Positions 1-64,000 of a DNA stretch of 64,000 nt are shown piece after piece. Each line of letters starts with the position of its first letter. Within the stretch, counting starts at the first letter, position 1. A program made the position numbers and the translations under genes. The stretch is from an uncultured Alphaproteobacteria bacterium. Its GTDB lineage: Bacteria; Pseudomonadota; Alphaproteobacteria; Rs-D84. Where the stretch lies: positions 1 to 64,000 of the forward strand of contig CAMRSV010000005.1 of assembly GCA_947053455.1 (NCBI GenBank). Direction: 5' to 3'. The notes below the pieces were generated by a model that was given only the letters and a program-made list of their open reading frames with translations, did not search any database and was not told the origin of the DNA.

Positions 1-63
1 GCCATGGCCGCAAAGCCGAAAGGATTTATCGGTTTTGTGATGTTCATGGCGACTACGGAGTGA

Positions 64-103
64 CGCCATGGCCGCAAAGCCGAAAGGCTTTGCGGCCATG
101 GCG
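64..103. repeat. Perfect 18-bp inverted repeat with GAAA loop overlapping the tRNA-Leu 5' end
   Basis: CGCCATGGCCGCAAAGCC-GAAA-GGCTTTGCGGCCATGGCG; 23 nt (66-88) also repeated directly at 1-23. Confidence 0.95.
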
Positions 104-176
104 AAACTGGTAGACGCGCAGCACTAAGGATGCTGTGGAGAAATCCTTGGGGGTTCAAGTCCCCCTGGCCGCACCA
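92..176 (+). tRNA. tRNA-Leu, anticodon AAG (126-128), CCA encoded
   Basis: Acceptor GCGGCCA/TGGCCGC, D-stem GCG/CGC, anticodon stem CAGCA/TGCTG with loop CTAAGGA, T-arm GGGGG-TTCAAGT-CCCCC, long variable arm, ACCA end. Confidence 0.9.
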
Positions 177-264
177 AAATAATATTTCTTTTTAATACGG
201 CAACACCTATTTTCCACTTGCCCGGCTTTTTATAATTTTGCTAATATTTCTTTATATAGAAAGA

Positions 265-3200
265 ATGAAAGGAATCAAACGGATTTTATTTACGTTCCTT
301 GCGCCGCTGTATATAACGGGGGCGCTTGCAGACGATGCGGCCGACATCGCACGCGCGGCGGCACGGCGCACAACAACCGCGCCTACAACCACGGCCACAA
401 CTGCCACGCGTCAAAAAACGACTGCGCCCGCCGGCGCAACAATTTCACGCGCAACAAACGCGGCGGCCATCACGGCACGCGAACGCACCGGGGGCACATC
501 ACCACGCGGCGGTACAGTTGTTTCGTCGACCGCACGGACAAATACAACGGGTGCAACAAATGCAAATGTGTCTGCGCGTAACGCGTCAACGGTTCAATCC
601 CGCACACGCAGCACAACAACAGGCACAACCGCAACACGAAACGCGCGACCTACCGCAACGGCTAGCCGCGCCGCCATTACAACGTCGGCGGCACGTACCG
701 GCACAACCGCCATACAATCCCGCGCCGCGACAGGCACAATACGCACAAACGTGACGAAATCGCGCGCGGCGGCTCATACCCGGGCACGCGCCGCCACATC
801 CGCAACAACTGCAGTGACCGGAAACTATAAAAAATGCCGCGAGATTTATTATGACTGCATGGATGAATTTTGCGCAAACAAAGACACACAATTAAAACGA
901 TGTGCATGCTCATCACGTATAAATGAATTTGACGGAATAAAAAAACAACTGGCCAGTGTTGACGACAAAATGCTGGATTTCAATCAACGCCTGCTTACTG
1001 TAAATATGGACAAGGAAGATGCCAAGGCTATGTTCAATGCAACAGAAGGCGAAAAGGCATTTAACAATCAGAAAGATATGTCCGAATCAAAAAAGATTCT
1101 GGATGAAATCGCAAGTAAGTTAAACACAAAATTCGACAGCAGCAATTTTGACCAAAATTTGTCGGCTTTGTCATGGTCACTGAACGCAGACAGCGCATTT
1201 GACACCGTTGATTCAATGATGGGCGCAAGTACGACGACAAAAAGCGGCACAGGATTATATTCGGCCGCCCTGCCCATTTGCCGCGAAATGGCGATGGAGG
1301 TGTGCACCGAAGACGAATTTGCAATCGCCCAGAGTGGCTATCAAATGGCCATAGAACAAGATTGCAACACCGTTGTTAAATCATTTGAAACACAAACAGA
1401 CCAAGCACTGGAAAAAATCCGCGAAGGTGCGGCGTTGTTGGATATGTCAAGACTAGATATTTATCAAAAACGAAATTCCGACGACATATTGACATGCAAG
1501 AAAAAAATGCTGGATATGTTAAGTGATGCAAGCGTGTGCGGCAAAGACCTGGGCAGATGTCTTGATATATCAGGACGTTATATTGACCCATCAACGGGCG
1601 AAGCGTTCCTGACCACAGATTTGTCGAATATGAACAATTTAATTACGCGCCCGTCATCAACCCAAACATGGACAACGGTGCCGGGTAATGAAAAATTCGT
1701 AACATTTTTAAACGGGAAAAAGACTTTGCTGTCTGCGGCAATGGATAATTGCCAAGACATATCGGACTATGTATGGGACGAATTTTTGGAAGATGCACTG
1801 GCGCAAATAAAACTAGCCCAGGAAAGCAAACTAGAAGATGTACGGCAAAGCTGCACAACATTGACTGCACAATGTATGTCAGACACATTGGAATCATTGG
1901 CAGATTTTGACGCGCGCGCGCTATCCACATTTGGTGTTACCGCGGATAAAACAGCCAAAGCAATGTGTGCAGACGTACAAACTGCATGCTCGGCATTGTT
2001 GGATTCAATTGGCGGGACGGAATGGAAAACCGGCATGACCGAAATTGTCAACAGCGCAACATATGATACAATTATAAAAACATGCCGCGAAGTTGGACGT
2101 TCATGCATAATCCAAGCATGCAAATCAACATCTGGCAATTTTGGGTTATGTGAAAACCCACAGACATCGGTCAACCGCAAATCAATTATAAACCGCGACG
2201 CCTGTTGGGCCGAAGTGCAAAAATGCGTTGAAAACGCGGGCGACGAATCAATAAAACAAATCATGACCAACCGCAGTGACATTGATAAGACAAGCGGCGC
2301 ATTTTATAAATATGTATATGACTCCGAATACAGAATCACTAATAACGAGATAACCGTCAATGCCGATAGCGGCACACCACAAACCCGTGCAGATACAAAT
2401 AGTTACACACCATGCAGTCAACTATCAATCGATGACGCAAATGATGCAAATTGCATTTATGATATATGCGCAACCCAATGTGGATATACATATAACGCAG
2501 ATAATGGTACCACCTCCTATGACAAATTGAGTGACATAGATTGCATAAAATGTCGGTTGGCTGAAAAAATTTGGGGCAATTGTGAAGTTTCGGAAAACAC
2601 ATTGCTGTTAAACGACAAGTATCACAACAGAATAAAAATCCCCAACAATCCGGACAATGCAACACTGTTGTCATGGTTTGCGCAAAATACAGGCACAGAC
2701 AAAATGAACAACAGTTGCCAAAATACCGCATGCGGTAATGGGTTTATGCCTCAACTAGATACAGCCACAGGTACATATTATTGTGTTTCTACAAAGAATA
2801 TTGTCAATGGTAAAGCGTGCCCCAATCCCCCATATGAACGAGTCACGATTTACAACGATCTGCTAAATTGCTGCAGTGATGCAAGCGATGCCCGGGGAAC
2901 TATAATTAATGAAAAAATTTGCTGTTTAACAAACAATACCAGAAAAGTTAAAGGCTTGGATATCACTGCAAAAGAAGATTATTTTGGCAATGGAAACTAT
3001 GCATCTGGGCCAGATTTATGCCTGCCCAAGGGTCAAGATCAAAACAATACACATCTTGTTGTTGCATATGAGACCAAAGACAACCATTCTGAAAGCATTC
3101 TCCAGAGAGTATATCTTGTTTGTCTGGGTAAGCTTAAGGAAGGCTTCGAAACAAACGGAAAAAAATATGTAATGTGTTACGGGGACTTTATAATATACAC

Positions 3201-3435
3201 AAACCAGGGACAATATTATACCCCAGAATATTTACCAAACAGTAACAGTAGTTATGACAGGAATGGGACACTGCCAAATACATACTATGAAGGAAAGGCG
3301 TCTGTGAATGACCCAACAGTTCAATGCCCTTACCTTGATCTTGGGATTTGGAACAGTGCCGGTAAATGCAATCTAGAGTATCCTGACACACTACCAGAAG
3401 GATGGCTGGTAAATTATGGCAACGGAAAACCATAA
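265..3435 (+). CDS. Large secreted Cys-rich protein with Ala/Thr/Arg low-complexity N-terminus (CMDEFC family)
   Basis: ORF 238-3435; likely ATG at 265 gives signal peptide MKGIKRILFTFLAPLYITGALA; motif CREIYYDCMDEFC...RCACSSRI. Confidence 0.85.
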   Translation: MKGIKRILFTFLAPLYITGALADDAADIARAAARRTTTAPTTTATTATRQKTTAPAGATISRATNAAAITARERTGGTSPRGGTVVSSTARTNTTGATNANVSARNASTVQSRTRSTTTGTTATRNARPTATASRAAITTSAARTGTTAIQSRAATGTIRTNVTKSRAAAHTRARAATSATTAVTGNYKKCREIYYDCMDEFCANKDTQLKRCACSSRINEFDGIKKQLASVDDKMLDFNQRLLTVNMDKEDAKAMFNATEGEKAFNNQKDMSESKKILDEIASKLNTKFDSSNFDQNLSALSWSLNADSAFDTVDSMMGASTTTKSGTGLYSAALPICREMAMEVCTEDEFAIAQSGYQMAIEQDCNTVVKSFETQTDQALEKIREGAALLDMSRLDIYQKRNSDDILTCKKKMLDMLSDASVCGKDLGRCLDISGRYIDPSTGEAFLTTDLSNMNNLITRPSSTQTWTTVPGNEKFVTFLNGKKTLLSAAMDNCQDISDYVWDEFLEDALAQIKLAQESKLEDVRQSCTTLTAQCMSDTLESLADFDARALSTFGVTADKTAKAMCADVQTACSALLDSIGGTEWKTGMTEIVNSATYDTIIKTCREVGRSCIIQACKSTSGNFGLCENPQTSVNRKSIINRDACWAEVQKCVENAGDESIKQIMTNRSDIDKTSGAFYKYVYDSEYRITNNEITVNADSGTPQTRADTNSYTPCSQLSIDDANDANCIYDICATQCGYTYNADNGTTSYDKLSDIDCIKCRLAEKIWGNCEVSENTLLLNDKYHNRIKIPNNPDNATLLSWFAQNTGTDKMNNSCQNTACGNGFMPQLDTATGTYYCVSTKNIVNGKACPNPPYERVTIYNDLLNCCSDASDARGTIINEKICCLTNNTRKVKGLDITAKEDYFGNGNYASGPDLCLPKGQDQNNTHLVVAYETKDNHSESILQRVYLVCLGKLKEGFETNGKKYVMCYGDFIIYTNQGQYYTPEYLPNSNSSYDRNGTLPNTYYEGKASVNDPTVQCPYLDLGIWNSAGKCNLEYPDTLPEGWLVNYGNGKP

Positions 3436-3550
3436 ACAAATTAAAACGGAATCTATACCTATGCTCCAACACCAGAAAAGTGTTGACAAAGCATATTATT
3501 TTGTCGTAATATTAGGAACATAAAGAAACTTGCAAACAAAAGGTAAAAAA

Positions 3551-4039
3551 ATGAAATTCAAAAAAGTATTACCATATAAACTACGCCGCGTATTGCCGAT
3601 ATTGGGTTTTGCCGGTGCAACACTGGCCGGATGCAGCAAGGATGATGAACCCGCAATCCAACAACACGACACAGTTTATAATTGGGGACGTGATGATGTA
3701 TCCCAAGTATGGCCAACAGACAACATAAATGCATCAGCGGATTCGGTTCAGGTTAGACGCGTTATTCTGCAAATGAATGACACCAGATGGGGTTCTGATG
3801 TTAATGGTGTTGGTGGTGCGGATGATTGTTGGATTTTGAATGAATATGTCACCCCCCTTTGGGATAATATAAAGGAATCAAACCGGCATAAGGTTATATT
3901 TAAAGGACCTGCATACAATGTAGAAAAACCGACAACCGATGAACAAAAACAAGCACATTATATTTTGGAAAACAATTTTGGAATATTTCATGCGTATGTT
4001 GGCCATGCCCTGCCAACAAGTCAACAATCACAACGTTAA
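3551..4039 (+). CDS. Putative lipoprotein
   Basis: Lipobox-like LAGC after hydrophobic N-terminus (GFAGATLAGCSKDDEP). Confidence 0.7.
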   Translation: MKFKKVLPYKLRRVLPILGFAGATLAGCSKDDEPAIQQHDTVYNWGRDDVSQVWPTDNINASADSVQVRRVILQMNDTRWGSDVNGVGGADDCWILNEYVTPLWDNIKESNRHKVIFKGPAYNVEKPTTDEQKQAHYILENNFGIFHAYVGHALPTSQQSQR

Positions 4040-4045
4040 AACAAA

Positions 4046-4084
4046 GGTTAAAAATAAAAAATCCGGCAAAGCCGGATTTTTTTA
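4046..4084 (+). terminator. Rho-independent terminator
   Basis: AAAAAATCCGGCAAAGCCGGATTTTTTT hairpin. Confidence 0.8.
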
Positions 4085-4121
4085 TTGCACAAACAAACCA
4101 ATATGTTCTACCATTTTTACT

Positions 4122-5216
4122 ATGAAGAATATAGGAACCTCTTTTTTACTTGCCCTTTTTATTATGCAACTTGGTACAAATTGCTTTGCCGACAATACCT
4201 GTGGTACCGATACATGCAAAGACGGCCAATATTGTAACGAATATAAATCACCAACTAATGGTACAGTCACGTTCCGATGTGAAGCATGCGACCCCAAATA
4301 CGCAAATTCTTCGCCAGAAACAACAGACAACTTTCAAACTATAGGACAAAGTGCGTGTTTCAAATATGCACAAACACAGGAAATAGAAAATGGGCACAAA
4401 ATACCTACGGGCGAAGAATGCCGTATTTATTATAATAAAGAAGATACATGCACCTATACAATAGAATGTGACAATACCAGTGACTTGTGTAATGGTTATC
4501 ATCCAGACGGTAAACAATGCGTGAAAAATCAACAGAGTTGCACCATAAATGAACTAAATTCACTTAATGCCTCTAAAGGTGTTAAAATATGGGAAAACGG
4601 CAAATGGTCATCATGCTATGCCACAGAATGCAAAAATGATTACCACGGGGAAAATGAGCAACAATTTACTTGTAATGGTACATATTATTACAAGGATTGC
4701 GCCGTCAATCGTGGAACATGCGAAGATAAAACATTTTATAATGATTGTCCCGGAAAAGTCACAGGGGAATTTAGTTGGGCAAATCAATATCGATTTGATA
4801 ACTGTAAGTGTGAAATGGAAGATAAAGATATTACTAACGGAAAAGCCAAATTAATATGCAGTGTAATAAAGAAACCAGGTGCAATATTAAATTCAGCAGA
4901 TAATTTCATGTGGGATATGAATAATTGTGAAACAGCCGTGACCAGCTGTGATGAGGGGTTTTGCGAACAAAATAAAGCATGTCTTGCTGCGCCGATTGGA
5001 ACATATAGCGGTGCCGGTGAAACATCGTGTAACGAATGCCCCAACGCGTCAACAACAATGCATGTCGGCAGCACAAATATAACAGATTGCGCTTATAAAC
5101 GCGGAAATGATGGCACAAAATTCTGTGACAAATATGGGTGCTTTTATCTGCAAACGCTTCCGGGCACAGATGGCACCGATAACAAAGCACGCCAATATAT
5201 CATGTACAAAAACTAA
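4122..5216 (+). CDS. Secreted Cys-rich protein
   Basis: ATG at 4122, signal peptide MKNIGTSFLLALFIMQLGTNCFA, many CxxC pairs, C-terminal CNECP...DCAY module. Confidence 0.8.
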   Translation: MKNIGTSFLLALFIMQLGTNCFADNTCGTDTCKDGQYCNEYKSPTNGTVTFRCEACDPKYANSSPETTDNFQTIGQSACFKYAQTQEIENGHKIPTGEECRIYYNKEDTCTYTIECDNTSDLCNGYHPDGKQCVKNQQSCTINELNSLNASKGVKIWENGKWSSCYATECKNDYHGENEQQFTCNGTYYYKDCAVNRGTCEDKTFYNDCPGKVTGEFSWANQYRFDNCKCEMEDKDITNGKAKLICSVIKKPGAILNSADNFMWDMNNCETAVTSCDEGFCEQNKACLAAPIGTYSGAGETSCNECPNASTTMHVGSTNITDCAYKRGNDGTKFCDKYGCFYLQTLPGTDGTDNKARQYIMYKN

Positions 5217-5734
5217 AACAATTTAATCTGTTGTATTGCGTCTTGTACTGCGCGCATCTCATCAGCATTGAATTTGCCCAGAACCCAATCTGCCGGGTCT
5301 ATTTTCAAATCAGTATCGCGCGGATGTCCAATTCCAATTCTAATACGCCTATAATCACGACCAACCGCGGCATCAATTGATTTTATACCATTGTGCCCCG
5401 CACTGCCGCCACCGACTTTTTCACGTACTGCGCCCAATTTCAAATCCATATCGTCATGAATTACAATTAAATTTTCCAGCGGCACCTTGTAAAATGTCAT
5501 TTGTGCCAACACCGCCGCACCCGATAAATTCATATATGTTGTCGGTCGAACAAATATTACGCGCCGCCCATCCACATCTGTCCGCGCGGTCAACGCGTTT
5601 TTTTCACTTCGCCAATTGGCATCCGCACCCGCCATATTTTCCACCGCCATAAACCCAACATTGTGACGCGTTGACGCGTATTGCGCCCCGGGATTGCCCA
5701 GCCCCACCACTATAACAGGTTTATTTTCTTGCAT
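5213..5734 (-). CDS. pth: Peptidyl-tRNA hydrolase
   Basis: VGLGNPGAQYASTRHNVGFM and GGGSAGHNGIKSI signatures, 173 aa. Confidence 0.95.
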   Translation of the reverse strand: MQENKPVIVVGLGNPGAQYASTRHNVGFMAVENMAGADANWRSEKNALTARTDVDGRRVIFVRPTTYMNLSGAAVLAQMTFYKVPLENLIVIHDDMDLKLGAVREKVGGGSAGHNGIKSIDAAVGRDYRRIRIGIGHPRDTDLKIDPADWVLGKFNADEMRAVQDAIQQIKLF

Positions 5735-5781
5735 ATCTGCCCCTCTTTTTTCTATTATAATATCATAGAAAGGAGCAAAAT

Positions 5782-6324
5782 ATGAAATTAAAATCAGCAG
5801 GGGTCGTTGCCACCCTTATCATGGCCGGCGCGACAAATGCAAATGCCAATATTCTGTTCGATATTTACGCGGGCGCAACCGTCGGCATGGGCGCCGAAAC
5901 AATGTTCGCAGGACACGACAATGACACCGCCGCCGCCCAGGCATACGGTGCCGTGGTTGGGTTGGACATTCCATTCGTGCGCGGCGAATTAGAATATAAC
6001 TATCTGGACGGCAAAGATATTGACATGCACCTGGGCATGGTTAACGTTTATGCCAAAATGCCAACCCCGATAGTTCAGCCCTATATCGGTGCCGGTGTCG
6101 GTACAATATTTGACGGAAAAATCAAGGATGCGCACAACATTGACATTGACGCCGACATGGCATATCAGGCAATGGTGGGTGTGACATTCAATCTGCCGAT
6201 TATGCCGTTAAAAATTGACGCAGAGGCACGCGCACTTTACATCCAAGACGTGTATAAAATCGAAGGCGCAACACCAGATATGTTGCACTATGACGCGCGC
6301 GTGAAATTGCGTTATATATTCTAA
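5782..6324 (+). CDS. Outer-membrane beta-barrel protein (opacity/porin-like)
   Basis: Signal peptide, alternating beta pattern, terminal ...DARVKLRYIF. Confidence 0.75.
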   Translation: MKLKSAGVVATLIMAGATNANANILFDIYAGATVGMGAETMFAGHDNDTAAAQAYGAVVGLDIPFVRGELEYNYLDGKDIDMHLGMVNVYAKMPTPIVQPYIGAGVGTIFDGKIKDAHNIDIDADMAYQAMVGVTFNLPIMPLKIDAEARALYIQDVYKIEGATPDMLHYDARVKLRYIF

Positions 6325-6389
6325 ATATATCTAAATAAAGTAAACTCTGGGGCGCCGACGCGCCCCTAATTAAAAGCTGGAATTGAAAA

Positions 6390-9173
6390 ATGTTGACACT
6401 GATTGACGGAAACTCGTTATTATTTCGCGCGTATTATGGCGTACACAGTCGCTTAACGCGCAGTGACGGGGTTCCAACCGGTGCGGTGTTCGGATTTTTC
6501 AATATGATATTGCCGATATTGGCGGCGGCAAAGCCCGACGATGCATTCGTATGCGTATTTGACGCGTCACGCATCACATTCCGCCAAGATATTTACCCGG
6601 CGTATAAAATGAACCGCTCTGAAACACCGGCGGATCTTATCACCCAGGGCGTAATGATACGCGAAGGCATGGCAGCCGTCGGAATGCCAGTGCTATGCAT
6701 TCCAGGGGTCGAAGCAGATGATGTAATCGCAACGCTGGCACGTGAAAACTGTACCCATACAGATGCAACCCGTATTATCACCAGTGATAAAGACTTGATG
6801 CAATTGGTGTCGGATTGTGTATATCTTTACGATGGAATGAAGGCACGTGATATCCGCACACCAGAAGTTCTGGAAAAATTCGGTGTCACGCCAGACCGCG
6901 TTGTTGACGTGCAAAGCCTGATGGGCGATTCTACCGATAATGTACCCGGGGTTCCCGGCATTGGCCCGAAAAAGGCCGCCGAACTGATAAATCAATTTGG
7001 GTCACTAGATGCGCTGTATGAACATTTGGATGACATTACAAACGAACGTACGCGAAATCTGCTGCGCGACAACCGCGAAATGGCGTACATATCAAAAAAA
7101 CTTGTCACACTTAAAAATGACGTTGATTTATCCGAATTGCGCATTACGCCGTTTGTCTTTAATACGCCGGCGGCGCTGGAATTTGTAAAGGTCAAGTTGG
7201 AGAGCAATTCACTGGTCGCGAAAATTGAAAAACTGTTTCCGCTGGAAAAATATAATCCAGACGAACAACCGGCGGTATTTCAATACCCTGCATCAGAATG
7301 CCCGGTTGATATTGCACCAACGCCGGAAACACCACGCCCCACCCCGCGCGCCCGACAAATGACATATGAAACTATTACAACACCTGCCGAACTGGACGAA
7401 TTTTTGGGGCGCGTAAAAAATGTAATCGCATTTGATACGGAAACAACCGGCCTAAATCAAATGACGGACAAAATCGTCGGTATATCGGTCGCAGCAGATG
7501 CAACACACGGCGCATATATTCCAATTAGACACCGCGGCGGCAGCAGCGATTTGTTCGCCACAAACGATATTGCCCCAAATCAATTGCCAATTGAAACTGT
7601 TCGTGAAAAATTATGGCCGATATTCATCAATCCAAACATAGTAAAAATTGGGCATAATATGAAATATGACCTGCATATTATGGAGAATGAGGGCTGGGAC
7701 ACCACTAAAATCGCACCTATTGATGACACGATGCTGATATCATACGCCCTGCATGGCACATTACACGGACACGGATTGGATGAACTGGCGCTAAAATATC
7801 TGGGGCATGAAAACATTTCGTTTGTGTCCCTGTTTCCAAGTACAACGCGCGATGCAGACCGGCGATTCGATACACTGTCGATTGATGCCGCCACACCTTA
7901 TGCCGCCGAAGATGCAACCGTATGCTTTGCGCTTTATGAACTAATGCGACCAGAACTGAACGCGGATGAAAAATTACGCGAACTGTACGAGAGTTGCGAT
8001 TTACCACTGATGCCGATTTTAATGCGAATGGAACGCACTGGTGTATTGGTGGACAAACATGACCTGCAACAATTATCAAACGTGTTCCATGCACAACTAA
8101 TAAAATTAGAACAGGAAATTTGGGACTTGGCCGGCCACCAGTTTAATATTGGCAGTCCAAAGCAACTGGGCACCGTACTGTTTGACGAACTGGGGCTGCC
8201 TGCGAATAAAAAGCGTTCGACTGATGCGGATACATTAAACGAACTGATTGACACACATCCGATTATCGAAAAGATTCTTAATTGGCGTTCAAACGCAAAA
8301 CTGGCCGGCACTTACGCGGACGCGTTGCCGCGCCAAATTGCCACCGACGGCAGAATTCACACAACATATCTGCAAACCAGTACTAATACCGGACGCCTGT
8401 CCAGCCGGAACCCAAATCTGCAAAACATTCCGATAAAGACCGATGTTGGCGAACAAATTCGAAAATGCTTTGTTGCGCCTGCGGGCAAATTGCTTATATC
8501 GGCGGACTATTCCCAGATACAATTGCGATTATTGGCGGATGTGGCGGATGTTCACACATTCCGCGAAACATTTAAGACGGGCGCTGACATTCACGAACAA
8601 ACCGCACGTAAAATATTCGGCATTCCAGACAACGCGCCGGTACCAAAAGATTTGCGCAGAGCCGCAAAAACGGTGAACTTTTCAATCATTTATGGAATAT
8701 CTTCGTTTGGCCTGGCGACGCAACTGGGCGTTTCGCGCCAAGAGGCACAAAGCATCATCAATTCATATATGGCGGGACTGCATGAGATTAATGACTATAT
8801 GGAACGCGTAAAGAAATTCGCAACTGAAAACGCATGCGTTTACACCCCGTGGGGACGCCGCATTGAATTGCCGGAAATAAAAAATCCGCGTTTGCGCGCA
8901 TATGCGCTGCGCGCGGCCATTAACGCCCCAATCCAGGGATTCGAGGCCGACTTGATGCGGCGCGCAATGATTGAAATTGACCGAAACATAATACAACCCA
9001 ATTCTGATAAAATCCGCATGATTATGCAGGTTCACGATGAAATAATATTTGAATGCGATGCAGATATGGCCACCGATTTTGCAAAACAAATTGAATTTGC
9101 AATGGAAAATGTTGCCGTATTATCGGTGCCGCTGGCGGCGGATTATGTAATCGACCCATATTGGGGGAAATAA
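6390..9173 (+). CDS. polA: DNA polymerase I
   Basis: 927 aa; 5'-3' exo domain, FDTETTGL exo motif, polymerase motifs SADYSQIQLRLLA, RRAAKTVNFSIIYG, MQVHDEIIFE. Confidence 0.97.
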   Translation: MLTLIDGNSLLFRAYYGVHSRLTRSDGVPTGAVFGFFNMILPILAAAKPDDAFVCVFDASRITFRQDIYPAYKMNRSETPADLITQGVMIREGMAAVGMPVLCIPGVEADDVIATLARENCTHTDATRIITSDKDLMQLVSDCVYLYDGMKARDIRTPEVLEKFGVTPDRVVDVQSLMGDSTDNVPGVPGIGPKKAAELINQFGSLDALYEHLDDITNERTRNLLRDNREMAYISKKLVTLKNDVDLSELRITPFVFNTPAALEFVKVKLESNSLVAKIEKLFPLEKYNPDEQPAVFQYPASECPVDIAPTPETPRPTPRARQMTYETITTPAELDEFLGRVKNVIAFDTETTGLNQMTDKIVGISVAADATHGAYIPIRHRGGSSDLFATNDIAPNQLPIETVREKLWPIFINPNIVKIGHNMKYDLHIMENEGWDTTKIAPIDDTMLISYALHGTLHGHGLDELALKYLGHENISFVSLFPSTTRDADRRFDTLSIDAATPYAAEDATVCFALYELMRPELNADEKLRELYESCDLPLMPILMRMERTGVLVDKHDLQQLSNVFHAQLIKLEQEIWDLAGHQFNIGSPKQLGTVLFDELGLPANKKRSTDADTLNELIDTHPIIEKILNWRSNAKLAGTYADALPRQIATDGRIHTTYLQTSTNTGRLSSRNPNLQNIPIKTDVGEQIRKCFVAPAGKLLISADYSQIQLRLLADVADVHTFRETFKTGADIHEQTARKIFGIPDNAPVPKDLRRAAKTVNFSIIYGISSFGLATQLGVSRQEAQSIINSYMAGLHEINDYMERVKKFATENACVYTPWGRRIELPEIKNPRLRAYALRAAINAPIQGFEADLMRRAMIEIDRNIIQPNSDKIRMIMQVHDEIIFECDADMATDFAKQIEFAMENVAVLSVPLAADYVIDPYWGK

Positions 9174-9177
9174 AAAA

Positions 9178-9939
9178 TCAATTACGCAAATATTGCCGCA
9201 GGTGTTCGCGTGTTGCCTCTTCGCAAGTGGTTCGCAATTTCGTTAATTCCACTCTTACATCGCGTGGGATATGGTGCTTTATGTCAAAAAGCTTGTAATT
9301 ACCAAATGTCATATATTTATCCGCCATTTTATGAAACAGATGCGAATAATTAACAGATTTGCAATTTATGCACTTTATTAAATTCTGTTTATAATCTGTG
9401 TCTTGGCTGTTATATCCACAATATTCGGCAATAATGTCCGCATATTTAGGGAAATAGTGCGCCATACGGTTTGACAATAAGTGAATACCATTATAAGCCG
9501 CCATTAACATTTCATAACGATTGCGCGGCGATTCACCATAAAGATATCCGGCGGCATAGGCGGACGCCTCTTCAATCGCGCATAGCATCGGAATCTGATA
9601 ATAATTCTTTATGCCCCAAGGTAAAGCACAATCACTTTTGCTATTTTGTAAATGTTTCATCTCATGTGCTAGTACGCGTTTCTCGCTAATATTCGATAAT
9701 TTTTTATAAATTACATCATCCGGGCTTAAATTTAAAGAATTTGACACTGTATATCTATAGATAATGATACGAGTTTTATATCTATTTGCCTCTCCTGTTT
9801 TCATAAAACCGGTACGAATTCTATCTATATTAAATTCATTTATTGTTACATTTTTATATCTGATTTCCGGATTACAAATCCGCACCGGTTGAGCGGTACT
9901 GCAAAAACATAATAAAAATCTTTCATAAATACTAAACAT
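9178..9939 (-). CDS. Hypothetical protein with HExxH-type metallopeptidase motif
   Basis: 253 aa; contains AHEMKHLQN followed by EEASAYAAG. Confidence 0.55.
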   Translation of the reverse strand: MFSIYERFLLCFCSTAQPVRICNPEIRYKNVTINEFNIDRIRTGFMKTGEANRYKTRIIIYRYTVSNSLNLSPDDVIYKKLSNISEKRVLAHEMKHLQNSKSDCALPWGIKNYYQIPMLCAIEEASAYAAGYLYGESPRNRYEMLMAAYNGIHLLSNRMAHYFPKYADIIAEYCGYNSQDTDYKQNLIKCINCKSVNYSHLFHKMADKYMTFGNYKLFDIKHHIPRDVRVELTKLRTTCEEATREHLRQYLRN

Positions 9940-10001
9940 TTGTACTCATTATTACACGGATAAAAAACACCCGCGCATTTGGCGCGGATGTTTTTTTATC
10001 C

Positions 10002-10086
10002 TGGTGGCCCTGGTCGGACTCGAACCGACACTCCTTGCAGAACTTGATTTTGAGTCAAGCGCGTCTACCAATTCCGCCACGGGGCC
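10002..10086 (-). tRNA. tRNA-Leu (CAA)
   Basis: Minus-strand cloverleaf; anticodon stem CTTGA-CTCAAAA-TCAAG; CCA encoded. Confidence 0.9.
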
Positions 10087-10102
10087 ATGACGCAAGAGCG
10101 AA

Positions 10103-10474
10103 TTATTTCGCCGCCTTTTTTGCATCAACCTTTTTAACCAAACGTGCACTGCGTGTTGGCTTGTGCACAGGTTTTTTGGCGGGCGCATCCGCTTTGCCGA
10201 CTTTCTTTTCAATGGCCTTTTTAATTGCAGCCATTTCTTCGGTCAAGCGAGATACAGGTTTCGCCATAACATATCCATCCAAACCACCGTGCTTGGTCAA
10301 TGTACGCAAACCTGCCGTTGAAATACGCAACGAAAAATCGCGACCCAAAATATCACTGTGGAACTTTAATTTTTGCAAATTCGGCAAGAATGTACGCTTC
10401 GTATGACGCATAGAGTGGGAAACATTCATCCCAACTTCTGTTTTCTTACCTGTAACTTTACATACACGTGGCAT
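10103..10474 (-). CDS. rpmB: 50S ribosomal protein L28
   Basis: MPRVCKVTGKKTEVGMNVSHSMRHTKRTFLPNLQ. Confidence 0.95.
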   Translation of the reverse strand: MPRVCKVTGKKTEVGMNVSHSMRHTKRTFLPNLQKLKFHSDILGRDFSLRISTAGLRTLTKHGGLDGYVMAKPVSRLTEEMAAIKKAIEKKVGKADAPAKKPVHKPTRSARLVKKVDAKKAAK

Positions 10475-10548
10475 AGTAATAATCCTTTTAACTCGGCATA
10501 ATTTATAACAAAAAACTTTAAAAGTCAAGTGCTGTTTTTACATTTTAA

Positions 10549-12003
10549 TTATGCCTGTTGATGCGGCAATGTCAACAGGTCGCTTACAACCTTGACTGGT
10601 GAAAAAGTTGTTGGCGGAACTTCTACAAAAATAGTATTCCAATTAGCCATTGCCCCATTCCACAATCCCGGTTTTTCCATTGCACGCAGTGGACGGCCGT
10701 TTTTTGATTTGTCCGATATAAACCCGGTATTTTCATCAATAAATTTCGTCAAATCAAACTTGTCACCATTGATATTGCGCACTGCGCATACCAAATCAAC
10801 CGGATTAAAATGTGATGCGGCGTCCATTATATCCCGCGCATCCGGGGCAATTTGACTAGATTCAACAATCTGGGGTGAAATCAGTCCATCCGCGCCACGC
10901 ACCATAAACGGTCCGCCACCCGGGGCGCCGGTGTTTCGCACAACACCGCACACACGTGTTGGTCGGTTTAATATCTTGCGTATTTGCGCCGTATCAAAAT
11001 CAGACGCACCGCGCACACATAATGTATTTGATATAAATTCGCGAATTTCATTGCGCACCGCATCATCGGCGTCATCCAATCTGGAAATGTAATCAAAAAT
11101 CTTTGCCTGAACCTGAACCAAAACACCGGCCAGCGCACGCTTGTATTCAATGGTATCGGAACGAACGTGCTCTGCACACACGTTATCAATATTCTTTACG
11201 AAAATAATATCGGCATCAATATTATTCAGGTTTTCAATCAATGCACCATGTCCCGCCGGTCGAAACAACAGCGAACCGTCATCCGTTCTAAACGGCGTAT
11301 TATCCGGCGCCGCAGCAATAGTGTCGGTCTTTGCCATTTGTTCCGACATTGTTATATCATACGCGACACCATATCGCGCAGAATATTCATCAACCAATTT
11401 TGCAAACAAACTTTCAAACGCGGTTCTATGTTCGGGCGACACGGTAAAATGTATGCGCACCGAATTATCAGAAGATACGGCATACTCGGCGCCCTCGGCC
11501 AGATGTTCGGCGGCCGCGGTACGCGCGCGCGCCCCCGCACCATGGAACTTTATCAATCCCTTTGGGCAATTGCCATAATTTAGACCGTCCACACCGATTA
11601 TTGCGGCAATAATATCATGCGCCATAGTTGACGCGGATATAAATTTCTTCAAATCATCATAAAATGCGAACTTATCAATATTCTGCAAAACCTTTTCAAC
11701 AACAGGATTTCTATCCCCAGACGACAAAAATTCAAACAAATCTTTGAACATGCGTGTTGCCGCACCAGATGCCGGAACAAATTTTACAATTTTGTGATTC
11801 TGACGATATGCATCATAAGTATCGGCCGCCACCCGGCGCGCCGCATCATCTAATTGCACAATGCCGTCACCGACCGACGCGGGTGCGACAATATTCGCAT
11901 ACGGAAAGCCGCGCGCAAAATCCGCCATTTGTTTTTCCGCGTCCGCAACGGACAGGCCATGGCGCATTATTTGTTCAATATCGCGTTGTGAAAATACTGT
12001 CAT
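10549..12003 (-). CDS. DUF4301-like protein
   Basis: Resembles DUF4301 (FVPASGAATRMFKDLFEF, GRPLRAMEKPGLWNGAMANWNTIFVEVP). Confidence 0.7.
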   Translation of the reverse strand: MTVFSQRDIEQIMRHGLSVADAEKQMADFARGFPYANIVAPASVGDGIVQLDDAARRVAADTYDAYRQNHKIVKFVPASGAATRMFKDLFEFLSSGDRNPVVEKVLQNIDKFAFYDDLKKFISASTMAHDIIAAIIGVDGLNYGNCPKGLIKFHGAGARARTAAAEHLAEGAEYAVSSDNSVRIHFTVSPEHRTAFESLFAKLVDEYSARYGVAYDITMSEQMAKTDTIAAAPDNTPFRTDDGSLLFRPAGHGALIENLNNIDADIIFVKNIDNVCAEHVRSDTIEYKRALAGVLVQVQAKIFDYISRLDDADDAVRNEIREFISNTLCVRGASDFDTAQIRKILNRPTRVCGVVRNTGAPGGGPFMVRGADGLISPQIVESSQIAPDARDIMDAASHFNPVDLVCAVRNINGDKFDLTKFIDENTGFISDKSKNGRPLRAMEKPGLWNGAMANWNTIFVEVPPTTFSPVKVVSDLLTLPHQQA

Positions 12004-12139
12004 TTTCTAATCCCCTTTTCATGACAAAGCGTAATATAAAAAAGAAAACTGTGCAATAAAGTTTGATGGCTTTGATTCCTGTGTCTTGAAGAAAACCAAA
12101 ATGATATTATATATACAGAAAATAACAAAGGTGACTATT

Positions 12140-14197
12140 ATGAACCCAGAAGAAATGCAAGAAACCCCGGAACAGGCGATTGCCAAATACACCACCGATT
12201 TCACCAAATTGGCGGCGGATGGCAAACTGGATCCGGTAATCGGTCGTGACGAAGAAATTCGCCGCACAATCCAGGTATTGAGCCGCCGTACAAAAAACAA
12301 CCCAGTTCTTATTGGGAACCCAGGCGTCGGTAAAACCGCAATTGTCGAAGGACTAGCGTCACGCATAGTATCAGGCGACGTGCCGGAAAATCTGCTGAAT
12401 AAAAAACTGCTGTCGCTGGATATGGGTGCACTTATGGCGGGCGCAATGTTCCGCGGCCAATTCGAAGGACGCTTAAAAGCAATACTGAAAGCCGTCAAAG
12501 ATTCCGACGGTCAGATTATTTTATTCATTGATGAATTGCACACCATGGTCGGCGCCGGCAAAGGCGAAGGTTCCATGGATGCGGGTAATTTATTGAAGCC
12601 GATGTTGGCGCGTGGCGAACTGCACTGCATGGGTGCGACAACACTAGACGAATACCGACAGTATATTGAAAAGGACCCAGCACTTGCACGGCGCTTTCAA
12701 CCAGTGTACGTCGACGAGCCAACGGTTGATGACACAATATCTATTTTGCGCGGGCTCAAGGAAAAATACGAAGGACATCACGGTGTTCGCATTGCTGATG
12801 CGGCATTGGTATCGGCGGTAAAACTGTCAAACCGTTATATTACCGACCGATTTTTACCGGACAAGGCAATCGATTTGATTGACGAAGCCGCCGCACGCGT
12901 TCGCATAGAGGTTGCATCAAAACCGGAAAAACTGGATGAAATAGACCGTCACCTGATGCAGCTGAAAATAGAACAGCAGGCATTGAAAAAAGAAAAGGAC
13001 GAAGAATCTAAAAAACGTCTTAAAGAATTGGAAGGAATCATAAAAGAAACAGATGCCGAATCGAAAAAACTGACCGCCGAATGGCAGGCCGAACAACAAA
13101 AAATGCGCGGCCTATCAGATGCGATGGCCGCCCTGGACGCCGCCAAGGCAGAGGTTGCCAGTGCGACCCGCGCCGGTGACTATGAAAAGGCATCAGCACT
13201 GCAGTATGGCAAGATTCCCGAATTGGAAGAAAAAATTCGCACAATGAACGCAGATGCGCGCGAATACAAAACCGTACTGCCCGAACACATTGCGACAGTT
13301 GTTAGTAAATGGACCGGTGTCCCGGCCGACAGATTAAGTGTCGAAGAACAATCAAAACTGCTAAATATAGAAGACAAACTGCGCGAACGCGTTGTCGGAC
13401 AAGATTTAGCGCTGCAGGTTGTTGCACGTGCAATACGCCGTTCACGTGCAGGTTTATCTGACCCGCGCCGCCCCGCCGGCAGTTTTATGTTCCTAGGCCC
13501 CACTGGCGTTGGCAAGACCGAGGTTGCAAAAGCCCTGGCGGAATATCTGTTCAACGATGATACGGCAATGACACGAATTGACATGAGTGAATACATGGAA
13601 CCTCATTCTGTTTCACGCCTTATCGGCAGTCCTCCGGGATACGTCGGATATGAACAAGGCGGTGTTTTAACCGAAAGCGTACGGCGCCGCCCATATCAGG
13701 TTTTGCTGTTCGATGAAATAGAAAAGGCAAACCCGGACGTGTTTAACGTATTCCTGCAAATTCTGGACGACGGCAGACTAACCGACGGCCAGGGACATGT
13801 TGTGAACTTTACAAACACGATTATCATTATGACCAGCAACCTGCCTGATATGGAGGCGGTAAAGAAACATTTCCGTCCGGAATTTATAAACCGAATTGAT
13901 GAAATTGTATTCTTTAACCCACTGGGCAAGGATGTAATGGCCGGCATCGTCAAGATTCAATTGCAGAATCTGGAAAAACGCCTGGCCGAACGCCGCATAG
14001 AATTAAATGTGACGGACAAGGCGATAAAATGGCTGGGGGACAACGGATATGACCCGGTATTTGGGGCACGCCCGCTAAAACGGCTTATCACAAACGCGGT
14101 CGAAGATAAAATCGCCGACCTGATACTATCAGGTGCAATAGGCGAAGGCTCTACCGTATATGTTGATGTCAAAGGCAAAGAATTAACCGTTGGCTAA
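12140..14197 (+). CDS. clpB: ClpB-type AAA+ disaggregase lacking the N-terminal domain
   Basis: Two Walker modules ([18 protein letters not shown]), M-domain coiled coil; begins directly at [27 protein letters not shown]. Confidence 0.9.
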
Positions 14198-14258
14198 TAA
14201 TGTATTATAAAAACAAAAAACGCGGGCATTTGTGCCCGCGTTTTACTTACCTTGCGCC

Positions 14259-16250
14259 CTACCGGCCATACAAATGTTTTTTTACATTTTCCAAATTAAA
14301 CGCTTTCTTTGATGCGCTTTTAAACTGCCGCGTCATCAAAACAACAAATTTACCATCGTCAAAGCGTAACTTAATACCATAATTTTCTTCGCTAATCGCA
14401 ACCACATATGCATCGGTAGATTTGAACATCTGTTCATCTAGTTTAGTGTCAAACAATCGCCACTTCCACGGTTCCATCGGAGCCATTTCATTACCTTTGC
14501 GACCGCGCACCCCTAAAATTTTACCATTCATAAAAATCTTGAACGATGTATTATAATGGGATTGGATTATTCTTTGGCCATTAACAAAAACATCATTATA
14601 AAAGATTCCAGGCGCCGATTCTGTGCTTTTTATTGTCACATTTAAATTAGTGACATCAGATTGGTTCGTGTCGGATTCTTTTTTATATTCAGTTGGTTGA
14701 ACCACCGCCTTTAATTCCACCGGCAACGCCACCAAAGAATATGCAGCGCACATTCCGTTTGGCTTTATAATAACGGTTTCGTTTAATTTGGCCAACGCAT
14801 TTATTGCCAATGCCGAATCTGGCGCAGCACTTGATTCACGCGTCCACTTATGATTTTTGCCGCGTATGTGCAACATTGACATTGCGCCAATTTTTTCATA
14901 GCCGAACAATTCATGATTTTGTGCGATATAAGAAACACTGGCAAATCCCCCAGCCAGAGATTTAACAACTTCGCCCTTTTCACAATCAACCACATACAGT
15001 TTTGTACCAAAATTACCATGTACACGAACAACCGCAAAACCGCTTAAGACATCAAAAAGAACTACTTCGGGCGAATATATACCGCAGCGTGTCATAAGCG
15101 TCTTTTCTTTGCCAGCATGACGCCAAACCAATCCGTAAATACCGTTTGACAATTTTGGGGCAAATAGATTAATCCCGGCAATTTGCTTTTCCGTAGCAAA
15201 ATCCGCCAGTTCTTTTTGTTTGGCAATTATTGCCTCATTGTGCTGTTCGGCGCGTTCTTTGCGAAGAATCTTAAACACACCATTTTCATACGAATATTTT
15301 TCAGGCTTTCGCGATACCAATTCATCACCCAATTCCTGTGACACATTTTTACCAGCCTTTCTCAAATTACAAACTTTGTTCTCCAAAGAATGCAATGTCC
15401 ATTTTGAATATGGTTTAATTCTGCAATCAATACTCTTGAACTCGCCGTTTTCATACGAATATTTTTCAGGCTTTCGCGATACCAATTCATTCTCCAATTC
15501 CTGTGGCACTTTCTTACCAGCCTTTCTCAATTCACGAACTGCGTCTTCCAAACTATTCAATGGCCTTTGTGAACATGATTTAATTCTGCAATCAATAATC
15601 TTGAACTCGCCGTTTTCATACGAATATTTTTCAGGCTTTCGCGATACCAATTCATTCTCCAATTCCTGTGGCACTTTCTTACCAGCCTTTCTCAATTCAC
15701 GAACTGCGTCTTCCAAACTATTCAATGGCCTTTGTGAACATGATTTAATTCTGCAATCAATAATCTTAAAGTTACCATTTTCATCGTATGAGTATTTTTA
15801 CGGCGCTTTTAAAACTAACGCATCTGTTAGTTCCTTCGGTATAGGTTTATCAGCTTTTTTTAAGTCTTTATAATTGAGTACTAATGTATCCAATTTTTTG
15901 TCAACATATGATTTTTTACGAACATATTGTATGCGCCCTGCCATTGTGTATTTATTTGGCAAACGCGAAACCAGTTCGGCCATCAGTTCATGCGGCACAG
16001 GCTCATTGGCAGTAGTAAGCAAAGAATATTTTGTTTCTAATGTGGTCAACTTTTGCTTTGAATATGGTTTTTTATTGCCATACCCTGCTTTAACCAACGG
16101 ACCATTGGGGCCAAATTTATCCGGCGCCTTAACAGATAACCAGTATAACAAATCTGCCGGAATTTCTTCACCTGCCGCACTTAATGTGTGATAATTTGTA
16201 ATTAATGTATTTACTTTTTTTTCACTGTATGGCAGTGCACGTCTTGGCAT
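14259..16250 (-). CDS. 55-aa-repeat protein, reading frame interrupted by one in-frame TAA (15798-15800)
   Basis: ORFs 15798-16250 and 14259-15725 are in the same frame with 24 sense codons between; repeat YS.KKL..L...Y.....A..PVP.EL..ELVSR.P.KYSYENG continues across the stop. Confidence 0.75.
15421..15750 (-). repeat. Tandem direct repeat, 165-nt period, two near-identical copies plus partials
   Basis: CTGCAATCAATA.TCTTGAACTCGCC... begins at 15421, 15586 and 15751. Confidence 0.95.
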
Positions 16251-16306
16251 ATCATATGCTCCCTTATATTATATGCGCGCGCCCACCCCTCTCCCGACGC
16301 AAAAAG

Positions 16307-18127
16307 TTATTTTGTCTTTTTTGCTTTCTTGGGCTCTTTTTTTTCTTTCACTTTGAATTGAATATCACGCAACTTTTTATATTCACCGCCAATCGCAACC
16401 AATTCAGCATCCGTGCCACGTTCAATAATGCGACCGTCTTTTATTACACAAATTATATCGGCATCCAAAATTGTGGACAATCTGTGCGCGATAACAAATG
16501 TTGTACGCCCGCGCATCAGGTCTTTCAATGCAGACTGAATCAATTTCTCACTTTGCGTGTCCAGGGCGCTTGTCGCCTCGTCCAGAAGCAATATCGGTGC
16601 ATCTTTTAATATGGCGCGCGCAATTGCAATACGCTGTTTCTGGCCACCTGACAGCAGTGCCCCGCCCTCGCCCACGCAGGTATCATATCCGCATGGGAAT
16701 TTGGATATGAAATCATGCGCATTCGCGGCGCGCGCGGCGGCAATAACCTGGTCACGCGTGGCGTTCGGCAGACCATATTTTATATTTTCCTCTATTGTGG
16801 CGTTAAACAGAAATACGTCTTGGGACACCTCTGCAATATTATTGCGCAACGATTCCAACGTGAATTTCCGTATATCCGTATCATTGATTTTAACATGCCC
16901 ATGCTGCGGCTCGTAAAAACGTTCCAACAGGTTGAACATCGTGGTCTTGCCGCCACCCGAAGGTCCCACCAGTGCACAAATCTTGCCGGCAGGTACATGC
17001 AAATCAATATCCCGTAATACAGGTTCGCCCGGATTGTATTCAAAATCAACATTTTCAAACGCAACCGACATCGGGCCGGCATCCAAAGCCTTCGCATTCG
17101 ATATGTCCTGAATTGACGGCTTACTGTCCAGGAAATTAAACAACACCTCCGCGGCCAGCAAACCGTGCTGTATGGTATCACCGGTACCTGTAACGCTTTT
17201 AACCGGGCGGTATGCGGCACTCAACGCCAACAGGAATCCTACAAAATTACCTAACGTCATCATATCATTAGATATCAGCAGACCACCCACAATCATCGCC
17301 AGGCACAATCCTATTGAAATCATCAATTCCAACAGCGGCGAACGCAGTGCACTAATTTTTGTGCTTTTTAATGCATTTTCCACTGACGAATTTAAAATGC
17401 AGTTGAATTTTTCTGTCTCGCTTTCTTCGTTTGCAAATGCCTGAATTGTCTTCATCCCATGCAGTGTTTGATTCAAATGCTGTGATACATTGTTTGCAAT
17501 ACCAAACGATTCACGCGACAGGCGACGTTTTAACCGCATTATCAACAATGTTGGGATCATAATCGCCGGCGCCAAGAACAGCAGCAATATGCACAACTGT
17601 GGCGCGAACCAAACCATCAACCCTAATGAAATCATGATTGTCGCGACATTCTGAATCAATCGCACTATTGTTCCGGTAACCAGATTCAATACTGCACCGG
17701 CCTGAACCCCAAAATAGTTTAGGCATTTTCCGATTCCGTCACCATAAAATGTTGATATGTTCATACGAACAACATGCCGGTAAATACGGCGTTGCAAATT
17801 CATACTGGCCAAAAGTCCCGCTTTGGCCATAGCAATTGTCTTTATAAACGTACAAATTCCCTTGGCACCGTATACGGCAATAATCTGTAATCCGATTATG
17901 TACAGTGAATCCATATTCTTGGCGATAAAGGTTTCATCAACAATGCGTTTTGCGATTGTGATTGCATACCCTTCGGCAGACGCCGCGCCAATTGTAAATA
18001 TAATGCCCGCCGCCAACCATTTCCAATACGGCAAGCCAATTTCACGCCACACGCGCAAATACAGCGACCATTTTATTGGCTGATTATTTTTATCGCCACG
18101 AATCATTTTCTTTATCTTTTTTAACAT
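16307..18127 (-). CDS. ABC transporter, fused permease/ATPase (MsbA-like)
   Basis: Six-TM region plus GPSGGGKTT, LSGGQKQRIAIARA, LLLDEATSALD. Confidence 0.9.
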   Translation of the reverse strand: MLKKIKKMIRGDKNNQPIKWSLYLRVWREIGLPYWKWLAAGIIFTIGAASAEGYAITIAKRIVDETFIAKNMDSLYIIGLQIIAVYGAKGICTFIKTIAMAKAGLLASMNLQRRIYRHVVRMNISTFYGDGIGKCLNYFGVQAGAVLNLVTGTIVRLIQNVATIMISLGLMVWFAPQLCILLLFLAPAIMIPTLLIMRLKRRLSRESFGIANNVSQHLNQTLHGMKTIQAFANEESETEKFNCILNSSVENALKSTKISALRSPLLELMISIGLCLAMIVGGLLISNDMMTLGNFVGFLLALSAAYRPVKSVTGTGDTIQHGLLAAEVLFNFLDSKPSIQDISNAKALDAGPMSVAFENVDFEYNPGEPVLRDIDLHVPAGKICALVGPSGGGKTTMFNLLERFYEPQHGHVKINDTDIRKFTLESLRNNIAEVSQDVFLFNATIEENIKYGLPNATRDQVIAAARAANAHDFISKFPCGYDTCVGEGGALLSGGQKQRIAIARAILKDAPILLLDEATSALDTQSEKLIQSALKDLMRGRTTFVIAHRLSTILDADIICVIKDGRIIERGTDAELVAIGGEYKKLRDIQFKVKEKKEPKKAKKTK

Positions 18128-18165
18128 GTCATTCCTCTTACATTATCTATATCTATTATAAACAA

Positions 18166-19251
18166 TTATGGCCGCCAACGATCATGCATCCATAAATATT
18201 CTGCCGGGGCATCCAAAATCGCACGCGACATCACGTCATTTACCATCTGCATTCCGCGCATTTCATCCGCCGCCGCGTCACCATCGCGCGGAATGTTTAC
18301 AATTCCATCAAACACGATTTCGTGTTTTGCGCCACGTGTACGCCGCACATGCCCCACCACGACCGGCAAGTTGAATTTTCGCGCCAATTGCGCAATACCA
18401 GGCGACGTACGCGCCGGATGCCCCATAAAATCCAGATACGGCGCACCCGACGGTCGCTGATCGGAATTAATATTCAAAATATCGCCGTTACGCAACGCAC
18501 GCACCATGGGAATAGCATTGCCAACCGGAATAAAATGCAAATCCCGCGCCTGCCTCAGGCCATAGCTCTCTAAAATAACATCATTGGTCAACGGATTGCT
18601 GGGGTATTTATATGTAACACCGATGCGCGGTCCGCGCCCCAAAAAAGGCAAAGCCATCAACGCCATAAATCCCAAATGCGGCATCGCAATTAAAAATTGC
18701 GGCAAATCTTTTACCATATCCCAGTTTTTAACTGTGACCAGCCGACCCATATTGCGGCGATATGTTCCGTACTTTAACCCCTCGGCAAAGGTGCGCCCCC
18801 AGTTGTTCCAAATTTTGCGAATAAATTCGGGGTTATTGTTTTCTGGCATTATCTGGGCCAGGTTTTCTGAAATAATCTGCTGGCGGCGTGCGCTTTTTGA
18901 ACCAAAGTGTTCCAGAATACGCCCCCCCATCCATGATAAAACCGACAACGGCATCAACCGCAGCAGCCATGACGCCATGCGATATCCCAACAGTTCCGCC
19001 GGATGCTGAACCCAACGTTTTTTCCACTTTCGTGCCTTGTTGCCATAATACTGGCGCCAGGGACATGCCAACGCATAAATCGCCAGTCCCAAATACAGCG
19101 CCAAAACCGGCATCAAATATAACGAATTTATATCAAATATAGCCGTGACAAGCAAATAGAACAGAAATCCCCATGTCATTATGCGCGCCGGCTTTATATC
19201 CTTGGCCGTGCAAATCCACAGGCACAAAAACATACAAAGTGTTATCATCAC
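18166..19251 (-). CDS. Lysophospholipid/lipid A acyltransferase (LpxL/HtrB-like)
   Basis: LAQIMPE..., IAMPHLGFMALMALPF (HxxxxD-like region), DQRPSGAPYLDFMG. Confidence 0.8.
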   Translation of the reverse strand: MMITLCMFLCLWICTAKDIKPARIMTWGFLFYLLVTAIFDINSLYLMPVLALYLGLAIYALACPWRQYYGNKARKWKKRWVQHPAELLGYRMASWLLRLMPLSVLSWMGGRILEHFGSKSARRQQIISENLAQIMPENNNPEFIRKIWNNWGRTFAEGLKYGTYRRNMGRLVTVKNWDMVKDLPQFLIAMPHLGFMALMALPFLGRGPRIGVTYKYPSNPLTNDVILESYGLRQARDLHFIPVGNAIPMVRALRNGDILNINSDQRPSGAPYLDFMGHPARTSPGIAQLARKFNLPVVVGHVRRTRGAKHEIVFDGIVNIPRDGDAAADEMRGMQMVNDVMSRAILDAPAEYLWMHDRWRP

Positions 19252-19416
19252 AATCCTTTTGTGTGGGTTAAGTATAGATTACGCACCGCCCACAGTCAAG
19301 TTTATTAAATTACCCACAATATATCACAATAGAATTTATAGTAAATTTTTACATTGACATATTGATTGATTATGTATAAAATGCGTTGAATTCCCGAACC
19401 GGGGATGCAAAGTTTT

Positions 19417-19492
19417 GGGGTCATAGCTCAGTTGGTAGAGCACCTGCTTTGCAAGCAGGGGGTCGTCAGTTCGAGTCTGATTGGCTCCACCA
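19417..19492 (+). tRNA. tRNA-Ala (TGC)
   Basis: GGGGTCATAGCTCAGTTGGTAGAGCACCTGCTTTGCAAGCAGG...TGGCTCCACCA. Confidence 0.97.
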
Positions 19493-19534
19493 AGATAACA
19501 AAGAACAAAATGCGTTAAAGGGGGTGAATAACCT

Positions 19535-19741
19535 ATGGTAAAAGTTCTGGTTCGCGACAATAACGTCGAACAGGCACTGCGTGTTGCAAAGCGCAAGTCT
19601 CAAAAAGAAGGCCTGTACCGCGAAATGAAGGAACGTCAGCGTTATGAAAAACCAACAACAAAACGCAAACGTTTGAAAGAAGAAGCCGTACGCAACGAAA
19701 AGAAGCGTCAATCCAAACAAAGAATGGTATTTGGTTTCTAA
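19535..19741 (+). CDS. rpsU: 30S ribosomal protein S21
   Basis: [40 protein letters not shown]. Confidence 0.97.
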
Positions 19742-19809
19742 AAAAAAATCGCAAACAAATCCCGCAATCGCGGGATTTGTTTTATTGCATGGCAACTGGC
19801 AAATAACCT

Positions 19810-20018
19810 TTGCAAATAAAATTCATCATGCTATAATACCTGTGCCGTTGGGTGTTCCGATGGCGGGGTGTAGTTACTTCTATCATCCTATTCCAATTAA
19901 GGGATAGAAATTCTCCAATCTTATGTTGGAGGGTCGCGAATATATTGAATAAGCGACACTATAGATGATATAGTAACTAACCTCCAACCATCTGGATTTT
20001 CCAAATGGTTGTTTTTAT
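19810..20018 (+). ncRNA. Structured RNA element copy A, promoter TTGCAA-N16-TATAAT (19810-19837), RNA about 19842-20018
   Basis: 5' hairpin GCCGUUGG-GUGUU-CCGAUGGC; core GGAGG-GUCGC...GCGAC-ACUAU...AUAGU...CCUCC; terminator CCAUCUGGAUUUUCCAAAUGG-U5. Confidence 0.8.
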
Positions 20019-20036
20019 TTTCCAAGAGGATAAGTT

Positions 20037-20144
20037 ATGCAACTGAAATCAATGGAACAAAATTCACAAAAAAAAACTGGAAAAAGAAGAACTGCTTTGC
20101 TGGTTGCTCTGTTTATATCTGTATATAGAAAGCATATACCTTAA
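20037..20144 (+). CDS. Small ORF downstream of element A, possibly frameshifted at an A9 tract
   Basis: MQLKSMEQNSQKK... with RBS AAGAGGA; the other frame stays open 20077-20235. Confidence 0.4.
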   Translation: MQLKSMEQNSQKKTGKRRTALLVALFISVYRKHIP

Positions 20145-20236
20145 ATTAAAACCTATATTAGAACCAGAAATAAAAAGACATAATGCCCGTGTAATCCGCG
20201 GCCGAAAAAATCAAAATTCAACAAATAAAAAATAAA

Positions 20237-20407
20237 TTACAGATAAATCATCATGCAACGAAATGTTCGTTTTTCTGATTCTGGTGGACAGTATTTGCAT
20301 TCCGTATCGGCAAATTCTTGGAATTCCCGATGAATTTTGGCAATTTGATTTCGCGTTTTTATGTACAATTTCTCAATTTCTGCGCGTGTTAATGGTTTTG
20401 ATTGCAT
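20237..20407 (-). CDS. Small ORF (56 aa) downstream of element B
   Basis: MQSKPLTRAEIEKLYIKTRNQIAKIHREFQEFADTECKYCPPESEKRTFRCMMIYL; RBS GGAG. Confidence 0.55.
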   Translation of the reverse strand: MQSKPLTRAEIEKLYIKTRNQIAKIHREFQEFADTECKYCPPESEKRTFRCMMIYL

Positions 20408-20423
20408 TGTAAAATCTCCATAT

Positions 20424-20634
20424 TAAAAAACCACCGGATAAATCCAAGTGGCTGGAGGTTCACAACTATTACAAACGATAGTGCTGTTTATTTATATATA
20501 TCACAGCCCTCCAGCACAATGCGGGAGATTTGCAACCCGACAAAATGTCAGGAAGGTTTGTAAGGGGTTGTGACACCCCGCCATCGGAACACCCGACGGC
20601 ATAAGTATTATAACATGTGTAATTTAATTTGCAA
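20424..20634 (-). ncRNA. Structured RNA element copy B, promoter TTGCAA-N16-TATAAT (20607-20634), RNA about 20424-20602
   Basis: Hairpin GCCGUCGG-GUGUU-CCGAUGGC; GGGGUGUCACAACCCC; core GGAGGGCUGUGAUAUAUAUAAAUAAACAGCACUAU...AUAGU...CCUCC; terminator. Confidence 0.82.
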
Positions 20635-20711
20635 ATAAATACTAAATTGCACACGACGCACATAAAGGCGACAAAAATCCCCGCAAACGCGGGGATTTTT
20701 TTGAAATTTAA

Positions 20712-21029
20712 TTATTCATTAAATATCTTTTCCGGTGTGTCCAAATTGCACAGTCCGATTATAAAATCAACAAATGCCCAAATGCATGCGACCAGTCCCG
20801 GTACAATCAGCATCCATCCAACCGTTCCCATAATCAGCATTGCAATACCCTGGTTAGATTTTCCGGCATAGAATTTATGCGCGCCAAAGCATCCCAAAAA
20901 GAATGCCAACAAAACATACGCAACCATGGATTTGCCATTTGCCGCATGTTCAGTATACCCACATTTCGGGCATGCCAATGCTTTGTCCGAATATTTACTA
21001 CCGCATTCCTTGCAATAAATCATCGCCAT
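20712..21029 (-). CDS. TM2-domain protein with N-terminal zinc ribbon
   Basis: YCKECGSKYSDKALACPKCGY plus AFFLGCFGAHKFYAGKSNQGI. Confidence 0.85.
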   Translation of the reverse strand: MAMIYCKECGSKYSDKALACPKCGYTEHAANGKSMVAYVLLAFFLGCFGAHKFYAGKSNQGIAMLIMGTVGWMLIVPGLVACIWAFVDFIIGLCNLDTPEKIFNE

Positions 21030-21143
21030 ATTTTTATCCTTTTGCTTTTATTCCTAATTTATTTTATATGAAACATTTATAAAATTCCACAAATAAAAAA
21101 ATCCCCACAAACGCGGGGATTTTTCATCATATCAAACGCGTGA

Positions 21144-21965
21144 TTATTTCAACGCTTCGATAATCTGGGCATACGGGATTGCACCCGGGAACGCCTGTTC
21201 GTTGATAATCAGGAACGGTGTACCGCTGATATCAAACTGCTGTGCTGTTTCACGAACGTTTTTCAATTCACGTGCAACAACTTCGCCTTCCATGTCCTTG
21301 GTCAACTGGTCAGTATTCAAACCCGCTTCCTTGGCCATTTTCATAACATTTGCATGAACTTTTTCACCAATCTTTGACTGATCTTTCAAATCGTCCTGGG
21401 AATAGTAATTACGGTTCATCAGCATTTTTACCAATTCTGCAGACTTTTCCGGACTCTGCAGTTTCGCAGCGATAACCGCACGCGCCGGCGCATCCGACAA
21501 CGGCCCATGGATAGAGAAGTTCTTTACCACAACGCGAACGTCATCATTATTGTCCAGTACGCGTTCCAGTTCACCGTGTACGCGGCGGCAATACGGGCAA
21601 GAGAAATCTGTCCAAACAAAGATTGTTTTAGTTGCGTCCGCCTTACCCATAATCGGGGCATCGGCAATCATTTTATCGGCTTTGTTACGAACATAGGAAC
21701 GAATTGCCTTGTTCTTTTCAGCATTCGCTTTTTCCTGCATACCGTTGACCATATCCTGGATGATTTCCGGATTAACATCCGTCAGATAATACGGAATCAC
21801 CAAACGGGAAACCGAACCCGCAACCAAGATAATTGCAACAATGCTTATTACCTTTTTCGCAATGATAGAACCGGCCGTCGGCTTTTTCGCGTTCCCTTTT
21901 AGCAGCATGCCGCCAAACAGGAACAGAGCAATGCCCAAAACCAGAACCAATATTGTCCAAGTCAT
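21144..21965 (-). CDS. DsbA-family thiol:disulfide oxidoreductase
   Basis: N-terminal TM; FVWTDFSCPYCRRVHGELE (CPYC), FDISGTPFLIIN. Confidence 0.9.
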   Translation of the reverse strand: MTWTILVLVLGIALFLFGGMLLKGNAKKPTAGSIIAKKVISIVAIILVAGSVSRLVIPYYLTDVNPEIIQDMVNGMQEKANAEKNKAIRSYVRNKADKMIADAPIMGKADATKTIFVWTDFSCPYCRRVHGELERVLDNNDDVRVVVKNFSIHGPLSDAPARAVIAAKLQSPEKSAELVKMLMNRNYYSQDDLKDQSKIGEKVHANVMKMAKEAGLNTDQLTKDMEGEVVARELKNVRETAQQFDISGTPFLIINEQAFPGAIPYAQIIEALK

Positions 21966-22034
21966 ATTTTTCTCCTTTCTGTTGAACAAAGTTTAGGATA
22001 TAAAAAAATTCCCCACAGCGCAAGGAATAAATCT

Positions 22035-22694
22035 TTAATTATGTTTAATCAATATCTGGCGCGCGACGGGAACATTAACACCCTGGGATTCGCATACATG
22101 CGATATAAACCGCATTGTGATACCTAGATTCAGCGGTAAATTATACACCTTGTCCAAATATGGTGCGGCGCAATTGTCACACACCGCGCGACCCGTTCGC
22201 GGCGACAAATAATTCAAATTTTCAATTTCCCCACACGAAGCGCACCGCGATAAATCCAGTGCATACCCCAATTCACGCAGAAAATTTATTTCCCAGCGCA
22301 GATACGCGTCATCTGCACCCACGGGCGCCGACAATTTATTTAAAAAATCAAGCGTTTCATCATATAGGGATGAATAACCCTCTCGCTCGGGCAACAGTGC
22401 CGCAATCAACGCGAACGCCGCATTCATCTGGGCCAGTTTTTTCATATTCGTCATCGCCACCGCCGCCAGATTTTTTTCCGCCTCCCAATGAAAAGTCCCC
22501 AGTTGCGTATCCAACCGCGCATTCCATGCGGCGGCCCCCACCTGCCCCACCAACGGGATATTTTTCTTTGCAATCTGGGCGGCACGCATCACGCCACACA
22601 AAACACCAAAATCACGGGTAAAAACGCGCGCAACCGCATCGCGTTCGCCGATTGGGCGCAAATCAATCAAAATTCCAGCTGATTCTAATTTCAT
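22035..22694 (-). CDS. recO: DNA repair protein RecO
   Basis: ILIDLRPIGERDAVARVFTRDFGVLCGVMRAA; Cys pairs CASCGEIENLNYLSPRTGRAVCDNC. Confidence 0.9.
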   Translation of the reverse strand: MKLESAGILIDLRPIGERDAVARVFTRDFGVLCGVMRAAQIAKKNIPLVGQVGAAAWNARLDTQLGTFHWEAEKNLAAVAMTNMKKLAQMNAAFALIAALLPEREGYSSLYDETLDFLNKLSAPVGADDAYLRWEINFLRELGYALDLSRCASCGEIENLNYLSPRTGRAVCDNCAAPYLDKVYNLPLNLGITMRFISHVCESQGVNVPVARQILIKHN

Positions 22695-22775
22695 TTCCGG
22701 TGTATTATAGTGCATAGAACTACAAAAGTTTATTGAAAAATAAATCCCACTATGTGTATAAATTGCACTTTATTC

Positions 22776-23023
22776 TTTACATTTTTCCTCATTTTATTTA
22801 TAGTTAATATGTCACGGTGAGTTACCGCGATGGGGCATAACAACCTCTATTAGGCGTCGGAATATAAACCAATTGGCGCATCGCGCCGTTTTTATTATTA
22901 CGACGATAAACAATCTCCTGATTTACAACTGGTCAGGAGGGCTGTCTAATAACCAATAAACAGCGCAATTCCTAATATTGTTGTTAACCTCCTGACCGTC
23001 AAAAATGGCGGTTTTTGTTTTTT
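22776..23023 (+). ncRNA. Structured RNA element copy C, promoter TTTACA-N17-TATAGT, RNA about 22812-23023
   Basis: Core CUCCUGA..UCAGGAGG-GCUGU...ACAGC...GUUAACCUCCUGACC; terminator CCGUC-AAAAAU-GGCGG-U5. Confidence 0.75.
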
Positions 23024-23041
23024 CAAACCAGGGGTTAAAAC

Positions 23042-23650
23042 ATGAATAAAAAAATTTTTGTTATTTTAATGACGCCTGTGATTATCACAAATCACGCCAA
23101 CGCAATAGAACCATCAAATATATTATGTGATGTTTGCGCAGTCTATGCAGAATGTCTGCAAGAAGAATGTGCACCATATGCAGAAGAACAGCAAATACCT
23201 GATAACACTACAGTTGGAACTATATCCGCATATTGTCGTCAACACGTGCATGATGAATTGGATAATCAGGTGCCGTTTAATAGCACAATGATAGATAACT
23301 ATCTGTTATCAAACGAATTGGCCGACCAATTGGTTTATGACATATTAGGCGCCCAATTTGTCTATAAATGTAAATATGACGCGTCGTCAAATTCCTATTA
23401 TTGTGGATACGGGGATATATACGAGGCCTGCACTAATCAGCATACTAATGTATGCACTTGTCCCAACGGATATTATTTAAACTATGGAAGCTATAGCAAT
23501 GGACGCACGACACAATGCGTGCCATGCCCCGATTCCGGAACCAGCGATGGGGGCTCACTACAGAAAAACTGTTATTTACCAGCCAATTCAACATTCCGCG
23601 ACACAACCGGGAATGGTGAATATACTAACTCTTGCTACTATACTAATTAA
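23042..23650 (+). CDS. Secreted Cys-rich protein, downstream of element C
   Basis: Signal peptide; CDVCAVYAECLQEEC; C-terminal CVPCPDSG...NCYLP...DTTGNGEYTNSCYYTN. Confidence 0.8.
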   Translation: MNKKIFVILMTPVIITNHANAIEPSNILCDVCAVYAECLQEECAPYAEEQQIPDNTTVGTISAYCRQHVHDELDNQVPFNSTMIDNYLLSNELADQLVYDILGAQFVYKCKYDASSNSYYCGYGDIYEACTNQHTNVCTCPNGYYLNYGSYSNGRTTQCVPCPDSGTSDGGSLQKNCYLPANSTFRDTTGNGEYTNSCYYTN

Positions 23651-23684
23651 ATAATAAAAATGCCCCAAATGCGGGGCGTTTTTA

Positions 23685-24797
23685 TTATTTATTAGTCAAC
23701 TGCAGCTCAATACGACGATTTTTCTGCAGGGCTTCTGGACTATTTCCCAGTTCCACCGGGTGCATATCACCAAACCCACTGGGCAACAAGCGCCGACGTG
23801 ACACGCCCGCCTCTGCCAAGGCATCAACCACCGCCGTCGCACGCAGCAGCGACAGTTCCGTGTTATTTTTATAACCGCGCGTCCCAGGCACAACGGGCTG
23901 CTTGTCCGTATGACCATCCACACGAATAATCCAATTCACATCGGACGGAATCTTTGCCTCCATTCCCTTTATAACACCGGCTATGGCACGCAATTGGTTT
24001 TTACCCTCCAGCGATAATGTGTATGAACCGCTGGGGAACAAAATGTCACTAGACACGATAAAGCGGTCACCATCGGGTTGTATTGTCGTGCGATCCCCCA
24101 GCGCCAATTTTATCGCCTTGTAAAAATCCGACTGATACTGTGCAACGGCATTTAATTCTGCAACCTTGTCCGCCAATGCCTTATTCAGACGCGTCGACAT
24201 TTCGACATACTGAATTTCCTTGGCATTAGCCTTCTGTTCGGCGGCGTCTAATGACGCCTGTAATTTTGCCAACTGTTCTTGAAGCGACATACGCTGTGCC
24301 TCCATTTCGACCTGCAATGCGCGTCGTTCCTGTTCCAGTTCGGTCGCCTTTTGTTTATCCAGATTCGCCTGATTTAACTGCTGGCTTAATTCGGAGACCA
24401 TTTTTTGCATGTCCTGCCCCTGGGACTGTAATTCCATAACCTTGGATTCATATGCCGTGACCAAATCCTCTATACTCAAATCAATTTCTTCCAATTCGGT
24501 GGTTAATTCCGCATTGCTGTTTTCCAGATTTTCCAATTCCGCACGCGCCAATATCAGCAGTCGTTTTGCCTCCTGCTCGTCTGCGGTCATTTGCTGAATT
24601 GTCTGTGCCTGTTCGGCATTTGTCTGTTTCAATTTGGCAACAGTTTTGATACCACTGCTCTTGTTAAAAACACTGGTGGTTGTCCATAAGAATACGAACA
24701 CAATCAACAGGAATATCAATATGATAACCAGATTTGAAAACAAATCAACAAAGCCTGGCCAAGCATTGGTCTGATTGCGAAATCTAATGTTCATCAT
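23685..24797 (-). CDS. MotB/OmpA-like protein with N-terminal TM, coiled coil and C-terminal OmpA domain
   Basis: VDLFSNLVIILIFLLIVFVF; IRVDGHTDKQPV...NTELSLLRATAVVDALAEAGV. Confidence 0.85.
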   Translation of the reverse strand: MMNIRFRNQTNAWPGFVDLFSNLVIILIFLLIVFVFLWTTTSVFNKSSGIKTVAKLKQTNAEQAQTIQQMTADEQEAKRLLILARAELENLENSNAELTTELEEIDLSIEDLVTAYESKVMELQSQGQDMQKMVSELSQQLNQANLDKQKATELEQERRALQVEMEAQRMSLQEQLAKLQASLDAAEQKANAKEIQYVEMSTRLNKALADKVAELNAVAQYQSDFYKAIKLALGDRTTIQPDGDRFIVSSDILFPSGSYTLSLEGKNQLRAIAGVIKGMEAKIPSDVNWIIRVDGHTDKQPVVPGTRGYKNNTELSLLRATAVVDALAEAGVSRRRLLPSGFGDMHPVELGNSPEALQKNRRIELQLTNK

Positions 24798-24828
24798 GTT
24801 TTTTCCTCTCTCTCTTTATTTCCCGGTG

Positions 24829-25605
24829 TCAATCTAATTCTGAAAACACCCTTTCTAAATTCTTCACACTGTTGTCCAGATTGCGCGCCGCCTGATTTAT
24901 TTGCGGTATTATTTCAATTGGCGTTGCGGGCGTGGCCGCACGCGTATGCGCCGCCAAATAATCTTCTAGCTCGCGGAAAATCGCATTTTGTGCAAACTGC
25001 ACCTGCAGGCCTAAAAATCCGATGGTCAAACTGCCCCCCAGTCCCAGGAGAGAACTAGTAAATGCGGTTGACATTCCCCCCAATGGACGCGCCAAACCCG
25101 CCTGCATCGCCAGCAATACAGATTCATTTTCAAAATCAAGCCCCGCGATTAAATCAGCAAATCCGCCGACGGTCATAATCAGCCCCCAAAATGTCCCCAG
25201 CAGCCCCAAAAATATCAACGTATTTGTGATATAGCGCACGGATTCGCGTGAATCTTCAAAGCGCACCAAAATCATGTCCAACATTCCGTTTAACGTTGCG
25301 GCGGAAATCTGGCGCGGGCGGGCACGCAAAATCATCGCCACCGGACGCAGCAATCGCGGTGGCAAATCCGCCGCACGCCGCCCAGACAAATACAGTGACA
25401 GCCACCGATATTCCGGCAACAGACGAAACATTTCGACAAAACACAGACCAATTCCAAACAAAGTCGTGCCAATTATTATTCCGTTAAGTATTATATTTGA
25501 CGTCGCAATATTCAGAAATTGCCGATAAAACAAAATGACACCAGCCGCCAAAACCGCGGAAAACAGCGTCATTATGTTAAGATTTCTGTGAAACTGATGC
25601 GTCAT
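24829..25605 (-). CDS. MotA/TolQ/ExbB proton-channel family protein
   Basis: Multiple TMs; TLIFLGLLGTFWGLIMTVGG...GMSTAFTSSLLGLGGSL. Confidence 0.85.
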   Translation of the reverse strand: MTHQFHRNLNIMTLFSAVLAAGVILFYRQFLNIATSNIILNGIIIGTTLFGIGLCFVEMFRLLPEYRWLSLYLSGRRAADLPPRLLRPVAMILRARPRQISAATLNGMLDMILVRFEDSRESVRYITNTLIFLGLLGTFWGLIMTVGGFADLIAGLDFENESVLLAMQAGLARPLGGMSTAFTSSLLGLGGSLTIGFLGLQVQFAQNAIFRELEDYLAAHTRAATPATPIEIIPQINQAARNLDNSVKNLERVFSELD

Positions 25606-25767
25606 AAAATCTCTCTTATTATTACAATGATAATAAATTTGTGCCCATCAAGTCAATAGGGATTATTCATATTAAAAAAAACTTGATTTTATTAAAAAAG
25701 TCGGCATAATTGTCTGGTTCCTGCTGATGACATGGGGTCGTCGGCTGTATAAACCAGAGGAAATAAA

Positions 25768-26106
25768 ATGGCTTATTACGAAAGCGTCTTGGTTTTCCGC
25801 CAGGACTTGACCGAACCGCAGGTTAAAGAAAAAGCGGCTAAATTTACTGAAATTATCAAAGAGTTGGGCGGCGATGTAAAATCCACAGAATTCTGGGGAT
25901 TGAAAAATCTGGCGTATATCATCCGCAAAAACCGCAAGGCTCACTATGTAATGCTGAACATCGAATTGCCGGGTTCCCAGATTACAGAACTGGAACGTCG
26001 TTCCCGCATTGACGAAGACGTAATCCGTTTTCTGAACGTACGCGTTGACGAATTGTCAAAAACGCCGTCCATCATGATGAAAAAGAACACCGAGGAGGCA
26101 GAATAA
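25768..26106 (+). CDS. rpsF: 30S ribosomal protein S6
   Basis: [21 protein letters not shown]...[18 protein letters not shown]. Confidence 0.97.
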
Positions 26107-26333
26107 TGGCAGTAAGAGCAGCAATTTATCGTAAAAAATCTAACCCGTTAAAGGGCAAGGTTATTGATTACAAAGACATCAAAACACTGTCGCACTATAT
26201 TACCGAACGCGGTAAAATCGTGCCGTCCCGCATCAGCGGTGTTTCCCAGAAAGATCAGCGCGCCTTGGCAACGGCCATCAAACGTGCGCGCCATTTGGGT
26301 CTGATGCCGTTTGTTCGTAACAACTTGGGTTAA
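26106..26333 (+). CDS. rpsR: 30S ribosomal protein S18
   Basis: [50 protein letters not shown]. Confidence 0.97.
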
Positions 26334-26426
26334 TAATTCGTTTAGAATGGCGCGGATGCGCCGTTCTAATCAATTTTTTGTAAATTTGGGATTTATACAT
26401 CCCTAACTTGAAAAAGGACAGATAAG

Positions 26427-27017
26427 ATGAAGGTTATTTTAACAGAAAAAATTAACAAACTGGGCAATATCGGCGATACAGTCGAAGTTAAGACGGGTTA
26501 TGCACGCAACTATCTGTTGCCGAACAACAAAGCCATGCGCTGGACACGCGAAAATGTCGCATTGTTCGAAGCGAAAAAGGCAGAACTGGTTGCACGCCAG
26601 GATGCCGCACGCAAAGCCGCAGAAGGCAATGTTGACGCGGTAAAGAACGCAAAACTGCACATGATTCGCCAGGCGGGTGATACCGGCCAATTGTATGGTT
26701 CCGTATCAAGCCGCGACATCGCGCGCATGCTGAAAGAAGTTGCAAACGTCGCTGTTGAATCCGCACAGGTATTGCTGGGTGCGCCAATCAAGTCAATCGG
26801 TGCATTTGATACAAAAATCGCTCTGCACGCGGACGTTATCGTTCCAGTCAAGGTTTATGTCGCACAGACCCAGGACGAAATCGACGCATTGGTTGCGGGC
26901 AAGATTCTGACATTCGGTACGAAAAAGGTTGAAGAAACCGAAGAACCGGCCACCGAAGAACCGGCAGACGAAGCAAAATCGGAAGCCGCCGAAGAAAAAT
27001 CAGCCGACGCGGAATAA
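26427..27017 (+). CDS. rplI: 50S ribosomal protein L9
   Basis: MKVILTEKINKLGNIGDTVEVKTGYARNYLLPNNKA; acidic C-terminal extension. Confidence 0.97.
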   Translation: MKVILTEKINKLGNIGDTVEVKTGYARNYLLPNNKAMRWTRENVALFEAKKAELVARQDAARKAAEGNVDAVKNAKLHMIRQAGDTGQLYGSVSSRDIARMLKEVANVAVESAQVLLGAPIKSIGAFDTKIALHADVIVPVKVYVAQTQDEIDALVAGKILTFGTKKVEETEEPATEEPADEAKSEAAEEKSADAE

Positions 27018-27079
27018 TTTGCGCCAAACACGCCCGAAAACAGGGCATAAAAATCCCCCGATTGGGGGATTTTTATTAG

Positions 27080-27295
27080 TTAGAATTTATTTTTCACCTT
27101 TTTAAAGGTCAGCATAGAAAATGCGGCAACCATTATTTTAAGCAAAATTGGTTCCGGAAATATCTCGCGCCCAAATTCATATCGCTTGTATTTATTCTTG
27201 GGGATTTTAAATATTTGTGCGGCATCATTTGCATTGATTTGCAAAAATCTGCGTGCCGTTCGCATTTGTTTGCCGTAATACTTTGCGTCTACCAA
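27080..27295 (-). CDS. Small XRE-like HTH protein, directly abutting element D terminator
   Basis: MRTARRFLQINANDAAQIFKIPKNKYKRYEFGREIFPEPILLKIM; the only in-frame start candidates are TTG or an internal ATG. Confidence 0.5.
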   Translation of the reverse strand: MVDAKYYGKQMRTARRFLQINANDAAQIFKIPKNKYKRYEFGREIFPEPILLKIMVAAFSMLTFKKVKNKF

Positions 27296-27489
27296 AACCG
27301 TTTGGAAAAACCAAACGGCTGGAGGTTAAGAACTATCAGTACAATAGTGCTGTTTATTTATGTATATCACAGCCCTCCAACCAATGGAGTTTTAATTTTA
27401 TGTCTTTCGACAGTACTGATGGGTTCTTACACCCATGCGCCGGTTCCCCTTTGCGGTATGAATTATAGCATATTATTTATCATTTGCAA
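27294..27489 (-). ncRNA. Structured RNA element copy D, promoter TTGCAA-N16-TATAAT (27462-27489), RNA about 27294-27458
   Basis: CUCCA..UUGGAGG-GCUGU-GAUAUACAUAAAUAA-ACAGC-ACUAUUGUACUGAUAGU...CCUCCAG; terminator CCGUUUGG-UUUUU-CCAAACGG. Confidence 0.8.
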
Positions 27490-27611
27490 ATATTTACTAG
27501 GTTGCTTCGTCGTTTGGCGGGGGTTTTGATTGCCCGCCTGGTGTATGATATTTCGTTTGACACGCATTCTAAAATTTGCAAGGATGCTTTTTTTTAAGAA
27601 AAAGGGATAAA

Positions 27612-28268
27612 ATGACCGAATATAAAATGTCCGAAAAGCAATATATAGAAATACAAGATTATCTGAACCAACTATCAAACGCATTATGCTTTATAAGCGA
27701 AGAAAAAAGCAAAATACAGGCAATCCTGCGTAATATGCAAATCATTAATACGCCCCAACCTATAAAAACAACACCGGGAAAGGCCAAATTGACTACTAAT
27801 CGCCACCTCAAAAACCCAAAAATAAAATCGGATACAGTAAAAGAAATATTGGGCTCTTATTACAAAAAGACATTAGTCTATTACATAAGAGGAAACAGAT
27901 TTAACAAACTAAAATACAACGAATTTCCCATATCATGGAATGAAACCGATATAAGACGCGCCCAGGATGTGGCCAAGGGAAATTTGTCGTTCGCCGCGTA
28001 CATAATAATACCTACGGCATACGCGCCATGGGCAACATGGGTGAACAATAAAAACACGTTTTTTAACCAAAACGGAACTTTTGCCGCTGCAAACGTAATA
28101 GTACAAGATAATACAAACGGCCAATTCAAATTATTAAAGGAAAATAAATGGCTGGGACTTGGTAACTTTGAGAGTATAGAAAAATTGTCTGCAACAGCAA
28201 TGAGCAAATTTGTACACGATGCAACCATCTTCTCAAAAATGCAAAAAGTGTTACAATTACAACGCTAA
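27612..28268 (+). CDS. Hypothetical protein, distant paralog of 38062-38649
   Basis: ANVIVQDNTNGQFKLLKENKWLGL aligns with ANLFYIDRRDGKIKLWNKDKWFGV. Confidence 0.65.
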   Translation: MTEYKMSEKQYIEIQDYLNQLSNALCFISEEKSKIQAILRNMQIINTPQPIKTTPGKAKLTTNRHLKNPKIKSDTVKEILGSYYKKTLVYYIRGNRFNKLKYNEFPISWNETDIRRAQDVAKGNLSFAAYIIIPTAYAPWATWVNNKNTFFNQNGTFAAANVIVQDNTNGQFKLLKENKWLGLGNFESIEKLSATAMSKFVHDATIFSKMQKVLQLQR

Positions 28269-28306
28269 TCATTTATAAAACCGCCTTGTGGGCGGTTTTT
28301 TTAGAT

Positions 28307-28681
28307 TTACATTTTTTGAACATAATCAACATCGATTTCGGTTTTCATAAAACCGCGGTCAACATCGCCATATAATTTTACGGTGTCTTCGGGGGTTACG
28401 GTCTGACCACGCCAATCTTTGTCGTCTATTTCAACGGTGATGGAACCTGTTGCGTCTTCGAACAAATATTTTTCGTCGCCCAGGCGCTGTAAAATCTTGC
28501 CCTTGACAACAACATTTACATCATCACGCATATCTTTAACCTGGGCAACGGTAACAATTGTTTCCGCACCACCAACAAAACCGCCAACCGCCGGCGCCGG
28601 TGCAGTTGCCCCTTGAAAACCAGCATGCGCTATTGGGCACGCAAATACCCCCATTACCGCCAACATCGATATTTTTTTCAT
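28307..28681 (-). CDS. YgiW/YdeI-type bacterial OB-fold (BOF) periplasmic protein
   Basis: Signal peptide; GFVGGAETIVTVAQVKDMRDDVNVVVKGKILQRLGDEKYLFEDATGSITVEID. Confidence 0.85.
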   Translation of the reverse strand: MKKISMLAVMGVFACPIAHAGFQGATAPAPAVGGFVGGAETIVTVAQVKDMRDDVNVVVKGKILQRLGDEKYLFEDATGSITVEIDDKDWRGQTVTPEDTVKLYGDVDRGFMKTEIDVDYVQKM

Positions 28682-28767
28682 TTCTTTATCTCCTTTTGCT
28701 TTATTAAACTTTAATCAATACAAATTATATCATAAAATGCAAACAATCAACACTAGGAATAAAAAAT

Positions 28768-29598
28768 TTATTTGACCACGTGCACATCCATTTGCGGGAA
28801 TGGGAAATTAATTTTCTTTTTCGGCAACGCATCATATATTCGTTCCATCATATCCGCAGTTGCGGGCGCAACATCTTCATACTTGGTCCAAAACCGCACG
28901 GTTAATGTCACCGCGCTGTCATCCAGGCTGCTTACAAAAACAGATGGTGCAGGCTCTGTCTTTATTCGTTTATCTGCGGTTAAAATTCCAATAATTTCGC
29001 GCCGCGCCGCGTCTATTTTCGTGCCGTATGCAACACCTATTTTAATCTCGGTACGACGCCATGCCCCCTGGGATAGGTTTGTAATCACACCGTTGGCCAG
29101 TGCCCCGTTCGGTAAAAAGACCACCTGGTTATCAAAGGTACGAACCTCGGTTGTGAAAATCATTATCTTTTTAACAACGCCGATATCACCGGTTGCAACC
29201 TCAATAGTGTCACCGACCCGAAAAGGCTTGAACAACAGTAATATTATCCCGCCGGCAAAATTTTGCATGGTGCCCGACAACGCCATGCCAACCGCCAAAG
29301 ACGCCGCGCCCAAAACTGCAATTATGGATGTCATTTGAACCCCGACCGTCGTCAAGACAACAATAATGACAAATACCTTTAACATTATACTTATAAAAGA
29401 CAATAGAAATGATTGCAGTGACGCTTCCAAACGGCGGCGTTCCATTATCGCGCGAATAGATAAAGTTATACGGTTCGCCAACCACATTCCGGCAACAAAT
29501 ATTGCAATGGCTGCAACCAATTTAAATCCAAATCTAACCGCGTTTTGTCCCAAAGAAGACAAAATGGATTCCAAACTTGTAACTTCTATAACATTCAT
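28768..29598 (-). CDS. MscS-family mechanosensitive channel
   Basis: GAASLAVGMALSGTMQNFAGGIILLLFKPFRVGDTIEV, VFLPNGALANGVITN. Confidence 0.93.
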   Translation of the reverse strand: MNVIEVTSLESILSSLGQNAVRFGFKLVAAIAIFVAGMWLANRITLSIRAIMERRRLEASLQSFLLSFISIMLKVFVIIVVLTTVGVQMTSIIAVLGAASLAVGMALSGTMQNFAGGIILLLFKPFRVGDTIEVATGDIGVVKKIMIFTTEVRTFDNQVVFLPNGALANGVITNLSQGAWRRTEIKIGVAYGTKIDAARREIIGILTADKRIKTEPAPSVFVSSLDDSAVTLTVRFWTKYEDVAPATADMMERIYDALPKKKINFPFPQMDVHVVK

Positions 29599-29719
29599 GA
29601 AAAAACCTCTCTGATTCAATGGATATTATTATATCATTTTTTTTCCGAATATGTGACGGGAATGATATCGTTTTTATAATAAAAAACGGGGGCAAGCCCC
29701 CGCTTTATTTTTCAACCGA

Positions 29720-32188
29720 TTACATTACTATATCTTCGCAAATCGGGTCCTTGGTTTCAACATTGCAATTCTTGTTTGCCTTGCGGAACCAGTTACCCCC
29801 CTTGATTGTACACGATTGCGTGGATATCGTCGTGCAAACATGACATGTTCTGGTATCCCGGCTAAATATACTGGTGACGGTCTTGGTCATGCCACTGCCG
29901 GCGGTTGTGGTGAAAGATGTTTCCCCGGTGCCGCCACTGGTTAAATCTTTGGTGGTCAGACCCGACCCAACATCATATGAAATCGCATACGGCGGTGTCA
30001 ATGGCGTTGATGAATCAACACTGCTGCCACCTGTGCCACCGTTTTCAGCAATCTTTTGACACATATATTGCGCCAAATCTGTGGATGCATTTTTCGTCGC
30101 CTCTGCTATCTCTTTGTTCAGTTTCGCGTTATAATTATCTTGCGCCTTGCGCAGAGCCGACACCGCAATCTGCATCTTTACCGAATTTAGCAAATTCGGA
30201 AAACGCGCACTGGTGGTATTATTCGCCCCGCGACCCTTGCCGTTTATTTGCGACAAGTCACGGCCGTTGACACAGAATTGGATTTCCGGATCCTGTTCTA
30301 TCATTTCTATAGTGCGGTTTATCGTACCTGCGATATTGTTCAATTCTTCTTCTATTGCAGATATTATTCCCTCATCACTTAATTGCACCACATTACGTTC
30401 GCGTATTTTTGCAATATATTCTTGAACACCTATCTGCCCAGGCTCTAGCGTTACACGCGTGCCGTCGGCACCATCAATTGTCGTGCCGGACGCATCACCC
30501 ATTTTTATACTGCCAAATGATATCATTCCGGTGACACGATATATCGTTCCATCTTTTTGAGAACGCAAACTGCCCGTCCCAATGGTGTCATCCGATGCAA
30601 ATTTATTACAATCTGTTGTGCTGCCGCAAATTTCAGCCATTTTATTATCAACCAAAGTTTGACACTGCTCTAATGCGGCGTTATCAATGTTTAAATACAA
30701 TCCCATCAGCATGGAATCCAAATCATCCATAGAGAAATTTGCATTTTCCGCCTTGCAGACAACCAATGTGTCAATCGGGCAAATATTATGCATATAGTCG
30801 TAATCCATACCGATGCAGTTTTCAAAATTTTTCCCGCAACGCGTATCGGCGGTAAAACAATTTTTAACCTCCTCTGTACAGGCATCAACGCGCATCGCCT
30901 TTAGCTTGTCGGTCACATATCCCCAAATCATCGGTTCCATGCGTTCACACTTATCAATTTCCACTTTACAGAAACTGCGTACCATGTCCGGATGCGCCAA
31001 GCATGCATCCATTGTATCAACGCCCTTGCCCACAATATCATCTTTGCATGCGGTTTGAATACAATCGGAAATATCGGTCAAGCATGATTGACGCATTTTC
31101 GATTCCGCCGCTAATTCTGCAACCTTGATTGTCGGGGCGGCTTCGCGTAAGAAATCTGTCCACACGATATCACGCACCGCCATGCATTGATCCAGCACGC
31201 GTTCACAGATATAGCGTTTTGATTCTAAAATTTCCATAGTAGATGCGGCAATTTCATATTTCGTTACCGATGCAACCTTTGTTCCATTTGTGTGCACCGC
31301 CTCTTGCTGCATATTTTCAGATGCAATCGTAGAAACACAGTTTTCCCAGTTTTTACCGCACGCATCTTCGGTCTGCATACATTTTTTGTATTCAACCATA
31401 CATGTTCCGCGGTCATACTTGTTTGCGTTGTCGAAACTTTCTTTTAGCGCGGCACGCACATCCGCCTCGGCCTCGGCTAGCGCCAAATCAGCCTCTGATT
31501 TTTTGGTGGCAATGCTGTTTTCAAAAGCTTTGCAATCAGACTGAATTTGGCGTTTGTACAATTGACGCAGGAATTGAATGTCTTTGTCGCAAGATTCGGG
31601 TGCCTGTTCAATACAAATACCTTCGGCGGCAGTAAATAATTCATCACCCTGCTTGTCCGCAATTATCGCAACACTACTTTCCCAAATGTCATCGTCATCA
31701 TCATTTGTTGTGTTAAACATGGCCAACAAATTGTTGCGTTTTTCCTTTTTTGCGTCCTCTTCACTCTTTTCATCAACCCCAAGGACATTTCCGTCGGTAC
31801 CATATTTACGTTCACCATTAAAAATAATATCTGCCTGTGCACCGGCCTTTACCTTTTCAACTTCTATGGTAGCGATGCGGTTTGCTTCCGCCATGGTTTC
31901 CTGGATTGCGGCAAGATCTTTTTCCAACTTTATGCTGTCATTGCTGCATGCGCACGACCCACCGTTGGAATTATCTGGGATACAAAATTGGTCCATACAG
32001 CCATAATACGCATCATAGCATGCCTGGTCATAAAGACCTGTTGCTGTTACCTTGGTACGAACCACCTTGCCGTTTTGAATTGCGGATTGCGTAGATGCCT
32101 TTTTTGTCACGGCAAACGCCGGGGCAAACATGCCCACGGCGATGCAATTTAGCATTGAAAACAATAAAACAGATTTTATTAGTTTCAT
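29720..32188 (-). CDS. Large secreted Cys-rich protein (CMDxFC family)
   Basis: Signal peptide; CYDAYYGCMDQFC...GSCACSND; many spaced Cys. Confidence 0.85.
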   Translation of the reverse strand: MKLIKSVLLFSMLNCIAVGMFAPAFAVTKKASTQSAIQNGKVVRTKVTATGLYDQACYDAYYGCMDQFCIPDNSNGGSCACSNDSIKLEKDLAAIQETMAEANRIATIEVEKVKAGAQADIIFNGERKYGTDGNVLGVDEKSEEDAKKEKRNNLLAMFNTTNDDDDDIWESSVAIIADKQGDELFTAAEGICIEQAPESCDKDIQFLRQLYKRQIQSDCKAFENSIATKKSEADLALAEAEADVRAALKESFDNANKYDRGTCMVEYKKCMQTEDACGKNWENCVSTIASENMQQEAVHTNGTKVASVTKYEIAASTMEILESKRYICERVLDQCMAVRDIVWTDFLREAAPTIKVAELAAESKMRQSCLTDISDCIQTACKDDIVGKGVDTMDACLAHPDMVRSFCKVEIDKCERMEPMIWGYVTDKLKAMRVDACTEEVKNCFTADTRCGKNFENCIGMDYDYMHNICPIDTLVVCKAENANFSMDDLDSMLMGLYLNIDNAALEQCQTLVDNKMAEICGSTTDCNKFASDDTIGTGSLRSQKDGTIYRVTGMISFGSIKMGDASGTTIDGADGTRVTLEPGQIGVQEYIAKIRERNVVQLSDEGIISAIEEELNNIAGTINRTIEMIEQDPEIQFCVNGRDLSQINGKGRGANNTTSARFPNLLNSVKMQIAVSALRKAQDNYNAKLNKEIAEATKNASTDLAQYMCQKIAENGGTGGSSVDSSTPLTPPYAISYDVGSGLTTKDLTSGGTGETSFTTTAGSGMTKTVTSIFSRDTRTCHVCTTISTQSCTIKGGNWFRKANKNCNVETKDPICEDIVM

Positions 32189-32222
32189 TATCTTATCTCC
32201 CGTCCGCCAAATGTATAATACA

Positions 32223-34379
32223 TTACATATTAATATCTTCGCAAGACTCTATTTCCTGACAAAATTCCTCTTGGCCGCCAGCATTGCTGCCCAACAGCGC
32301 CCCACCGACCGCGCCGACAACACCACCGATGGCGGTGCCCCATCCGGCATTAACCATTGTTCCCATGGATGCGCCCGCCGACAGACCACCCGCCGCACCC
32401 TTCATAGCGGCTGCGCCCTTTGTCATTCCACCAGTTTCACAAACCTGCTGCATGCGGCATACATGACAGTTACGCAAATCTGGCTCAAACGAAACACTGC
32501 GGATATAGCTATAGTTCTTCTTTTCCTTGCCCGCGGTTTGTTTTTTAGGATCTTCGGGTTTATAAGTTTTCAGACAGTTTTGTTTGGCTGCTTCAACATC
32601 TTGCTTGCGTGATAATTCTGCAATTTTTGTTTCCAGCTCACGCAACGCCCGATTTTGTGCGCCAATTTGCGCAACCATTTTGGCACTGACAAATACGCTG
32701 TCTCCCAGACTGCGACGACCGGCGGGTTTCTTGCTATCCTTGCACGCAGAAACGGTCGTATCTTTTTCAAATTGCTTAAAGAATTCATTTACCGCATTTT
32801 CCGAATTGTCACGAATAGTTTGACGCAAAGTGGCCATTCCTTCTTCTGTTTCGGGGATGGTTGTCAATCCCTGAACCGTATCATCGGCTGGCAAACACGA
32901 CATATCTGTTCCACACACCTTGCCCAACTGCTCACCAAAATAATTCAAACATCCCTGTAACATTTGGTAATCCATCTGCAGCAATGTAGACTGTACGATA
33001 ATATCATACTGGGTTTCATTTCTGCACGACGGGAACAATTCCTGTGGACACAGGGCAACGATTTCCTCGTTCTTTTTTCCAACGCATTCCGGTGCGGTAA
33101 AGTTTTCACCACATTTTTGGCGCAAACATTTATCTACATCGTTTGCACAGAACTGATGACGCAAATACCCCAGTTTGTCTTTAACGGTCGTTTTAATACC
33201 TGGAATCATTTCTTCACATTCGTCAATAACCGGACAAATGCCTGCTGCGACCTTAATATCTGTTAAACATGCAGAATTTGTTTCGGTGTTACACCCGTCT
33301 TCCAAACACATTTGTATACGCGCCATGCACGTCAGTCGCTGGTTTTTATCAGCATACTTTGCAGCCTCAACCAATAATATTTCAGATTCCGCCTGCCAAT
33401 CTTTTAAGACGTCTTCACGCACCGCCATACACTGATCCAAAACATTTTCACACGCATTTGCACGACGCGTCAACAAATCCGCATCCAGACAGTTTTCAAA
33501 GTTTGAACCGCACCCGCCTTTGTCCGCGACACAGGACTTGTACGCCAGAAAACATTCACCACGATTATATTTATTTGTTGTGTCCAACATTTCTAAACGC
33601 GCGGCACGAACGGCAGCCTCTGCTATGCGCTTGTTCGCATTGGCATCAATTTTCTGATCGTTCAAATATGTTTCAAACGTTTTACAATCCGAAACAATCT
33701 GGCGCGAATACAACATTTCCTCCATATTGGATTTTGTGCCGCACGCCGCTAATTCCGCCGCACAGTTTTCCGCCGCCATTTCATAAAGACTGTCACCAAT
33801 ATAGATATCTTCCCCAAGGCCGCCTTCATCTTCCGCGTCGCCTTTTAACCATTGCGCAAAACTCAAACCAGATGCCCGTGAACTTTTTTTTGCAGCCTCG
33901 CTTTCGCCAAAGACCAATTTTGCCTTGGCGCCAAGTTGTTCACGTTCAACGCCCTCGGTATACAACTTGTCGGCATCTTCTTGAATTTGCATAATTTCGT
34001 TAATCAAGGATTTTGATTTTTCAATATTTGACGAACATGCGCAGCGATACCCTTCGGATTCATCCAACAAACAAAATTCATCCATACATGCGCGATACTT
34101 TTCCCGACAATCCACCGCCACATCTGCCGGGGCAGCAACAGTATTATTACTCGCGGTTGGCGCAGTGGCCGCCGGCGATGTCACAATCGGCGCCGACGTC
34201 GTTCCGGCAGTACTTGGGGCGGTCGCCGGCTTTAACGTTTGAACAGTATTAGGTGCACGCGCACCAGCCTGGGATATTCGGCCGGCACTAACTCTTGCCT
34301 CTGAACTGCGAACTGCCGCAAACGCGGTCCATTCCAGCATGCACAACAATGCGACAAGTATTTTTAATTTCATCAACAC
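32223..34379 (-). CDS. Large secreted Cys-rich protein (CMDxFC family) with Gly-rich segment
   Basis: Signal peptide; DCREKYRACMDEFC...YRCACSSNI; GGVVGAVGGALLG near C-terminus. Confidence 0.85.
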   Translation of the reverse strand: MLMKLKILVALLCMLEWTAFAAVRSSEARVSAGRISQAGARAPNTVQTLKPATAPSTAGTTSAPIVTSPAATAPTASNNTVAAPADVAVDCREKYRACMDEFCLLDESEGYRCACSSNIEKSKSLINEIMQIQEDADKLYTEGVEREQLGAKAKLVFGESEAAKKSSRASGLSFAQWLKGDAEDEGGLGEDIYIGDSLYEMAAENCAAELAACGTKSNMEEMLYSRQIVSDCKTFETYLNDQKIDANANKRIAEAAVRAARLEMLDTTNKYNRGECFLAYKSCVADKGGCGSNFENCLDADLLTRRANACENVLDQCMAVREDVLKDWQAESEILLVEAAKYADKNQRLTCMARIQMCLEDGCNTETNSACLTDIKVAAGICPVIDECEEMIPGIKTTVKDKLGYLRHQFCANDVDKCLRQKCGENFTAPECVGKKNEEIVALCPQELFPSCRNETQYDIIVQSTLLQMDYQMLQGCLNYFGEQLGKVCGTDMSCLPADDTVQGLTTIPETEEGMATLRQTIRDNSENAVNEFFKQFEKDTTVSACKDSKKPAGRRSLGDSVFVSAKMVAQIGAQNRALRELETKIAELSRKQDVEAAKQNCLKTYKPEDPKKQTAGKEKKNYSYIRSVSFEPDLRNCHVCRMQQVCETGGMTKGAAAMKGAAGGLSAGASMGTMVNAGWGTAIGGVVGAVGGALLGSNAGGQEEFCQEIESCEDINM

Positions 34380-34525
34380 TCCCCCCTTATCCAGGCTCCC
34401 TTTTAATGAATTAATTTTATCAAAACTTTACACTTTGTGCAAGCACATAAAAAATTCTTGCATTTTTTTTATGCACGCAATATCATAAGTCCAAATAAAA
34501 AAACGAAATCAATTTGAGGATTATT

Positions 34526-34780
34526 ATGGCAAAAGACGATGTTATAGTTTTTAACGGCACAGTTGAGGATAAGTTACCTAATACGATGTTCCGTGTAAAA
34601 CTGGAAAACGGTCATGAAATTTTAGCAACAGTATGCGGCAAAATGCGCAAAGCGCGCATATGGGTGAATGTTGGCGAAAAAGTGCGCGTTGAAATGACAC
34701 CTTATGATTTGGACAAGGGACGTATAACGTTTGTTGAACGCAACCGCCCGGCTCCGGACGCACAAGCTGCAAACCAATAA
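34526..34780 (+). CDS. infA: Translation initiation factor IF-1
   Basis: [47 protein letters not shown]...[15 protein letters not shown]. Confidence 0.95.
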
Positions 34781-34897
34781 TTCCGCCGCCAAATCGGCGG
34801 TTTTATTTTTGCGAAAATACTGTCAATTTTTATTAAATATTCATTGCCCTTAATAACGCATTTTGATATTATATAATCATACTTTATTAGGGAAAGG

Positions 34898-37252
34898 ATG
34901 AAACGTTTTTTGATGCTTATAGTCGCATATTATGCGGCCACCGGTTATGCAGGGGCCGCTGTTCGTGATGCCGCATCTGTTAGCCGCGCCGCCACCACAA
35001 CCACAATCGCGGGCACAAAACGCGCATCATCACAACCAGCAACAACACAAACGCGCGCCGCAACGTCTGGCGCCATAACACCAAGAAACTCAACCGCATC
35101 GGTTACGGTGCCTGTGGCCATATCCCAATCTGCCGGCGGGCGCACAGCGCGCACGAGCGCCACACCGCAAACCACAGCAGCACGCGCATCGCGTACGGCA
35201 GTAGCAGCACCGCGGCTGGCAACAAATTCCGCACGAACAGCCATCGTCAACACGACCGAACACGCTACACGCGCAAGTCGCGCAGCATCAAGCGCGGCAT
35301 TAACAATTGCCGCCGCGGGCGCCGGCAATACGTTTGATTCCGATTATAACACCTGCCGCGATGCGTACTTTACGTGTATGGATCAATTTTGCGCGAAACA
35401 AAACGACACATACCGTCGATGCATCTGTTCGTCACGATTGGCCGAAATACAATCACGCGAAAAGGTACTGTCGCAAACATCAGATGAAATCCAAGACTTC
35501 AAAGACCTAAATATATCAGCCATAACAAAAACCGCGGCAGAGGTTAACGCCATGCTTACATCCACAGCGGGCGAAATCGCGGCCACAAACGCCAATGATA
35601 CGTCCGCGTCAAATTCAACCCTGGCGGGAATTAGTTCTGTGCTGGCGAATACAAAAAGCAAGTCGCTATCAACCGCCGGAACGTTGGATATTGCCGGCGA
35701 TATAAATGCGATATGGGCAACAACCAGTTTGACATCCGGTGCCAGCATTGCAAACACCACTGGTGAAACACTATACAACGCCGTACACAGCCAGTGCGCA
35801 GAAATGGTTGCCGCAACATGCGGGACGCAATCACGGCTTAACATGGCCGTATCTGCGTACGGAATGTATATTGAAAACGATTGTACGGTGTTGGCAACTG
35901 CACTGGACAAAAATATAACAGCCGCCAAGGGAAAAGTTCGGGAAACCGAACGTGAAATGAATACGGCGCGACTGCAAAATTATGACGCCCACAATTCATC
36001 ATCAATCAATGACTGTATCGCCCAAGTACGCAAGGACATAACATCCGACAGCGCATGCGGCACAGATTATGTGCACTGCCTTGATATATCGGGAAAATAT
36101 TTAAACCGCGAAACCGGCGAACCAATTTACAGTGCTGATTTCTATCAATTGGAAACCCAGATATCATTATCAGGCGACATATTAACCAATCAATCAAACA
36201 GACTGATTGTTGCCGAACTAAATCGCAAGCGTTCGGTTGCAGCGCGCGGGCTTGACACATGCCGCGATTTAGCCGATGACGTGTGGGACGAATTCATGCG
36301 CCAGGCAATTATTGAAATATATCAGGGGCAACAGGCGCGCGTTCGAGATGTAAAAAACAACTGCCTTGATGTTGTGAACGAATGTTATGACACACAAAGC
36401 AAGTCACTAAAAGACTTTAGTAAAATTAAAGAATCACTGCTGCTGGGGGCGCGATTGGAATTATCGGAACAACTGTGCCGTGAAAAATTGGACGCATGCA
36501 GCAACCTGTACGGTGGCGGTTCAAACGGCTTGCAGGAATTGTTAACCGCGATGAGTGATATAACCGATCAAAAAATCGCAAAGGAATGTTCCGTACTGTT
36601 GCAAGATTTTGCAAAAGAAACATGTGCCGTCCCCAGCAACGATACACTGCATTCATATCCGTATGCATGCCGCGTATATGCCCCCGGCACCCAGCAATAC
36701 GCCAACAATGCGGCATGCAATCAAATGCTGTGGAATGAAGGCAACAGTGGCACATCGCCAATACTGCCACCACCCACCATTGACGGCAGCAACGCATATT
36801 TATGCCCGGAAATACGGCAATATTCATCATGCAATGAAGGTTATTACATGGCATATAATGGCCGGGCTGATTCCACACCGAAACCGGGTAACACATGCCT
36901 GAAATGCCCCGATGGTGCAACATGCACCAACGGCAAACTTGAAAACGAATGCGGCAATTATGTCGGCAGTCTGTACCAGAAATTAGTCAGATACGCAATG
37001 CAGACATGCACCCGCCCCAGCAATGCCACATCGGAAAATCCGACAATTCCTGAAACTGTTCTACAAGATGTAAATGTTGTTATGGATAAAATACGTGTGG
37101 AAATGGCCAAGTCACTGGCGGCCGAATGCGACAGACTGGGCGGCACATGGATTGATACACCATACAACAACTATAACAACAAATATGAGTACTTCTATAA
37201 AGAAACAGGAGCCAATGACGAATGGGGTTACTGTGCAAATAAAAATCAATAG
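34898..37252 (+). CDS. Large secreted Cys-rich protein (CMDxFC family) with Ala/Thr/Arg-rich N-terminus
   Basis: CRDAYFTCMDQFC...RRCICSSRL; low-complexity N-terminus as in 265-3435. Confidence 0.87.
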   Translation: MKRFLMLIVAYYAATGYAGAAVRDAASVSRAATTTTIAGTKRASSQPATTQTRAATSGAITPRNSTASVTVPVAISQSAGGRTARTSATPQTTAARASRTAVAAPRLATNSARTAIVNTTEHATRASRAASSAALTIAAAGAGNTFDSDYNTCRDAYFTCMDQFCAKQNDTYRRCICSSRLAEIQSREKVLSQTSDEIQDFKDLNISAITKTAAEVNAMLTSTAGEIAATNANDTSASNSTLAGISSVLANTKSKSLSTAGTLDIAGDINAIWATTSLTSGASIANTTGETLYNAVHSQCAEMVAATCGTQSRLNMAVSAYGMYIENDCTVLATALDKNITAAKGKVRETEREMNTARLQNYDAHNSSSINDCIAQVRKDITSDSACGTDYVHCLDISGKYLNRETGEPIYSADFYQLETQISLSGDILTNQSNRLIVAELNRKRSVAARGLDTCRDLADDVWDEFMRQAIIEIYQGQQARVRDVKNNCLDVVNECYDTQSKSLKDFSKIKESLLLGARLELSEQLCREKLDACSNLYGGGSNGLQELLTAMSDITDQKIAKECSVLLQDFAKETCAVPSNDTLHSYPYACRVYAPGTQQYANNAACNQMLWNEGNSGTSPILPPPTIDGSNAYLCPEIRQYSSCNEGYYMAYNGRADSTPKPGNTCLKCPDGATCTNGKLENECGNYVGSLYQKLVRYAMQTCTRPSNATSENPTIPETVLQDVNVVMDKIRVEMAKSLAAECDRLGGTWIDTPYNNYNNKYEYFYKETGANDEWGYCANKNQ

Positions 37253-37323
37253 ACAAAAGAATCAATGCCCTCTTGCAGGGGTGGAAAAAATTTGATAAAA
37301 TATTTAATAACGAGAGTGTAATC

Positions 37324-38031
37324 ATGAATAAAATATTTATCGCATCCCTGATTTCAATGGCATCAATTGGTGCCGCCAATTGCGCTGTAACCCCATGGTG
37401 GGAACAGCCAACAATATGCCGGTTAAGTCCGTCAAACTGCTATGCGGGCAAACTGGGGGCGGGATATGATGCCGGCATGTGGGATGCTGGCGCCAATTGC
37501 TGGGGAATGAAATTCATTTGCCCCGACGCATTGACAACCGGGGACACACAACCGGTCGCAATGGGTCGCAATGAAATCGCGGGTGGTGCGAATGTAAAGC
37601 GCGATTTTGATACAGACACCCTAAATGGCGACTGCTTTGGCGTTCGTCGCACAACCGCAAATGGTACGATGGCGTCTGTTGACGGCACATATGTGAACGT
37701 CTGGTGCAGCGGTATACTTGAAAACGCAGATGAACAATTACCGAACGGCGAAATAACATTGGGCGCACAACCAACATGTGACGCGCTGGCTGAAAATGGA
37801 TATGCGGGCGTATTGAATGGCAAATGTTATGGAAAATATTATAACATGAACGAATATATGATTGAATGCGACGGTTCTTCAATAACGCCGACGCGTCTGA
37901 TTGTATTAAATGGCGCCGATTACAATGCGCCAAGTGGTGAAACCCCGGCCGACAAATCGGCAGCAGATGCAAAATTCAATCAAATGCAGGCCGTTTCAAA
38001 AACACAACGTGCAAAATATTTCAAGGAATAA
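37324..38031 (+). CDS. Secreted hypothetical protein
   Basis: Signal peptide MNKIFIASLISMASIGAANCA; WW and Cys-rich mature part. Confidence 0.75.
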   Translation: MNKIFIASLISMASIGAANCAVTPWWEQPTICRLSPSNCYAGKLGAGYDAGMWDAGANCWGMKFICPDALTTGDTQPVAMGRNEIAGGANVKRDFDTDTLNGDCFGVRRTTANGTMASVDGTYVNVWCSGILENADEQLPNGEITLGAQPTCDALAENGYAGVLNGKCYGKYYNMNEYMIECDGSSITPTRLIVLNGADYNAPSGETPADKSAADAKFNQMQAVSKTQRAKYFKE

Positions 38032-38037
38032 ACAAAA

Positions 38038-38062
38038 AACCCGCAATTGCGGGTTTTTTGTT
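38038..38062 (+). terminator. Rho-independent terminator
   Basis: AACCCGCAATTGCGGGTTTTTTG. Confidence 0.8.
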
Positions 38063-38649
38063 TAACGAGAATCCCGGCCGGATAAAAATTTATCAAAATT
38101 ATTCCGCAGCGCTTCACGTGTATCGGAATAGAAAGATTCTGCGATATCGCAAGCCCAAAGTACACGGGACACACCGAACCATTTATCTTTATTCCAAAGT
38201 TTTATTTTTCCATCCCGGCGGTCAATATAAAACAAATTGGCAACAATATAGTTACCCTTTGCCGGGGCAACCTGTCCCCATTTGCCGAGCCCTGGGAAAT
38301 TTGCCTTATTTGTAGCCATCATGACAGGCGATAGCGCCACACCAGATAAAATCATATCTAAATTAGATTTCCATCTTTCTGTAAAATGTGGGATATCTTC
38401 AGCAAAAAAGTCATTAGACCTTATGCCGCCGCGATTCCAGCCCCCTTGGCCATTTCTTGCAGCATAGTCCCAATATAATACATGCGGGATATACTGCGGA
38501 TTAAGCAAACTTTCTGCAATACCCTTTGTCAATTGTAATTCTGGCAATGGAGCCAAAACATTTACCGCCGCCGGAATTTGCATCAATTTGCTATATTGTT
38601 CATCTGTGATAATATACTTGTTATCATTGTTTTTCATTCTTTTAACCAC
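38062..38649 (-). CDS. Hypothetical protein, distant paralog of 27612-28268
   Basis: 195 aa; shared DGKIKLWNKDKWFGV-type block. Confidence 0.7.
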   Translation of the reverse strand: MVKRMKNNDNKYIITDEQYSKLMQIPAAVNVLAPLPELQLTKGIAESLLNPQYIPHVLYWDYAARNGQGGWNRGGIRSNDFFAEDIPHFTERWKSNLDMILSGVALSPVMMATNKANFPGLGKWGQVAPAKGNYIVANLFYIDRRDGKIKLWNKDKWFGVSRVLWACDIAESFYSDTREALRNNFDKFLSGRDSR

Positions 38650-38804
38650 CCCATGCGTTAAAACATCAGTTTATATATACCACTAACCTATATTATGTCA
38701 ACATATTTCTATATAAAAATACCCACAAAAGGATTGCTCCTTATAATTCACGTATTTGAAAAATGGGGGAATTATATTCCCCCATATTATTATCATAAGC
38801 AATA

Positions 38805-40073
38805 TCATGCCGCACGTTGTGCATCACGCAGGATTTCAATCGGGGGCTTGTTGCCCTGCACTACATCCTTATCGATAACAATTTCTGCCAATTCCGGGTT
38901 ATCCGGTGCATTGAACATAGGCGTTAGCAATATTTTTTCCAATATTCCGCGCAGCCCTCGCGCACCTGTCTTGCGTTGCACCGCCATTTTTGCGATTTCA
39001 TGCAATCCGTCATCTGTTACGTTCAGTTTAACACCGTCCATTTCCAACATTGCCGCATATTGCTTTACAATTGCGTTCTTTGGTTCGGTCAATATCTTTA
39101 CAAGTGCATCCGCATCCAATTCCTGTAATGTTGTAATCACCGGCAGGCGTCCAACTAATTCCGGAATTATTCCGAATTTCACCAAATCTGATGGTTGAAC
39201 ATCAGACAGATAATTTTTTGATTCACGTGCTTCTTTGGATTCAACCGTGGCACCAAAACCGATACCGCGGCGCGCACATGACCGGTCGGCAATTATTTTA
39301 TTTAGCCCGTCAAACGCCCCACCGCAAATAAACAATATCTTTGATGTGTCTAGCTGAACCGTCGCCTCGCCCGGGTGCTTGCGGCCGCCACCACCGGCCG
39401 GAACATTGGCTATTGTGCCCTCGACCAGTTTTAGCAATGCCTGCTGAACGCCTTCGCCGGAAACATCGCGTGTTAATGACGGATTTTCCGATTTACGGGA
39501 AATCTTGTCGATTTCATCGATATAAATTATTCCACGCTGGGCGCGTTCAACATCAAAATTCGCATTTTGTAACAAACGCATCAAAACACTTTCCACGTCA
39601 TCACCGACATATCCAGCCTCGGTCAGGGTGGTTGCGTCCGCAATTGCAAACGGAACATCCAAAATCCGTGCCAACGTCTGGGCAAACAGTGTTTTTCCAG
39701 TTCCAGTCGACCCAATCATCAAAACATTTGATTTTTGAATTTCAACATTTGCTTTTTGTGTCGCATTATGCCGCTTGTAATGATTGTACACCGCAACGGA
39801 CAGTGTGCGTTTCGCATCATCTTGACCAATTACATAATCATTGAGAAAATTATATATCTGGGACGGTGTTGGCAGTTTTTCCACATCATGCGGCGCGTCC
39901 GCCATGTCGCCATCGGCCATTATGTCATTGCACAGATTTATGCATTCGTCACATATGCAGACATTGCGACCGCTTACCAGTTTTTTCACCTCGTATACAG
40001 CTTTGCCACAAAAACTGCAGAACTGCTGATTATTTGTATTTTCCGTGGAAGGTGTATTTTTATTTTCACTCAT
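38805..40073 (-). CDS. clpX: ATP-dependent Clp protease ATP-binding subunit ClpX
   Basis: N-terminal Cys4 zinc finger (CSFCGKA...CICDECI), [18 protein letters not shown]. Confidence 0.97.
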
Positions 40074-40089
40074 GCTAAAAATCCACTTT

Positions 40090-40671
40090 TTATTTTCTTT
40101 CCAAAACCTTATCAATCAGGCCGAATTCGCATGCGGCGGCGGCTGTCATCCAATTGTCACGCTCCATCGCGTCATGCACTTCTTTTTCCTTGCGGCCGGT
40201 AAATTCCGCCATCAATTCCGTTGTTTTTTTCTTTACACGCTGCAATTCTTTTATCCGAATTTCGGCATCGGTCACCTGACCGTCAAAGCCGCCCAGCGGT
40301 TGATGAATCATGATACTGGTATTGGGCAATGCGAAACGTTTGCCACGTTCCCCGGCCCCCAACAATATCGACCCCATAGATGCAACCAATCCCATACCTA
40401 TTGTTGATACGGGTGATTTTATATAATTCATTGTGTCCATGATTGCAAACCCCGCCGACACATCACCACCCGGCGAATTTATGTACAACGATATATCCGC
40501 ATTGGGATTTTCAGATTCCAAAAACAGCAATTGTGCAACAATCGTGTTTGCCATCGCGGGTTCAATCGGACCACTAACCATAACAATGCGGTCACGCAAC
40601 AGGCGCGAATAAATATCAAATGAACGTTCACCGCGCGGCGATTCTTCTATAACCATTGGTATCAAAGCCAT
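40090..40671 (-). CDS. clpP: ATP-dependent Clp protease proteolytic subunit ClpP
   Basis: [38 protein letters not shown]-like [23 protein letters not shown]. Confidence 0.97.
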
Positions 40672-40839
40672 AACTAATCCTTATTTTTACTGATAAAATT
40701 ATATCATATAAAAACCCGATTCGCGAATTTATACTTAATATATGTAAAAATATCGGAAAAACAAGGGAACGCTATTGACAATGCACAATTTTTGTATACC
40801 ATTAATAATTGATTAGTATATGAAAAAAGAGGCAACCCT

Positions 40840-41205
40840 ATGCACGAAATCTTTTTAATCGACGACCACACATCGTCAAGATGCCTAATAATACTTAACA
40901 GCTTAAAAAATTATGAAAATCGGTTGGTCAATGAATTAAGCCTTGCCAAAGTGCGTCATGACTATAATTTAGCACTGCTGCGGTTGTTACACAAGGGTGA
41001 CAAAATAGTAAAAACAAAACAGAACCTGATAGAAAACGCAAAACAATCAGATATGCAAATCATGCAAAAAGCTCAAGAACTTTCACGCACTACAAGCGAT
41101 TTTGACGACTTAAGATTGTCTGTCTTTAGTAACAAAAATTTTGCAAAGCGTGAACAGATAATCACGCGTGCATACCAGCGCGCATATCGTTGGCATAAGC
41201 GTTAA
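40840..41205 (+). CDS. Hypothetical protein
   Basis: 121-aa ORF with upstream RBS (AAAGAGGCAACC). Confidence 0.5.
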   Translation: MHEIFLIDDHTSSRCLIILNSLKNYENRLVNELSLAKVRHDYNLALLRLLHKGDKIVKTKQNLIENAKQSDMQIMQKAQELSRTTSDFDDLRLSVFSNKNFAKREQIITRAYQRAYRWHKR

Positions 41206-41211
41206 AGTTTA

Positions 41212-41661
41212 TTACTGTGTGTATGCGCAATCAGCGGTATAGGAATACGTTCCGGTGGAATCTGTCATCTCTTGCCCCACCGGGATATAGCAATCAGTTA
41301 TTTCAACTTTTAATTTTATAAGGCCGTTATCATTATAAACAACATCCGGTGTTGTTCCACCGTTTGGGCAAGGAGCACAAAAACCGCTACTTAAACTGCC
41401 CGACCAATAATGCCCTTTTTCACATTTACCGGCGCCCCCACTTCCAGATTTCACACAATTACAACTTGCATCAACCGAATAACCGATATCGCATAACACG
41501 GAACTGCAGTCACACGCGCCACAACAATCGGCTGCTTTATAATATCCGCACGGGTACACACCACAAAACATACAGGTTGTGGATGCCGCATTGGCAGCAT
41601 ATGAAAATACACACAACTGAAACAAACAGAAAAAGAAATATTTTTGCATTTTTCGCCCCAT
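41212..41661 (-). CDS. Secreted Cys-rich protein, downstream of element F
   Basis: Signal peptide; CMFCGVYPCGYYKAADCCGACDC; C-terminal CAPCPNGGTT...DCYIP...DSTGTYSYTADCAYTQ. Confidence 0.8.
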   Translation of the reverse strand: MGRKMQKYFFFCLFQLCVFSYAANAASTTCMFCGVYPCGYYKAADCCGACDCSSVLCDIGYSVDASCNCVKSGSGGAGKCEKGHYWSGSLSSGFCAPCPNGGTTPDVVYNDNGLIKLKVEITDCYIPVGQEMTDSTGTYSYTADCAYTQ

Positions 41662-41673
41662 TTTTGTTTTAAC

Positions 41674-41951
41674 AAAACCGCCAGGAAATATGGCGGTCGG
41701 GGATTTGAAAAATCATAAATGAAAATGATCCCGTGGCTTTTGGGTGCGCACCCTGTTATATAACCACAGACCCCCGACCGTTCACGGTCGGGTGACAAAA
41801 CATGACGTATTACAAAAGCAATACCCATGCTTTCATTTCGGATTCAGCATGCAAAAAGTACATGCCGTTCATTTATGGGATTTTCAAGTCCCTGAGCCAG
41901 CATCCCTGTTGGTTCATGTCAAATTATAGTTTATTGCACAAATAAAAACAA
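41674..41951 (-). ncRNA. Structured RNA element copy F (divergent, longer), promoter TTGTTT-N17-TATAAT
   Basis: CCCGACCG-UGAA-CGGUCGGGG, CUGU-GGUUAUAUA-ACAG, downstream CCCCGACCG, terminator ACCGCCA...UGGCGGUUUU. Confidence 0.65.
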
Positions 41952-41994
41952 GGCCTAATCAGACATAAAAAATCCGCCAATTGGCGGATTTATT

Positions 41995-43164
41995 TTACTT
42001 GTCTTCCAAAATTGCGATTCCAGGCAGAACGCGCCCCTCTATAAATTCCAGAAACGCACCACCACCGGTTGAAACATAAGTCATATGGTCTTTGATGCCG
42101 CATGCTTCTAGTGCGGCAACAGTATCACCGCCGCCAACTATGCTTACCAATTTCCCGTCACGAGTGCGGGATGCAATCTGCTCTGCAATTGAAAATGAAC
42201 CAATTGACCAAATCGGCGCCCATTCCGCCATACCGACCGTGCCGTTCCAAATTACAGTCGACGCACCGTTAATCGCATCCAAATTACGGGCGGTTGTGTC
42301 AATGCCCGCATCCAGAATAATGTCGTCATCCAATATTTCATCAACCGCCTTGTTTTCACGCAGCGCATCGCGCGCAAACGTTTTTGCCACACCCTTGTCC
42401 AGCGGCAGCAGTATTTTGCAATCATTGTCTGCGGCATATTTCAATATTTCCAGCGCGGTATCTTTCTGGTCTGCTTCGAACAACGAATTGCCGACCTTGT
42501 GGCCTTGGGCATAATTAAAAGTCGTACCCAGCGCACCACCAATTATCATTGCATCAGACAGTTTTGCCAACGCCTTTAACACACCAATTTTTGTGGACAC
42601 CTTGCTGCCTGCAACAATTGACAGAAGCGGCCGCTTTGGATTTTCCATAACATTCGACAGATTTTCAATTTCACCCGCAAGTAATTTTCCAGCGCATCCC
42701 GGCAAAATTTCAGCAACGCCGACCGTGCTGGCATGTGCGCGATGGGACACAGCAAACGCGTCGTTTACAAACAAATCAAAACCGGCGGCTAATTTTTGTG
42801 CAAACGCAGGGTCGTTTTTTTCCTCGCCTTCGTAAAATCTGACATTTTCAAGCAAGACTATATCACCATCATGCATATTTGCCATGAAATCCCTGTCCAG
42901 GCAATCTGGTATCAGTGGTACATTCAAATACTCTGCCACCGGGCGCAGCGAGAATTCCATGTTGCGCATGCCCTTGGGACGCCCCAGATGCGCACATATC
43001 GCAATACGAGCCCCGGCATCACGCAATGCGCGAATGGTTGGCATGCTCTGCTCTATTCTAAATGCATCGGTAATTTTTCCATCGACAATTTGAACATTAA
43101 AATCATCGCGCAGCAAAACATATTTACCGCGAACATCAAAATTGTCAATCGTACGAAGTTTCAT
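41995..43164 (-). CDS. pgk: Phosphoglycerate kinase
   Basis: VLLRDDFNVQIVDGKI, AHLGRPKG, YVSTGGGAFLEFIEG. Confidence 0.96.
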   Translation of the reverse strand: MKLRTIDNFDVRGKYVLLRDDFNVQIVDGKITDAFRIEQSMPTIRALRDAGARIAICAHLGRPKGMRNMEFSLRPVAEYLNVPLIPDCLDRDFMANMHDGDIVLLENVRFYEGEEKNDPAFAQKLAAGFDLFVNDAFAVSHRAHASTVGVAEILPGCAGKLLAGEIENLSNVMENPKRPLLSIVAGSKVSTKIGVLKALAKLSDAMIIGGALGTTFNYAQGHKVGNSLFEADQKDTALEILKYAADNDCKILLPLDKGVAKTFARDALRENKAVDEILDDDIILDAGIDTTARNLDAINGASTVIWNGTVGMAEWAPIWSIGSFSIAEQIASRTRDGKLVSIVGGGDTVAALEACGIKDHMTYVSTGGGAFLEFIEGRVLPGIAILEDK

Positions 43165-43765
43165 TTTTTATCCTTTCCTTTATCGGTCCAAAACTTTTTC
43201 TAAACTGTTCATTTATACCATATTTATCAATCGCCTGCAAATGGGATTGCGTGGGATATCCCGCATTTTTGTCCCAACCGTATTGCGGATATTTTTCTGC
43301 AAGATTACGCATTATCCGGTCACGCGTTTCCTTGGCTATAATGGATGCGGCCGCAATAGACAGTGATTTTGCATCCCCCTTTACCACCGCGTCGCCCGTC
43401 AATTCGGTCGGAACCCGGTTACCATCAACCAGGCAATAACACGCCCCAACATTTAAACCCGCCACCGCGCGTTCCATTGCACGCATGGACGCCCAAAGAA
43501 TATTTAACTCGTCAATTTCAGCCGGACTGCATTCACCAACCGCCCATTTAGTATTTTTCACAATCCATTCATATGCCGCAGCACGTTGAATATGCGTCAT
43601 CTGCTTTGAATCACGAATTATTACCGGTATTTCAATATCAAATGACGGGAAAATCACCGCCGCCGCCACAACCGGCCCGCACAGTGGGCCGCGACCCGCT
43701 TCGTCCACACCGACAACAATTCCACCGTGCGCCCGTTCAATTTCAAATGTTGGTGTTTGTTTCAT
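43145..43765 (-). CDS. rnhB: Ribonuclease HII
   Basis: VVGVDEAGRGPLCGPVVAAAV; overlaps pgk start by about 20 nt. Confidence 0.95.
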   Translation of the reverse strand: MKQTPTFEIERAHGGIVVGVDEAGRGPLCGPVVAAAVIFPSFDIEIPVIIRDSKQMTHIQRAAAYEWIVKNTKWAVGECSPAEIDELNILWASMRAMERAVAGLNVGACYCLVDGNRVPTELTGDAVVKGDAKSLSIAAASIIAKETRDRIMRNLAEKYPQYGWDKNAGYPTQSHLQAIDKYGINEQFRKSFGPIKERIKNETSYD

Positions 43766-43864
43766 GCAAATTAACATAGCACCAAATCACAATGAATAAA
43801 ACCATTTTTTGAATGAATAATGACTATGAGAGATAAACAATAAGCCCGGCAATGCCGGGCATTA

Positions 43865-45589
43865 TCATATCGCCATGCGGTTTTCAATTTGCCTGCGGAC
43901 GTATTCATCTTCACTGTTATAAAGGGGCCAGCGCCCGTCCGCCAAATCCTTCATCGTGGTTAGTGGTTGATTCAAACGCGCACGATACAGCCACATATTA
44001 CTCATTACACGCTTGATATATCCACGGGTTTCAAATGCCGGAAAACTTTCAATATACAGCAATGGGTCATATGTATCAAATGCCTTTTCAAATTTTACCA
44101 GCGTTCCCATTCCCGCATTATACGCCGCCAACATTTTTATTATATTGTTTTCAATATTCGGATGCGCCAATAAATCGACAATATACTGCTGCCCCAGGAA
44201 CATGTTGTGTTCGGGATTGGCCATGTCTATGTTTGACATTTTCACTTTGTTCGCGCGCGCAACACGTCGTGCGGTACTTGGCATCAATTGCATTAATCCC
44301 GACGCCCCGGCGGACGATTTTACATTCGGACGAAATCCGCTTTCCTGCTTTGTAATCGCAAACAACAATGCCCGGTCAATTGACCATCCGCCCATTGGTT
44401 CCCAATCCGGCAATGGATATTGCGCAGAATAAATAATGTCGTCATCAATTTCCAAAATACCCCGGTCTTTTATAACACTGGATACCTGAATTGAAACACG
44501 CGGTAAATTGTACGCAGTAGACACAGCATTGATTGCATGCAACATTCTGTCACTGGCCTTTAATGTAATCAGCAGTTTTAGATATTCTTCCGCACGTTCT
44601 TTGTTACCAACCTGCAGCAGTGCCAAGGCCATTTTGCCGTATTTTTTCCCACGCAGCAATTCCAAATCTTCGTCCGTTATGTCCTGTTCAAAAAATTCAT
44701 ATTGTGGCGTACGCCCCAGCATAGTCGCCGACAAAGCGCCATAAAACGCCATCGGATGTGCCGCGGACACAGCCCAGAATTTTTTTGCCGCAGATCTATT
44801 GCCGGCGGCGTCGGCCGCACGCCCTGCCCAGAATGCGGCCTCGGTCTTACGCGCATTGTTTATTTGCTCCAGATTTAAAATCTCGCTGAAATATTTCTGG
44901 CTTTCTTTGAACTTTTCTTCCTTGTAATACAGCAGACCCATCGCCCACAATCCGTATTCTGACCGCGCGTCGGATGCAACAAAGCCCCATTTTTTCGCTA
45001 ATTCAAATTCGCCGTTTGTGTAATATATAAAAGCCAAACGCCCCGCCAAACGACCATAATCAGATTCTGTTAATTTTCGTTTGAATGCAGCATCTTCCAA
45101 AATCTGACGAGCGATTTTTGTGCTACCGCTACGTATGGCTTTTTTGAACTTGGTAATTTTTTTGTCTGTTTCCCCACTGTACTGCTTTGCCGTCCACGTT
45201 TCAGACTGCGCCGTTTCAATGGACAGGTTACCCGAAATCGTACGCGGCAGGTTCGCCCGGCGCGTTTTTGCCTGTTTTATCTGTCCCAGTTTTTCCATAC
45301 GAACCGCACCCGGCATATTGTAATATTTTTCCATCCATGCGGTAACTTCGCGGCCACGCGTCCGATACGTTTTTGAAATATAACGTTGAAACAAAACCTC
45401 GTTCATAAGGAGGGAATCCGCCAACTGCTTTTCCAGTTTAATGGCCGCATCAATTTTTTCCTTGGACTGCAGCATGAAAATCTGGGTATAAATGGCGGCG
45501 TCTTCGTCCGTCAGAATTTGTATAGTTTCCGACGCAAACGCGGAAACATGCAAAATAATTGCGAATAAAAATATATAAATTTTTCTCAT
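43865..45589 (-). CDS. Soluble lytic murein transglycosylase
   Basis: SLT motif AITKQESGFRPNVKSSAGASGLMQLMPSTA; superhelical N-terminal region. Confidence 0.92.
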   Translation of the reverse strand: MRKIYIFLFAIILHVSAFASETIQILTDEDAAIYTQIFMLQSKEKIDAAIKLEKQLADSLLMNEVLFQRYISKTYRTRGREVTAWMEKYYNMPGAVRMEKLGQIKQAKTRRANLPRTISGNLSIETAQSETWTAKQYSGETDKKITKFKKAIRSGSTKIARQILEDAAFKRKLTESDYGRLAGRLAFIYYTNGEFELAKKWGFVASDARSEYGLWAMGLLYYKEEKFKESQKYFSEILNLEQINNARKTEAAFWAGRAADAAGNRSAAKKFWAVSAAHPMAFYGALSATMLGRTPQYEFFEQDITDEDLELLRGKKYGKMALALLQVGNKERAEEYLKLLITLKASDRMLHAINAVSTAYNLPRVSIQVSSVIKDRGILEIDDDIIYSAQYPLPDWEPMGGWSIDRALLFAITKQESGFRPNVKSSAGASGLMQLMPSTARRVARANKVKMSNIDMANPEHNMFLGQQYIVDLLAHPNIENNIIKMLAAYNAGMGTLVKFEKAFDTYDPLLYIESFPAFETRGYIKRVMSNMWLYRARLNQPLTTMKDLADGRWPLYNSEDEYVRRQIENRMAI

Positions 45590-45592
45590 ATA

Positions 45593-46093
45593 TTAAAACA
45601 GCGATGTTTTTGGCAACGTACAAACGTCGGCACCATCATCCGCCTCTGGTATTTGATTTATTACTTTCTTAAAGTCGGCAATACGTGAAAACTTGCGGTA
45701 CACAGACACAAAACGAACAAACGCAATCGGGTCCAGATTCAGCAGCGAATCCGACACCATTTGGCCAACAAGACTGCTTGTCACCGTGTCATCTGCGGTT
45801 TCCGTTTCCAAACGCCGATGAATTGATGTCACTAATTTTTCCACCTGCTCGTCCCCGACATCACGATTACGGCACGCCAGCATTATGCTGCGCCGCAATT
45901 TTTCGCGATCAAACGGTTCCAATTTGCCGCTGTTTTTACGCACCATCAAGTCGCGCATCTGAACCCGTTCAACCGTCGTGAACTTTGCGCCGCATTGATT
46001 ACATACCCGACGACGGCGAATAATCGCATCCTCGGTATCAGGGCGGGAATCGGTAACCCTGCTGTCAGTAGAGTTGCAGTATGGACATCTCAT
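45593..46093 (-). CDS. nrdR: Transcriptional repressor NrdR
   Basis: MRCPYCNSTDSRVTDSRP...RRRVCNQCGAKFTTVERV. Confidence 0.96.
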   Translation of the reverse strand: MRCPYCNSTDSRVTDSRPDTEDAIIRRRRVCNQCGAKFTTVERVQMRDLMVRKNSGKLEPFDREKLRRSIMLACRNRDVGDEQVEKLVTSIHRRLETETADDTVTSSLVGQMVSDSLLNLDPIAFVRFVSVYRKFSRIADFKKVINQIPEADDGADVCTLPKTSLF

Positions 46094-46247
46094 AACCTCT
46101 TAACGGTAGCAATCTATTCTTTGCCGTGCAAGAACATTTTTTCACAAAAAAATCGTATTTTTATAAAAATCAAGCAAATTATTTATATAAACCCACTTGC
46201 ACCCGCGATTTTTCATGCCTCAAATATGATAAAATGTATAATCATAG

Positions 46248-47357
46248 ATGAGAGAGATGGAAAAATACATAAACCAGATTTTATCCGGCGATTGCATTGA
46301 AATTATGCGAAAAATCCCCGATGCATCGGTGGATGCAATATTTGCGGATTCGCCGTACAATCTGCAATTGGGTGAAAAAACGCTGTACCGTCCCGAAGAT
46401 CAAACCGCCGCACGCGCCGTACGCGACCGTTGGGACGCATTTGAAAGTACCCAAGCATATGATGAATTCACACGTCAATGGATGAATGAGTGCAAACGCA
46501 TATTAAAACCCGACGGCGCCATGTGGGTAATTGGCAGTTATCACAACATATTTCGTGTGGGTGCAATTTTGCAAGACCTCGGATTCTGGATTTTAAATGA
46601 TATAGTATGGGTAAAAACAAACCCGATGCCCAATTTTCGCGGCACTCGCTTTACAAATGCGCATGAAACACTGATTTGGGCAACACCGACAAAAACCGGC
46701 AAATACACATTTAATTACGAAACCATGAAAAAGCTGAACGGTGGGAAACAAATGCGGTCGGATTGGGGGATAAATATATGCCTGGGCGAAGAACGCGTAA
46801 AGGGCGCGGATGGAAAAAGTCTGCATAACACACAAAAACCGCTGGATTTGCTGCGTCGTGTAATTTTGGCATCAACAAAACCTGGTGACATTATACTTGA
46901 CCCGTTTGTCGGCAGCGGCACCACCGCGGCCGCCGCACGCGAACTGGGGCGTCGCTTTATCGGTATTGACCGCGAGGAATCGTATGTCGCCGCCGCACGC
47001 GAACGCGTGGCACGCGTTGTACCACGCGACCTGTCTGATATAGAGGTCTCAAGCCCAAAACGTGATGAAGTCCGTGTTGCATTCCGTGAACTGATAGATG
47101 CAGGCCTGCTGTATGTCGGTCAAACACTGGTCAGCCCGCGCGGCGAACGCGTGATGATAACACGTGATGGACAATTAACCCATTCCCTGCACGGCAAGGC
47201 CTCAATTCATGTCATGGCTGCGCGAATACAACGCAGTGTTAGTTTCAACGGCTGGGATTATTGGAGTGCGGAAAAACGCGACGGAACACTTGTCCCGATT
47301 GATGAGTTGCGTAAATATATACGCGGAATAAAGCGCGACATGAAACAGGCGGCATAG
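46248..47357 (+). CDS. CcrM-like beta-class adenine-N6 DNA methyltransferase
   Basis: ADSPYNLQLG, WVIGSYHNIFRVGAILQDLGFWILNDIVWVKTNPMPNFRGTRF, DPFVGSGTTAAAA; C-terminal CcrM extension. Confidence 0.92.
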   Translation: MREMEKYINQILSGDCIEIMRKIPDASVDAIFADSPYNLQLGEKTLYRPEDQTAARAVRDRWDAFESTQAYDEFTRQWMNECKRILKPDGAMWVIGSYHNIFRVGAILQDLGFWILNDIVWVKTNPMPNFRGTRFTNAHETLIWATPTKTGKYTFNYETMKKLNGGKQMRSDWGINICLGEERVKGADGKSLHNTQKPLDLLRRVILASTKPGDIILDPFVGSGTTAAAARELGRRFIGIDREESYVAAARERVARVVPRDLSDIEVSSPKRDEVRVAFRELIDAGLLYVGQTLVSPRGERVMITRDGQLTHSLHGKASIHVMAARIQRSVSFNGWDYWSAEKRDGTLVPIDELRKYIRGIKRDMKQAA

Positions 47358-47403
47358 TTTTCACATACGCCGCCCATCATCACAGAAAGTTACATTGAAA
47401 ATA

Positions 47404-48414
47404 CTATTTTTTGCGTCTTGCATAATATTTTGTAATAAGTCCAGCCACGAAAAATACAAACGCAGCAATTGTGATAGCGTTTATTAATTCGCGAATGCGC
47501 TGTGTAAAAACATAGCGAAAAAACCATGCCTCAAAATATTCGCGCCGCGGGCCAGAAAATTTTATATATTTCGGCGTTATATCTTCAATACCGCGCGGCC
47601 CTATGCGCAGACTAATGTAACCAAATTTCCCAATATCGGTGAAACGCGCCGTCTGTCCGGATGAAGGTGTCGTGTAAATCGGAATTCCGGCAAATTCATC
47701 CTTGGAAAAATAATGCACATGCCCAAAAAACATTGCATTAATTTTGTGCCCCCGGATAATAGATTCAAATTTTTGAACATCGTCATCCTTCATCATGTGC
47801 TTTTCAGCACCCGGGACATTCTTGGGCGGCATGTGCCCGAATAAAATACAGTTCTTAAACAGTGGTCTTATATGCTTTAATGTATCAGCCAACCATTCAA
47901 ACTGCTCATCTTCAATTTCATCGGACGAATCCATTGCAATAAACAACGTGTCACCATATCCGAACCAATAATACGCCGGCCCCATAACCGCCCGATAATA
48001 GCGCTTGTCTATATTTCCGCGCTTTTCCACATCATGATTTCCGGGAATCATGTAAAATGGCGTTCCGCCCAGATGACGTTCTATTTCATGCAGCATCCAA
48101 TAAAAATTCGCCGGCCGCCGGTCAGACACAAAATCACCCAAATACATTATAAAATCGGGGTTATCGTTTTGGCGTGCGGAATCAATCGCTTTTTCGAGCA
48201 CATGATTATGCGTTCCCGTATCTGAAATCAATGCAATCGTGAACGTGTCTTTATCCTCATTCATAAACAAAGATGTGGGCGGCAATATATTGCGCGCCGG
48301 CAAAAGTGATTCACCCCCCATGTAAGAATGAACAACAAATAATCCGACCGCCAGCAGCACCAGTGCAATCACAATCAGATAAAATATTTTTGATAAATTA
48401 AGTTTCTTAAGCAT
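47404..48414 (-). CDS. Membrane-anchored metallophosphoesterase
   Basis: ISDTGTHNH, YLGDFVSDR, IPGNHDVEKRG, FGHVHYFS. Confidence 0.88.
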   Translation of the reverse strand: MLKKLNLSKIFYLIVIALVLLAVGLFVVHSYMGGESLLPARNILPPTSLFMNEDKDTFTIALISDTGTHNHVLEKAIDSARQNDNPDFIMYLGDFVSDRRPANFYWMLHEIERHLGGTPFYMIPGNHDVEKRGNIDKRYYRAVMGPAYYWFGYGDTLFIAMDSSDEIEDEQFEWLADTLKHIRPLFKNCILFGHMPPKNVPGAEKHMMKDDDVQKFESIIRGHKINAMFFGHVHYFSKDEFAGIPIYTTPSSGQTARFTDIGKFGYISLRIGPRGIEDITPKYIKFSGPRREYFEAWFFRYVFTQRIRELINAITIAAFVFFVAGLITKYYARRKK

Positions 48415-48503
48415 ATTTTTTCCTTATTTTTTACTTAAGCCGAACAACAAATTAAAATATAAAAAACATAATGGCAAGTTTTTTTATATTTAAAAAATTA
48501 CCA

Positions 48504-48543
48504 TAAACCAAAAATTAAACCCGCATCCGGGGGTTGAATTTTT
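48504..48543. repeat. Intergenic inverted repeat (about 17-bp arms, 1 mismatch)
   Basis: AACCAAAAATTAAACCC-gcatccg-GGGTTGAATTTTTGGTT. Confidence 0.8.
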
Positions 48544-48653
48544 GGTTGTGCTATCTGTGCAATTCGCGAACTGAATTGGTTGAAAATGTACGAGGAATCC
48601 ATAAATTAACTTTATTGAATTTATAAAAACCGTCAAAAGACGTTTTTTTATAA

Positions 48654-49553
48654 TTATCTAGTTCTTGTACTTCTTGTTTTGCGTTTTTCTTGATTAAGAG
48701 ATTGATATACTTTTGCTATTGTTGTTATATATTTTTCATCATTAAAACTGAACATAGATTCTGGGTTTTGTAAATGATATGTATTAGTCATAATATATGA
48801 AGCAGTGGTTTTACCACTTAAATAATCAAGGTATCTTTTTGCTATATTGAAAATAAATTCATCTGATGTACCAGACATATCTTGGAAAACACCACTCATA
48901 TGAATTGATGGTATGCTGATTTTAACACTTTGATATTTCGTTTCGTTAATAAATTCAAAAGTCATGAATTTCTTTTCTTTGTTGAATAAAGAAAATCTGG
49001 AACCTTTTTTATCAATTTTTACAGTTATATTTGTATTTTTATTAATCAGATTTTTAATAACACTGTAAATAACACGGGCTTTTAAATATTGTTCTTCGCG
49101 TGCAATTTGTTTCTCTTTTGGGGCCATAAAATCGACTGATTTTGCTAACATTTCATATGGTGTTAACGAAGACTTAGATTTTATTAATTTGTTATTAACA
49201 AAATCTTTTCCTTTACTAAAAGCAATTCTATCAAATACGCCCCGGTCAAAAGAATAATGGTTATACTTTAATTCTGGAACTTGTATTTGAACAAAAGGAC
49301 AGTCATCTTCTTCGACAAGATATTTTGAATACGATAACATCACAGGTCCCATAGAAGATTTTTCAATATGATAAAAATATGTTTCATTTCTATCATAATA
49401 AGATACCGTGGCAAAAGGTCTTTCTTCACTTAATTTTTGTATAATTTCAATGAATTTCTTGTCATCTAAACCAAGATTTACAGGTTTTTGCACAAGTGCA
49501 TTTTGTTTGTAGTCAGACTTAAAAATACGGTGAAACAAATTTAATAAAGCCAT
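48654..49553 (-). CDS. Hypothetical protein in an AT-rich island
   Basis: 299-aa ORF; visibly lower GC than neighbours. Confidence 0.7.
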   Translation of the reverse strand: MALLNLFHRIFKSDYKQNALVQKPVNLGLDDKKFIEIIQKLSEERPFATVSYYDRNETYFYHIEKSSMGPVMLSYSKYLVEEDDCPFVQIQVPELKYNHYSFDRGVFDRIAFSKGKDFVNNKLIKSKSSLTPYEMLAKSVDFMAPKEKQIAREEQYLKARVIYSVIKNLINKNTNITVKIDKKGSRFSLFNKEKKFMTFEFINETKYQSVKISIPSIHMSGVFQDMSGTSDEFIFNIAKRYLDYLSGKTTASYIMTNTYHLQNPESMFSFNDEKYITTIAKVYQSLNQEKRKTRSTRTR

Positions 49554-49725
49554 TTTTTAACCTTTTTATCTTTTTAAAAAAAATAACACACGTCTATATA
49601 TTGTCAAGTTTTAATTGGTTCGAAAATGGCGATTTTTTGCTACTTTCTTGATTTTTACTTTCGAACTCGGTGAAAGTATTTCAAAACAAAAGAAAACTTG
49701 CCCCGATGGGCAAGTTTTGAAACTG

Positions 49726-49799
49726 TGGTTGGGGCAGCTGGATTCGAACCAACACTGACGGAGTCAGAGTCCGGAGTTCTACCATTAAACTATGCCCCA
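49726..49799 (-). tRNA. tRNA-Gln (CTG)
   Basis: TGGGGCATAGTTTAATGGTAGAACTCCGGACTCTGACTCC...CTGCCCCAACCA. Confidence 0.88.
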
Positions 49800-50003
49800 A
49801 GCGAAAGGCATTATAGTTTTTTTTATTTTCTTTGCAAGCATAAAATTCATAAAAGCCCCCCTTCCACAACAATTAACAAAATATATTAAGTCATTTTGCA
49901 AGTCACATTATATATGTTTGGTCATATTTACCGATATCGTTCCTATGGATTGCTTATGCAAAAATACCGATAATAAAATATACAAATACCAAAGGACAAA
50001 ATA

Positions 50004-51155
50004 ATGAAATGCGCAAAATCTTTGGTGGCAATTATTACATGCACTGCAATCGGCCTTGTGCATAACGCCAACGCATGCACAGGAATCACTCTAAAAGCCA
50101 AGGACAAATCCGTTGTTGTCGCCAGAACAATTGACTGGTCCGGTTCAGAAATGAACAATATGTACGCAATTGTTCCACGCGGGCACGAAAGTCAATCTTT
50201 GCTGCCAAACGGCGGAACAGACGGAATGAAATTTACATCAAAATACGGTTACGTTGGATTGGCCGTTGAACAACCAGAATTTGTTGTTGACGGCACCAAC
50301 GAGGCTGGACTATCCGCGGGATTATTTTACTTTCCCGAATACGGCAAATACGAGCCATATAACCCAGATGATAAATCCAGTTCACTTGCAGACTTTCAAT
50401 TTGTTTCATGGATTTTGTCACAATTTTCAACCATAGACCAGGTCAAGGAAGCCATAAAAGACATTCATATCGTAAATATAGACAAACGTGCCGCCACCGT
50501 ACATTGGCGCATAGCCGAACCCAACGGGCGCGTTGTTGTATTGGAAATAGTCAACGGTGTTCCGACATTTTATGAAAACTCGCTGGGGGTACTGACAAAC
50601 GCACCCGGGTTCCCATGGCAAACAACTAATTTGAACAATTACGTAAATTTAAAACCTGGTACCGCCGGCCCAACAACAATGGGTTCGATAATACTGCGCG
50701 CCTTCGGCTCTGGTTCTGGATTCCTGGGGCTGCCGGGCGACTTTACGCCGCCATCGCGCTTTGTTCGCGCAGCATTCCTGCAATCTTATTCTGTACCCCA
50801 GGCAAATTCGTATGATTCAGTGATGCAGGCGTTTCATATACTAAATAATTTTGACGTACCACTTGGTGTGCAATTCGCCGCAGGCAAGGCACCCAACAAC
50901 ATGCCCAGCGCAACCCAATGGACAATTGCGACTGATTTGGATAACCGGATAATATATTATCACACCATGTATAACCGCACGTTGCGCAGTATAAACATGA
51001 TGGACATAAACTTTGAAACGGTTCCATATCAGTATCATTCCCTAGATACAGTACAGCGTCAAACGATTGTCCCGGTTGAAATAAGCACAACCGCATCCGT
51101 CGCCGAGCCCATGCGCACGGTTCAAGAAATCGGGAACAAAGTGTTTAATCGATAA
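50004..51155 (+). CDS. Choloylglycine hydrolase/penicillin acylase-family Ntn hydrolase with signal peptide
   Basis: Signal peptide then NACTGITLKAKD...VVARTIDWSGSEM; candidate nucleophile Cys right after the predicted cleavage site. Confidence 0.88.
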   Translation: MKCAKSLVAIITCTAIGLVHNANACTGITLKAKDKSVVVARTIDWSGSEMNNMYAIVPRGHESQSLLPNGGTDGMKFTSKYGYVGLAVEQPEFVVDGTNEAGLSAGLFYFPEYGKYEPYNPDDKSSSLADFQFVSWILSQFSTIDQVKEAIKDIHIVNIDKRAATVHWRIAEPNGRVVVLEIVNGVPTFYENSLGVLTNAPGFPWQTTNLNNYVNLKPGTAGPTTMGSIILRAFGSGSGFLGLPGDFTPPSRFVRAAFLQSYSVPQANSYDSVMQAFHILNNFDVPLGVQFAAGKAPNNMPSATQWTIATDLDNRIIYYHTMYNRTLRSINMMDINFETVPYQYHSLDTVQRQTIVPVEISTTASVAEPMRTVQEIGNKVFNR

Positions 51156-51224
51156 AACAATGATTTGCCTTTTTCGGGTTATGTGATTATACTTTACACA
51201 TAACCCAAAAAGGAGACGCATCAC

Positions 51225-52463
51225 ATGAAAATTAAACCGTTTGCCGGTGTTCGCCCACCAAAAGAATTGGCCGCACAGGTTGCTTCACGCCCGTATGATG
51301 TATTAAATTCTGCCGAGGCGAAAATAGAGGCCGGGGAAAAATCGCTGCTGCATATTATAAAGCCGGAAATTGATTTCGACCCGATTGCCGACGAACACTG
51401 CGAGGCAGTCTATGACAAAGCCGTTGAAAATTTCAAATTATGGCAAGAACGCGGCTGGCTGCGCCAGGATGAGAAGGAAATGTACTATATCTATGCCCAG
51501 ACAATGGACGGGCGTACACAGTACGGTTTAGTTGCCGCCGCAAATGTTGATGATTACATGACGGGAAAAATTAAAAAGCACGAACTAACGCGCAAGGACA
51601 AGGAAGAAGACCGTATGATTCACGTCCGTATTCAGGATGCGAACATTGAACCTGTTTTCTTTGCATATCCAGACGTCGCAGAAATGAATGAAATTGTCGC
51701 GAACTTTGTCGCGAACAATGCCCCGGAATATGACTTTGTTGCAGCCGACGGATTCGGCCACAAATTCTGGGCGATAAATGACGATGCAATAAATGCGCGC
51801 ATCACCGAAATATTCAAATCAATTCCGGCAATGTATGTCGCCGACGGGCACCACAGAACGGCGGCCGCGGCATTGGTCGGGGCGGAAAAACGCGCCGCCA
51901 ATCCAAATCATACCGGAAACGAAGAATATAATTTCTTTCTGGCGGTGATTTTCCCAGAAAGCCAACTAAAGGTCATTGATTACAATCGTGTAGTCAAGGA
52001 TTTGAACGGATTGACGCCGGATGAATTTCTGGCAAAACTTTCCGAATCATTTGATATTGCCGAAATGGGCACGGAAATTTACAAGCCAACAAAATTGCAT
52101 AACTTTGGCATGTATTTGAACGGAAAATGGTATTCATTGACGGCAAAAGCCGGCACATACAATGATAACGACCCAATTGGCGTTTTGGACGTGACGGTTC
52201 TGTCAAACCTGGTATTTGATAAGATACTAAATCTGGGCGATTTACGCACCAGCAAGCGCATTGACTTTGTTGGCGGTATTCGTGGACTGGGCGAATTGCA
52301 GAAACGTGTTGATTCCGGTGAAATGGCGGCGGCATTCGCCCTGTTCCCGGTGACGATGCGCCAGATTATCGATATCGCAGACACAGGCAACATCATGCCG
52401 CCAAAAACGACATGGTTTGAACCAAAACTGCGCAGCGGTCTGGTTATCCACAAATTGTCGTAA
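51225..52463 (+). CDS. DUF1015-family protein
   Basis: MKIKPFAGVRPPKELAAQVASRPYDVLNSAEA; YVADGHHRTAAAA. Confidence 0.88.
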   Translation: MKIKPFAGVRPPKELAAQVASRPYDVLNSAEAKIEAGEKSLLHIIKPEIDFDPIADEHCEAVYDKAVENFKLWQERGWLRQDEKEMYYIYAQTMDGRTQYGLVAAANVDDYMTGKIKKHELTRKDKEEDRMIHVRIQDANIEPVFFAYPDVAEMNEIVANFVANNAPEYDFVAADGFGHKFWAINDDAINARITEIFKSIPAMYVADGHHRTAAAALVGAEKRAANPNHTGNEEYNFFLAVIFPESQLKVIDYNRVVKDLNGLTPDEFLAKLSESFDIAEMGTEIYKPTKLHNFGMYLNGKWYSLTAKAGTYNDNDPIGVLDVTVLSNLVFDKILNLGDLRTSKRIDFVGGIRGLGELQKRVDSGEMAAAFALFPVTMRQIIDIADTGNIMPPKTTWFEPKLRSGLVIHKLS

Positions 52464-52511
52464 TAATAACCGCGTAAAAATCCCCCGAATGGGGGATTTT
52501 TTATGCGCGAT

Positions 52512-52955
52512 TTATTGCGCATTTTCCGGCCGCGCGGCGCTAAACATATCAGACGCCGGCGCTTCGTCATCAGTTTCGGTTACGTATGGCGCGTTACCTA
52601 AAAGCTCATCCTGAAGCTGGTTTTCATGTTTCTGTTTTTTCTTTGTGCTATGCAAACCTTCGTCATATGCAACCCAATGCATGCCATCTGTCCAGAAATC
52701 CAGGCCAAACATAAATATTTTTAGCAAAAAGCTGGGCGGTATGCGCAGTTTGCCGTATTCGAATTTACTTAACAGGCTGGACGGTATACCCATATATTCG
52801 GCCATTTGTTGACGCGATACACCCAACAGGCAACGCGCCCGATACAGCAGTAACGACGGCGGCAATACTTGTGAAAATTTACCCAATGCGACTGGCGGCA
52901 ATTTGTATGGCTGCGGTGCAGTGTCGCCTGTCCGCTGATTTAATGTTATTGTCAT
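52512..52955 (-). CDS. XRE-family HTH protein, downstream of element E
   Basis: LLYRARCLLGVSRQQMAEYMGIPSSLLSKFEYGKLRIPPSFLLKIF. Confidence 0.8.
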   Translation of the reverse strand: MTITLNQRTGDTAPQPYKLPPVALGKFSQVLPPSLLLYRARCLLGVSRQQMAEYMGIPSSLLSKFEYGKLRIPPSFLLKIFMFGLDFWTDGMHWVAYDEGLHSTKKKQKHENQLQDELLGNAPYVTETDDEAPASDMFSAARPENAQ

Positions 52956-52980
52956 TTTTTACTCCATGTTTTGATTAAAC

Positions 52981-53174
52981 AAAACCGTTTGGAAAAACCA
53001 AACGGCTGGAGGTTTACAGCTATTCAAGAATAGTCGCGTTTATTTAGATATATCACGCGCCTCCAGCCAAACTGGAGTTTGCATTGTCATTTCTGACACT
53101 TGATAAGGCTGTAACACCTTGCGCCGGGATTCCCTTTGCGATGTGTATTATATCATAAAATTTGATGTATGCAA
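52981..53174 (-). ncRNA. Structured RNA element copy E, promoter TTGCAT-N16-TATAAT (53147-53174), RNA about 52981-53142
   Basis: CUCCAG-UUUGG-CUGGAGG; CGCGU-GAUAUAUCUAAAUAA-ACGCG; CUAUUC-UU-GAAUAG; CCUCCAG; terminator identical to copy D. Confidence 0.82.
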
Positions 53175-53235
53175 ATTTTATATAAAAATCCCCGGCATAC
53201 CGGGGATTGGACACCTTATTTTAACTAAACCTTTG

Positions 53236-56200
53236 CTATATCCCCAAACGGTGGGACATTTTCAGCATGAATATGGATTCATTTCCGAATTCATCCGTAT
53301 TGTTGGGATTCACGCGGTAAATAAATCCGACCGCACCATCCGTAAATTGGCCGAAATTATGACGGTACGCGGCGCTAAAACGCAATTCGCGGTGTTCCGG
53401 AGACAACAAAACATTCGCCACATATGCATCACGCACCACCAAATCATATTTCCCATCATCCGTTTCAACAACGTCATAGTCGGAATATGCGTATTTCATC
53501 GCACCACGTGTCACCGTCAGTGGCCGCGACATAGTTAGACTGAAATTACCGGCATCTACAGCGAACGCGAAAGAGTTCGAATCCATGTGACTCAGCCCAA
53601 GTATATTTTGCCCGGCCGCATCCGCAGTCGTACGCGCAAATGTTGAACGCGCCGTAAATGTCAGGTTTTCACGCGGCGCATAGCGCAATTCGGTGTCAAC
53701 ATACAACGTGTCACCTGCCCCCATATCCAACAGGCCGCCCGTCTGCGCCCCCAGCAAAGTTTCTGTTTCACGCGCGGCACCAACAGATGCATTAAATCCA
53801 AATTTTTCGCCATGCCACCCAATATGTGTTTCCGCACCATATATCCCGCCAAGACGCGCCGGCGTATATTGCGATGAAATTGTCGGGTCGTTTTCCAATA
53901 ATCCGTCATCCGTTATGGCGCCCGAAAACGCGCGACCACCAAAACGCCATTGTCCCGATTTGAAATTCGTGTCAAACGTCACCGCGTTTGATGCCATTGC
54001 CCAAATAGGGTTATGCATTCCGTCAAAGCGTGACGCGCCATCTGTCAGATACCGTTGATAAGATGCCGCCATGTCCCAATTATCGGTTGCATAGTCTAAT
54101 TTGATATTATCAAGCCCCCCCAGATTATCCGAATACGACTTTTCCGATGCGGCTATTGAAAAACCGATATTTCCAATCTGAACGCGCGGGGCGTCAACAT
54201 TGTGCGTTTTAAATTCACCCAAAACATCGCCCATATAGAGTCCATGCTTGTCAGTTGCACCAATTGCAAATTCATTTTGCCACACACGCGGCAGTTTTAA
54301 TTCACCATCAATGCTTTCCAATATGTCATAGAACGGTGCACTAATTGATGCGGCGCGCGGGCGCAACGCGCTTGACGCACGGAACAAAGTATTTGATGCC
54401 GAACGCCAATACGCGTTTCCGTTTCCGCTGACGATTTTGTTGGCCGCCGGGTCATAGAAATATATTTTTGATGTCGGCTTGGTCGCACGTTCTAGGTTTA
54501 TCAAGCCATATCCGAAAACTTCCTTGAAAACCTCAAGATAATCTTCACCATTATCAACACGGAACTGATATTCGGACGGCAACTCATACATTGACTGCAG
54601 ATGCGCGGTCAATGTTTCCTTGGTCAACGGCGTGCCACTGGTTGATGTGCCAAGATATGCCCCATCGGCAGTCAATGCCATCAAGGTAAACAATTGTTGA
54701 TTTGTCATCATGCCACTCATACCAGAAAAGGCAGACTTTAATACACCGGCCGCCCCCGCCGCCGCCGCGGTTGCCAATTCATCCGTTAAACCGGCCGCCG
54801 CAAAACACCACGGGTCAACACCATTTGCACCCTTGCCGGCAACACCACATGCACGTGCCCTGTATTCCGTATCGCCAATCGCCCATTGGGATAAACCGAT
54901 TTTCCCGGACGGGGAATAACCGGAAACATCAGACGCCCCGGACGTGCCCGCACCATGTGCGCCAACCGCCACAATGGACATAAACAAATGCGACATGTTG
55001 TTGCCAAATATAAGTGGCGCCGCATTTTCAAATGTCGCCGTCAAAGTTTTTCCGGAATAATTCGGCCCTGTTTCAAACGCCCCGGTTGAAAAAAGCACCA
55101 ATGGAGAATAAGACGCCCCCAGCCCTTGAAAGAAAGTAAGCGCGTCCGCACCGGGTGTCGAACTGTCATTTTTGTTTAAATCATAAATATCGTTTATGTA
55201 TTTATAAAAAGCCTCGCTGCGTGCGGTGGCATTTGACCCCGCTGACAAAATATCATCAATAGTGTGCGCCGTATCCAGATGCAGTGGCGCGATAACATTT
55301 GTATTTGCAATCACATCCACACGTGAACGTCCGCCGGACAAATCAGAACTTGCTTTGGCATGTTCCGACGCGTTTAGCATTGCCTCGTAATTTTTGTAGT
55401 CAATTACGCCTGTTTCCTTGGCAATGGTCATATCACCATTTTCCAACTTATATGCAACATCAATTTTTTTATCGCCATTATTGTCGATATACAGCAGACC
55501 GTCCGCACCTATATAACCGTTATACTCAACGGTATCATTTTTTGCCACAATCTTTGTTCCGGTTTTAGTTACAGTCAATACCGTACCATCGGTTAGCGTA
55601 ATCTTGCTTAATACACCATCAGTCGTTTCATATGTGCCGATTTGTGTTTTTTCAGCAGCCTCTACCATGCCGACACCACCACCGGTGCGATAAATTGACA
55701 TTTGTCCGTTCGGCATAAATCCCAGGAAATCGCCACCGGGAAATCCGGACTGGGCACCGCCGACAATTTGCGCCAACAAATTGTCGCGACCACTGGCGTA
55801 TAAATTGTTCACGGCCGTACCAGAACCGGACAAATCCATTTCATCTAAAATGCTGCCGTCTTCGGTCGTGTACGCATCAACCAATTTTGTTTCATCCGTG
55901 TTGCCCAAAACAATAAGATTATTGTAATATTTACTAGAAAAGTTTGTAATTTCCGGATGCGTTTCGGGAATACCACCCGTAATTGTGGTCCACGCCAACA
56001 GCCTGTCATCCAGTGACCCAGTTTGCGCCGTGACCGTGCCGTCGCCCTTTGGTTTCGGTGCGGCGTTAACCCCGTTTTCGGTAACCAGCGCAACACCTGT
56101 CGGACGGCCACCGCCAACCTCTATCCCCTTTATATTTATTGGCCCCAACACAGTGTTTGGCACAGGCGACCCATTGGCATAACGCAGTGTTCGCATCCCC

Positions 56201-56916
56201 AGATACCCGCGCGCCCACGGTGAATAGCCGTGCATCAACAACATATAATTTTGACCACCCAGATTCTCTGAATTTTGCCCCAGCGCATTCATTACTTTAA
56301 ATGAATCTAGGTATGGCGACGCGCTATACAAATCCAAGTTTTTGATATAATTTTCCTTTTCTGCGGTGGCGTCAACCATGGCCGGGCCATATGGAATCGT
56401 AAATGTGGGCGTCACAGGATTTATCGGCGTACCGCCGCCGCCATCACCACCGGGTCTATCACCACCGGTTGGCGGATTGTCGTTATCGTTGCTTGGGTCA
56501 AAAACATCTGTTAATAAAAACAGCCCCCCTACAACAACGGCGGCACCCGCCGCCGCCAATGCTATGCTTTGGGCAGAAGAAAGCCCGCCGAACAATCCCC
56601 CGCTGGCCTTGGGCTTGGTACGGTTATTATACTGCTTTATCTGGCGGTCACAATTTGACGCATCTGCACCATACATCTGCAAAATTTGCGCCGCACGAAT
56701 ATCATTATTCATCAACGCCGTACAAACAATGGACAAACCCGTACTGTCGATATAATTTATATTTGCGCCATTATTGACAAGAATCTGCACCTGCTGAATA
56801 TCGGCATTTTTTGCCGCCGACAACAATTGCGCAGCAATTGTAAAATCATTCGTCGCCGCATGCAGTGCACATGGCATTACAAATATTGCAAATACTAAAA
56901 GTCTGATATATTTCAT
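53236..56916 (-). CDS. Autotransporter: ankyrin-like N-terminus, degenerate subtilase-like passenger, C-terminal beta-barrel
   Basis: 1226 aa; signal peptide, VQILVNNGANINYIDSTGLSIVCTALMNND, VFGYGLINLERA subtilase-like end, C-terminal barrel ending ...MLKMSHRLGI. Confidence 0.8.
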   Translation of the reverse strand: MKYIRLLVFAIFVMPCALHAATNDFTIAAQLLSAAKNADIQQVQILVNNGANINYIDSTGLSIVCTALMNNDIRAAQILQMYGADASNCDRQIKQYNNRTKPKASGGLFGGLSSAQSIALAAAGAAVVVGGLFLLTDVFDPSNDNDNPPTGGDRPGGDGGGGTPINPVTPTFTIPYGPAMVDATAEKENYIKNLDLYSASPYLDSFKVMNALGQNSENLGGQNYMLLMHGYSPWARGYLGMRTLRYANGSPVPNTVLGPINIKGIEVGGGRPTGVALVTENGVNAAPKPKGDGTVTAQTGSLDDRLLAWTTITGGIPETHPEITNFSSKYYNNLIVLGNTDETKLVDAYTTEDGSILDEMDLSGSGTAVNNLYASGRDNLLAQIVGGAQSGFPGGDFLGFMPNGQMSIYRTGGGVGMVEAAEKTQIGTYETTDGVLSKITLTDGTVLTVTKTGTKIVAKNDTVEYNGYIGADGLLYIDNNGDKKIDVAYKLENGDMTIAKETGVIDYKNYEAMLNASEHAKASSDLSGGRSRVDVIANTNVIAPLHLDTAHTIDDILSAGSNATARSEAFYKYINDIYDLNKNDSSTPGADALTFFQGLGASYSPLVLFSTGAFETGPNYSGKTLTATFENAAPLIFGNNMSHLFMSIVAVGAHGAGTSGASDVSGYSPSGKIGLSQWAIGDTEYRARACGVAGKGANGVDPWCFAAAGLTDELATAAAAGAAGVLKSAFSGMSGMMTNQQLFTLMALTADGAYLGTSTSGTPLTKETLTAHLQSMYELPSEYQFRVDNGEDYLEVFKEVFGYGLINLERATKPTSKIYFYDPAANKIVSGNGNAYWRSASNTLFRASSALRPRAASISAPFYDILESIDGELKLPRVWQNEFAIGATDKHGLYMGDVLGEFKTHNVDAPRVQIGNIGFSIAASEKSYSDNLGGLDNIKLDYATDNWDMAASYQRYLTDGASRFDGMHNPIWAMASNAVTFDTNFKSGQWRFGGRAFSGAITDDGLLENDPTISSQYTPARLGGIYGAETHIGWHGEKFGFNASVGAARETETLLGAQTGGLLDMGAGDTLYVDTELRYAPRENLTFTARSTFARTTADAAGQNILGLSHMDSNSFAFAVDAGNFSLTMSRPLTVTRGAMKYAYSDYDVVETDDGKYDLVVRDAYVANVLLSPEHRELRFSAAYRHNFGQFTDGAVGFIYRVNPNNTDEFGNESIFMLKMSHRLGI

Positions 56917-57032
56917 AATATAAATTCTCTCTGTGATAAATATTTTAGCAATAACACTATTATATGTCTAGAGAAAAAATAACAAAAAGTCCGCCAGTGA
57001 CGACGGACTTTTATTTATACAGATTTAAAGTG

Positions 57033-58595
57033 TTATCTGCGTGTGCGGATACGGCTTTTGACAACCGCTGTTTCAATAACGCCACGACATTGCTGATACT
57101 GCTGCACGGGTTGCGCCTCCTGCTGCGGTGTATCATTATTGCCACCGTTGGTCGTCACAGGCGCACAATTATAATAATTGTTCACCGAACCATTGTTGAC
57201 ATTTACTGTGGTATTTACCGCACCCTGATTAACATTTATATTAATTGTCGGGGTCGTACGTGGTTCAACTACAACCGGCTCATCCTGCTTCGTCTTGTAA
57301 ACAGGCGGGTGATCAATAACAATCGGCTTGTTTTCATGTGCTTGATACAATTTTGATGTATCAATAACAACCGGCTCATCCTGCTTCGTCTTGTAAACAG
57401 GCGGATGATCGATAACAATTGGCTTGTTTTCATGTGCTTGATACAATTTTGATGTATCAATAACAACCGGCCTATCCTGATGCGGTTTCACGGTCGGTTT
57501 AGGCTGCGGCGCGGGCGCAACCTTTACAGGTTTTGCTTTTTTTGCAGGCTTTGTATTTTTTGCCGGTACTTTCTTTGGCTTTGGTGCCGGTTTTGGTGCA
57601 ACATTTTTCTTTTCATTTTTGCATCTGCTTGCCTGTTTCTGACAATCCGCCAAAGAATCCTTGGTCGCGTTCAACAAAACAGCCGCACTAACAAGGGAAT
57701 CTCTTAAATTCATTATAAGCGAATCCTTGTCATTGGATGATTTTATTACAGCATTAATATTTTTGCGCAACGCTTCCCTATCCATGCGTTCGCGGTTTAA
57801 ACTATCGGCATATTTGCGACGAATGTCTTCTTTTTCCTGGGCTGCGTTATTTGACCCGGTGCAATTACACGATGCCCAAATGATAAAAGCCACCAATGCC
57901 GCGGATGTGCCAAATTTTACCAACTTGTCTTTTGCGGCATAAAATTCCTTTAATTTACTTTTTAAATTATCTAACGGCATCATTGCCCCCTTTTGTTTTG
58001 TCGGATTAGAAAACACTGGATTTTGCAATTTTACCAACTGGACAACTTTTTCTAAAAATTTTGTGTTGTTCGCACCATCGCTTGCAAAGTTTTCCAAAAT
58101 ATTACGTGCAGCTATGTTGGCATGAACATTACTTTCTATTCCACCAAAATCCATTCCCCCCAGCCAATACAGCGACAGCGGGTTTATTTTGCCCGTTTCT
58201 ATGTCACGCGTAACAACCATACAAACAATTGCACTGCCTTTTGGGTCATATTTCGGCTGCGAAATTAATCTACCCCACTGCTTGCGCTGATGTTCAGAAC
58301 TTTTTACCGTCATTGCAGCCATCGCCACCATCGTCACCTGACGAGATGCCTGCAGAATTTCCGAATGTTTTTCCAGTTCCTGTTTGAACTTTTGCGCCTT
58401 TTTCAAGGTATTTTCAATATTTGAAAGTTCACACCCGTTATACATTTTACAGTTACAGGAATTATTATCAAAATTAATATAAGCCAAATGCGGAAAATCA
58501 TCACCAAACAATTCCGCCATTTTTGCATCTGTCAGCAATTCCGGCCCCGCATTGGCTGATACAACCTGCTTTTCATCAATATTATATTGTGTCAT
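57033..58595 (-). CDS. Single-TM protein with Pro/Lys-rich region and 32-aa tandem repeats
   Basis: TM KFGTSAALVAFIIWASC; APKPAPKPKKVPAKNTKPAKKAKPVK; repeat PVVIDTSKLYQAHENKPIVIDHPPVYKTKQDE. Confidence 0.8.
   Translation of the reverse strand: MTQYNIDEKQVVSANAGPELLTDAKMAELFGDDFPHLAYINFDNNSCNCKMYNGCELSNIENTLKKAQKFKQELEKHSEILQASRQVTMVAMAAMTVKSSEHQRKQWGRLISQPKYDPKGSAIVCMVVTRDIETGKINPLSLYWLGGMDFGGIESNVHANIAARNILENFASDGANNTKFLEKVVQLVKLQNPVFSNPTKQKGAMMPLDNLKSKLKEFYAAKDKLVKFGTSAALVAFIIWASCNCTGSNNAAQEKEDIRRKYADSLNRERMDREALRKNINAVIKSSNDKDSLIMNLRDSLVSAAVLLNATKDSLADCQKQASRCKNEKKNVAPKPAPKPKKVPAKNTKPAKKAKPVKVAPAPQPKPTVKPHQDRPVVIDTSKLYQAHENKPIVIDHPPVYKTKQDEPVVIDTSKLYQAHENKPIVIDHPPVYKTKQDEPVVVEPRTTPTININVNQGAVNTTVNVNNGSVNNYYNCAPVTTNGGNNDTPQQEAQPVQQYQQCRGVIETAVVKSRIRTRR
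57272..57463 (-). repeat. Tandem 96-nt repeat within CDS, two full copies plus partial
   Basis: Copies begin at 57272, 57368 and 57464 (CAACCGGC...). Confidence 0.95.
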
Positions 58596-58748
58596 ATTTT
58601 CCTACTTTGTTACATTACACACACAATATAGACAAAATATTATCTTTTGTCAAGCAAAAATACAAATTCTTTCTTTTTTTGCAAAAGACTTGTCTTTTTC
58701 TTTTGCGGACTGTGCCATTTTTTGATATAATTTGTTGAAAAGAGAGAG

Positions 58749-59621
58749 ATGAAAACAAATATATTATTCTTTGCATTTGTTACGGCATTATTCCCGGCGA
58801 TGGGTAATGCGGCGACCACCTGTTCCAAGGCAAACCTTACACGATGCCTGGATTCGGCCTGCGCAATAAACATTTCATCAAACCCTGCCGCAAGATGCCA
58901 ATATTGTGGCACCGCCAGCGCTGGCACCCCACCAACTAAAAAGGGAATGCAAAGTATCTCGGTTGGCACATCATCTAAAAATACCCTGACTGAAAAAGAA
59001 TTAAAATCCGCACCAAGCGACCCCGGTGAACGTTATGTATGGGCTACGTCACAGTGTATCGCCAAACTTGGCGGGACATGCACAACGGATGATGTTGCGG
59101 ACACATATGACAAATTGATTGAGCAATCGTGTAAAGCCGCCGGCGTCACCGCACAACGCGATTCGGCACGCGCATCACTGAAAAAGACAGTATCAAGCAC
59201 ATCGTGCAAAACAGACATAACTGCATGCTTGATTGCCGACAAAAAGTGTGGCGCCGATTACAGCGCATGCGAAGACGACACGGTGTTTAACAATTACTTC
59301 TCTGCCTGCAGCGTAGAAGCCGTCGGTTGCGACCAACATCTGTCTTCGATACGCGAAGGATTGATTGCGGCACGAAATGATGCGGTAAAGAACGCGGATG
59401 TATTATTAGCCGGCATCGTTAAATCCTATCAAGATAAACGTAACGCAAAACTAAACGCTGCGAAAAAAGGCTGTGAAAACGATAACGCACGTGATTTGTG
59501 CATTGAAACGATATGCCAAAACAATATGAAAAACAAATGCGCCATAGGATTCGAATCAGAAAAATCAGCGGCGGTACAGTTATGCAAATTCTATGACACG
59601 GCGTGTAATACACTAAAGTAA
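58749..59621 (+). CDS. Secreted Cys-rich protein
   Basis: Signal peptide; CSKANLTRCLDSACAIN; regularly spaced Cys. Confidence 0.8.
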   Translation: MKTNILFFAFVTALFPAMGNAATTCSKANLTRCLDSACAINISSNPAARCQYCGTASAGTPPTKKGMQSISVGTSSKNTLTEKELKSAPSDPGERYVWATSQCIAKLGGTCTTDDVADTYDKLIEQSCKAAGVTAQRDSARASLKKTVSSTSCKTDITACLIADKKCGADYSACEDDTVFNNYFSACSVEAVGCDQHLSSIREGLIAARNDAVKNADVLLAGIVKSYQDKRNAKLNAAKKGCENDNARDLCIETICQNNMKNKCAIGFESEKSAAVQLCKFYDTACNTLK

Positions 59622-59629
59622 ACAAGGCA

Positions 59630-61285
59630 ATGAAACAGTCAATAAAATATTTTTACAATTTTGAAAAGTTGGGAAGCATCCTGATACCGGCTGTTGTATT
59701 GCTGATAACATCAACAACAGCGGCAACCGCCGCAGTGGTTCAACGCGGTGGCACCGCAACAGCAAATCGCGCACCAGTTGCGCGCGCAAACAACGCCGCG
59801 GCAATTGTTCCAATCATGGCAGCTGCATCGGAAACCGTGACCGAAACCGTTACAACAACGCCAACAACCGCTACGGATGCGCCAACAAATGACATAGACG
59901 AAATCATTGAAAACAAATCGTCCCAATTTGACGAGGTTTTAAGTGATATTAACGCATCTGCACAGACAACGACGGACAGTCAACTGTCGGAAAATATTCG
60001 TCGGCAACGTGCCGCATTGGATTCGGCCGCCGCAACAGACACCGCAAAACGCCAGGCACAAAACGCCGCGGCAAATGGGCAAAATGCCTGCGACCAGGGA
60101 TTGCGTAAATGTATGCAATCAAAATGTGGTGATGATTTTTCTCAATGCAAACTGGATGATGACACAATTTGGGGTGGCAAAGTTGAATCATGCAAACGCG
60201 ACCTGCCCTGCAGTGGCGAAGAATACGCATTATTCGCCCGCGAGATTAAAGCCGACCGCGATGCAAACGCACAATTGGCGTCATACAATGCGATAATAAA
60301 CTGCGGCAATGATTATAACAATTGCATTTTGGCGCAATGTGACACAACATTTGCAAAATGTCTGGGCAAGAAAAACGGAGATGCGGCGATTGCGGCATGT
60401 GAAAAAATAGCAAAAAATTGCGTACAACAGGACAGTGGCCTGGCCTCCCGTAGTATGAATGTGTTTGCGACATTGCGCCAAAATGCTGAAAAACAGGTTC
60501 AGGCGGACGAGAAAAAATTATATGAACTGCGCGACCAAATGCGGTCACAGTGCCAACGGTTGGGCGCCATGCTGGATGAACGCACAATGGACTGTGTATT
60601 TACGGTTGAATTTTATGCCGGCGAAGGTTCGACACTCTATGCGTCTAAAAAGGCATACCCGGGTACAACATTTGATTGCACACCAAATTGGTTCGGTGTT
60701 GATATTACAACATTCAAGGAAAATGCATATCGCCTGACAAGGGAACAGGAATCTGCGACATCCGCATTTATGGGTGCAGGTGTCGGGGTTGCTGCGGGTG
60801 CAATTACATCGGGCGCAATCAACCGCGCAATGGACACGCAAAAGGCAAAACGCGCGCTTAAGAAAGAAGAAAAAGCCCAGAAAAAAGCCGAGAAGGAAAA
60901 AGAAACCCAGTCAGAATTAGACACAAATAGCAAAAAATCTCCGGAGGCAGATATAAAATTTCGGACAGAAGTTACAAAACGTACCGAAAAAGGCCGTAAA
61001 CTTGACACAAAAGAAGATGTCGCTAAAACGACAACAAAAACTATGGAAGACACCATATCAAAAGGGACAGACAAATTGGACGAAAAAGCTGGTATCAAGC
61101 TTGAAAATAATAAAACATTTGAAAAACAAATATTGGACAATGCCCCAAAAGGCGGAGTATTGGAACAAGTAAAAAATGAACGCAATGCTGAAAGTGGTAC
61201 AACTAATACAAATACAAATACAAAATATAGTTTAGGTGGAGTATCTGGCCTAGGAACGACGAGTTCACCGTCACTTCCCAAGTGA
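59630..61285 (+). CDS. Secreted Cys-rich protein with charged C-terminal region
   Basis: CDQGLRKCMQSKCGDDFSQC; Gly-rich hydrophobic stretch; Lys/Glu-rich tail. Confidence 0.8.
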   Translation: MKQSIKYFYNFEKLGSILIPAVVLLITSTTAATAAVVQRGGTATANRAPVARANNAAAIVPIMAAASETVTETVTTTPTTATDAPTNDIDEIIENKSSQFDEVLSDINASAQTTTDSQLSENIRRQRAALDSAAATDTAKRQAQNAAANGQNACDQGLRKCMQSKCGDDFSQCKLDDDTIWGGKVESCKRDLPCSGEEYALFAREIKADRDANAQLASYNAIINCGNDYNNCILAQCDTTFAKCLGKKNGDAAIAACEKIAKNCVQQDSGLASRSMNVFATLRQNAEKQVQADEKKLYELRDQMRSQCQRLGAMLDERTMDCVFTVEFYAGEGSTLYASKKAYPGTTFDCTPNWFGVDITTFKENAYRLTREQESATSAFMGAGVGVAAGAITSGAINRAMDTQKAKRALKKEEKAQKKAEKEKETQSELDTNSKKSPEADIKFRTEVTKRTEKGRKLDTKEDVAKTTTKTMEDTISKGTDKLDEKAGIKLENNKTFEKQILDNAPKGGVLEQVKNERNAESGTTNTNTNTKYSLGGVSGLGTTSSPSLPK

Positions 61286-61308
61286 TTTGCCCAGCAGGAA
61301 ATCTATAA

Positions 61309-63471
61309 ATGAAAAAAATTATTATTGCATTTTTACCGGTAATCTTTCTAGCCCTGCCCGCGCTGGGCAATATGGATATATCCGGCAAAATTGTCGATGA
61401 AAATGGCGACCCGATTATCGGCGCCGCCGTTGTATCTTCAACCGATAACACCAAAGGCGTCGCAACCGCCAGCGATGGAACATTTACTATCAAAGACTTT
61501 CCAGATAACGCAAAGGTTAATATTTCTTTTATAGGGTATACAAAACAAGAATTGTCACCAAGTGCAAATATGGGAACAATAAAACTAACAGAAGATGGCA
61601 TCGCCGCAGATGCGGTTGTTGTAAAGCCGGAAGACGGGCAAACATGCAAATTACAAGAAGGCGCCGAAAAAGCAACAATCCAAGATGGGAAGTGTGTAAT
61701 CCAAAAATGCAAAGATGGGTATAAGCATAACAAAGAAAAAAACACATGTGAAAAAAAAGCAGAAAAGAGCACACCTGCTGCTGATGACAAAAACACAAAG
61801 TCCGAAGAAAAGAGCGAAGATAAAAAAACAGATGCCACCACAGATGATGCAAAATCATCTGACGAACAAAAAGCGCAGAAGTCAGATACAGGGGCAAAAA
61901 AAAGTAAGCCGGAATTAACCGACCAGCAAAAGGCAGAGAAATTAAAAGAACTGCAGGAAAACTATAACGACATGAAGGCCAAAGAGCAATCAATTGCCGC
62001 CCGCACAACGGCGGCGGCGGCGATTGGAGGTATGGGCGCCGGGTTAGAAAAAACATTGCAAGCAACCGCGGAACAAGATGCCGACAAACAGGCCGAACAA
62101 AGCATGAAAGCATATCTGGAAACATTCCGGTGTGATTTTGGCCAGGGTCGAAACATCAAGGGTGGTGAAACAAAAAAGGAATTACCGACCAGCAAAACAT
62201 TGCCGTCAATTAAATCAGAGTACGTCAACCTGGCGCAAAGTTTGAAAGAATTGAAAGAGTCACTGGAAATGGCGCCGGGTGTAGAATCAGAATTAATATT
62301 AAATGCGGCAGATACCGGATTGTACGACGATGTATCGCTGGGTAACACGGGTGGCAAATACGCATCGGTTGCACGTGCATTGATGAATCCAGAAAGCGAT
62401 GATGCCAAGGCGTGGGCTGCGCAAAAGGCGGAAACGGCCCAAACATTAAAGACCGGCAAAACCGCCCTTGGCGTAGGCGCGGCGGTGGGACTTGCCGGGA
62501 ACGTATTAATAGAAACACTAGACAAGCGCAAGGAACGTTCAGCCGAGATAAACCAAAAATATGAACGCATGAAAAAGTTTGCCGAGCAGCAAGAGGTAGA
62601 GCAAAGCAAATTGCCAGATTCCGCCAAATGTTCGGATGTATCGGGTGCGACGGGGACATATCCAAATTGCACATGCACAGATAAATCAAAATACTTTAGT
62701 ACTGGGCACGGATGCGTATCATGCGCGGCAGGCCAAACATATGATGCGTCAGTGGGGGAATGCAAATGCCCGTCTAATAAACCGGTGCTAGACAATGGTC
62801 AATGTATTGCGCAGAAGCCAAGTTGTAGCAAGAGCGGATTATTAGCAAGTGGGAAGTGTGAATGCGCCGCTAATACTATTGAGAAAAATGGTGAATGCGT
62901 ATGCGACAAATCCAAAGGTTATGTATTGAACGAAGCGCAGACAGCATGCGAAAAAGTAGACGTGCCGCCGGCCGCGACACCTGATGTGGCGCAGACAACA
63001 CCGAATATCATAAATACGATAAAAGATTCAATACAGAATGATACCGAGGAAGAAAAGCCAGCCGAAAAAGAAACGGTGTTTAAGTTTAATTATGATTCTG
63101 ACAAGTTGTTTGCGCTTGGCAAATCAAGTTTAAACTCTACCGCATCACAAGAGTTTATAAAGAACTTTAACAACAAACTAACCGAGGCGTTAAAGGCGGA
63201 CGGAATAGAAGATATAAACAAGGTAGAATATTGTGCAACGGTAGAGGGACACACAGATAAAAGTGGCGGAGACGCTGTGAACATAAAACTGTCAAAGGCG
63301 CGTGCGGAAACGATAAAAAACCTGTTGTCACAAAACGGAACACCGTTAAACAGTGCGAAAGTACAGTCATATGGTGTCGGCTCAATTGAATGCGACAAAC
63401 TGTACGACAAATCTTGCAGAAAGGTCACGCTTATTATTAGCACGGGAACTTGCCAGACCCCAAAAGGCTAG
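61309..63471 (+). CDS. Multidomain surface protein: carboxypeptidase-regulatory-like N-domain, Cys-rich middle, C-terminal OmpA-like domain
   Basis: DISGKIVDENGDPIIGAAVVSSTDNTKGVATASDGTFTIKDFPDNAKVNISFIGYTKQEL; C-terminal FKFNYDSDKL...VEGHTDKSGG...LSKARAETIKNLL. Confidence 0.85.
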   Translation: MKKIIIAFLPVIFLALPALGNMDISGKIVDENGDPIIGAAVVSSTDNTKGVATASDGTFTIKDFPDNAKVNISFIGYTKQELSPSANMGTIKLTEDGIAADAVVVKPEDGQTCKLQEGAEKATIQDGKCVIQKCKDGYKHNKEKNTCEKKAEKSTPAADDKNTKSEEKSEDKKTDATTDDAKSSDEQKAQKSDTGAKKSKPELTDQQKAEKLKELQENYNDMKAKEQSIAARTTAAAAIGGMGAGLEKTLQATAEQDADKQAEQSMKAYLETFRCDFGQGRNIKGGETKKELPTSKTLPSIKSEYVNLAQSLKELKESLEMAPGVESELILNAADTGLYDDVSLGNTGGKYASVARALMNPESDDAKAWAAQKAETAQTLKTGKTALGVGAAVGLAGNVLIETLDKRKERSAEINQKYERMKKFAEQQEVEQSKLPDSAKCSDVSGATGTYPNCTCTDKSKYFSTGHGCVSCAAGQTYDASVGECKCPSNKPVLDNGQCIAQKPSCSKSGLLASGKCECAANTIEKNGECVCDKSKGYVLNEAQTACEKVDVPPAATPDVAQTTPNIINTIKDSIQNDTEEEKPAEKETVFKFNYDSDKLFALGKSSLNSTASQEFIKNFNNKLTEALKADGIEDINKVEYCATVEGHTDKSGGDAVNIKLSKARAETIKNLLSQNGTPLNSAKVQSYGVGSIECDKLYDKSCRKVTLIISTGTCQTPKG

Positions 63472-63857
63472 TAGATTCCATGCATCAACATAGGAAATAA
63501 AATCGGCGGTCAAAATCAGGTACGCCGATTTTATTATGCCGTCTGCCGCGGCGGCAACAAAAAATCCGGTGATACAGAATATCGTATTAATTATATATTT
63601 AATTGCCCCCATGTCACAATTTATGTAATTTGGCACAAAAAATAGCCGCCGATTCCCGCATTTTTTCAGCCAGGCGCAATGCGGGGCGCATGAAACAGAA
63701 CGTTATACATTATATCATCACACTCAATTAACGATAAATTAGCATACGTGGAATCTATTGCTTGGTAATTCATAACATCATAATGAACTATATACAATAA
63801 AAAACCGCCCAATCGGACGGCCTTTTTTAGAGAAACATAAACTTACTATAATCTACA

Positions 63858-64000
63858 TTATTGCCCGGTGGCTTCGCATGCGCCCGATGTTATCGCAACG
63901 GTTTCATTTATTGTGCATCCATTAGACTTTATGCTGCACGCGGAATAAACCAATGATGACTTGCCGTCATCGTCCGTATAACGAACCTGGGCTGTCTTGC
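63858..64000 (-). CDS. C-terminal fragment of a Cys-containing protein, extends beyond window
   Basis: Open frame ...KTAQVRYTDDDGKSSLVYSACSIKSNGCTINETVAITSGACEATGQ*. Confidence 0.5.
   Translation of the reverse strand, partial: KTAQVRYTDDDGKSSLVYSACSIKSNGCTINETVAITSGACEATGQ

Follow-up and report, generated by a model that had tools for sequence, protein, structure and literature searches.

The window analysed here is a stretch of 64,000 nucleotides from the genome of an uncultured alphaproteobacterium. Positions 52985-53120 on its minus strand form a structured leader, designated copy E, which serves the gene for an HTH protein (Table 1). Read 5' to 3', the region consists of a hairpin (P0), hp1 with Y' in its loop, X', hp2, the segments S1 and S2, hp3, P3 with X in its loop, Y, S3, a terminator hairpin with its U-run, an SD and the ATG. 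By analogy, Y' is regarded as an upstream target of the a1 type (see below). TATAAT-like boxes are found 5' of hp1 in 60 of 98 copies, against 30 in one shuffle. An Rfam scan of the window at gathering threshold returned tRNAs only, and weak matches of copy E to MicF and RcsR1 were dismissed as chance. Just upstream of the copy E promoter, an ORF at 53236-56916 (minus strand) specifies a 1226-residue protein with an ankyrin-like N-terminus below the Pfam cut-off, possibly a large surface protein. The gene at 50004-51155 (plus strand) specifies a choloylglycine-hydrolase family protein (PF02275), which in a gut alphaproteobacterium of reduced genome might be a bile-salt hydrolase.

A covariance model built in the present analysis (R1) identified 50 copies of the leader in the genome from which the window is taken (915 kb, 21 contigs). 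The Rfam model RF02221 (sRNA-Xcc1) added two more, window copy F and a copy at C1:189038, bringing the total to 52, six of them in the window. Eighteen of the 52 copies lie in tandem sets, and tandem leaders with an assignable gene are mostly found before small HTH genes. Rows of two to four leaders are seen at L506, L507, L501, L494, L504, L505 and L477; several of these tandem neighbours have common pairing addresses, and at L501 one partner suits its neighbour better than itself. Contigs C3, C4, C7, C10, C14, C18 and C19 of genome G000 end at or near leader copies; the repeats may interrupt the assembly, in which case the actual number of copies would be higher. The ORF after copy A (about 20037-20145, plus strand) is only 35 residues long and holds a run of nine A; it could be a disrupted gene or a site of slippage.

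Table 1. Positions of the leader copies, their elements and the associated genes in the window.
Feature	Positions	Strand	Evidence
Copy E promoter -10 box (TATAATACAC, TATAAT-type)	53143-53152	-	sequence
P0, 5' hairpin of copy E	53122-53140	-	sequence
hp1, loop carries Y' (53108-53114)	53105-53120	-	compensatory changes in hp1 and in Y':Y
X', partner of X, b1-like	53099-53103	-	X':X in 97/99 copies vs 29% swapped
hp2, variable hairpin	53085-53099	-	alignment of copies
S1, CTCCAG, putative anti-antiterminator; upstream segment of the preliminary description	53072-53077	-	partner-swap test on 99 homologues
S2, GGCTGGAGG, 5' strand of closing stem P1 (c4-like core); central segment of the preliminary description	53060-53068	-	compensation and partner-swap test
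hp3 (P2) with conserved AAUA-type internal loop	53035-53059	-	compensation (State II set), sequence
P3 hairpin, X (b'-like) in loop	53020-53034	-	compensation (State I set), X':X swap test
Y (a'-like), partner of Y'	53014-53020	-	99.4% of cells paired, 6/7 pairs compensated
S3, CCTCCAGCC, 3' strand of P1; downstream segment of the preliminary description	53004-53012	-	compensation and partner-swap test
Copy E intrinsic terminator hairpin	52985-53005	-	sequence and fold
U-run 3' of copy E terminator hairpin	52977-52984	-	sequence
Copy E putatively regulated gene, 147-aa HTH protein	52512-52955	-	Pfam HTH_3
Copy A (S1 19913-19918, S2 19925-19932, S3 19981-19988)	19865-20008	+	R1 115.8 bits
Further copy, before 56-aa ORF	20431-20579	-	R1 106.8 bits
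Copy C (S1 22915-22921, S2 22932-22940, S3 22988-22996)	22832-23012	+	R1 49.6 bits
Copy C gene, 202-aa protein with signal-like N-terminus	23042-23650	+	no Pfam match
Further copy, before 61-aa ORF	27298-27435	-	R1 144.9 bits
Copy F; RF02221 match at 41687-41779	41678-41893	-	RF02221 43.2 bits, E 9.3e-7
Copy F gene, Cys-rich protein with signal-like N-terminus	41212-41661	-	no Pfam match

An order-level survey gave matches in 179 of 201 genomes, one genome carrying 55 copies. At the class level, 13 of 289 sampled genomes matched, three of the 13 being from the window's own genus; leaders in several other alphaproteobacterial families are diverged in sequence and constant in architecture. Among 399 Pseudomonadota genomes sampled, R1 matched members of the window's own genus only and nothing outside the alphaproteobacteria. 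The named relatives are MAGs assigned to Candidatus Enterousia, other alphaproteobacteria, 'proteobacterium' or 'Rickettsiales', many of them from the guts of ruminants, horses and other animals. Two IMG/VR viral contigs (L310:12040-12188 and L311:788-936) have a window-class leader of equal score and length; carriage of the derived leader form (see below) by phage is a possibility.

The leaders can adopt two mutually exclusive folds. State II combines a long-range helix (Y':Y and X':X) with S1:S2 pairing and leaves the intrinsic terminator free. State I is a three-stem cloverleaf closed by S2:S3, which sequesters the initial bases of the terminator. Both were scored on an alignment of 99 copies (A2) that had been fitted to the State II helices, and is hence biased towards them, and that had not been fitted to the helices of State I. 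The State II set (Y':Y, S1:S2, hp3 and terminator) has 95.3% of cells paired and 22 of 23 pairs compensated, with a covariation of 0.61 compared to 0.18 when shuffled; a MAFFT alignment of 13 copies gave the same picture. For the State I set (hp1, P3 and S2:S3), 93.0% of cells are paired, compared to 85% after shuffling and 39-58% with slid controls, and compensation is seen in 13 of 19 pairs (covariation 0.30 versus 0.16 shuffled). X':X reaches a score of at least 5 in the great majority of copies (97/99, against 29% with partners swapped). S2:S3 scores at least 7 in 95 of 99 homologues and S1:S2 at least 6 in 78, the means with partners swapped between loci being 52 and 43, respectively. The AAUA-type internal loop of hp3 is kept in 92 of 99 copies. 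Among the 27 different 8-mers seen for S2, the alignment is plausible for about 25; S1 and S3 usually track each of them, which is direct evidence for selection on S1:S2 as well as on S2:S3. The shuffles and swaps leave kinship between copies in place, and the resulting figures should not be read as probabilities.

These results bear on a preliminary description of the window, in which the region had been read as a transcription-attenuation switch whose central segment pairs with either an upstream or a downstream one. The segments quoted for copies A, C, E and F are all present. The alternative pairing held, being found more often than expected by chance on the 99 homologues, as did the claim that the three segments change together between copies: S1, S2 and S3 covary through about 25 sequence types. 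The downstream pairing had been proposed to enter the 5' arm of the terminator, and S2:S3 does reach two to three bases into it; in copy E, S3 shares the first two bases of the terminator stem. Lack of conservation of the third segment in homologues, which would have refuted the proposal, was looked for and not found. The inference of an attenuation switch with an antiterminator is supported by comparison, its function being unproven by experiment. What had been missed is the strand, the approximately 46 other copies in the genome and a further, more extensive set of alternative pairings, in which Y':Y and X':X compete with hp1 and the ACTAT/ATAGT hairpin.

Calculated up to S3, the long-range fold of copy E is favoured by 3.0 kcal/mol (-37.5 versus -34.5 kcal/mol, close to balance), and over 92 copies by a median of 8.5 kcal/mol. 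With S2:S3 imposed on the window copies, P3 and hp1 (the latter shifted in copy A) formed unprompted, yielding the three-stem cloverleaf. The nearest-neighbour energies take no account of a pseudoknot that Y':Y and S2:S3 might form.

Judged by sequence and fold, an intrinsic terminator sits between the leader and the start codon; termination itself is a prediction. In 85 of 98 copies, S3 is followed by a terminator hairpin and a U-tract, scored as at least five T in the first eight nucleotides 3' of the hairpin. The SD and ATG usually lie about 20-45 nt further on. Short ORFs preceded by an SD were found in 13 of 98 leaders, compared to a mean of 20 in shuffled sequences, and a leader-peptide attenuator was dismissed on these grounds. 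A search for a second XY target at the ribosome-binding site of window-class loci revealed no excess over swapped partners.

In the window's genome, the genes after the leaders specify small HTH proteins and secreted or Cys-rich proteins. Most of 80 downstream proteins from many genomes have no Pfam family; those recognized are OMP beta-barrels, surface antigens, OmpW/OmpA, YadA anchor, autotransporter, trypsin-like and HTH proteins. Signal-peptide calls were made with a crude script, which flagged some HTH proteins too, and the numbers were not used as statistics.

The 3' half of the leader (S2, hp3 with its AAUA loop, P3, Y and S3) resembles RF02221, the layout of which (P1, P2 with the AAUA loop, P3, then Y ahead of the 3' strand of P1) is reproduced in the leaders. 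The Rfam model is only 87 nt long, covers S2 to S3 alone and has a gathering score of 53 bits. In the window's genome, only the copy at C1:189038 exceeds this value (55.5 bits); copy F scored 43.2 bits and copy E gave no match. Distant copies scored 24-34 bits, those of G289 27-34. Three sites (G000 C13:1970, G135 C4:23058 and G135 C2:55294) are matched independently, on the same strand, by R1 and RF02221.

Bona fide RF02221 loci, from phages and other proteobacteria, were found to possess the Y' and X' partners of the window class in their unmodelled upstream region. In 29 such loci, Y' is present in 83% and X' in 72% (12% and 9% with partners swapped), and second copies of these partners precede the next ATG in 41% and 62% (11% and 7% swapped). 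Among 88 viral loci, upstream partners were detected for Y in 60% and for X in 77% (27% and 17% swapped) and downstream partners in 57% and 73%, respectively (15% and 8% swapped). Where both downstream copies are present, Y'' and X'' typically lie on either side of the SD, at about -26 and -15, respectively, relative to the ATG. The downstream genes of this phage class are antirepressors (P22_AR, KilA-N, Bro-N, AntA, Rha and ORF6N). SymE is found downstream at other RF02221 loci, and sRNA-Xcc1 lies upstream of symE in Xanthomonas integrons (PMC12444791). Near one RF02221 locus, two Rfam TwoAYGGAY matches were observed (L327:2372-2857). The two classes differ in several respects. RF02221 is treated as a trans-acting sRNA in the literature found, whereas the window class is a leader before a gene. 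The latter has a terminator after S3 and an S1 partner, for which no significant signal was detectable in the phage class, and is without the second target at the ribosome-binding site. Instead of antirepressors or SymE, its genes encode HTH and surface proteins.

The element order, an upstream a1b1 followed by a three-stem core with a' and b', is also that of c4 from phages P1 and P7 (RF01695, c4-2, c4-a1b1). The antisense core of c4 is cut by RNase P; b' partly blocks the RBS and a' confers specificity (PMC5320573). The c4 gene is in an operon with ant (PMC8198154), and further features of C4 are given in PMC12197685. The a1b1 element lies upstream of c4. A separately named motif is c4-a1b1 (PMC2864571). 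In the leaders, the three-stem core is present, folds with S2:S3 enforced giving the closing stem, hp3 and P3 with the antisense stretches X and Y, and the a1b1 complementary to a'b' is matched by Y':Y and X':X, likewise at RF02221 loci. A target of the a2b2 kind, on both sides of the following gene's RBS, is absent from the window class but present in the RF02221/phage class; a downstream antirepressor operon is likewise absent from the window class and present in the phage class. The window class ends in a terminator and is found in about 50 copies across a bacterial genome. The Rfam C4 model RF01695 matched none of six genomes, the control genomes likewise giving no positive; without such a match, what is shown is an architecture shared with P1 c4, not common descent. 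An RCC after the 9-bp P1 in 54 of 99 copies is merely consistent with a cut by RNase P where P1 begins on its 5' side, a possibility inferred from sequence alone.

Acinetobacter baumannii has a large group of C4-like sRNAs, cut from longer transcripts (PMC5320573). These Group 1 RNAs resemble the window class in that one genome contains numerous C4-type RNAs whose specificity loops vary; they are described as free sRNAs, whereas the window class consists of leaders with a terminator and a gene. Attenuators of the pT181 plasmid type, like the leaders, use mutually exclusive segments that decide terminator formation. Their antisense RNA comes from the opposite strand, whereas the window class has both partners on one transcript. 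The window copies would be a derived form, with the ribosome-site target gone, an intrinsic terminator present and an address of its own in nearly every copy. Fifty of the 51 X cores in the window's genome are distinct. Compatibility was seen for 27 of 2550 ordered cross pairs, a number of which involve tandem neighbours or recent duplicates; hence each RNA mainly suits its own leader. Cross-pairing within genomes is no lower than between genomes, so that avoidance of shared addresses is not demonstrated, although the addresses differ, and selection for orthogonal addresses remains unsupported.

In the absence of expression data, the leaders are likely to be cis-acting transcription attenuators built on a c4-type plan and OFF by default. 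That a mutually exclusive antiterminator and anti-antiterminator are both conserved is shown by comparison. Attenuation is strongly indicated, with termination and antitermination predicted and not assayed; terminator function, the OFF default and antitermination by the cloverleaf are inferences. In this model, each copy would decide whether RNA polymerase reaches the gene, by means of an upstream Y'X' (a1b1) followed by a c4-like core in which S2:S3 is P1, hp3 is P2 and b' (X) is presented by P3, with a' (Y) next in order. By default, XY would pair back with Y'X' while S1 holds S2, leaving S3 free and allowing the terminator to form. In the ON state, hp1 and P3 would form and the S2:S3 cloverleaf would capture the base of the terminator, so that transcription continues. 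Energy minimization gives the OFF fold, so that some unknown factor has to be postulated for the ON state. The likeliest trigger, whose identity is unknown, would be something occupying the long-range helix: an RNA, such as an RNase P-processed core, or a protein on the AAUA loop. Against the attenuator model, antiterminator and terminator share no more than 2-3 bp, and it is possible that the terminator is not fully disabled.

The copies might instead be mainly trans-acting c4-like sRNAs, in which case the terminator would just end the sRNA and the downstream gene would be incidental. This finds some backing in the description of RF02221 as a trans-acting sRNA (PMC2996969; PMC12444791), in the processing of the Acinetobacter C4-like group from longer transcripts (PMC5320573) and in the RCC after P1 (54/99 copies), which fits RNase P processing. 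However, with SD and ATG usually about 20-45 nt past the terminator there is scant room for another promoter, nearly all X cores are distinct (50/51), almost all cross-pairings fail (27/2550 compatible), and both S1 and the overlap of S3 with the terminator are left unexplained; we consider a mainly trans-acting role unlikely. Complete lack of a regulatory role is less likely still. A dispersed, MITE-like mobile repeat with its own promoter and terminator could account for 52 copies in 0.9 Mb and for the several contigs ending at copies, but it is contradicted by compensation at the majority of base pairs in two folds that exclude each other, by an architecture that stays constant in diverged sequences, within the order and in several further families of alphaproteobacteria, and by constant placement before ORFs.

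It could also be envisaged that the leader is an orphan riboswitch or a protein-binding leader, the fold being selected by a small molecule or by an RNA-binding protein on hp3 with its AAUA loop. Conservation of the AAUA-type loop in 92 of 99 copies speaks for this view. Against it, no other invariant aptamer-like core was seen, the gene set is not metabolic, and the phage relatives can pair with ribosome-binding sites instead; as a full account it is improbable. The preliminary description had suggested a small-molecule ligand, for which no support was obtained, the closest relative being an antisense-type RNA. A c-di-GMP riboswitch, an idea drawn from the surface-protein gene set, is unlikely since diguanylate cyclase (GGDEF) is absent from the ten genomes tested of the window's genus and family. 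A bound factor may still be the trigger within the attenuator reading.

A bolder version of the attenuator model, which we regard as unlikely, is that a phage immunity RNA module has been domesticated and multiplied into about 50 self-addressed transcription switches that serve surface-protein genes across the genome, with positive feedback giving each gene heritable ON and OFF states without DNA change. The core released by RNase P from one round of transcription would bind Y'X' in the nascent RNA made in the following round at that locus; with Y'X' bound in trans, the XY in cis would be kept free and the antiterminating cloverleaf favoured.

The leader, of which no description was found in the sources searched, is present in the majority of genomes from one order of gut alphaproteobacteria with reduced genomes. 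It links three things that have stood separately: the virulence-associated orphan sRNA-Xcc1, the phage c4 immunity RNA and an order-wide leader. If the relationship proves true, sRNA-Xcc1 would have to be re-read as a regulator of the adjoining antirepressor or symE gene. A bacterium with less than 1 Mb of DNA maintains about 50 such leaders on surface and HTH genes, nearly each with its own RNA address.
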